Source of the DNA: Dehalococcoidia bacterium
Lineage (GTDB): Bacteria; Chloroflexota; Dehalococcoidia; GIF9; UBA5629
DNA length: 43,342 nt
NCBI GenBank assembly: GCA_016930155.1
Contig: JAFGHL010000022.1
Span: 1 to 43,342, forward strand
Reading direction: 5' to 3'
Shown piece by piece: positions 1 to 43,342 of the stretch. Within the stretch, counting starts at the first letter, position 1, and every line of letters begins with the position of its first letter. The position numbers were made by a program, and so were the translations under genes. A model generated the notes under the pieces. That model was not told the DNA's origin, ran no database searches, and saw only the letters and a program-made list of their open reading frames with translations.

Positions 1-2025
1 ACCTACGGCACCAATAACGAGTTCGGCTTCGATTACCTGCGCGACAACATGGTGCTGGATATGTCTCAGAAAGTGCAGTCGCCCATGAGCTATGCCATTG
101 TGGACGAGGTGGACAATATACTCATCGACGAGGCGCGCACACCGCTTATAATCAGCGGGCAGGCCGAGGAGGCCACCCAGAGATACTATATCTTCGCGCG
201 GCTGGTGTCGCAGCTGACTCCCGAGGATTACAAGGTCGAGGAGAGGGAACGGCAGGTCTACCTGTCGGAATCCGGCATAAACCGCATGGAGGGAATGTTG
301 CGCCGCGAGGGATTGCTCAAGGCGCCCAGCCTCTACGATCCATCTAACTATCATCTCAGCACGTTCATGGATAACGCACTCAAGGCGCAGGTGCTGTTCA
401 GGCGCGACAAGGACTACATGCTCAAGAACGGCGAGGTAATCATCGTGGATGAGTTTACCGGCAGGCTGACGTTCGGCCGGCGCTACTCGGAGGGGCTGCA
501 TCAGGCCATCGAGGCCAAGGAAAAGGTAAAGATACAGAAGGAGAGCATTACGCTGGCCACCATCACCTTCCAGAACTACTTCCGCCTTTACAGCAAGCTG
601 GCCGGCATGACGGGCACTGCGGCCACCGAGGCTGAGGAGCTTTTCAAGATATACAAACTTGACGTTGTGGTAATACCGACCAACAGGCCTATGGTACGGG
701 TGGACCACCAGGACCTGATCTATAAGGACGAGGACTCCAAGTTCAAGGCCATCGCCAATGAGATTGAGAAGCTGAGTAAGGAGGGCAAGCCGGTGCTGGT
801 CGGTACCGTCTCTATCGAGAAATCCGAACTTTTAGATGATCTGCTGATGCGCAGGGGCGTTCGGCACGAGATACTCAACGCCAAGTACCACGAGCGCGAA
901 GCTGAGATCATAAAGCAGGCCGGCAGGTTGGGCGCCGTGACCGTAGCAACCAATATGGCAGGGCGCGGCGTGGACATCATCCTGGGAGGCAAGCCGCCTC
1001 AGAAAGAGGATGGACAGGATGAGAAAGAGTCCCAGCGTAAATACGATGAATGGAAGCTGGAACACGAGAAGGTGCTGGAGCTGGGCGGATTGCATGTCAT
1101 CGGCACGGAAAGACACGAAGCCAGGCGCATCGATAACCAGCTGCGAGGCCGCGCCGGACGACAGGGCGACCCGGGGGCCTCGCAATTTTTTGTATCGCTC
1201 GAGGACGATATCGTCAAGCGCTTCGGCGGGGACCGCGTTAAAAGCGTGATGGAATGGGCCGGCATGGACGAGAATACGTCGATCGAACACCCCATGATCA
1301 GCAAGGCCATCGAGAACTCGCAGGTGAAAGTTGAGGCCTTCCACTTCGACATCCGCAAACATCTGGTCGATTACGACAATGTGGTCAACAAGCACAGGGA
1401 AGTCATTTACGGCGAGCGCGACAAGATACTGGCGGGGGCGGATCTCAAGGCTAATATCCTGGACATTGTCGAAAAGCAGATGGAACAGATCGTGGAGGAG
1501 CATTGCCACGGCTACGACGCGCCCGACCTTGAGGGCATACTGCAGGACGTAAAGGAGATATTGCCTCTTCCGGAAAACATCGCCGACATGCAATTGGATA
1601 AGCTGGGAAAGAAACAAATTGCCGGGAGGCTGATCGACTATACCCGCCAGGTGTACGATCTGAGGGAGAAAAACCAGGGCGCCGAGCAGATGAGATTACT
1701 TGAGCGCCTGGTCATGCTCAGGGTGATCGACGACCACTGGAAGGAGCACCTGACCGCCATGGACCACCTGCGCCAGAGCGTGGGGTTGCAGTCGGTCAGG
1801 CAGATCGATCCGCTGGTGGTCTACAAGAAAGAGGGAGGGGCTTATTTCGACAGCCTGATGGCAGGCATACAGCACGATATCGTGCATACGATTTTCAAGG
1901 TCAGCATCGAGAAGAAGGAGCTGCCTGCGCGCAGACCCTCACCGACGCCCGGTCAAAAGGTCGGCCGCAACGATCCCTGCCCCTGCGGCTCAGGCAAGAA
2001 ATACAAGCACTGCCACGGGAAATAG
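1..2025 (+). CDS. secA: Preprotein translocase subunit SecA, 3' part (5' truncated by window edge)
   Basis: Frame is open from base 1 ([17 protein letters not shown]...); [49 protein letters not shown]-terminal zinc motif [14 protein letters not shown]. Confidence 0.98.
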
Positions 2026-2042
2026 TCCCGTCCCATTATTGC

Positions 2043-2083
2043 GGGCGGGTTTAAAACCCGCCCCTACGTTTAGGCTGTAGGGG
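2043..2083. repeat. Nested inverted repeats between convergent secA and acyl-CoA ligase genes (REP-like / possible bidirectional terminator)
   Basis: GGGCGGGTTT-A-AAACCCGCCC (perfect 10-bp arms), then CCCCTAC-gtttaggct-GTAGGGG (perfect 7-bp arms) sharing the CCC. Confidence 0.8.
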
Positions 2084-2090
2084 CTCCACC

Positions 2091-3782
2091 TCACACGGCC
2101 TTCTGTTTTTTTGCCTCTTCTTCCTGCAAAATGCGGCGCATGATCTTGCCGACCATCGACTTGGGCAATTCGGTCCTGAACTCCACATGCTTCGGCACCT
2201 TATAGGCGGTCAGGCGTTCTTTGCAGAAAGCCTGAATATCCTGCGCGGTGCATGTCTGGTCCGGCTTCAGGACGATCCAGGCTTTGACGGCCTCGCCCTG
2301 GACATCGTCCCTCACTCCGGCGACGCTCACCTCCAGCACGGCCGGATGCTGTGCGATAACCTCTTCCACCTCGCCCGGGTATACCTGGTGGCCGCTGGGT
2401 TTGATCAGCTCCTTCTTGCGTGAGGTGATAAAAAGATATCCGTCCTCGTCCAGGTGGCCGATATCGCCGGTATACTGCCACTCGCCGCGGAACATCTCGG
2501 CGGTGGCATCGGGACGGTTCCAGTAACCTTGCATCAGATGCGGGGCTTTCACGATGACCTCGCCGTCCTCGCCCGTTTTCAGTTCCTGTGTGCCGGTGTC
2601 GATATCGACGATCTTCATCTCCACATCCGGCGTGGGCATGCCTACCGAGCCCTCCTTCCATTTCCCCACAACGGGGCCCATGACCAGTATGCCGGATTCA
2701 GTCAGGCCATAGGCTTCCACGATCTTGCCCCCCGTCAGCGCCTCCCATCTTTTCTTGGTATCCACCAGCAGCGGGGCGGCCGCGGTAATACACATCTTGA
2801 GGTTGCTGAAATCTATTTTGCCTGATTTTACATCGGGATGGTTCATGAGGGCGATAAAGAGCGTTGCTACCCCCGGGAAGAAGGTCGGCCTGGTCTTTTT
2901 AAAGGTTGTCAGCAGATCCTTGATGTCGCGCGGATTGGGTATCAGCACAATGGGTACCGGTGGATTTACGATTGTAGAGATTAGTATCCAGTTGCCCGCG
3001 CCGTGGAAGATGGGCATCAATAAAACAGCTTTATCAACCCAGCCCTTAAGTATGGGCGAGCACCAGGCGCGAATCTGCATGGCGTTCATGACGATGCCTT
3101 GATGTGAATGCATAACACCTTTGGGGGCGCCCGTCGTGCCTCCGCTGAAAAGTATCAGTGCGGTATCGGCAGGCTCCACTTTGACGTCCGGCAGCGGCGA
3201 ATCGGCGTATTTACGCATGATCTCCTGCAGCCAGAGGTCGCCTGGCTGCAGTTCGATCCTGTGTCCCCCCTTCTTCTCCATCAGCAGAGTGAACATGGCC
3301 CGCATGAAGGGGCTCAGGTATTCCTTGATGGAGGTGGCTATGACCGTTTTCACCTTTGTTTTCGGTTGGACTTTCTTAACCTGGCTATAAAAAGGCGTCA
3401 GCACGATAACGGTCTCGGCGCCGCTGTCCTTGAGAGCGTGAATCAGCTCATCTTCCGAGTACAGCGGATTGACCTGCGCCGTGATGCCGCCTGCCTTCCA
3501 TACAGCGAACTGGCTGATTATTATCTGTGGGCAGTTGGGCATGATCAGGGCAACACGGTCGCCCTTCTTTACGCCTGTACCCGCCAGCGCCTTCGCCAGT
3601 GTGTCCACATACTCCGCAAACTGACGGTAGGATATGGTATTGCCTTTGAACCAGATCATCATGTGATCCGGGTTCTGGCTGGCGTTCTCCTCGATGACCT
3701 TGAGCAGCGTGATGTCGGGATAGGGTTGCAGACTGTGTGCTACACCTTTGTCGTAGTTTTTCAACCAGGGATAATCGGCCAC
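2091..3782 (-). CDS. Long-chain acyl-CoA synthetase / AMP-dependent ligase
   Basis: ANL motifs LILFSGGTTGAPKGVMHSH, EAYGLTESG, YTGDIGHLDEDGYLFITSRKKELIKPSGHQVYPGEVEEV; GTG start preceded by GAGGAGGT. Confidence 0.93.
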   Translation of the reverse strand: MADYPWLKNYDKGVAHSLQPYPDITLLKVIEENASQNPDHMMIWFKGNTISYRQFAEYVDTLAKALAGTGVKKGDRVALIMPNCPQIIISQFAVWKAGGITAQVNPLYSEDELIHALKDSGAETVIVLTPFYSQVKKVQPKTKVKTVIATSIKEYLSPFMRAMFTLLMEKKGGHRIELQPGDLWLQEIMRKYADSPLPDVKVEPADTALILFSGGTTGAPKGVMHSHQGIVMNAMQIRAWCSPILKGWVDKAVLLMPIFHGAGNWILISTIVNPPVPIVLIPNPRDIKDLLTTFKKTRPTFFPGVATLFIALMNHPDVKSGKIDFSNLKMCITAAAPLLVDTKKRWEALTGGKIVEAYGLTESGILVMGPVVGKWKEGSVGMPTPDVEMKIVDIDTGTQELKTGEDGEVIVKAPHLMQGYWNRPDATAEMFRGEWQYTGDIGHLDEDGYLFITSRKKELIKPSGHQVYPGEVEEVIAQHPAVLEVSVAGVRDDVQGEAVKAWIVLKPDQTCTAQDIQAFCKERLTAYKVPKHVEFRTELPKSMVGKIMRRILQEEEAKKQKAV

Positions 3783-3874
3783 TGCTTACCTCCTCGTCAT
3801 ATTATTGCCGGTTAGGCTCGAATCAGGTATAGATTATAGCATGAATACAGGATTCACATGGTAAAATAATCCTT

Positions 3875-5596
3875 GTGAAAAACGCGGAAATAGCAACAGT
3901 TTTTGAGAATATAGCCGACCTGCTCGAGCTCAAAGGTGAAAACAGGTTCAAGATACGCGCCTATGCGCGCGCCGCCGAGACCATCAGTCATCTGCCCGAG
4001 GAGATGGAATTGATGCACGAGGAGGGCAGGGATTTCCGGGACATTGCGGGCATTGGCGATGCCATCGCAGCCAAGTCGGTGGAGCTTATCGCCACAGGCC
4101 GGCTGAGGTTTTATGAAGAGTTGAAGGCCAGCCTGCCCGAGGGGATTATCAGTCTGATGGACATACCCGGCATCGGTCCCAGGACCGCATACAGGCTGGC
4201 CACCGAACTGGGTGTGGGAACCGTTGACCAGCTCGAGGCGGCCATCAGGGACGGCCGGGTGGCCGGGCTGGAAAGGATGGGAGATAAGACGGCCGCCAAT
4301 ATACTGCGCGCCATCGCAGCCTTCAGGCGCAAAGACAGGCGCATCCCCCTGGGAGAAGCCCTGCCGATGGTCGAGGAGGTGTTAGGCGCATTGCAGGCCG
4401 TGCCGGGTGTGCTCAACCTCACCCCTGCCGGCAGCCTGCGCAGGTTTAAGGAGACCGTTGGCGATATCGACCTGATGGGTACGGCAGATGACCCGGAGTC
4501 AGTTATCGCAGCCTTTATCTCGCTGCCGCAGGTGAGGGAGGTGCTGGCAAAAGGACCTACCAAGGCCAGCGTGATCTTGCCGGGAGGGCTGCAGGCCGAC
4601 CTGCGCATGGTGGAGCACGCCGATTTTGGATCGCTGCTGCAGCATTTCACCGGCAGCAAGCAGCATAATGTCACGCTGCGCACCTGGGCGCAAAAAAAGG
4701 GCTTCAGCCTCAGCGAGTACGGCATCACCGATATTAAGACCGGCGGCGTGCAGAGATTTGATCATGAGGACTCATTTTATGCTTACCTTGGATTGCAGTT
4801 CATCCCTCCCGAGATCAGGGAGGATATGGGCGAGATCGATCTGGCGGAGAGGAACGCGATCCCCGAACTGATCGAGCAAAAACATATAAAAGGTGACATG
4901 CACACGCATACCGTCGGCAGCGACGGTATAGACACTATCGAAGCTATGGCGGCCGCAGCCAGGGAGCTGGGTTACCAGTACCTGGCAATTACCGATCACT
5001 CCAGCGGGCGCAATATCGGCAGCGACAGGAAGCTGGACCGGGTCGCCAGGCAAACAGCCGAGATAAAAAGGCTCAATTCCTTATCTGCCGGACCGTATCT
5101 GCTCAACGGTGTCGAGGTGGATATAAAAGCGGACGGCAGCCTGGACCTCCCCGATGATATTCTGGCTGAGATGGATATCGTCATAGCCTCGGTTCATTCG
5201 TCCTTCTTGCAGGCCAGGGATGTGATGACCCGGCGTATCGTCGGAGCGATCAAGAATCCTAATGTGGACATGGTAGCCCACCCCACCTGCCGTAAGATAG
5301 GTGAGCGCGATCCGGTGGATGTCGACCTGGAGGCCGTGTATAGCGCCGCCGTAAAGCATGGTAAAGCTCTGGAGATAAATGCCATCCCCGACCGGCTGGA
5401 TCTCAAGGATATTCACGCCTATCGCGCGCGCGAACTGGGGGTGACCCTGGCCATTGGCACGGATGCTCATGCCGTGTACCACCTCGGTTTCATGAAGTTC
5501 GGCATCGGCGTGGCGCGAAGGGCATGGTGCCGTCCCGGTGATATCTTAAATACCAGGCCTTTGAACGAAATGCTGGCTTTCCTGCACAGGGATTAG
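3875..5596 (+). CDS. polX: DNA polymerase X family with C-terminal PHP domain (PolX)
   Basis: HhH motifs (DIPGIGPRTAYRLATELG), GSLRRFKETVGDIDLM catalytic dyad, DLRMV, PHP motif DMHTHTVGSDG; GTG start. Confidence 0.94.
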   Translation: MKNAEIATVFENIADLLELKGENRFKIRAYARAAETISHLPEEMELMHEEGRDFRDIAGIGDAIAAKSVELIATGRLRFYEELKASLPEGIISLMDIPGIGPRTAYRLATELGVGTVDQLEAAIRDGRVAGLERMGDKTAANILRAIAAFRRKDRRIPLGEALPMVEEVLGALQAVPGVLNLTPAGSLRRFKETVGDIDLMGTADDPESVIAAFISLPQVREVLAKGPTKASVILPGGLQADLRMVEHADFGSLLQHFTGSKQHNVTLRTWAQKKGFSLSEYGITDIKTGGVQRFDHEDSFYAYLGLQFIPPEIREDMGEIDLAERNAIPELIEQKHIKGDMHTHTVGSDGIDTIEAMAAAARELGYQYLAITDHSSGRNIGSDRKLDRVARQTAEIKRLNSLSAGPYLLNGVEVDIKADGSLDLPDDILAEMDIVIASVHSSFLQARDVMTRRIVGAIKNPNVDMVAHPTCRKIGERDPVDVDLEAVYSAAVKHGKALEINAIPDRLDLKDIHAYRARELGVTLAIGTDAHAVYHLGFMKFGIGVARRAWCRPGDILNTRPLNEMLAFLHRD

Positions 5597-5621
5597 GCCG
5601 ATATGACAAAACTGGGAAAAT

Positions 5622-6319
5622 ATGGTGACGTCAATGCAACAGGATAAAGACCAGGCCTGGAATGCGGCAGCGCTGGCTGGCGATGCGCGCGCCATCCAGC
5701 ACCTAAGGGAACAGCTGAAGGCCGGCAGGAATTGGTATACCGCGCTGCTTGAGGCCATTGTCATGTGGCGCAGCCCCGAGGAGGAGTACAAAGGGGAACG
5801 TTACCTTTACCTGATAGGCGGAGAGGCCTTCGACTGGCTGCGGTTGGCGGAGCGGCTTTGCGATGAGATAAGCGATTCGGTACCGGAAGATGAGATGAGC
5901 AATTTGCTCTTTTTCGACCGGCCTCCTTTCGAAATAAGCAAGCAGGAATTCAAGGCGGCGCTGGGACCGGCCAAGTATCGCGCTTACCTGAACTACCTCT
6001 ACGGCGTCCTGATAGAACAGGCTCTGCTGCTGGCTACCATCTACGAGGTCCGGAAGGCCAGCGTGGTCCCGCTTGTACCCGAGGAAGAGGCTGTCAGGGC
6101 TTATAAGAAGATCTATCGCGCGGAGCTAAGCGACCTGTTGAGCAGGTTCCAGAAAGACATGAAGTACCCGCACCGCAAATCTCTGACGCTGACCGAGCTG
6201 AAGGAGTTCACCTACTGGCTCTTCCGCTACAGGGTGAAGACCAGCGAGAAATCGAGGGTGGCCAGCGACACCAAGAAAGCGCTGCTGCTGATGTACCGCA
6301 AAATGTCCAACCGCAAGCC

Positions 6320-6323
<4 letters not shown>
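5622..6323 (+). CDS. Conserved hypothetical protein
   Basis: 233-aa ORF filling the polX-valS interval; no family recognised by eye. Confidence 0.75.
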
Positions 6324-8977
<2,654 letters not shown>

Positions 8978-8994
8978 GTATAACCCCGCGTTTA

Positions 8995-9630
8995 TTAAAT
9001 ATCCTCGTCGGGTTTCGGCAGTTTAAATATCCAAGCAACGACCCGGTGGGCAACGCCTATCAAGAGCCACGAATAAACTGCAAGATTGGCATTGATGAAA
9101 GCCAGCCCGATCGAAAGGGCGAACCAGCCCGGCGCAATAAGGTTCATTATTATACCGCGCCTGACCCATGCCGGGCCAAGCTTTGCGTCAACCAGCTTGC
9201 GGCGGGTCGCGTATATCCATAGCCCGGTGGCTGTGAAGCCGGCGCATGCCATATTAGCGGCATAGAGAACGACGCTGGCTGTCTCCTCGAAATCGCTCAA
9301 AACGCCGGTGGAGAAGGGGATAAGCACGATGAACATGAGGAAGAGGAGGTTGAGCCAGAGCAATCCCGTATCGTACTTGCGGATAACGCGGAACTGGCGC
9401 ACGTGGACAATCCAGTAAAGCCCGATAACCACGAAGCTGATGAGGAAAGCCAGGTACTTGGGCCAAAGCTCCAGCAGCGCCTGCGGCACATCCGCCCTGG
9501 AGGTGCCGTAAGGCAGCACGATATTCAGTATAAGCAGGGTTATGGCGAATGCGAATATTCCGTCGCTTAAGGAGAGCAGGCGTCCCAGGATTTTTTCGTG
9601 GTTCGGGGAAATTCTTTCATTCGATTCCAT
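8995..9630 (-). CDS. TMEM175/DUF1211-family membrane protein (putative K+ channel family)
   Basis: N-terminal RLLSLSDGIFAFAITLLILNI resembles the RxxxFSDGxFAxAxT motif; multiple TM segments. Confidence 0.8.
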   Translation of the reverse strand: MESNERISPNHEKILGRLLSLSDGIFAFAITLLILNIVLPYGTSRADVPQALLELWPKYLAFLISFVVIGLYWIVHVRQFRVIRKYDTGLLWLNLLFLMFIVLIPFSTGVLSDFEETASVVLYAANMACAGFTATGLWIYATRRKLVDAKLGPAWVRRGIIMNLIAPGWFALSIGLAFINANLAVYSWLLIGVAHRVVAWIFKLPKPDEDI

Positions 9631-9685
9631 GGTCAGGTTATCTAAGCACGCGGTTTTCCTGAATCTTTGCAGGTACTGACAGTCT

Positions 9686-10876
9686 CTATTTCAAAACTCC
9701 GCGCAGTTTATCAAGTACCCTGTCCGCCACCTCATCCTTGGGCATGAGGGGCAATTCATCAACCTTGCCTTTGCCGTCGATGATGGTCACGCGGTTGGTC
9801 TCTGTGCCGAAGCCACAGTCCTTCTCGGTGATATCATTGGCCACAATAAAATCCAGTCCTTTTCTTTTGACCTTATCTCTGGCGTTGGCGATCAGATCGC
9901 GGCTCTCGGCTGCGAAACCAACGCGTATGAAGTTGCCCCTGACCTCGTTAAGTATATCGGGAGTTTTCTCCAGTTCAACGGTCAGTTCGCTCATCTCCTG
10001 GCGCTTGATCTTCTGTGAGGCGGCCTTGACCGGCCGGAAGTCGGCCACGGCGGCGGCCATGATCAGCGCATCGGTCTTTTTCACAGAGTCCTGAACGGCC
10101 TTTAACATCTCTTCAGCCGTCCTGACGCTTATAACCTTGACACCGGGAGGCGCGGCAAGTGTGGTGGGAGCGCTGATAAGGGTTATATCCGCTCCGCGAT
10201 TGCGTGCCGCTTCAGCGATTGCGTAGCCCATCTTGCCCGATGAGTGGTTGGTCAGGCAGCGGACAGGATCCACCGGCTCCTGCGTACCACCGGCGGTGAC
10301 CACGATATGTCTGCCTGCCAGGTCGCCCTTCCTGCCGAGCACCTGCAGGGTAATGCCGAATATCTCGTCCAGCGACGTGAGACGTCCCAGTCCCATCTTG
10401 CCCGAGGCCAGCCTTCCGCGCGCCGGGCCGACGAAGGTGAAACCGCGCTTTACCAGCCTGGCTACGTTTTCCCGTGTGATTGAGTTGGACCACATGTTGT
10501 CGTTCATGGCCGGTGCGATGACGATGGGCGCCCTGGTGGCCAGCACTGTGCAGGAGATCATATCGTCGGCCATGCCGCAGGCTATTTTGGCTATGATGTT
10601 GGCGGTCGCCGGCGCGATCAGGACGACATCGGCGGCCTCGGCCAGCGCCACATGCTCGACACTGAACTCGGAGGCAATGTCCCACATGGTGGTGACCACC
10701 GGCCGCCCTGTGATATTGCGGAATGTGAGAGGTGAGATAAATTGCTGCGCCGATTCCGTCATTATGACATTGACACAGAAGCCTTCAGTGGTGAAACGGC
10801 TGGCAAGCTCGGCCGCCTTATAAGCGGCGATGCTGCCGGTTACGCCCAGTACAATGGTTTTTATTTTATTTACCAT
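9686..10876 (-). CDS. coaBC: Bifunctional phosphopantothenoylcysteine decarboxylase / phosphopantothenate-cysteine ligase
   Basis: LGVTGSIAAYKAAELASRF, APAMNDNMW, GGTQEPVDPVRCLTNHSSGKMGYAIA; the internal ATG at 10876 (MVNKIKTIVLGVTG) is favoured over the ORF-track start. Confidence 0.95.
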   Translation of the reverse strand: MVNKIKTIVLGVTGSIAAYKAAELASRFTTEGFCVNVIMTESAQQFISPLTFRNITGRPVVTTMWDIASEFSVEHVALAEAADVVLIAPATANIIAKIACGMADDMISCTVLATRAPIVIAPAMNDNMWSNSITRENVARLVKRGFTFVGPARGRLASGKMGLGRLTSLDEIFGITLQVLGRKGDLAGRHIVVTAGGTQEPVDPVRCLTNHSSGKMGYAIAEAARNRGADITLISAPTTLAAPPGVKVISVRTAEEMLKAVQDSVKKTDALIMAAAVADFRPVKAASQKIKRQEMSELTVELEKTPDILNEVRGNFIRVGFAAESRDLIANARDKVKRKGLDFIVANDITEKDCGFGTETNRVTIIDGKGKVDELPLMPKDEVADRVLDKLRGVLK

Positions 10877-10887
10877 GTTTCTTTCTC

Positions 10888-10919
10888 GGGCACACCTCAA
10901 GGTACGCCCCTATGTTTAA
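10888..10919. repeat. Imperfect intergenic palindrome (coaX-coaBC gap), same layout as 2043-2083
   Basis: GGGCACACCT-CA-AGGTACGCCC followed by CTATGTTTAA; compare ...GCCCCTACGTTTAG at 2060-2073. Confidence 0.6.
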
Positions 10920-10927
10920 ATTTATGA

Positions 10928-11695
10928 TTAGTCCCTGTTCATATTATAAATCAGGCGGAGGCCGATAAGGGTAAGGTCCGGGTTGACGATCTCTATGACG
11001 CTGGTGGCCTGCGGGGCCATGGTGGCGAAGCCGCCTGTTGCTACCACTCTGGCTTTCTCATCCAGTTCGGCCTGAATACGTTGTACCAGCCCTTCTATCA
11101 GCCCTATATACCCGAACAATATGCCCGATTGCATGGCGGCTACGGAGTTGCGGCCGATGGCCTTCTTGGGGATAGCCAGCTCGATCCTGGGTAATACCGC
11201 AGTGCGGGTGAACAACGCCTCGGTGGCGATGGCTATGCCCGGCGCAATGGCGCCGCCGATGTAGCGGCCGTCCTTTGAAACGACGTCGAAAGTGGTTGCG
11301 GTGCCCATGTCGATTACGATGACCGGTCCTCCATAGAGGTTATGGGCTGCGACAGCATTGACGATGCGGTCGGGCCCTACCTCCCGCGGGTTGTCCATAT
11401 CGATGCGGACGCCCGTCTTGACGCCGGCCTCCACGATAAGGGGAGCCTTCTTGAGGAAGCTCTTGCACACCTGCTCGAAGACGATCAGCATGGGAGGAAC
11501 CACGCTGCATACGACGACATCCTTGATCTGCGACCCTGTCACCCCCCGCCGTTCCATCAGGGACAGCATCAGATGAGCGTATTCGTCCGATGTGCGGTGG
11601 ATGGCGGTGGAGACACGCCAGGTCGTCTTGATCTTGTCCCCGTCAAAGGCGCCGAACGTAACATTAGTATTGCCTATATCGATCGCCAGCAGCAT
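10928..11695 (-). CDS. coaX: Type III pantothenate kinase
   Basis: MLLAIDIGNTNVTFGAF, GPDRIVNAVAAHNLYGGPVIVIDMGTATTFDVV, GGAIAPGI. Confidence 0.96.
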   Translation of the reverse strand: MLLAIDIGNTNVTFGAFDGDKIKTTWRVSTAIHRTSDEYAHLMLSLMERRGVTGSQIKDVVVCSVVPPMLIVFEQVCKSFLKKAPLIVEAGVKTGVRIDMDNPREVGPDRIVNAVAAHNLYGGPVIVIDMGTATTFDVVSKDGRYIGGAIAPGIAIATEALFTRTAVLPRIELAIPKKAIGRNSVAAMQSGILFGYIGLIEGLVQRIQAELDEKARVVATGGFATMAPQATSVIEIVNPDLTLIGLRLIYNMNRD

Positions 11696-11761
11696 AGTAA
11701 TTCATTATGACATAAATGAGCCTGTCATTGCGAGCGCTTAATCACGCTGTTCTTTCGGCAG

Positions 11762-11783
11762 GGGTGTAGCTTTAGCTGCGCCC
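11762..11783. repeat. Imperfect palindrome overlapping the 3' end of the nnrE/nnrD gene
   Basis: GGGTGTAGCT-TT-AGCTGCGCCC; the nnr stop codon (11772-11774, minus strand) lies inside it. Confidence 0.55.
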
Positions 11784-13364
11784 GGATAAATCGGGCTGGT
11801 CTATGGGTCTGCCTATACGGAGATTATTAATTGCCTTCGGCAGGGCCGGCAGCAGGTCAGTGGCAAGCATGCCAGCGTCGCCCATCTCTCTCTTAACCAT
11901 TTCGCCTGCTGCTGCGTGCAGGTAGACTCCCAGGACGGCGGCGTCGAATAGCGGCATACCCTGTCCGGCCAGTCCGGCGATAGCGCCGGCCAGTACGTCG
12001 CCCGTGCCTGCGGTTGCCAGCCCGGCGCTGGCATAGTCACTTATGCTTACCCTGCCCGCAGGATCCGCGATGATGGTATAGGCCCCTTTGAGCACGACGA
12101 TCTTGGCCCATTGCGCAGCGGCTTTGCGACACATCTCCAGCCTGTTTCCTTGCAGCTTCTCTATGGACAGGCCCATCAGCCTGGACATCTCACCGGCGTG
12201 CGGTGTGACAACCGTGTCGGCAGGAAGCTGTTTCCACCACCCCTCCATGCCCGCAACGATGTTAAGCGCATCGGCGTCAAGTACCAGCGTGGGCGGATTT
12301 TGCGGCAGGCCCGCCAGCACATTTCGCACGAAATCCCTGGTATGTGGATGTTGTCCCAACCCGCAGCCCATCAGCAGCACCCTGTAATACGGCAGTATAC
12401 TTAGAATAGCAGAAGAAGCTTTGACCGAGAGTGTTCCCTTTGCAGTTTCCGGCAGCGGCGCATAGGTGACCTCGGTTAGCTTTGAAGCAAGTATCGGCTG
12501 CAGGCTTTTGGCCGTTGACAGCGTGACCACGCCCGCTCCAACGCGGGCGGCGCCCATGCAGGCCAGGTAGGCGGCTCCTATGTAGTTTTCCGATCCAACG
12601 ACAGCGAGCACTCTTCCGAATGTGCCCTTGTTGGCGCTGGCCGGTCGCGTCGGGAGTGCGGATCGCGCCCACGCTGCAGTGATCAGGCCGGTTTTTATAT
12701 TCCGGCTCAATCTCTCGGGTATTCCGATATCGGCAACAACAACTTTCCCTGCCATCCCTGCGCCCGGGAAGCTAAAGAGGCCGGGTTTGGGAAGGCCCAG
12801 CGTTACCGTCAGGTCTGTTTTTATGCAGCTCTGATCCACGGCGCCGGTATCCGCATTCATTCCCGTTGGGATATCGATGGCCACAGCAGTAAGCTGTGGC
12901 CGCTGCTGTTTCTCAAGGTTGATCCTGTCGAGTATTTCTTTAAACCTGCCTTCGAGAGGACGGGCGCGCCCTGTGCCCAGTATTCCATCGATCACTATCT
13001 CCGCTGTTGACAGGACATTTTTCAGTTTGGCGTACCTGACATCCCTGTGCATAAAAATCAGGGGAATGCCGTGCTGCTTCGCCAGGGCAAGGTTTTTATC
13101 TTCGGGCGTTCTGTCACTCAATAAATAGATGCTTACGTCCGCACCCCACTCATGAAGGTATCTTGCCGCCACCAGTGCGTCGCCTCCATTATTGCCCGTC
13201 CCAACCAGCACAAGGACGATTCTCCCCGCTATATAATTTACGAAACCGCGGGTCTCTTCAGCCACAGCCCGCCCGGCGTTCTCCATGAGGAGAGATGTGG
13301 ATATGCCGGATTGGGCCGCCCTGTGGTCTATAGCCCTCATTTGATCGGAAGTCACAATTTTCAT
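11772..13364 (-). CDS. nnr: Bifunctional NAD(P)H-hydrate epimerase / ADP-dependent NAD(P)H-hydrate dehydratase
   Basis: MKIVTSDQMRAIDHRAAQSG, GTGNNGGDALVAARYL (epimerase); LDADALNIVAG, VTPHAGEMSRL, GTGDVLAGAIAGLAGQG (dehydratase); the ATG at 13364 overlaps the upstream TGA (ATGA). Confidence 0.94.
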   Translation of the reverse strand: MKIVTSDQMRAIDHRAAQSGISTSLLMENAGRAVAEETRGFVNYIAGRIVLVLVGTGNNGGDALVAARYLHEWGADVSIYLLSDRTPEDKNLALAKQHGIPLIFMHRDVRYAKLKNVLSTAEIVIDGILGTGRARPLEGRFKEILDRINLEKQQRPQLTAVAIDIPTGMNADTGAVDQSCIKTDLTVTLGLPKPGLFSFPGAGMAGKVVVADIGIPERLSRNIKTGLITAAWARSALPTRPASANKGTFGRVLAVVGSENYIGAAYLACMGAARVGAGVVTLSTAKSLQPILASKLTEVTYAPLPETAKGTLSVKASSAILSILPYYRVLLMGCGLGQHPHTRDFVRNVLAGLPQNPPTLVLDADALNIVAGMEGWWKQLPADTVVTPHAGEMSRLMGLSIEKLQGNRLEMCRKAAAQWAKIVVLKGAYTIIADPAGRVSISDYASAGLATAGTGDVLAGAIAGLAGQGMPLFDAAVLGVYLHAAAGEMVKREMGDAGMLATDLLPALPKAINNLRIGRPIDQPDLSGRS

Positions 13365-13864
13365 CGGCTTACTCCTTGCTCCGGCGGCCGTTCCTCCGCG
13401 CTTAACTCCTCCAGCTTCCTGTGCATGGCAGCCCAGTGCGTACCTCGCCAGTAGATTCGTCCGCAGATAGGGCATTGCATATACTGATCCTGAAGGTTGT
13501 AAACCCTCTCAGGCACCGAGCCGTTCACATCGCTTTTCTCTCTGCTGGAAAGCTCGGCGTTGCATTCCAGGCAGCGAGAAAAAGGTTTGTAATCCCGGTC
13601 GATGCTCAGCGCCGAAATGGCTGACCGCATCTGGGCGGCAGGATCGTCACCTGAGACAAGCAAAGCCCTTACGCGGCCGCTCGCTACAGCCCGCCTTTTC
13701 ATGAACTCGGTGTCGCGGGTGATAACGGTCCTTCCCTGTGCCAGAGCCAGCTTGACCATGCTTCCATCGTCTGGCCCGTTGAAGAAGAGCGTATCGTACC
13801 CCATCATACGCAGCCATCTGGCGAGCTTGCCCGCGTTGGCATCCACGATAAACCGCTGTTCCAC
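13361..13864 (-). CDS. Mut7-C RNase-domain protein (PIN-like domain plus C-terminal zinc ribbon)
   Basis: FIVDANAGKLARWLRMMGYDTLF, TVITRDTEF, two CxxC pairs (CLEC, CPIC). Confidence 0.87.
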   Translation of the reverse strand: MEQRFIVDANAGKLARWLRMMGYDTLFFNGPDDGSMVKLALAQGRTVITRDTEFMKRRAVASGRVRALLVSGDDPAAQMRSAISALSIDRDYKPFSRCLECNAELSSREKSDVNGSVPERVYNLQDQYMQCPICGRIYWRGTHWAAMHRKLEELSAEERPPEQGVSR

Positions 13865-13889
13865 GTTCCAATTAAATTTTAGGGCCTAA

Positions 13890-14576
13890 TCAATCCGCCC
13901 GCAAGGGATTGAAATCGGTGCCGTAGTCATAGGTATCGAGGTTCTCGGCCTTTTTAAGATACCTGACCAGTGTGTAAGTCAATGGCGTAGCCAGGATTTC
14001 ATAACAGATTTTAAACAGCCAGTGCCAGAATATCATGGATAGAATGATCGAGGGCGGAAGCACTCCCCAGAAGCCGATGAGAAGTACGATGGCCGTATCG
14101 ACCGCTTCACCGGCTACGGTAGATGCAATTGTGCGCGTCCACAGCCATCTCCCTTTGGTTAACATCTTCATGCGGGCCATAATGTAGGAATTCACAAACT
14201 CCCCGGCCAGGTAAGCGATAAAAGAGGCAATCAGGAAACGGGGAGTATTGCCCAGTATCCGTTCATAGGCGGCCTGCGCATCGAATACCGATGAGGCTGG
14301 CAGGATGCCCACCAGACAGATGGCGATGACCATCAGCAGGTTACAGAAAAAGCCCAGCCAGATGACGCGCCTGGCCTGGCTGTAACCGTATACCTCGGTC
14401 AACACATCCCCGAAGATGTAGCTGAGAGGGAAGATTACAACGGCTGCCGGGAGGGTGAGGCCGAAAAGCTCGATCTGCTTAACGATCAGGATGTTGGAAG
14501 CCAGAAGACATGTGATGAAGAGCGCTGTGATGAAAACGAACCTGTACGAGTAAGATAATCCCTTGGTTGCTCCCAT
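13890..14576 (-). CDS. YhhQ-family queuosine precursor transporter (VUT family)
   Basis: FPLSYIFGDVLTEVYGYSQARRVIWLGF, FLIASFIAYLAGEFVNSYIMARMK; multi-TM. Confidence 0.9.
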   Translation of the reverse strand: MGATKGLSYSYRFVFITALFITCLLASNILIVKQIELFGLTLPAAVVIFPLSYIFGDVLTEVYGYSQARRVIWLGFFCNLLMVIAICLVGILPASSVFDAQAAYERILGNTPRFLIASFIAYLAGEFVNSYIMARMKMLTKGRWLWTRTIASTVAGEAVDTAIVLLIGFWGVLPPSIILSMIFWHWLFKICYEILATPLTYTLVRYLKKAENLDTYDYGTDFNPLRAD

Positions 14577-14586
14577 GCGGCTGCAC

Positions 14587-15540
14587 CTAAATCCAGTTCT
14601 TGCGATGGAAGTACCATAACATCGCGCCCGCGGTAACCATCATGAAACCGATTACCACGATGAAAGTGAGGAAGTCGCCCGCTCCGTTTCCTCCCGGCAG
14701 GTGAACATTCATCCCGTAGATGCTGGCAATCAGGGTGGCCGGCGCCATCATTGCCATGACGATGGTCAGCACCCGCATAACCTCCTGGATGCGATGCGAA
14801 GTGAGCCAGTTGCTGGTATCCGCCAGCCCGTCCACAACCTCCTTGCAGTCTTCCAGCCCGTCCCAGATCTTGCGGATATGGTCTGCTATGTCGCCGAAAT
14901 ACACATCCTGGTCTTCTTTGAAAAACGGGTATTTCTCCTTTTCCAGCTCCTCCACCACCGATATCTGAGGGTGGATGATGCGGCGGAATGAGATCAGGTC
15001 CCGGCGTATCATGGAGATTTCTCTCACCGTCTCGGGAACGGCGCGTGAGAATATCAGGTCCTCGATCTTATCGACATTGTCCTCGATCCTGTCCAGGATG
15101 GGGAAACAGTAGTTTACCAGGCGGTCAAGCAATTGATAGAAAAGGAAGCTGGCGCTGCGGCCCATGTATTTCTGGCGTACGTTTTCATCAATTAGACACT
15201 CATTGAACAGCTTGGAGAGCGGCTTGAGGTCACCCTTGTGGCTGGTGACTACGAAGTTCTCACCTATGAAGATGTCAAGCTCGCTGGGCGTGGTCACGCG
15301 ATTGGTCTTATCGAAAACGGGGAAGTGCAGGACGATGAAGAGATATGATTCGTAGTCATCTATTTTCGGTCGCTGGTTGCGGCTGAGCACGTCATCCAGC
15401 GCCAGTGTGTGAAAATGGAAGTTGTCGGCCAGGTATTGAGCCTCGCGTTCGGTGGCTTTTTCAATGTAGTACCAGGTCAGCTTGCCGTTGCAGCAGACCG
15501 AGTTGATATTATATGAATCTGTCGAGGCTGTGATTTGCAT
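14587..15540 (-). CDS. corA: CorA-family Mg2+/Co2+ transporter
   Basis: C-terminal YGMNVHLPGG (GMN motif) between two TM helices; the ATG at 15540 (MQITAST) is favoured over the ORF-track start. Confidence 0.93.
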   Translation of the reverse strand: MQITASTDSYNINSVCCNGKLTWYYIEKATEREAQYLADNFHFHTLALDDVLSRNQRPKIDDYESYLFIVLHFPVFDKTNRVTTPSELDIFIGENFVVTSHKGDLKPLSKLFNECLIDENVRQKYMGRSASFLFYQLLDRLVNYCFPILDRIEDNVDKIEDLIFSRAVPETVREISMIRRDLISFRRIIHPQISVVEELEKEKYPFFKEDQDVYFGDIADHIRKIWDGLEDCKEVVDGLADTSNWLTSHRIQEVMRVLTIVMAMMAPATLIASIYGMNVHLPGGNGAGDFLTFIVVIGFMMVTAGAMLWYFHRKNWI

Positions 15541-15638
15541 TGTTTTTACCGCGCCGTTATACCGTTGACCGTTTGTGGGCGACAACTTGTAATTATAAAT
15601 CTTCCGCGGTTTTATTTACAGCTTGCACGGTAGACGAC

Positions 15639-15667
15639 TTGTAATCGGAATTGTAAACAGCTATATT
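15639..15667 (+). promoter_or_regulatory. Candidate sigma70-type promoter for the aldolase-pyk-pfkB operon, possibly leaderless
   Basis: TTGTAA (15639-15644) - 17 nt - TATATT (15662-15667), 7 nt before ATG at 15675. Confidence 0.5.
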
Positions 15668-15674
15668 GATTAAC

Positions 15675-16685
15675 ATGATGAGTGTAAATAACAGACAGAT
15701 ATCCATCGGAAAAATCAGGGGGTTGCAACAGATAGCGACGCCCTCGGGGTTGCTCGTCATGTGCGCCATGGACCATCGATCCGGGCTTGTCAGCATGATG
15801 GAGGGGTCGCAGCATGAAGCTCCCAATTATAGTGAGATTGTTCAGCTGAAGCTGGATATGTGCTCCGCGCTGGGGCTGTACTCCAGCGGAATATTGCTCG
15901 ATCCGGAATACGGGGCTGCCCATTGCATAGCGGGTGGCTCTTTGCGAGGGCAGACCGGGCTGCTGGTCAGCATCGAGGCCACTGGATACCAGAAGGATCC
16001 CACCGGGCGGCTTACCGCACTGCTGAAGGACTGGGGCGTGGAGAAGATCAAACGCATGGGCGCATCGGCGGTTAAGATTCTGGTTTACTACAGACCGGAT
16101 ATCACCAAACTGGCAAAGAAGCAGCTTAAAATGATTGCCAAAGTCGCAGCAGACTGTATTAAACACGACATTCCGCTGCTGGTCGAACCCAAGACCTACC
16201 GGGTCGAAGGGGAGACCATGGATTCCGCCGAATTTGCCCGCAATTTGCCTCAGATGGTGATCGAGACGGCGCGGCAGATCACCGCCCTGCCGATCGATGT
16301 GTTGAAGGCCGAGTTTCCTGCGGATATGAAATATGATCAAGACACCGTCAAGCTGGCCGGATATTGCAGGCAGCTTGACGGGGCGTCATCCGTACCCTGG
16401 GTTATTCTCAGTGCAGGAGTGGACTTTGACACATTCAAACAGCAGGTAACCATTGCCTGCCAGGCCGGCGCCTCCGGGTTTTTAGGCGGGCGCGCCATAT
16501 GGCAGGAGGCAACTGAGATGGCGTCGAGAGATAGCAGGATCAACTTCTTATCAGGGATTGCTGCCAAACGGATGCAGGAGCTGGGTGAGGTGGCGGCACG
16601 CTATGCCCGGCCCTGGTACGGCAAGTTTGGCCTGAGCGCAGAAAAACTGGCGGATACGGATGCGGACTGGTACCGCAGGTATTAG
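15675..16685 (+). CDS. LacD-like class I aldolase (tagatose 1,6-bisphosphate aldolase family; substrate uncertain)
   Basis: CAMDHRSGLVSMM, LLVEPKTY, PIDVLKAEFPAD (Schiff-base Lys context), SAGVDFDTFKQQV, GASGFLGGRAIWQEA. Confidence 0.85.
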   Translation: MMSVNNRQISIGKIRGLQQIATPSGLLVMCAMDHRSGLVSMMEGSQHEAPNYSEIVQLKLDMCSALGLYSSGILLDPEYGAAHCIAGGSLRGQTGLLVSIEATGYQKDPTGRLTALLKDWGVEKIKRMGASAVKILVYYRPDITKLAKKQLKMIAKVAADCIKHDIPLLVEPKTYRVEGETMDSAEFARNLPQMVIETARQITALPIDVLKAEFPADMKYDQDTVKLAGYCRQLDGASSVPWVILSAGVDFDTFKQQVTIACQAGASGFLGGRAIWQEATEMASRDSRINFLSGIAAKRMQELGEVAARYARPWYGKFGLSAEKLADTDADWYRRY

Positions 16686-16693
16686 GTTTCGAG

Positions 16694-18136
16694 ATGGCCA
16701 ATTTACCGAAGCAGGCTCTGACCCTGCGAAAAACTAAAATCGTTTGCACTATCGGCCCCAGCAGCATAGTTCCTCCTGTGATCGGTCAACTGCTTGAGGC
16801 CGGGATGAACGTCGCTCGCATCAACGCATCTCATGGCACTGTTGAAGAGCATGCCGAGTATCTTCAACTGCTGCGTCTCGAAGCGAAGAAGCTGAAGTTG
16901 TCGCCGGCAATGCTGCTTGACCTGCCCGGTCCGAAGGACCGCACGGGCAAGGTCAAGAAGGGGGGTATCAGGCTTAGAGAGGGCGCTGATTACATTTTGA
17001 CAACGAGGGACGTGCTCGGGAATGAATCGCAGGTCTCGGTCGATCTGCCCGACCTCCCCAATCATGTGAAACTGGGACAGACCATTTTGCTGGATGACGG
17101 ATTGATCAGCTTGAAGGTTGAATCAATCAGCGCCGATTCAGTTAAATGCAAGGTGGTCACAGGTGGCAGGCTGTTCGACAACAAGGGTATCGCTGTGCCC
17201 GGCGTGACATGGGATATCGATGCTGTCACAGAGGAGGATTGGCGTCATCTTGAGTTCGCTGTTGCTCAGGACGTCGATTTTGTCGGACTGTCCTTCGTGC
17301 GTAGCGCCGAAGACGTGATAAGGGTGAGGGAATTCCTGGTGGAGAGGGGATCGACTGCCAAGATAATTGCCAAGATCGAACGCCTCGAAGGGCTGAATAA
17401 TTTCGATTCAATACTTGAAGCTGCGGACGGCGTCATGGTGGCGCGTGGCGATCTGGGTGTACAAATACCAATACAGCGAGTACCGATTGTACAGAAAGAC
17501 CTTATTCGAAAATGCAACCACGCGGGTAAACCCGTTATTGTGGCAACTCAGATGCTGGAGTCGATGGTGGATTCTCCCATGCCCACACGCGCTGAAGCTA
17601 CCGATGTAGCCAACGCTATCTTCGATGGCACGGATGCCATCATGCTCTCAGAAGAGACGGCTATCGGGCAATATCCCATCGAGACTGTGAAAATGATGTC
17701 GCTCATAGCACTTGAAGCTGAGAACGCTCTGCCCTACGATGAAAATATGGCCAGCCGCGGCAAGTACCTTCAACCGCTGACGGATGATGCCATCAGCTAT
17801 GCTGCCTGCCATACGGCACGCCAGCTGGGAGCCAGGGCCATTATCGCTTATACGGCTTCGGGAAGCACCGCCAGGCGGGTATCGAAATACCGTCCGCGCA
17901 CGCCGATACTGGCCGTTACCGCCATAGAGTCCATACGCAGGCAGTTATCACTTTCATGGGGCGTGACAGCCCTCAAAATTCGTGAGCCTGAACTGGTAGT
18001 GAATATGTTTACGGAGGCCGCCGATGCCGGGCGTAAATGCGGTCTTTGCTCCGCGGGAGACCTGGTGGTGGTGACCGCAGGAGTGCCAATGGGTAAATCC
18101 GGCACTACCAACATGCTTAAAGTCGAGAAAATTTGA
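16694..18136 (+). CDS. pyk: Pyruvate kinase
   Basis: LRKTKIVCTIGPSS, MNVARINASHGT, LDLPGPKDRTGK, DGVMVARGDLGVQIP, VIVATQMLESMVDSPMPTRAEATDVANAIFDGTDAIMLSEETAIG. Confidence 0.97.
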   Translation: MANLPKQALTLRKTKIVCTIGPSSIVPPVIGQLLEAGMNVARINASHGTVEEHAEYLQLLRLEAKKLKLSPAMLLDLPGPKDRTGKVKKGGIRLREGADYILTTRDVLGNESQVSVDLPDLPNHVKLGQTILLDDGLISLKVESISADSVKCKVVTGGRLFDNKGIAVPGVTWDIDAVTEEDWRHLEFAVAQDVDFVGLSFVRSAEDVIRVREFLVERGSTAKIIAKIERLEGLNNFDSILEAADGVMVARGDLGVQIPIQRVPIVQKDLIRKCNHAGKPVIVATQMLESMVDSPMPTRAEATDVANAIFDGTDAIMLSEETAIGQYPIETVKMMSLIALEAENALPYDENMASRGKYLQPLTDDAISYAACHTARQLGARAIIAYTASGSTARRVSKYRPRTPILAVTAIESIRRQLSLSWGVTALKIREPELVVNMFTEAADAGRKCGLCSAGDLVVVTAGVPMGKSGTTNMLKVEKI

Positions 18137-19072
18137 TTGATTGCGACTGTGACTCTTAATCCATCGCTGGATAGGCATGTGGCGGTGGAGGACCTTATCC
18201 TGGACGATACAAATCGCTGGCTCAGCTACAAACGGGAGTCGGGTGGGAAGGGCATAAACGTTTCCAGGGTGGTAAAGGAGTTGGGTGGTAAAACGATTGC
18301 ATACGGCTTAGTAGGCGGATTCGCCGGCAGGACGCTCAGGGCAATTCTCAAGCAGCAGGGCGTCCCCTACGATTTCACGCCGATTAAGGCTGAGATCAGA
18401 AGCAACTTTATCATCACTGATCTCAAGACCCACTGCCAGACCAGAATTTCTGCGCCCGGCCCCAGGGTATCAGCCGGTGAGCTCAAGAAGCTGATGGCCA
18501 AGGTTATCTCTCTCAAACCCAGGCCCAGCTATATGGTAATGGCCGGCAGCGTGCCGCCGGGCGTACCTTATTACATTTACAGGGACCTCATTCATGACAT
18601 GAAGGCGCTGGGCATCACTACTGTGCTTGATTCTGCCGATCTCTGGTTGCAGGAGGGAATCAAAGCCAAACCCGATGTGGTCAAACCCAACGTGCGGGAG
18701 GCGCAGACCGCCATGGGTGTGGAGCTTACCAGCCAGGAAGACATCGTATCTGCTGTAAAAACCCTGATTCGCAAAGGCATCAATATAGCGGCGATTTCAT
18801 GTGGCAGGGAAGGTATGGTTATCGGCGATAAAAATGCGATTTACAGGGTCGTCCCGCCGAGCGTGGACGTCATGAGCACTGTGGGCGCCGGGGATTCCAG
18901 CGTGGCAGGGCTGGTATTCAAGCTCAGCGGCGGAGGTAGCCTGGAAGAGGCGTCGCGCTTTGCAGTAGCAGCCGGGACGGCGGCCACGATGACGCCCGGA
19001 ACCGAGCTATGCCACAAGCGTGACGTGGAGCTGCTGCTGCCCCTGATAACCGTAGAGAGACTGCCGCTTTAA
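18137..19072 (+). CDS. PfkB-family hexose-phosphate kinase (1-phosphofructokinase / tagatose-6-phosphate kinase type)
   Basis: VTLNPSLDRHVAV, GGKGINVSRVVKELGG, TVGAGDSSVAGLVF; TTG start directly abuts the pyk TGA. Confidence 0.92.
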   Translation: MIATVTLNPSLDRHVAVEDLILDDTNRWLSYKRESGGKGINVSRVVKELGGKTIAYGLVGGFAGRTLRAILKQQGVPYDFTPIKAEIRSNFIITDLKTHCQTRISAPGPRVSAGELKKLMAKVISLKPRPSYMVMAGSVPPGVPYYIYRDLIHDMKALGITTVLDSADLWLQEGIKAKPDVVKPNVREAQTAMGVELTSQEDIVSAVKTLIRKGINIAAISCGREGMVIGDKNAIYRVVPPSVDVMSTVGAGDSSVAGLVFKLSGGGSLEEASRFAVAAGTAATMTPGTELCHKRDVELLLPLITVERLPL

Positions 19073-19081
19073 CCTGCCAAA

Positions 19082-19939
19082 TTATAATGACGTTCTGATT
19101 CCCGCGCTGTTAAAAAAGAAAGTATCGCTGAATTCGTTTGCCAGTATGGCCCCGGATTTCATTCCCGTACAATGTGAGACACCCAGTTTGGATATATTCA
19201 TACTCTTCAGCGCCTGGATCGTCTTATCCATCCGTGTTTTGTCGGCGCTGATGAGATGGGTCCCTCCGATGACGGCGTAGATCGGCCTGACACCTGTGAT
19301 CTTCTGCGCGTGCAGGATCGTATTGATCAATCCCCTGTGCGCACAGCCCAGCAATATGACGAGACCCTTTTCCGTTTTGATGATAAGTGACAGGTCGTCG
19401 GCAAGGGGATCAGGCAGGTATTTTTCCTTCTCTTTAATACAAAGGTTGGCATCGATTGGCTCGAAATCAACGCTGATCTCCACCTCGCCGGTAGTAATAA
19501 TGTTCTCTGTCAGTTTGACAGGTTCACGTGAGAGTTTGAATCGTGCCCCCATTGCTTCCAGTTCGGTTCGTGTGAAGGGAATGCCTATGCTCCTGGCTGG
19601 CAAGCCTTCGATGTAGAAATATTTCTCCTGAAAGATATCAGGATGGCCGATAACCTCGATTTCCTCCTGCCGGTTGCCTGAGCCCTGTATCAGGGCCAGT
19701 ACATCCATAAGTCCGCCGGTATGGTCGTAATGACCATGGCTGAGGACTATTTTATCAATAGTATTTAGTTCGACACTCAACTTATTTGCGTTATCGAGGA
19801 CATGTTGGCTCGGCCCGGTATCGAAAAGAATTCGCATGCCGTCCGCTTCTACCAGTAGGCTCTGCCCCCACTCGCCATATAGGGATGGGCCACCCGCGGT
19901 ATTTTCTACCAGAGTTGTAACCGTTATCGACATCTTCAC
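19082..19939 (-). CDS. MBL-fold metallohydrolase (COG1237-like)
   Basis: IVLSHGHYDHTGGLMDVL (HxHxDH), LLGCAHRGLINTI, VIGGTHL. Confidence 0.88.
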   Translation of the reverse strand: MKMSITVTTLVENTAGGPSLYGEWGQSLLVEADGMRILFDTGPSQHVLDNANKLSVELNTIDKIVLSHGHYDHTGGLMDVLALIQGSGNRQEEIEVIGHPDIFQEKYFYIEGLPARSIGIPFTRTELEAMGARFKLSREPVKLTENIITTGEVEISVDFEPIDANLCIKEKEKYLPDPLADDLSLIIKTEKGLVILLGCAHRGLINTILHAQKITGVRPIYAVIGGTHLISADKTRMDKTIQALKSMNISKLGVSHCTGMKSGAILANEFSDTFFFNSAGIRTSL

Positions 19940-19965
19940 ACTCCTTAATTGTTTATTTATTAGCT

Positions 19966-20670
19966 CTAAATGTTTTTTACAAGTGGTACCAGTTCGTTCA
20001 GGCTCCGCAGCGATGTAGCCATGCCGCCCTCCTGATTGCGATCGAGGTGGAAAGCATTTATACCGATGCTGGCGGGCTCAATGAAATCGAACTGCATGTG
20101 ATCTCCAATATGAATAATCTGCCCCGGGGCTACATCCAGATCACGGCACATGGCGGCCCAGAAATCGGCGGTCTTAACCTGCTGATAATCGGAGGTTGAT
20201 GAGTAGACAGCGTGGAAATTATGTTCGATATCCCGCAGCAGATGCTTTAAAAACGGCCTGGGCGATCCCGACGCCACACTCAACACGAACTTATTTTGCA
20301 GTTGTTTAAGCACATCTTTGGTGTCCGGGTAATACCGTACCCTGGGCTGCAGTTCCTCCATGGCGATATCCGCGTTACCCAGGTCGAAGCGGGTAAACCA
20401 GTACTGGACATCGTACCACTCCAGGCGCTGATCGCCGATGCTGTCATAGGCCTGCCTGACCTTCATTGTCGCCTCTTCAAAGTTTAACCCGTATCTTTTG
20501 GAATAGCGACCCGGTATCAGTTCGAACCAGATGGCGCTGCTGAAGTCTGTTGTAACCAGGGTGCCTTCCACATCAAAAGATACCACGGTGATACCGTTAT
20601 CCTTTTTATGCATGACAAGAGATTTTAGCATTTTGGTCGAGCTCGCGTCACGGCCGGGCAGAATTTTCAT
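19966..20670 (-). CDS. HAD-superfamily hydrolase (start uncertain; 20613 also plausible)
   Basis: VSFDVEGTLVTTD motif I, VASGSPRPFLKHLL, IHIGDHMQFDFIEPASIGINAFHLDR. Confidence 0.87.
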   Translation of the reverse strand: MKILPGRDASSTKMLKSLVMHKKDNGITVVSFDVEGTLVTTDFSSAIWFELIPGRYSKRYGLNFEEATMKVRQAYDSIGDQRLEWYDVQYWFTRFDLGNADIAMEELQPRVRYYPDTKDVLKQLQNKFVLSVASGSPRPFLKHLLRDIEHNFHAVYSSTSDYQQVKTADFWAAMCRDLDVAPGQIIHIGDHMQFDFIEPASIGINAFHLDRNQEGGMATSLRSLNELVPLVKNI

Positions 20671-20703
20671 TGGTGTTGCTTAAGCGATAAAATAAATATC
20701 AAC

Positions 20704-21861
20704 ATGAACCTGGAAAAGCTGAATCAGTTCTACTTTGAGACGGGACCTATCCGACCGCCCAGCGAGGCTTATTCTCTTTTAATCCGCGCCACGCGCAATT
20801 GCCCCTGGAACAGATGCGCCTTTTGCCATACCTACAGGGGATGTAAGTTCGAACTGCGGCCTGCCGAGGATGTGATAAGGGATATAGAGACAGCCCGGGC
20901 CATAACTCAGGGCATTAAGGAGTTCGGACGGCAGAATGGATTCGGCAACCAGCCGCGTGAGGTGGCCGCCTATATACACAGTATGGCAACCAGTAACGAC
21001 TCGGTCAGGCAGGTATCACTGTGGCAGTGGGCCGGTGGAAGGTCGGCATTCCTGCAAGATGCAAACAGCATTATCATGCGTCATGCAGATCTGATGCGAG
21101 TGGTATCAGCTTTGAAGGCTAACTTCCCCGAACTCGATCGCATCACGTCATATTGCCGCTCAAAGACAGCCGCTAAAAAAAGCGTGTGTGAACTGACAGA
21201 GTTGAGGGAGGCCGGTTTGACGCGTATTCATGTTGGAATGGAGAGCGGCTCGGATGAGGTGCTTAAATTCATGGACAAGGGCATGACTGCGGATGATCAT
21301 GTCAGGGGTGGCATCAATATAAGGGACGCTGGCATAGAACTGTCCGAATATTACATGCCGGGGTTGGGGGGCAGGAAATGGTCAAAGGGACATGCCGAGC
21401 AATCTGCCGCAGTGCTGAACCGGATTAATCCGGATTTCATCAGGCTGAGGACGTTAATGGTGGGTGAGACGCTGTCGCTCTGGGAAAGGGTTAAATCGGG
21501 CGAATATGATGTGCTGGGTGAGGATGAGATCATACAGGAAACAGGCGAATTTATTTCAAGGCTGGATTTTACGGGGGAATTAAAGAGCGACCATATAGTG
21601 AACCTGCTGCCTGAGCTGGAAGGGAAATTTCCGCAGTCCAGACAGGCCTGCCTCGACACTGTCGATCGTTATCTCGCAATGCCTCTCAGGGATAGGCTCA
21701 ATTACCGCCTGGGAAGACGGGCCGGGCTTTACGAGAAACTTGACGATATCTACGATGCCAGCAAGCACGAAAAAATCGACATGGCTATGCGGCGTGTTGG
21801 CGTTGAGACGGCTGAGCAGGTGGACGAACTGATAGACGGCATGAAAAAGCACTTCATTTAA
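20704..21861 (+). CDS. Radical SAM protein
   Basis: RNCPWNRCAFCHTY (CX4CX2C cluster motif), IHVGMESGSDEVLKFMDKG, YYMPGLGG. Confidence 0.9.
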   Translation: MNLEKLNQFYFETGPIRPPSEAYSLLIRATRNCPWNRCAFCHTYRGCKFELRPAEDVIRDIETARAITQGIKEFGRQNGFGNQPREVAAYIHSMATSNDSVRQVSLWQWAGGRSAFLQDANSIIMRHADLMRVVSALKANFPELDRITSYCRSKTAAKKSVCELTELREAGLTRIHVGMESGSDEVLKFMDKGMTADDHVRGGINIRDAGIELSEYYMPGLGGRKWSKGHAEQSAAVLNRINPDFIRLRTLMVGETLSLWERVKSGEYDVLGEDEIIQETGEFISRLDFTGELKSDHIVNLLPELEGKFPQSRQACLDTVDRYLAMPLRDRLNYRLGRRAGLYEKLDDIYDASKHEKIDMAMRRVGVETAEQVDELIDGMKKHFI

Positions 21862-21863
21862 AC

Positions 21864-21996
21864 GTATAATTTATGGTAGTATATTCTTCTCGGGTCAGCC
21901 GGGTCTGTGCCGGGTATTGTCAGAGTAGCACTGAGTGAAACCCTGCAACCAATTGAAGGTTACCGCGTTATAAGACAAGGACGTTAAAGGAGAGAT
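21864..21996 (+). promoter_or_regulatory. Possible structured 5' leader of the peptide ABC transporter operon
   Basis: TATAAT near 21865; GGGT..TCAG-AGTAGCA-CTGA..ACCC stem, AACC-AATTGAA-GGTT hairpin; AAAGGAGAG SD before the ATG. Confidence 0.3.
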
Positions 21997-23727
21997 ATGA
22001 AAAGGATACTATTCTTAGCCACGGTCATAACTGTGTTTATCATGCTTTTGCCTGCCTGCACGGCATCGCGGCCGCAACTTCACCCGGTTAAGGGTACATT
22101 TGTCGAATCACAACTCGGCGAAAGCGCACAAACGCTTAACTGGATAATTGCTAACGATGGAGGGGCTTCAAGGAGGTACGCCAGTTTTATGGTGGAGCCT
22201 CTGGCTGTTTACGATAACCAGTATGAACTGCAGCCGAGGTGCATTGCCAAAGCTGTTGAAGTTACTTCGGACGGCTTGATCTACACGGTCACTATCAGGG
22301 ATGACCTGAAATGGAGCGACGGGACTAAGGTATCGGCGGACGATTATGTCTACACTATTAACAATATCATGCTGGCGGATTGGCTGGAATGTGCGGACAA
22401 ATCACGCTGGCAGGAGGAAGTCGGAGGTAATTTAATGCCGGTTGCGGCGGAAGCGATAAGCGGCACTGTTTTCAAGGTCGTCAGGAAGAATGCCGATCCT
22501 AACTTCGAATATGCCATTTATGACCTGATGCCCTATCCAATGAATATTGCGCGCCATTATGAAAACATGACCGATGAGTTCATTTCCTTGCCTGAGTTTA
22601 ATAACATGAGCTACTGCGGCAACATGGGACCCTACAGGCCTATTGCTTGGACGACAGCCGAGGGCCTGGTGATGGAGAGAAACCCCGATTATTACCTGGG
22701 CAAGGATAACGGCGCACCTTATTTCGAGGGCTATATCATCAATCAACCCGGCCTGCAGGATGCCATCAACGAAGGCCTGAATCAGGGATGGATATCTTAC
22801 GCATTTATTGAGCCGCAGGACGCCAATACGTTTCGTAATAACAAGGATATTAAGGTTGTGACGATTCCATCGGGGCAGTTCCTGATGCTTGCCTATAATC
22901 AGCGCGACAATGGCTGGATCGGTCTTCAAGATCCCCGCATCAGACAGGCCATATCGATAGCCATCGATAAGCCAGCTGTTATCAACGATATTTTCGGTGG
23001 TTATGCAGATCCTGCATATGGAATCATCCCACCCTATTCGCCCTGGTATAACGAGAACGCGGTTCAAAAATACGGGATGAGCGCTGCCGCCGACGCGCAA
23101 AAGGCCATTGATTTGATAAAAAGCGCCGGCTATGAGATGAAGGATATCGACGGCAAACAGCGTTTCGTGGATAAGGACGGCAAAGCTATTAAACTGGTCA
23201 TGCCCATTGCCATTGACAGCGAAGTGCAGAAGGCTGCGGCTTACATCATCGGGCAGAACTTGAATAATATCGGATTTGAAGTCGAACCCAAGTATCAGGT
23301 GCAGGATTTTGTAGCACGCGAGATTTATATGAACAAGATACCCGGCGTCGACAGGAATCCGGAATATAACAGTGGTACGGGTGCTGTGAGCAACCAACCG
23401 TGGGATCTGATAATTCTTTCATCTTTCGGCGATGCCCTGACTATCGGCCGCAGCGAGATTTTCTTCTCAACCGAAGGCAAGTTAAATATCGTCGGCTTTT
23501 TCGATGATAAAATAGATGATCTTTACAAAAAGGCATCCTCAGCTGAGGCTGTAGACCCGGTCAATCGGCAGAAGGTCTATGACAAGCTGTCGCAGGCTAT
23601 ATCTGACGCCCAGCCCGTTGATTTCCTTGTCTATTACAGGGATAACTATGCATTGTCCAACAAGATAAAGGGAATTGAACCCGGGGTAAACATGCTTTAT
23701 AACTACCAGTTCTGGTACACGGAATAA
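21997..23727 (+). CDS. Peptide/nickel-type ABC transporter substrate-binding lipoprotein (copy 1)
   Basis: Lipobox LLPAC; SBP family 5 motifs (VYTVTIRDDLKWSDGTKVSADDYVYTI; DPRIRQAISIAIDK); strong SD. Confidence 0.94.
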   Translation: MKRILFLATVITVFIMLLPACTASRPQLHPVKGTFVESQLGESAQTLNWIIANDGGASRRYASFMVEPLAVYDNQYELQPRCIAKAVEVTSDGLIYTVTIRDDLKWSDGTKVSADDYVYTINNIMLADWLECADKSRWQEEVGGNLMPVAAEAISGTVFKVVRKNADPNFEYAIYDLMPYPMNIARHYENMTDEFISLPEFNNMSYCGNMGPYRPIAWTTAEGLVMERNPDYYLGKDNGAPYFEGYIINQPGLQDAINEGLNQGWISYAFIEPQDANTFRNNKDIKVVTIPSGQFLMLAYNQRDNGWIGLQDPRIRQAISIAIDKPAVINDIFGGYADPAYGIIPPYSPWYNENAVQKYGMSAAADAQKAIDLIKSAGYEMKDIDGKQRFVDKDGKAIKLVMPIAIDSEVQKAAAYIIGQNLNNIGFEVEPKYQVQDFVAREIYMNKIPGVDRNPEYNSGTGAVSNQPWDLIILSSFGDALTIGRSEIFFSTEGKLNIVGFFDDKIDDLYKKASSAEAVDPVNRQKVYDKLSQAISDAQPVDFLVYYRDNYALSNKIKGIEPGVNMLYNYQFWYTE

Positions 23728-23748
23728 CTTGAACCGTGCGTATAACAG

Positions 23749-25491
23749 GTGCGGGAGAGATTGAATAACGCGATAATAAAGAGAAGCCTGGCGTCCATTA
23801 TCTCGGCAGCGATACTGATAATATCACTGCCGGCCTGTGCTGCACCCTCTTCCGGGGGCAGCTTTATTGAGGGAGACGTGTCGGGTGGTGAGGCTGAGAC
23901 ACTCAACTGGATACTGGCTGCTGACGCTTCATCCTTCGCATATGCGGGTTATACACTGGAATCTCTGGCTAATTACGATAACCAATTTAACATTGTACTT
24001 CGTTGTCTGGCAAAGGATATCGAAGTGTCACCCGATGGCCTGGTTTATACTTTAACCATTCGTGACGACCTTAAATGGAGCGACGGCTCCCCGGTCACGG
24101 CGGAGGATTACGTCTATACTTTAAAAAACCTGATGTTTTCGGACTGGCTGAACTATAATTACAAAGATGACTGGCAGGAGGATACGGGTGGCAAAAAGGT
24201 TTTCGTCACTCCCGCTGTGGTCGACGGCACGACTTTCACCATAACACGGCAAACCGTGCAGCCTGAATTCATCTACACGTTATATAACCTGATACCCTAC
24301 CCCAAATATATTGCTGTGAAATATGAGGGGGATGTGGATGCTTTTACCCGGGCCAAGGAGTTCAACGATCTCTCGTATACAGGCAACCTGGGTCCGTACA
24401 AATTCAAGCAGTGGTTGAAGAACGATAAATATGTTCTTTCTCGCAATCCGCAGTATTTCCTGGGCCAAGACAACGGCGCACCGTTTTTCGATGAATACAT
24501 AGTCAAAATGTTCGGGACCTCGGCGGTAATGCAGGCTGCTTTGGAGGCCGGTGATATAACCTATTGCGGGATCGAGCCGCAGAATGTGGCGAAATTCAAG
24601 AAAATGCCGGATATCAATGTGTACACGGTGCCGACACGGGGCTATAACATTATTGCTTATAACCAGAGGGCCAACGGCTGGGAAGGATTGCGCAAGAAAG
24701 AGGTCCGGCAGGCGCTGTCCATGGCCATAGATAAAGAGACAATTGCTAAAAAGATATCTCTTGGCTTTGCCGAGCCCGCATACAGCTTTATCCCTTCCAG
24801 CTCACCCTGGTACAGCGACAACACGGTCATGAAGCTGGGCGTGGCCCCCCTCAACGATAAGCAGCAGGCTATGCAGTTACTCAAGGCAGCCGGATATGAA
24901 TATACCAGGAGCGACGGCCGCGATATTCTGCTGGGCGAAGACGGGAAGCCGGTTAAATTGCTTATGGTGACCACGCCGGGCAGCGACGTGGTAGAGTCCA
25001 TGTCCCTGCTGATTAAACAGGAACTGGCGGGCATTGGCATCGATGTCGAGGTCAAATGGGTGCAGTGGCCCACCCTTCTGAGGCAATATATGATGAACAG
25101 GGAGCCCGGCACCGATCAGGAGCCAAGATATAACAACGGGCCGCGAGCCGTTAGCGACGAGGACTGGGATATGACTCTTATGGCGCATAATACCGATCCT
25201 CTTGCGCCATCCGGCAGCCGCGTTTTCTTTGCATCGGACGGCGGGCTCAATTCATTCGGTTTCTTTAATGACCTGGTAGATCAACTTTTCCAGGAAATAC
25301 GCTCTGAAAAAGGGATGAATAAAGACGACCGCTCGCTGATGTACGGTGAGCTGGCACGTGTGATATCTGAGGAACAGCCTGTGGACTTTATAACATATAC
25401 GCGCGCCAACCGGGGATTTCAGAGTAATGTCAAGGGCATCGAGCCGGGCATCAATATGGGTTATAATTACTACCTGTGGCGCTTTGAATAA
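23749..25491 (+). CDS. Peptide/nickel-type ABC transporter substrate-binding lipoprotein (copy 2)
   Basis: Lipobox SLPAC; paralogous to copy 1 (TLTIRDDLKWSDGSPVTAEDYVYTLKNLM); GTG start, exact start uncertain. Confidence 0.93.
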   Translation: MRERLNNAIIKRSLASIISAAILIISLPACAAPSSGGSFIEGDVSGGEAETLNWILAADASSFAYAGYTLESLANYDNQFNIVLRCLAKDIEVSPDGLVYTLTIRDDLKWSDGSPVTAEDYVYTLKNLMFSDWLNYNYKDDWQEDTGGKKVFVTPAVVDGTTFTITRQTVQPEFIYTLYNLIPYPKYIAVKYEGDVDAFTRAKEFNDLSYTGNLGPYKFKQWLKNDKYVLSRNPQYFLGQDNGAPFFDEYIVKMFGTSAVMQAALEAGDITYCGIEPQNVAKFKKMPDINVYTVPTRGYNIIAYNQRANGWEGLRKKEVRQALSMAIDKETIAKKISLGFAEPAYSFIPSSSPWYSDNTVMKLGVAPLNDKQQAMQLLKAAGYEYTRSDGRDILLGEDGKPVKLLMVTTPGSDVVESMSLLIKQELAGIGIDVEVKWVQWPTLLRQYMMNREPGTDQEPRYNNGPRAVSDEDWDMTLMAHNTDPLAPSGSRVFFASDGGLNSFGFFNDLVDQLFQEIRSEKGMNKDDRSLMYGELARVISEEQPVDFITYTRANRGFQSNVKGIEPGINMGYNYYLWRFE

Positions 25492-25537
25492 AAGACCATA
25501 GCGGTACCTTCCCGAGCGCTGCACCAGGCACTAACAG

Positions 25538-26500
25538 ATGCGCAGCTATATTATCAAGCGTCTTCTCTACAGCGTCATCATCGCCTGGGGCATCATGACC
25601 GTCACTTTCGTTCTGTTACGCCTAGGCCCCACCTCACCAGTTGACAGGTACATTCTCAATATCGCTGCCAGGGGTCAGGACGTAGAATCAGTACGACAGG
25701 CCATCGAGGCGCGCTACGGACTGGATAAGCCCGTTATCGAGCAGTATTTTACCTACATGGGTAACCTGCTGCAGGGCAATTGGGGATGGTCTTTCAGCAC
25801 GTCTCAGACGGTTGGTGATCTGATAGCCTCGCACTGGATATATTCCTTCCAGCTAATATTGCTGGCCACTATTTTCGCTATCGTTCTTGGGGTGGGGCTG
25901 GGCATGCTGGCAGCGGTCAAGCAGAACACCAAAATAGATTACGCTGCATCCATCTTCTCGTTCATCGGTATTTCGATACCGGGATTCTGGCTGGGTTTGA
26001 TGTTGATCATGGTGTTTGCGGTTTATCTGGGATGGTTTAAAACATATTACGACACCAGTTATCCGATATGGTCGCTGGAAAACATCAAACAGCTCCTGCT
26101 GCCCGTGCTGGCGCTGGGCATAGGTGAACTGGCGGGATATCTGCGTTATACGAGGTCTGCCATGCTGGACAACCTACGCAAGGATTTCGTAACGACGGCG
26201 CGCGCCAAAGGATTGCCTGAGAAAACGGTCATCGGCAAACACGTTCTGCGTAATGCTGTGCTGCCGCTTGTTACCATTATTATGTTCGATCTGGGCAGTG
26301 TTGTTTTCGGCGGCGCGTACCTGACGGAGATAGTTTTCGGGATTCCCGGGTTGGGGCAGGTATCATTCAATGCTATTTTTGCCAACGACTATGCTGTCGT
26401 GGTGGCTGTTACTCTGATCGGCACCTTCCTTGTGCTCTTCATCAACCTGGCGACAGACCTTATATATACATATCTCGATCCGAGGATTAGATATGACTGA
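25538..26500 (+). CDS. dppB: Peptide ABC transporter permease (DppB type)
   Basis: MRSYIIKRLLYSVIIAWGIMTVTFVLLRLGP; RYTRSAMLDNLRKDFVTTARAKGL; six TM pattern. Confidence 0.94.
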   Translation: MRSYIIKRLLYSVIIAWGIMTVTFVLLRLGPTSPVDRYILNIAARGQDVESVRQAIEARYGLDKPVIEQYFTYMGNLLQGNWGWSFSTSQTVGDLIASHWIYSFQLILLATIFAIVLGVGLGMLAAVKQNTKIDYAASIFSFIGISIPGFWLGLMLIMVFAVYLGWFKTYYDTSYPIWSLENIKQLLLPVLALGIGELAGYLRYTRSAMLDNLRKDFVTTARAKGLPEKTVIGKHVLRNAVLPLVTIIMFDLGSVVFGGAYLTEIVFGIPGLGQVSFNAIFANDYAVVVAVTLIGTFLVLFINLATDLIYTYLDPRIRYD

Positions 26501-27428
26501 CGGTAAGCCGGTACGCTCCGGCAGGCGGCTGATGGATTACTACTGGGAGAGGTTGCGTAAAAACCAGCTGTCTATCATCGGTCTGGGTTTTGTGGTGTTC
26601 CTGTCTCTACTGGGTATATTCGGCCCGATCTTTGCGCCGGACCCGCAAAAAACAGATTTTCAGACTAAGAACCTTCCTCCGCTGGGCTTTTCAATCGAAG
26701 AATCAGTCTACGAAATAAGCACGGGGGAATCCATTACCACCGTTATATGGGGGAATCTCGATCACCCACTGGGCACTGACAGCAAGGGGCGCGATATGCT
26801 TGCCATGCTGATTTCCGGGGCCAGGATATCGCTTCTGGTCGGACTGCTGGCTACCGGCATAGCTATTTTCCTGGGTACTTTAATCGGCGTTCTATCTGCT
26901 TACTCGGGAGGTTGGGTGGACAATATTTTGATGCGCTTTACCGACATAATGATGACCTTCCCCTTCTTTTTACTGCTGGTGATGATCGTGTTTATTTTCG
27001 GGCCGAGCCTGGCCATCATAGTGCTGGTAATAGGCCTGACGGGTTGGACAGGGGCGGCAAGGCTCATTCGCAGTGAAACCCTGTCAATTCGAACCAGGGA
27101 CTTCGTCACCGCTTCTAAAGCGCTGGGGGCCAGCGATGCCCGCATAATGTTCCGCCATCTTATTCCCAATGTCAGCAGCCTTATTATCGTGATGGCTACG
27201 TTGTCCATACCCGGTGTGATCATGGCTGAAGCGGCGTTGAGCTTCATCGGACTGGGAGATCCCATGAGCACCAGCTGGGGAACGATACTTAATACCGGCC
27301 AGCACAGCCTGGATACGGCTTGGTGGGTGGCTGTTGAGCCCGGTATCATGCTCTTTCTGACAGTTCTTTCTTTCAATTTCTTTGGTGATGGCTTAAGGGA
27401 CGCCTTTGATCCCAAAGCCAGTATATAG
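26493..27428 (+). CDS. dppC: Peptide ABC transporter permease (DppC type)
   Basis: LGTDSKGRDMLAMLISGARISL, RDFVTASKALGASDARIMFRHLIPN; the ATG at 26493 overlaps the dppB end. Confidence 0.94.
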   Translation: MTDGKPVRSGRRLMDYYWERLRKNQLSIIGLGFVVFLSLLGIFGPIFAPDPQKTDFQTKNLPPLGFSIEESVYEISTGESITTVIWGNLDHPLGTDSKGRDMLAMLISGARISLLVGLLATGIAIFLGTLIGVLSAYSGGWVDNILMRFTDIMMTFPFFLLLVMIVFIFGPSLAIIVLVIGLTGWTGAARLIRSETLSIRTRDFVTASKALGASDARIMFRHLIPNVSSLIIVMATLSIPGVIMAEAALSFIGLGDPMSTSWGTILNTGQHSLDTAWWVAVEPGIMLFLTVLSFNFFGDGLRDAFDPKASI

Positions 27429-27444
27429 TAGGGATAGTGTTTGA

Positions 27445-28440
27445 ATGATGTCTGAAACAGTTCTGGAAGTAAAGGATCTGAAGACATGGTTCTTCACACG
27501 GCGCGGCACGGTCAAAGCCGTAAACGGCGTGGATTTCGTTCTCAAGAGAGGAGAATGTCTTTGCCTGGTGGGTGAATCCGGCTGCGGAAAGACGGTGACT
27601 GCCCTCTCGATTTTACGTCTTTTCGATAGTCCTCCCGGCAGGATAGTCGGGGGCCAGGTCATCTATAAGGGAGACGATCTTGCCACCTGCCCGATGCAGC
27701 GTCTGAGAGAGATCAGAGGCGGAGATATTGCCATGGTTTTTCAGAATGCGCAGTCCTCGTTGAATCCTGTTTTTACTGTCGGCGACCAGATCGCGGAGCA
27801 GGTCATGGTACATGAACGGGTTAGCCGGAGGGAAGCGCTGTCCAGGGCGCATGCCCTGATGGAAGAGATGAATATTCCTCAGCCGGGACGCGCCCTCAAT
27901 ATGTATCCGCATCAGATGTCCGGAGGGATGAAACAGAGGGCGATGATCGCCATGAGCCTTTCCTGCAGCCCGCAGATATTGATCGCGGATGAGCCGACTA
28001 CAGCGGTAGATGTAACCATAAGAGCGCAGATAATACACATTCTGCGCGAACTTAAAACGCGCAGGGATATGTCCATCATTTTTATTACACACGATCTGTC
28101 GCTGGTAAAGGATATTGGAGATCGGGCTGCTGTTGTCTACGGAGGGAGGGTGGTTGAAGTAGCTGCGGTTGAAGATATCTTGAAGAATCCGGCTCATCCT
28201 TATACAGTTGGCCTCATCGATTGTCTGCCGGATGTCTCGTCTCAGGATAAAAGGCTGCCCTCTATTGCGGGCAATACACCCAATCCCCTGGAAATGCCGT
28301 CCGGATGTCCTTTTCATCCCCGCTGTTCACATGTAATGGATATTTGCCGATCCAAGATGCCCGCTTGTGCGAATATCACCGATGTTCACACGGTATCCTG
28401 TTATTTATTTGGAGATAAAAATGGAGGGATAGCGAGGTGA
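27445..28440 (+). CDS. dppD: Peptide ABC transporter ATP-binding protein (DppD type)
   Basis: GESGCGKTVTALSIL (Walker A), YPHQMSGGMKQRAMIAMSL, LIADEPTTAVDVTI, C-terminal Cys-rich oligopeptide motif. Confidence 0.96.
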   Translation: MMSETVLEVKDLKTWFFTRRGTVKAVNGVDFVLKRGECLCLVGESGCGKTVTALSILRLFDSPPGRIVGGQVIYKGDDLATCPMQRLREIRGGDIAMVFQNAQSSLNPVFTVGDQIAEQVMVHERVSRREALSRAHALMEEMNIPQPGRALNMYPHQMSGGMKQRAMIAMSLSCSPQILIADEPTTAVDVTIRAQIIHILRELKTRRDMSIIFITHDLSLVKDIGDRAAVVYGGRVVEVAAVEDILKNPAHPYTVGLIDCLPDVSSQDKRLPSIAGNTPNPLEMPSGCPFHPRCSHVMDICRSKMPACANITDVHTVSCYLFGDKNGGIAR

Positions 28441-29405
28441 AAGGCAGAGTCATGCTGGAAGTCAATAACCTTAAGAAGTATTACAGGGTAACGGGTGGGC
28501 TGATGTCACGTTCGATCGGAGAGATCCGTGCGGTGGATGGTGTTTCTTTGGCTGTCGGCATGGGCGAGGTGCTGGGTCTGGTGGGTGAGTCCGGATGCGG
28601 GAAATCGACTCTGGGCAAGACCATTTTGAGATTGGAAGAGCCGACCGCCGGTGAGATCAAATTCAACGACGTAGATGTGGTCAGGCTTAACAGGCGACAT
28701 CTCAGGGAACTGAGGGGCAAAATGCAAATAGTTTTTCAGGATCCGGATTCATCTCTGGACCCCAGGATGACTGTAGGTGATTCAATAGCGGAGGCGCTTG
28801 TAGTACATGGTATCAGTGGTTCTGCGGAGCTGGATGATCGGGTTGCTCGCTTACTGGAGAAAGTTGGGTTGGAGTCGGATTTTGGGGAGAGGTATCCCCA
28901 CGAATTCAGCGGCGGACAGAAGCAGCGTATAGGTATAGCCAGGGCTCTGGCAATGGATCCACAGCTGATTATAGCCGATGAGCCTGTCAGTGCGCTGGAC
29001 GTCTCGGTGCAGGCACAGATTTTAAATCTGATGATGGATATCAGAGAGAGGGACGGACTGGCTTATATATTCGTGAGTCACGATCTTTCGGTGGTCAGAT
29101 ACTTATCCGATCGCGTGGCAGTTATGTATCTGGGCAAAATTGTGGAGATGGCGGATAAAACCGAATTTTTCCGAAATCCGCTGCATCCTTATACGGAAGC
29201 TTTATTATCGGCAATAGCCAGCCTGCGTCCGGCAGGCAGGGACAGGATATTACTGACGGGCGATCTCCCATCTCCGCTCAATCCTCCCCCCGGCTGCCGC
29301 TTTCATACCAGGTGCCATCGTGTGATGCCGGTTTGTTCCCAGGTTGAGCCGGAACTGGCTCAAATTGCGCCCGGTCATATGGTATCATGCCATCTTTACG
29401 TCTGA
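28437..29405 (+). CDS. dppF: Peptide ABC transporter ATP-binding protein (DppF type)
   Basis: [53 protein letters not shown] start overlaps the dppD stop. Confidence 0.96.
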
Positions 29406-30761
29406 CCCCAGCTTTTTGAACATGTAGGGGCCCTCCAGTTGATAGCCGAAACCGCGTCGGAAATAGTCACGGGCTCCCACGCCGCTGATCACGGCGATCC
29501 TGTCTGCTGAAAATTCTTCGTGAGCAATACGCTCCGCTTCTTTAATCAGCGCTGACCCCAGACCCTTGTGCTGAGCAGCCAGGTCGTCCTGCTCGCCTAT
29601 AGGCACCTCTGATCCAAAAATGTGGACCTCCCGTATCAGGGCGGGGTGAATATCACCGGGGCCGATACGAAGTCGTAACAGGCCGAAGAGCGTGCCGGCA
29701 TCGTCCTCAAAGGATAGAAATATTTCCCTGCCCCCTGAAGCATCATAATCGTATCTGTGTAAAGAGGGCGCGCCTATTTTCCAGCCTTCCCGCCGGCGGT
29801 GGCCGTATTCACGGCAGCGCGTGCACCGGCATTTCGACCCTCTAATTTTCATAACATTCTTTACACCGGAGCGTAAGGAAAGGTCGCGGCAACCTGCCAC
29901 GATAAATTTGGTAGGGATATCGCGCATTACGCGCGGGATACGGACATATCCCGGCACGGCATCTTTTATATCAGCTATCAGATCGGTCATTTCGCCCATG
30001 GAATAAGGAGTGTAGCTGCCATGTCTGTACCATTGCTCGAGCTCGGTGCCTGTCACAACCAGGGTGGGGTAGATCTTGATGCCGTCGGGTTTGTATACGG
30101 CATCGTTGAAAAGCAGCTTTGCCTGCGCCAGGTCATGCGAGGGCGTCGATCCGGGCAGGCCGGGCATCCAGTGGTAGTAGACCTTCAGGCCGTATCTTTT
30201 CAACAGGGCTGTGGCATCTATAACATCTTTCGAGCAGTGCCCGCGGCGGACCAGCCGGTATATGTCGTCATCCAGTGTTTGCACACCCAATTCCACACGG
30301 GTGGTGCCGTACTCGAGCATGCGTTTCACATCATTTTCACTGCACCAGTCCGGCCTGGTTTCAATACATAGCCCGATGCACCTGTATCTGGCAGTCTCAT
30401 TCATGCGCTGTGCATCCTTCAGATTTTGCGAAGCGTGTCCATTAAGCGCATCGTAGCAGGACTGTATGAAATCGTACTGGTATTCGGGTGGGGAAGCCAG
30501 AAACGTTCCGCCCATTATGATCAGCTCTACTTTATCTACTGGATGCCCCATTTTAGAAAATATGTTGAGGCGGAACTCCACCTGCCTGGTCGGATCGTAT
30601 TCGCAGGAGAGGGCTCGCAGTACTGCCGGGGATTCCGGCGTATAGCTTTTGGGCGAGCCGTCGAATGTGGGACAAAATACGCAGGAACCCGGACATGGCA
30701 TAGGCCTGGCCATTACCGCGACGGGTGTGACTCCTGAGATGGTCCTTGAACTTTTTCGCAT
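29385..30761 (-). CDS. elp3: Elp3-family tRNA uridine-34 modification enzyme (radical SAM plus GNAT acetyltransferase)
   Basis: MARPMPCPGSCVFCPTF, IIMGGTFLASPPEYQ, CIGLCIETRPDWC, TTRVELGVQTLDDDIYRLVRRGH, C-terminal GLGSALIKEAERIAHEEFSADRIAVISGVGARDYFRRGFGYQLEGPYM; the ATG at 30761 (MRKSSRTISGV) is favoured over the ORF-track start. Confidence 0.94.
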   Translation of the reverse strand: MRKSSRTISGVTPVAVMARPMPCPGSCVFCPTFDGSPKSYTPESPAVLRALSCEYDPTRQVEFRLNIFSKMGHPVDKVELIIMGGTFLASPPEYQYDFIQSCYDALNGHASQNLKDAQRMNETARYRCIGLCIETRPDWCSENDVKRMLEYGTTRVELGVQTLDDDIYRLVRRGHCSKDVIDATALLKRYGLKVYYHWMPGLPGSTPSHDLAQAKLLFNDAVYKPDGIKIYPTLVVTGTELEQWYRHGSYTPYSMGEMTDLIADIKDAVPGYVRIPRVMRDIPTKFIVAGCRDLSLRSGVKNVMKIRGSKCRCTRCREYGHRRREGWKIGAPSLHRYDYDASGGREIFLSFEDDAGTLFGLLRLRIGPGDIHPALIREVHIFGSEVPIGEQDDLAAQHKGLGSALIKEAERIAHEEFSADRIAVISGVGARDYFRRGFGYQLEGPYMFKKLGSDVKMA

Positions 30762-30847
30762 GGTGGGATGCAAATATACAGTTATGATATATTTAGGTTG
30801 CGACTCAAGTTTAGCAAATAAGGCAAAAGGCCACCAGGGGAAGTCAC

Positions 30848-31489
30848 ATTTCAAATACCTATGACAATATAGCAGAGAGCTGGTATCGCCTCCGGCACAG
30901 GACCCGCTTTGAGGCCGAACTACTATCCCTGGCGGATCGTTGGGTAAAAGGCAGGCTGTTAAATATCGGCTGTGCCCACGGCCCGGATTTCCTCCCATTC
31001 AGAGATAAATTTGAAATGTGGGGCCTGGATTCATCGGGACGGATGATCAAGTTGGCAGTTAAATATGCAGATAAACACAACATCAGCCCCAATTTATTGA
31101 TGGCGGATGCGGTTCAATTGCCCTTTGGCGACGATGTTTTCGATTATGCATTAGCTGTAGCAGCCTATCATCATATCCCGGGAAGGCAGAGCCGGGATAT
31201 GGCTTTCCGGGAGTTAAAGCGTGTGCTTAAACCAGGAGGGGAGGCCTTCATCACTGTGTGGAACCGCTGGCAGAGAATCTTTCTGGGTAAAGGCAAGGAG
31301 GTACGAGTGCCATGGAAGACCGGGGATCAAGTAATACACAGGCACTACTATTTGTTTACCTATTTTGAAATCGGGCGGGCTCTCAGCGGTGTTGGATTCA
31401 AAGTGCTGGCAATGCGGCCGGAGAGCTATTACAAATTACCCTGGAAATGCTTTTCACGCAATATCTGCGTGCTGGTAAAGAAGGATTAA
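30848..31489 (+). CDS. Class I SAM-dependent methyltransferase, probable ATT start
   Basis: The frame continues upstream of the ORF-track ATG with homologous-looking sequence YDNIAESWYRLRHRTRFEAELLSLADRWVKGRLLNIGCAHGPDF (motif I), then FDYALAVAAYHHIPG, ELKRVLKPGGEAFITVWN; SD-like AGGGGAA precedes ATT at 30848. Confidence 0.85.
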   Translation: MSNTYDNIAESWYRLRHRTRFEAELLSLADRWVKGRLLNIGCAHGPDFLPFRDKFEMWGLDSSGRMIKLAVKYADKHNISPNLLMADAVQLPFGDDVFDYALAVAAYHHIPGRQSRDMAFRELKRVLKPGGEAFITVWNRWQRIFLGKGKEVRVPWKTGDQVIHRHYYLFTYFEIGRALSGVGFKVLAMRPESYYKLPWKCFSRNICVLVKKD

Positions 31490-34400
31490 TCGGGTTCGTG
31501 GCGAACTCGTTGCAGTTCCAGCTCAATATCATCTGGCGCTGTCGAAAGTACTACCGGTATAAACGTTTTTACTATATGGGGATCAAACTGCGTGCCGGCG
31601 CATTTTTCCAGTTCGGCAATGGCTTGCTTGAAAGTCAGTGCTGAGCGATAAGGGCGCTCCGATATCATAGCTTCGAACGCGTCGGTAACACACAGTATGC
31701 GCGCCTCGATAGGGATCGCCTCTCCTTTCAGACCGGACGGGTAACCCATGCCGTCCCATCGCTCATGATGGTGTTTTACGGCAGCCAGGCAGGCGCTTAG
31801 ACTCGGGACGTGCCCCACAATAGTAGCTGATAGTCGGGGGTGCTGCTTGAGCAATTCCCACTCTTCATCCAGCAGTTTTTCTCTCTTATTGAGTACGCTG
31901 TCCGGTATACCTATTTTGCCTATGTCATGCAGGAGCGCTGCTGCACTTACCAGTGTCACCTGTGCTGGCGTTAAGTTAAGCTTTTCTGCAACGGCAACAG
32001 CGTACCGGCTTACGCGGCGTGAATGGCCGTAGGTAAATTTGTCCCGCGCCTCGAGTGTCGCCGCCAGCGCATATATGGTGCTCAGTACTTCTGCTTCCGA
32101 GTTTACGTTGACGCTGGGCTCATTAAGCGAGAAAAGAGTCCGCGATGCTATTGAGGTCCTGTTCTGACCGGTGCGCTTGGCATAGTAGAGGGCCATATCG
32201 GCGGAGTAGCATAGCTCGTCAAGCGTGGTACCGTCGCCGGGCCAGGATGCGACGCCGATGCTGACCGATATGTCGAGCTGCCGTGCTGCCATTGCCTCAG
32301 CTATTCTCTCGCGCATGCGCTCGGCGACGCTAAAGGAATCCATGGTGGACGAGTGAGGAAGTATCACCGCGAACTCATCGCCTCCATATCGAAAAGCCTG
32401 GTCTGATGATCTGATGGAGCTTTTTATTATTTCGGCCGCCTGGACCAGGAGGCGATCGCCGGCAAGGTGTCCGAATGTATCATTGTATTTCTTAAAGTTA
32501 TCCAGATCGATCAGCAATATCGACAGGATATCACCGTACCTTGAATGGCGATCTATCTCCTCACGCATCCTTTCATCGAAATGGCGGCGGTTGAACAGCT
32601 CGGTGATACCGTCGATGCGGGCAATCTCCTCCGATTTGGTAAAGAGGCGGCTGTTTTCAATAGGGGCTGCGATCTGCGACGCAAGGTGCTCCAGCAGGAT
32701 CGTCTGCTCCGGGCTATAGGCCGCGGCCTTCTTGCTGCCGACAAGCAAAACTCCTATCACTTCTCCCTTATTTACGAGGGGCAGATAAAGCATGGATTTG
32801 ATCCCGTGTTTGGCATGGTCCTCTCCCGTCCAAAATCTTCTGCTCTGGGAAAGGTCTCGTTCATAAAATGAACGCTTGTTGAGAAAGACCCATTCAGCAG
32901 TAGTGCCGGCCAGCGGTATTTTCTGTCCCGTATTCCATGCAGAGCCGACCTCGGACGATACCGCAGCAAAATAAATCTCGTTTTCCTCGATAAGGCAGAT
33001 CGCAGTGTAGTCCGCCTCAACCACTTCCTGCAGTTCGTCCGCAAAGGCGTCGTAGACATCATGAATATTAAGGCTGGACGATATCACTGCCGCCAGTTGG
33101 TTGATGAGAGATAACTCCTGCTCACGCTTGCGCAACTGGTCCTGCAGGTATTCTTTTTCCAGGCTGGTAGCGATATCTCGGATTACCCTTTCAGCCAGGT
33201 TGATGTCTTCCAGTGTGTATCTATGTTTATCGACTCTCTCTCCCAGCATCATCAGGCCGATCGTTTTACCCCTGCTTATGATGGGGAGAAAGAGATGAAT
33301 ATTCAACCGCTTAATAGTGTCTTTCTCTTCGCTCCACAGGCTTTTAAACTCAGGCGCTATTTCCAAAGTTTCACGGGGGAGAAAAGTGTTCTCCTTTGCA
33401 AGCCACTCCAACAGAGGGCTGTCCTTTTTTACAGTGAATGAAGCTCCGTTGCTTAATGGAGGGAGGGCAAACCGCACGAAAAAATCCGATCCGTCTTCCT
33501 GCGGCAGTAGCAGGAACGCCTTTTTGCACCTGAGCGCGCCGGAAAGCAAGGTCAGAAGCTCACTGCCGAGCTCATCAAGGCTGATCAGACGCCTTATTCT
33601 ATCCCTGACCAATGTATTTAATTGTTGCCTGTAGCTGTAACTTTCCCTGTAAAAGAGTTTATCTATCTGGCTGGATGTGAAGCTCCGAATCTGTAGGATC
33701 ACCAGCGTTATGATCAGTGCGATTCCCATACCCAGCGCCAGATTTAAGGGTGCAACCTCGATATTAAATAGAACGTGGGCGATGGCGAACAGCATAAGGT
33801 ATATGCCGACACCGACTATGGCCATTAACAGCAGGGTCAGGCCGCGGCGGGCTATCAGACGCAGGTCCAGCAAGCGATGTCTGATCACTGTGTAGGTGAG
33901 AATAAATGCGAGTATGCAGTTGCCAACCTGTGCCATTGGGTAAACACGTCCGATCTCTATAGCAGTAGTTAGGGATAAAATCAGCGCTACCCCAAGGCCG
34001 AATATAAGGTAAATGATCTGGTTACGTGCAATTGGATCAGACAAGTGGCTCAATTTTCTCGTCAGTAAGAATGCGTCTCTTGCCAACAAGAAGAAGTTGA
34101 AAAGCATCACCGGATAAAGCCATAAGCCATATATCGGCAAAACACCGTTATCGATGATAACAGTCTGGGGAAGGAAAAGTAGAACGAAGACAATTGAAAT
34201 TATGGAAAAAACGAAGGCCAGGGGAAAGCCGGGCTTGGCGTTCTCATAATACGTACGTAAAAAGTAGTGAAGCGGTGCAATTGATAGAGCCAGAAAACAC
34301 AATGTTATTTTAGCCAGCCATAACTTGTCATTCATGAAGAATTCGCTGCGGAAGAGGAAGGTACCGAGGCTCCAGATCATCATGCCGACGAGGAAGGCCG

Positions 34401-34506
34401 CAAACAGCCTCTGTCGCCTCTGCCATGGCCGGTTAGCAACGAGCAGAATAAGGAGTGGTATATAAGCTATAGTCGCTAAGAGCGAGACTAATGTACCAAT
34501 ATTCAT
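31486..34506 (-). CDS. Membrane sensor protein: N-terminal 7TM-like region, GAF domains, GGDEF and HD-GYP domains
   Basis: RSSDQAFRYGGDEFAV (I-site RxxD plus GGDEF), HDIGKIGIPDSVLNK, HHERWDGMGYPSGLKGEAIP (HD-GYP), GAF-like VIGVLLVGSKKAAAYSPEQTILLEHLASQIAAPIENSRL. Confidence 0.95.
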   Translation of the reverse strand: MNIGTLVSLLATIAYIPLLILLVANRPWQRRQRLFAAFLVGMMIWSLGTFLFRSEFFMNDKLWLAKITLCFLALSIAPLHYFLRTYYENAKPGFPLAFVFSIISIVFVLLFLPQTVIIDNGVLPIYGLWLYPVMLFNFFLLARDAFLLTRKLSHLSDPIARNQIIYLIFGLGVALILSLTTAIEIGRVYPMAQVGNCILAFILTYTVIRHRLLDLRLIARRGLTLLLMAIVGVGIYLMLFAIAHVLFNIEVAPLNLALGMGIALIITLVILQIRSFTSSQIDKLFYRESYSYRQQLNTLVRDRIRRLISLDELGSELLTLLSGALRCKKAFLLLPQEDGSDFFVRFALPPLSNGASFTVKKDSPLLEWLAKENTFLPRETLEIAPEFKSLWSEEKDTIKRLNIHLFLPIISRGKTIGLMMLGERVDKHRYTLEDINLAERVIRDIATSLEKEYLQDQLRKREQELSLINQLAAVISSSLNIHDVYDAFADELQEVVEADYTAICLIEENEIYFAAVSSEVGSAWNTGQKIPLAGTTAEWVFLNKRSFYERDLSQSRRFWTGEDHAKHGIKSMLYLPLVNKGEVIGVLLVGSKKAAAYSPEQTILLEHLASQIAAPIENSRLFTKSEEIARIDGITELFNRRHFDERMREEIDRHSRYGDILSILLIDLDNFKKYNDTFGHLAGDRLLVQAAEIIKSSIRSSDQAFRYGGDEFAVILPHSSTMDSFSVAERMRERIAEAMAARQLDISVSIGVASWPGDGTTLDELCYSADMALYYAKRTGQNRTSIASRTLFSLNEPSVNVNSEAEVLSTIYALAATLEARDKFTYGHSRRVSRYAVAVAEKLNLTPAQVTLVSAAALLHDIGKIGIPDSVLNKREKLLDEEWELLKQHPRLSATIVGHVPSLSACLAAVKHHHERWDGMGYPSGLKGEAIPIEARILCVTDAFEAMISERPYRSALTFKQAIAELEKCAGTQFDPHIVKTFIPVVLSTAPDDIELELQRVRHEPD

Positions 34507-34607
34507 AGTATAGAAGTAAATGATGTATATCTGTCATTATCGATGGAATCAAATATAAAAGTCAAGGGAAACAACGTAGTCGATGATATTAGAATGCCTA
34601 TAAACAA

Positions 34608-34643
34608 GTACCGAGCGGTCGTTTTTATACAACCACCCGGTAC
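34608..34643 (-). terminator. Hairpin downstream of the GH3 gene, likely terminator
   Basis: Minus-strand GTACCGGGTGGT-ttgtataaaaacg-ACCGCTCGGTAC (12 bp including two G-U pairs) followed by TTGTTTATA. Confidence 0.55.
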
Positions 34644-34686
34644 ATTTTGCAACCAGTCCGGATTTATTCTATTGGCATAGGTTTTT

Positions 34687-36363
34687 CTATTTGCCTGAAG
34701 TTATACCCACCGGTGTTGATATTGGAGCTGCAGTTTCGACGGTCTCCTCCGGCATCAATATAGCCAGATCTTTATCTGTAGGATTGATGTGCGGCGGCTT
34801 TAAATGCGCAAGGTCAGCGCCCAGTGATCTGCGCAGGTTCAAATAGCGCTCAAAGGCACCTCTAGGCAACAGAGTGATCTTGATTGGCTCGGAGCCCAGT
34901 ACATGCTGGACATTCCCGTAAGGAAGGCCATCGTCCATTTTCTGCAGTTCCCTATAGATATTCTGTGCGATGTCCTCCTCAGGAATTTTCGCAACCCCTT
35001 TTAACTCTATGAAGATATGCAGTATGGCATCCTTGCCCTGGTATTCTTTGCGTGCAGCCCAATCCACGTATGGAACTTCAGATCTGCTTACAGCTTGCCA
35101 TATTATCTTTTCCGTCAACCTGATGAAGCCGCCGATGTCTATCGTGTGATCGACTCTGCCTTCAAATACCATCTGGGGTAATTGGATGTTAAGGTTTTCA
35201 TTACTTAAAGAAGTGATCTTGATTACGTCACCGGTTCTGTATCTGACAAGCGGGGACCCATGGAAGTTGGTTACTACCAGCTCATATTTCTCGCCCGGCT
35301 TAACTTCGTCCAGCAGCAAAACGCGGGGGATGTAAGAGCTGTCCTCCTTGTTCCTCCTATATTCAGATTCTGGAATGAATTCAAGGAAGTTGAGACTGGG
35401 GGTGAAAGTCATACTGCTAAAATCCCAAGCCTGCATGGCTACCAATCCTGACTCAGTGCTCGCATATACGTCCAGCGTATCTCTACCCCAGGTTTTCTTA
35501 ATCGTATCCCGGAAAATCTCGACATCGCTGCCGCTGCCCATAATACCTTTGATATTCCATAAATCTTTGGGCATGAGATTGCGCCCGGCCAGCTTGCTTT
35601 TTAGCAGAGCTCCGGCAACACGGAAAAGTGCCTTTGGGTGAGAGACCAGTGAAGCGATATTCACATTTCCCATCTGCTGGTTCAGCTTCTCTCCGATGGC
35701 AACAAGCGCCAGGGTTAACCCGAAATAAAAATCGAAGCCTTCCGATAGTGCCAGCTTAAAGCTCGATGACAATCTTTCTTCGAATTCCATCTGCTGTGCT
35801 GCCTCGAGAGAAGGAAGGCTGATGCCTCCAATTTCATCTGATGCCACATAGGCATATGTGCCGGATACATATGGTCTTGGGGCGACGGCATATATAAATT
35901 TTAATCCTTCCTTCATTGCCGATACGTCGCCTTTTTTCTTGCAGCTTGCCAGTATGGCAATTGCTGCCCCTATCTTGCCTGATTCGTGGACGAACTCCTT
36001 AGTCAGCGGCACCCACTTGGTGCTCTCCCATTTAAAAGGATACTCGCTCGACCGACCCGATGAGTGCTGCCAGTACAGCGGCTTGCCCGGAAGCTGGTCC
36101 TCCTGTTTTTCCGACAGCTCAGGGCAGTAGTCTTTATAAGTTGTCAGCGGCACCCTCTTTCTGAATTCATTTACGTCTTGTGGCACCAGTCCGCCCATTA
36201 TTTTCTTGCCGAGATTGGACTGGTTGAGAAGCTCGATCTGCTCAAGCAGCAGCCTTCTCTGGATCGACATAAATTGCTCTATGTTGAGGTCAAGAAAGCC
36301 ACAGCACATCTGCCACAGTTCCTCTCTGCGGCCTGTGCGCAATAATTCTTTAATCGTAGGCAT
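34687..36363 (-). CDS. GH3 auxin-responsive promoter family protein (acyl-adenylating enzyme)
   Basis: VPLTTYKDYCPELSEKQEDQ, HSSGRSSEYPFKWESTKWVPLT, VYASTESGLVAMQAW, YELVVTNFHGSPLVRYRTGDVIKI, VFEGRVDHTIDIGGFIRLTE; SD GGAGGTGA. Confidence 0.9.
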   Translation of the reverse strand: MPTIKELLRTGRREELWQMCCGFLDLNIEQFMSIQRRLLLEQIELLNQSNLGKKIMGGLVPQDVNEFRKRVPLTTYKDYCPELSEKQEDQLPGKPLYWQHSSGRSSEYPFKWESTKWVPLTKEFVHESGKIGAAIAILASCKKKGDVSAMKEGLKFIYAVAPRPYVSGTYAYVASDEIGGISLPSLEAAQQMEFEERLSSSFKLALSEGFDFYFGLTLALVAIGEKLNQQMGNVNIASLVSHPKALFRVAGALLKSKLAGRNLMPKDLWNIKGIMGSGSDVEIFRDTIKKTWGRDTLDVYASTESGLVAMQAWDFSSMTFTPSLNFLEFIPESEYRRNKEDSSYIPRVLLLDEVKPGEKYELVVTNFHGSPLVRYRTGDVIKITSLSNENLNIQLPQMVFEGRVDHTIDIGGFIRLTEKIIWQAVSRSEVPYVDWAARKEYQGKDAILHIFIELKGVAKIPEEDIAQNIYRELQKMDDGLPYGNVQHVLGSEPIKITLLPRGAFERYLNLRRSLGADLAHLKPPHINPTDKDLAILMPEETVETAAPISTPVGITSGK

Positions 36364-36514
36364 AGTTCACCTCCAGCGTATATGAACAGGTACACTATGG
36401 CACGATTAAAGTGAATTTGGAAGTGATTATGTTCTAGAAAAGAGTTCTATCTGGTACGAAGTTTGATTGAAAAAATGGAGGGCGAATGACTGATTTGCCT
36501 GCGCGTGTCAGGTA

Positions 36515-36841
36515 TTACAGTTTCCTGGTCTTGCTGGACTTGGTCAGGCCTTGAAGTTTTAAACTCAGCTTATCCAATTCCCCGTCAGTAGGCTGCTTGC
36601 CAAGTTCGAGGCCATAGCTGAGGAAGAACTCGAGGAAGCTGCGCAGAAGGTCTCTGATACCTTCCTCGAAATGGTGAAACTCCTCTTTGGTGACCAGGTC
36701 GCTTTGCTGGCTGGCAGCAGGCTCGTCCAGGTGGCTGTCGATAAGAATATTGATGAATTCTGAGACGCTCATATCGCCGCGATTCTCATCGATTTTCCTG
36801 ACCGTAGCCGCATCCAGTATCAGCATCCTTTTTTCCGTCAT
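36515..36841 (-). CDS. Small protein with ribbon-helix-helix-like N-terminus
   Basis: KRMLILDAATVRKIDENRGDMSVSEFINILIDSHL fits strand-helix-helix; AGGAGG 8 nt before ATG at 36841. Confidence 0.65.
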   Translation of the reverse strand: MTEKRMLILDAATVRKIDENRGDMSVSEFINILIDSHLDEPAASQQSDLVTKEEFHHFEEGIRDLLRSFLEFFLSYGLELGKQPTDGELDKLSLKLQGLTKSSKTRKL

Positions 36842-36858
36842 ACGCATCTCCTCCTATC

Positions 36859-37134
36859 TTATTTTTCTTCAGGCATGTTGAATTTCAGGACTTCTAATAC
36901 GGTCTCAATACTGCGCCGCAGCCCGTGGCCTTTTTCGGTAACTATGAAGGTAATCGAGGGATTACCAACCTCGATCTGATCGATCAGGCCCTGCGACACC
37001 ATGAATTTCAGATATTTCTGCAACTGCCTGTAGCTCATATTGGCGCTGTACATGATTTCGGTTTTACCCGCACCCTCAGCACCAATTCTCAGCATTTCGC
37101 TGATTATCTCAATGTTAGACCGCCGTTGATTCAT
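36859..37134 (-). CDS. Winged-helix transcriptional regulator, HTH_45 / archaeal-style
   Basis: NIEIISEMLRIGAEGAGKTEIMYSANMSYRQLQKYLKFMVSQGLIDQ...FIVTEKGHGLRRSIETVLEVL. Confidence 0.83.
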   Translation of the reverse strand: MNQRRSNIEIISEMLRIGAEGAGKTEIMYSANMSYRQLQKYLKFMVSQGLIDQIEVGNPSITFIVTEKGHGLRRSIETVLEVLKFNMPEEK

Positions 37135-37181
37135 TTGCCGGCCCGGCCGTGTTCTTATTCATGTTTTATGTAAGCTCGAGT

Positions 37182-37222
37182 AATATATAACGCTTTCTCA
37201 ATATTGTCAACAGAAACAATAT
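37182..37222 (-). promoter_or_regulatory. Sigma70-type promoter with overlapping inverted repeat upstream of the wHTH gene
   Basis: Minus strand TTGACA (37210-37205) - 17 nt - TATATT (37187-37182); inverted repeat ATATTGT-CAACAGAA-ACAATAT at 37201-37222. Confidence 0.7.
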
Positions 37223-37248
37223 AACCGATGGCCGGGGTTAATAGAATC

Positions 37249-37929
37249 TCAGTATCTCTTGAAGAGGTTAAGAAAGCGGTCCTGATATGTGCTCCACAGC
37301 TTCCAGCGGTGAAGCTCGCTCACCAGTTCGGGTGCGTAGGAGGGATCTTTGGCGGCCATCTCAAAGAGCTCTTCAATATTTTCACGCGCATCCCGCGGAA
37401 CTCCCTGGTTATCCGCCACCAGCCTGCCTCGCCCGTAGAGCTCGGAGAAATTGCGGTAGGCCGAGTTCCTCGTGAGCTCAAAGGTGAATTTCATGAGTGA
37501 AACATCCCACAACTCCTCTACGCCTTTAATGATTGCACTGAGCGGATCGTTGCGGTTGTCGATGCGCTTGTTTATTTTATCAAGGATATTAACCAGCGGC
37601 TCTGAGACGATATTCATCTCCCCCGTTTCGTTTTTATACGAGTACAGAATACCCGGCTCGTGCGGGTTCTGCTCGGCCGCCATCTGTATAAAGCGCTTGG
37701 CTGGCCCGCTGAAGCCTTCAATATTGATCAGGTAGGTGGGGGTGACTATTTTTGGTCTTGCCGCTATTACCCTCCCTTCCCTGACCACGTTTACCTCATT
37801 CATAAGTTCGGTGATCATGTAATAATAGACGTTGGTGATTCCGAAAGTGGCCAACTGCTGTCTGGGAGGACGCAGGACCATGGTGTTCTCAATAGCCAGT
37901 CTTATTTTATCGTCAGCTTCCATAGACAC
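37249..37929 (-). CDS. Hypothetical protein, no recognised family
   Basis: 226-aa ORF, 5 nt downstream of the MBL gene in the same direction. Confidence 0.75.
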   Translation of the reverse strand: MSMEADDKIRLAIENTMVLRPPRQQLATFGITNVYYYMITELMNEVNVVREGRVIAARPKIVTPTYLINIEGFSGPAKRFIQMAAEQNPHEPGILYSYKNETGEMNIVSEPLVNILDKINKRIDNRNDPLSAIIKGVEELWDVSLMKFTFELTRNSAYRNFSELYGRGRLVADNQGVPRDARENIEELFEMAAKDPSYAPELVSELHRWKLWSTYQDRFLNLFKRY

Positions 37930-37934
37930 CTTAG

Positions 37935-38660
37935 CTATTCGAAGTACATTTTAACCGCCTGGAAATTGCGCTTTATCATATCCCTGCCACGGATGACCCC
38001 GTTAGGCTCAGTATTGTGCCCGGGAATCAGGAATTCCACATCCAGTTTTGACAGTCGTTCTATGCTCTTTTGCAGCATCCTGGTGCTTCCGCCGGGGAAA
38101 TCAGTCCTGCCTACACTCATATAAAAAATAACGTCGCCGGTGATAAGGACCTTGCTGTCAGGAAGATAAAGGCAGATTGAACCGGGCGAATGGCCGGGGC
38201 ATAGCAGGACCCGCATGTTGAAATCGTCTTTACCCAGCTTGACATCTCCTTCCTTCAGGAAAAAAAGAGGAGTGAATTTGGGGGCTCTCATGCCGAACAT
38301 AGTGTACATTCGGTCCCCGGCAGTTGTTCTAAATGCGTTTTCCTCCTCTGACAGGGTCACTGCCGCACCGCTGACATTGACTATCTCCTCGTTGGACTGA
38401 CAATGATCGGGGTGGCTGTGAGTGTTGATAATCAGGCCGATATCCTTCATTTGGATATGGTCTGTCTGCATGGATTCTTTCAGGCTGCTCAAGCAGTCCT
38501 CATCAGCCTCGTTGCTTATGTGCCCGGGATCGATGATAATGTGCGGCTTGTCCCCGTTGAGAACGTCCGTCAAAACACATGTGTTGCAGTTATTCCCCAT
38601 ACCGGACCAGATATAACAATAGAGATTATCCAGAAGTTTGACTGATTTATGATATTGCAT
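37935..38660 (-). CDS. MBL-fold (glyoxalase II-like) metallohydrolase
   Basis: IINTHSHPDHCQSNEEI (HxHxDH), LCPGHSPGSICLYLPDSKVLITGDVIF, FLIPGHN. Confidence 0.92.
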   Translation of the reverse strand: MQYHKSVKLLDNLYCYIWSGMGNNCNTCVLTDVLNGDKPHIIIDPGHISNEADEDCLSSLKESMQTDHIQMKDIGLIINTHSHPDHCQSNEEIVNVSGAAVTLSEEENAFRTTAGDRMYTMFGMRAPKFTPLFFLKEGDVKLGKDDFNMRVLLCPGHSPGSICLYLPDSKVLITGDVIFYMSVGRTDFPGGSTRMLQKSIERLSKLDVEFLIPGHNTEPNGVIRGRDMIKRNFQAVKMYFE

Positions 38661-38690
38661 TTATACCTGCTTTTATTAAGATATACGCCT

Positions 38691-39545
38691 TTAAATCAGG
38701 CCCATAAGTTGATGAAAAGCTGCATCAATGTTGCTATGCGTATCTTCGCCCAGTACTTCAATAATCGAGCCGGCCACTTTAAGCACTTTGTTCTCCTCAG
38801 CTTCGCCCAGCAGGGCGATCATTTGCTCCATCCTGACACTGAGCTGTAATTGCGTCTCCACCGGTGTTTTTTTTGTTTTCGGCAGTGAAAGAAGCGGGTC
38901 CGCAAAAAGTATCGGCCTGATCAAAGCGCTTTCGTAGATGAACCTTGTTTGCCTGTTTGTCCGCGCTATGGTCCAGGCTGTCTTGTCGTCCTCGGCGGGT
39001 TTGATCCACTCCATGGCGTAGTGGAACTGGCAATTGATGAAATCGTGCTGGATCAGAAACCTGGTAGCCTCGAAGTCTTTAACTCCCAGCGATAGTTGAA
39101 AAAAGACCTCTTCAAGTTTCTCATTCTCGATGCCTTTGATTGTGGCTGTATGGCGGCAATCCTCGGGTATCTGGAAAATACTGTACTCCAGCGCCCCGTG
39201 AAGTATCGTATGTGCAGCTTCGTGCCTCATAGCCCCTGCCCTGGCCTGCTTGCTGTATTTAAGCAATCTTTCCTGGCAAAGCAGTAGCCTGGGATAACCG
39301 CGCAGAACTTCGTAAGTGCAGGCGGATGCGTCATCCACAGTGTTGAAAGAAAGTCCAAGCTTGAATTTTTCTTCGCGCAGGAAGCTGGCGAGATTGGACT
39401 CAGTATCGAATGCATATATCTCGATCTTGTAGGGAACTTTTTTTGCAAAACGTCCGTAGCAGTCGTTGAGGACCTCGGAGACTTCTTTCTTGAAACTGCT
39501 TGAGATGTCTCCCCTCGCAAAATAGCTCAGGTCGATCGATGCCAT
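38691..39545 (-). CDS. Putative HExxH metallopeptidase-like protein of unknown family
   Basis: AGAMRHEAAHTILHGALEYSIF (HEAAH); the ATG at 39545 (MASIDLSYFARG) is favoured. Confidence 0.68.
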   Translation of the reverse strand: MASIDLSYFARGDISSSFKKEVSEVLNDCYGRFAKKVPYKIEIYAFDTESNLASFLREEKFKLGLSFNTVDDASACTYEVLRGYPRLLLCQERLLKYSKQARAGAMRHEAAHTILHGALEYSIFQIPEDCRHTATIKGIENEKLEEVFFQLSLGVKDFEATRFLIQHDFINCQFHYAMEWIKPAEDDKTAWTIARTNRQTRFIYESALIRPILFADPLLSLPKTKKTPVETQLQLSVRMEQMIALLGEAEENKVLKVAGSIIEVLGEDTHSNIDAAFHQLMGLI

Positions 39546-39632
39546 AGCCAGATGAAACAAAGATATCAATCTTGCGCAGTAAAGTCAATAATCGTGCTAC
39601 AATGTCTAAACTTTCTTTTGAGGTAGATATCG

Positions 39633-40124
39633 ATGAAGAGATTATGGGCGCCGTGGCGAATGCAGTATATACTGGGAGGGCATAAAAGCGGTGGATGTAT
39701 ATTGTGCGATAAGCCGGCTGAAAAGAAAGATGAGAAGAATTATATACTCCACCGTGGGAAACATGGTTATATCATACTTAACGCTTATCCATATACGCCG
39801 GGCCATCTGATGGCCGCCCCTTACCGCCATATTGCGAATGTTACCGAGGCGAATGCCGGGGAAGCAAAAGAGCTCTTCGAGCTGATTCAACTCTGCGTGA
39901 AACTGCTGACACAGACCATCAAACCGGATGGTTTTAATATAGGGATGAACATCGGTAGAGTAGCGGGCGCCGGATTGGAAGGACATATTCACATGCATAT
40001 TGTGCCCAGGTGGAACGGAGACAATAACTATATGAGCGTGGTTGCAGACACCAGAGTTCTTTCCGAGGGGCTGGCGACAACATACAAGAAGCTTAAGGAA
40101 GGCCTATCGCAAATAGCTGCCTGA
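39633..40124 (+). CDS. HIT-family hydrolase / Ap4A phosphorylase-like
   Basis: MKRLWAPWRMQYI, CILCDKP, NAYPYTPGHLMAAPYRHI, LEGHIHMHIVPRWNGD. Confidence 0.94.
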   Translation: MKRLWAPWRMQYILGGHKSGGCILCDKPAEKKDEKNYILHRGKHGYIILNAYPYTPGHLMAAPYRHIANVTEANAGEAKELFELIQLCVKLLTQTIKPDGFNIGMNIGRVAGAGLEGHIHMHIVPRWNGDNNYMSVVADTRVLSEGLATTYKKLKEGLSQIAA

Positions 40125-40131
40125 GCCGGCC

Positions 40132-40800
40132 TTAGCTGAGCAGGATTTTTTCCAGGATTTTCTCGCTGTCCAGAGTAGTCAACGCGATAATACGATCATT
40201 CTCTTTAAAAACAGCTTCGGGGGAGGGAATCTTCGGACGTTCTCCTTCACGCATGATGAGTGCGATGGTGGTGTCCTGGGGCAGCTTTAGTTGGCCTATG
40301 GATTTGCCTACAGCCGGCGATTCTTTGGTGATCAGCAACTCCACGACCTCTTCCATATGTCCGCTCATTGTGAGCAGGTGTATCAGCGGATGTGCGGGTA
40401 TCTCCTGTTCCACATGCTCGAGGATCGTGTTGGTCACCGAGATAGTGGCATCTATGCCCAGTTTTCTGAATATGGCATCGTTGTTGGGATTATTGACCAG
40501 GGCTATGGTACGGGGCACATTAAAACGGTGTTTTGCCACCTGACAGGATACCAGGTTGTCTTCATCGTGGCTGGTCGTTGCAATCAGCACATCGGCCCGG
40601 CTGAGGCCGGCTTCATTCAAGACCACAGTTTCACAACCGTCGCCACGCATGCAGCAACTGCCCAGTTCATCCTCCAGCCTCTCGCATTTTCTCACGTCGC
40701 GTTCAATAATCAATAGCTCGTGGCCTTGATTAAGCAATGCTTTGCTGAGGTAATAACCGATATTGCCTCCGCCGACGATTACTATATAAAGAGATTTCAT
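40132..40800 (-). CDS. TrkA-family protein, RCK_N plus RCK_C
   Basis: MKSLYIVIVGGGNIGYYLSKALLNQGHELLIIERD; C-terminal ESPAVGKSIGQLKLPQDTTIALIMREGE....FKENDRIIALTT. Confidence 0.92.
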   Translation of the reverse strand: MKSLYIVIVGGGNIGYYLSKALLNQGHELLIIERDVRKCERLEDELGSCCMRGDGCETVVLNEAGLSRADVLIATTSHDEDNLVSCQVAKHRFNVPRTIALVNNPNNDAIFRKLGIDATISVTNTILEHVEQEIPAHPLIHLLTMSGHMEEVVELLITKESPAVGKSIGQLKLPQDTTIALIMREGERPKIPSPEAVFKENDRIIALTTLDSEKILEKILLS

Positions 40801-40805
40801 GGCGT

Positions 40806-41240
40806 TCAGACTTTCTCCAACCTGTTGAAAAGAAGGTCTGCAAAGACCTCTGTCGGGCTGATGGATTCCAGGCCGAGATGTTCGTAGATATCTTTGCGCA
40901 GGGGGTCGTATATACGGCAGATAACGCGTGGAACTTTAAAGACATGTTTGGCTATCTGTGCCGCCATGACGTTGCGGTTGTCGCCCTGTGTCAGTGCGAT
41001 GAAGGCGCTGGCATCCTCAATACCAGCCTTGCGCAGCATCTCTTCGTCGGTGCCGTTGCCGATAAGAGCTGTGCCGCTGAAAGTAGGGGGGAGCCTTCTG
41101 AAGCTGTATGCGTCAATATCGAGTACGGTTACCTTATGACCGGCTGCATCAAACATAGCCGCCAGTTTGCCGCCCACGCGGCCGCAACCCATTATGACAA
41201 TCGTCTTCCTGTTCTGTTTTAAGGCTTCCGTTCCCGGCAT
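40806..41240 (-). CDS. TrkA-N (RCK_N) only protein
   Basis: TIVIMGCGRVGGKLAAMFDAAGHKVTVLDID, ALIGNGTDEEMLRKAGIEDASAFIALTQGDNRNVMAAQIA; no RCK_C. Confidence 0.92.
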   Translation of the reverse strand: MPGTEALKQNRKTIVIMGCGRVGGKLAAMFDAAGHKVTVLDIDAYSFRRLPPTFSGTALIGNGTDEEMLRKAGIEDASAFIALTQGDNRNVMAAQIAKHVFKVPRVICRIYDPLRKDIYEHLGLESISPTEVFADLLFNRLEKV

Positions 41241-41644
41241 ATAAGTACTCGGCAGGGTGCCTCTTCGAGGACATGCGGTACTGCATTCCCCATTGTGAAA
41301 GAGCCAAACCTTTTTTTATAGGTTAAACCCATTACAATCAAATCAACGTTGTTTTGCCGGGCCACCTCGATAATTGCCGGCCCGACATCGCGTGCTTGTA
41401 TGATCTCTGTTTCGACATCGAAATCGTTATCCTGCGCATATTCTTCGGCCTCGAGAAGCACCTTCTCTGCCGCTTCAACATCAGGTTTAATTATAGCATC
41501 GATCGGTAAGCTCCGGTTAACTTCCAGGACGTAAACAATAAATATCTTGGCCTTGGATTTTTTACCGATTTTACAGGCCAGCTCCACTGCCACCTGATCC
41601 ACACCGTTTCCCCTGGCAGCTACTAAAATCCTGGCAAATTCCAT
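41219..41644 (-). CDS. Universal stress protein (UspA family)
   Basis: ARILVAARGNGVDQVAVELACKIGKKSKAKIFIVYVLEV, VARQNNVDLIVMGLTYKKRFGSFTMGNAVPHVLEEAPCRVLICR. Confidence 0.92.
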   Translation of the reverse strand: MEFARILVAARGNGVDQVAVELACKIGKKSKAKIFIVYVLEVNRSLPIDAIIKPDVEAAEKVLLEAEEYAQDNDFDVETEIIQARDVGPAIIEVARQNNVDLIVMGLTYKKRFGSFTMGNAVPHVLEEAPCRVLICRERKP

Positions 41645-41728
41645 CGAATTATTCTCAGTCCTGATTAATCATTAGTCTGTTGAACAGCTACCATTATAAT
41701 GTTGCAGTTGCTCTTAATCCAATCAGCA

Positions 41729-43264
41729 TCATTTTGCGGCCGCCGTGATCTTTCCATCGTTGCCGTTGGCATCTGGCTTTCTACGCTTGACGGTATACCA
41801 GTATACCACCAGCCCGATGGCTATCCAGGAAAATCCAACCCAGCGGCTATAAGGCTGCATCACAATTACCACGACCCAGATAGCCATGGTTCCCAGAAAA
41901 CCGAGGATTGCTGTCAGGGGTAAATCGCGGCCCATCACCGGTATATTTAAGCCCAGGCGAAAAGGCCGCTCGGCATAGGGCTGCTTGATGCGCAGAGCCA
42001 GAATCGAGGCATGAGCAATGGCAAAGGACATCATCGAGCCGAAGGCGTAAAGGCCACCCAGATTGGAGTACATGTCAGGGACAAAAAAGCCAGGCGCTTG
42101 CAAAAGAATTGCCAGTCCCGAGAAAAGGATAATAGATAAATAGGGGGTCTTGAACTTGGGGTGCACCTTGCCCATTATGGCTGGGACAAGTTTGAAGCGG
42201 CTGAGCGAGAATGCCAGCCTGGATATGCCCAGCAAACCCGCGTTGGTAGCTATGAGCAGGATGGTTGCCGCCAGTATCGCCACCAGCACCGGCAGAAACG
42301 CCTGAAGGCTGCTCAGCGCCCATGTGAATACGATTTGTTGTGCTTCCACGTTGAAAAGCTGGGTAGCAAGTTCAGTGGGATTCATGCCAAGGGACAGTTT
42401 ATTGGCTATCCCGGCGATGGGGTCCGTGGCCCAGTTGGTTGCCAGCTCGGTCGGGGTCATGGTGCTGAAAGCTGACACCGAGATACCTGCGTAGACCACC
42501 AGTACTACGATGGTTGTTATCAGGAGCGCCCTTGGACCGCGTACCTCGGGACGCTTGGTTTCCTCCGACATTTGAGATATCGTCTCTATACCGGTGAAGG
42601 CGATGGCGGCAATGGCTATGCCGAATAGGAAATCTTGAGGAGAGGGCCAGTAGTTCACAATTCTCTCCATAATAAGCTGAGGATTAAAGAAAAAAATCAG
42701 GGCCAGGGTAATTAAAATCGCTTGCACGGCCAGGTCCATAATGGCAAGCATAATATTCAATATGGATGATTCTTTGACACCGATAACATTGATCGTCATA
42801 AGAAACGCCACGACCATCATGGCGAACCCGGTCATCACGGCCGGAGATGTCTTAAGCGGGGCCCAGAAAAAGCCAAGGTATGATGGGATGGCGATTGCAG
42901 AGATGGATATTGTGACTATATACCCGAACATCAGGCCCCAGCCGGCCAGAAATCCTGCAAAATCGTTGAATCCATGCCGTGCGAAGCTGGCGGATCCGCC
43001 CGATTCGGGGTACATCGCTATTCCCTCGGCGTAGGACAGGGCGGTGAAGACAAAAATTATGCCGGCCAGGCCCAGTGCCATGGGCGTTGCGCCGGCGGCT
43101 GCCAGGACAACTATACCAAGAGCGTAATAGATGGAGGAGCCGACGTTGCCGTAGGCGATACTGAATAGATGTGTAGTGCGAAGGACCCGCCGCAGCGGTC
43201 TGATCTTCAGTCGTTGAGGGCGGACGAATTTGTCGCCCGGTTTAACCTGCCAGTTATTTTTCAC
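41729..43264 (-). CDS. APC-superfamily permease
   Basis: LFSIAYGNVGSSIYYALGIVVLAAAGATPMALGLAG, YAEGIAMYPESGGSASFARHGF, AIAAIAFTGIETISQMSEETKRPE; about 12 TM; GTG start. Confidence 0.92.
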   Translation of the reverse strand: MKNNWQVKPGDKFVRPQRLKIRPLRRVLRTTHLFSIAYGNVGSSIYYALGIVVLAAAGATPMALGLAGIIFVFTALSYAEGIAMYPESGGSASFARHGFNDFAGFLAGWGLMFGYIVTISISAIAIPSYLGFFWAPLKTSPAVMTGFAMMVVAFLMTINVIGVKESSILNIMLAIMDLAVQAILITLALIFFFNPQLIMERIVNYWPSPQDFLFGIAIAAIAFTGIETISQMSEETKRPEVRGPRALLITTIVVLVVYAGISVSAFSTMTPTELATNWATDPIAGIANKLSLGMNPTELATQLFNVEAQQIVFTWALSSLQAFLPVLVAILAATILLIATNAGLLGISRLAFSLSRFKLVPAIMGKVHPKFKTPYLSIILFSGLAILLQAPGFFVPDMYSNLGGLYAFGSMMSFAIAHASILALRIKQPYAERPFRLGLNIPVMGRDLPLTAILGFLGTMAIWVVVIVMQPYSRWVGFSWIAIGLVVYWYTVKRRKPDANGNDGKITAAAK

Positions 43265-43297
43265 TTTTTAGTTATGTTCAGGAACAACTGTTGGCAA

Positions 43298-43328
43298 ATT
43301 GTATTCTTGACCTATGTCATTGTCAAGA
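43298..43328 (-). promoter_or_regulatory. Sigma70-type promoter for the APC permease operon, with inverted repeat between -35 and -10
   Basis: Minus strand TTGACA (43326-43321) - 17 nt - TACAAT (43303-43298); TCTTGAC-10 nt-GTCAAGA at 43305-43328. Confidence 0.7.
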
Positions 43329-43342
43329 TACCGTACAACAGA

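Follow-up and report, generated by a model that had tools for sequence, protein, structure and literature searches.

A Dehalococcoidia bacterium very probably possesses an intact Trm9-like methyltransferase gene, divergent to elp3, whose ancestral ATG has been lost and which is now translated from the ATT at 30848. The window, i.e. the whole stretch of DNA that was analysed, comprises 43,342 nucleotides of contig JAFGHL010000022.1. To our knowledge, few bacterial genes have been found to start with ATT, ATA or ATC, and such genes escape standard gene callers. A first-pass annotation had read the methyltransferase gene as ATT-initiated, and the present analysis supports this reading. The features concerned are:

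29385..30761, - strand: divergent neighbour elp3, encoding the radical SAM/GNAT enzyme for carboxymethylation of tRNA U34
30785..30793, + strand: TGATATATT, probably an extended -10 of the methyltransferase gene with a putative transcription start near 30800; close relatives conserve it as TGnTATATT
30808..30816, - strand: probable extended -10 of elp3 (TGn-TAAACT); the conserved box reads AGTTTAGCA, with TGCTAAACT as its reverse complement
30812..30814, + strand: in-frame TAG closing the methyltransferase frame upstream, inside the conserved promoter-like box
30827..30829, + strand: lost ancestral start, AAG; GAA in sister species G006, ATG in four genus members, TTG/ACG in other genera of the family
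30836..30842, + strand: SD-like AGGGGAA, pairing with the 16S tail at -6.5 kcal/mol; its counterpart in G006 is AAGGAC, at -4.9 kcal/mol
30848..30850, + strand: proposed start codon ATT, also present in G006
30848..31489, + strand: CDS of 213 codons plus stop for a Trm9-like SAM-dependent methyltransferase, ATT start proposed
31016..31018, + strand: first canonical ATG in frame; not the start, as it would remove 56 conserved residues including motif I

Results

Reading frame and candidate start codons

Downstream of the closing TAG the methyltransferase frame is open from 30815 to 31489, and no ATG, GTG or TTG codon occurs in it before the ATG at 31016. This confirms the observation of the first-pass annotation that the frame extends upstream of 31016 and has no canonical start there; the N-terminal peptide with SAM motif I which it had reported (LLNIGCAHGPDF) is indeed encoded by this segment. 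The codons preceding the conserved YD are CAA ATA AGG CAA AAG GCC ACC AGG GGA AGT CAC ATT TCA AAT ACC. ATA and ATT, proposed earlier as the sole options for initiation, are both in frame, but AGG (30821, 30833) and AAG (30827), each one base from ATG, had been omitted. AGG and AAG are among the poorest initiator codons.

The SD-like AGGGGAA described before lies at 30836-30842, with the claimed spacing of 5 nt to ATT 30848 (7 nt if counted from the last G of AGGGG). Calculated SD pairing amounts to -6.5 kcal/mol for ATT 30848, compared with -2.9 for ATG 31016, -2.3 for AAG 30827 and -1.2 for ATA 30818. The SD is thus suitably spaced, but of modest strength. Since 15% of the ATT triplets across the window reach an SD score as good as that of ATT 30848, the SD by itself lends weak support to this codon. 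What lifts ATT 30848 beyond chance is that the start loss is common to the sister species and that the N-terminus is kept in all full-length orthologues.

Identity of the enzyme

The product exceeds the curated cut-offs of methyltransferase families, matching PF08241 with 58.7 bits (curated cut-off 21.2), and its AlphaFold (AF2) model, built from 43 orthologues and of high confidence (pLDDT 91.9), has a Rossmann-like fold. Whether the PDB is searched by sequence, by profile or by fold, Trm9 5cm2 (5cm2_Z) ranks first. The enzyme thus resembles Trm9/ALKBH8 both in its best PDB match and in its linkage to elp3, whereas identity to 5cm2 in the structural match is just 27%. The divergent upstream elp3 is found at 144 of 155 methyltransferase loci; at one locus, L110, elp3 departs from the usual divergent position and is located on the same strand, some 3 kb downstream. 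The elp3 product of the window scores 558 bits with TIGR01211 (cut-off 350), and its top match among solved structures is Dehalococcoides mccartyi Elp3 (5l7j). Trm9-type enzymes act on the Elp3 product; in eukaryotes, Trm9 is established as the enzyme that takes the product of Elongator to the finished mcm5U. Given this role, the likely step is methylation of the cm5U34 made by Elp3, and by analogy the methyltransferase probably methyl-esterifies cm5U34 in tRNA.

Conservation and structure of the N-terminal segment

Orthologues are found in most relatives. The N-terminal block and SAM motif I are present in every full-length orthologue, the exceptions being a few fragments at contig edges, and among 43 orthologues many N-terminal positions vary little or not at all. 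In the orthologue alignment, which had been suggested as a check, starts do not fall at 31016; they lie 3 to about 14 codons upstream of the YD/FD motif, and the part upstream of 31016 is conserved. Compared with G006, codons 30848-31015 show a dN of 0.048 and a dS of 0.67, and the rest of the gene, with a dN of 0.074 and a dS of 0.63, is equally constrained; dN/dS across the whole gene is about 0.1. Judged by these substitution patterns, the segment 30848-31015 is under purifying selection and the gene is real, its N-terminus included. The 11 codons 5' of ATT, with a dN of 0.14 on 27 sites, are not clearly unconstrained. In the AF2 model ATG 31016 corresponds to residue 57, within strand beta2, so that a start at this position would delete not only motif I, as had been claimed, but also two helices and beta1.

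Loss and relocation of the ancestral start

The sister species G006 (Dehalococcoidia isolate STA_11) is represented by a separate assembly. DNA divergence from the window species is 15%, and the methyltransferase is 86% identical at the amino acid level. G006 has the same frame without ATG, GTG or TTG; both the TAG and the ATT are retained, along with AAGGA as an SD-like sequence. Seven codons upstream of ATT, the window has AAG and G006 has GAA, while ATG stands at the codon aligned to AAG 30827 in four further genus members (L007, L008, L009, L012). This pattern indicates that the ancestral start was gone before the window species and G006 separated and that the codon then drifted. The ancestral ATG position lies 19-20 nt downstream of the start of the conserved box AGTTTAGCA. 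A start loss of the same type, but with a canonical codon as its outcome, is seen in three further orthologues (L010, L011, L014), which have exchanged the ATG for ACG and relocated the start to GTG or TTG three codons before YD; an in-frame TGA separates the old and new starts in L011 and L014. The SD of the relocated starts, those of the window, G006, L010, L011 and L014, derives from former coding codons.

We propose that the ancestral ATG, about 19 nt past the promoter-like box, was lost in the common ancestor of the window species and G006, and that the translation start would have moved seven codons downstream to ATT 30848, with the SD (AGGGGA in the window, AAGGA in G006) presumably arising from the first codons of the former CDS. 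Initiator fMet-tRNA would initiate on AUU, a process expected to be inefficient and IF3-sensitive, and a low enzyme level would be the outcome. Initiation at ATT 30848 itself we infer from the frame, the lost start and the SD; this particular ATT occurs in two sequences only, and its conservation could merely reflect an Ile codon.

Another near-cognate codon might initiate instead, either ATA 30818 (ATC in G006) or AAG 30827. Both are within the open frame, and AAG occupies the exact ancestral start position. Against them stand the weaker SD pairing at both sites, the GAA of G006 at 30827, which is unable to pair as a start, and the location of ATA 30818 at the border of the conserved promoter-like box; we therefore consider such a start improbable. 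The first-pass annotation had named raw reads with an indel joining a normal ATG as a result that would overturn its reading. Fragmented assemblies (131 contigs for the window genome, and a coverage of 2.3 in the G006 record) would leave room for a sequencing or assembly error, by which a true ATG, GTG or TTG, or an indel joining one, were absent from the record. However, two species that differ by 15% in DNA and were assembled separately have the same frame, both lack canonical starts and both carry the ATT, and a shared error would not be expected to leave AAG in one and GAA in the other at the ancestral position. An error is hence very unlikely.

Least probable of all is a decaying gene or a short protein from ATG 31016, the start that a default gene caller picks. 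It is already contradicted by the low dN/dS of the whole gene, by a segment before 31016 that is constrained like the rest, by the largely invariant N-terminal residues and by the removal of motif I that a start inside beta2 would entail. Translation of the full-length enzyme from ATT 30848 is the preferred reading.

Start loss across Dehalococcoidia

Across the class, 11 of 155 distinct orthologues are without a canonical start, defined as no canonical codon within 25 codons of the conserved [FY][DN]. Candidate starts are ATT in the window and L006, ATC in L173 (with GGGGAGG upstream), ATA in L057, L065, L089, L097 and L102, ATT or GTA in L077, and ACG in L062 and L106; the L057 locus is truncated at a contig edge. 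The ACG of L062 (locus 2992-2994) lies five codons before FD, at the position of the GTG start in most related orthologues that share its leader. Upstream of the methyltransferase in L065, L077, L097, L102, L106 and L057 a leader, in several of them with repeat-like CTCTCCTTTGAAGGAGAGGGGG...GGGGGTGAGGTAG, is the source of a very strong SD, and the near-cognate codon follows about 10 nt past the G run.

At least nine start-loss changes were estimated on the tree, at least six of them forced by well-supported branches; many inner branches are weak. Several orthologues thus seem to have lost canonical starts independently, which suggests that the Trm9-like methyltransferase tolerates or favours weak translation starts. 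In a matched test, 8 of 145 methyltransferase frames were flagged. Among frames from 13 neighbouring families, a control confined to neighbouring genes, the count was 1 of 254 (Fisher p = 0.0017), and among elp3 frames it was 0 of 130 (p = 0.008), phylogeny being ignored in both comparisons. The median SD energy was -11.6 kcal/mol for the proposed non-canonical starts versus -4.2 kcal/mol for canonical ones (p = 4e-6); the SD had partly guided the choice of candidate codons, and both the window and G006 are found at the weak end.

Promoter-like elements between methyltransferase and elp3

Read on the elp3 strand, the conserved box is TGnTAAACT with a variable n, as expected of an extended -10, and some members of the order carry the near-palindrome TGCTAAAGTTTAGCA. 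The box is present at 99 of 119 loci with elp3 within 250 bp versus 9 of 36 otherwise. In the window (30785-30816), TGATATATT on the + strand and TGCTAAACT on the - strand face each other, an arrangement conserved in relatives. Judging from these motifs, they are probably overlapping divergent promoters of methyltransferase and elp3; facing -10-like elements and a near-palindrome resemble bidirectional promoters (PMC12825309). The overlap of the methyltransferase start region with the probable elp3 promoter may constrain or destabilise the start codon.

A role of the box as a translation element or as a leaderless methyltransferase promoter was considered and rejected. Because the box is retained at loci with a relocated start (window, L010, L011, L014), tracks a nearby elp3 and reads as an extended -10 in reverse complement, it is not a start element of the methyltransferase. 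A genome-wide search for the exact box form, with a pattern ending in ATT that mismatches the window's own AAATAA, gave one site, the same as the reversed-pattern control; at control level, the box is not a general signal. Coupling to an upstream ORF (TTG 30799 to TAA) was dropped as well, since that frame is not conserved in G006.

Discussion

Documented genes with rare AUU, AUC, AUA or GTC starts include infC, pcnB, sigR, cvfC1, ccpN and citZ (PMC5472188, PMC13009471). The methyltransferase adds to these genes, and the unusual part is the recurrence within one enzyme family. It shares a rare start of this type with infC, which encodes IF3 and starts with AUU, AUC or AUA, and for E. coli infC autoregulation via IF3 is documented, according to PMC5472188. 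In contrast, the methyltransferase is not an initiation factor, so that direct autoregulation is not expected, and its start loss is confined to some lineages; a regulatory role of the ATT start is possible. The infC of the window genome itself (L116, G000:C125) has no ATG, GTG or TTG at its conserved N-terminus, where a candidate ATA (IFKELNINHRIRAKEIR) follows AGGGAGG.

The AUU start of E. coli pcnB was shown experimentally (Binns and Masters 2002, cited in PMC13009471). Like the methyltransferase, pcnB encodes an RNA-acting enzyme, and PMC13009471 describes its expression as limited by the AUU start. It is nevertheless a different enzyme, and its start comes from experiment, while ours was deduced from sequence. 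In Staphylococcus aureus, cvfC1 (AUU), ccpN and citZ (AUA) were identified by ribosome profiling and reporters, with roughly 10% of the output of AUG (PMC13009471). They combine ATT or ATA with strong extended SDs, as do several orthologues here, unlike the window with its merely modest SD. Streptomyces sigR, with an IF3-repressed GTC start and a strong SD, is likewise a non-canonical start missed by annotation; it differs in being conserved across Streptomyces and in its proven regulatory role (PMC5472188).

The gene described here encodes a probable bacterial partner of Elp3, Trm9-like, which annotation would truncate in the window species. Its family provides, within a single enzyme, a comparative series in which a lost ATG has given way to GTG, TTG, ATT, ATC, ATA or ACG, and thereby opens the cost and the possible use of weak starts to study. 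That weak AUU, AUA, AUC and ACG starts evolve repeatedly because low, IF3-dependent translation of the methyltransferase is selected is a tentative and rather doubtful idea. If true, selected weak starts would tie the modification of wobble uridine to the fidelity of initiation, in the way that infC does for IF3.
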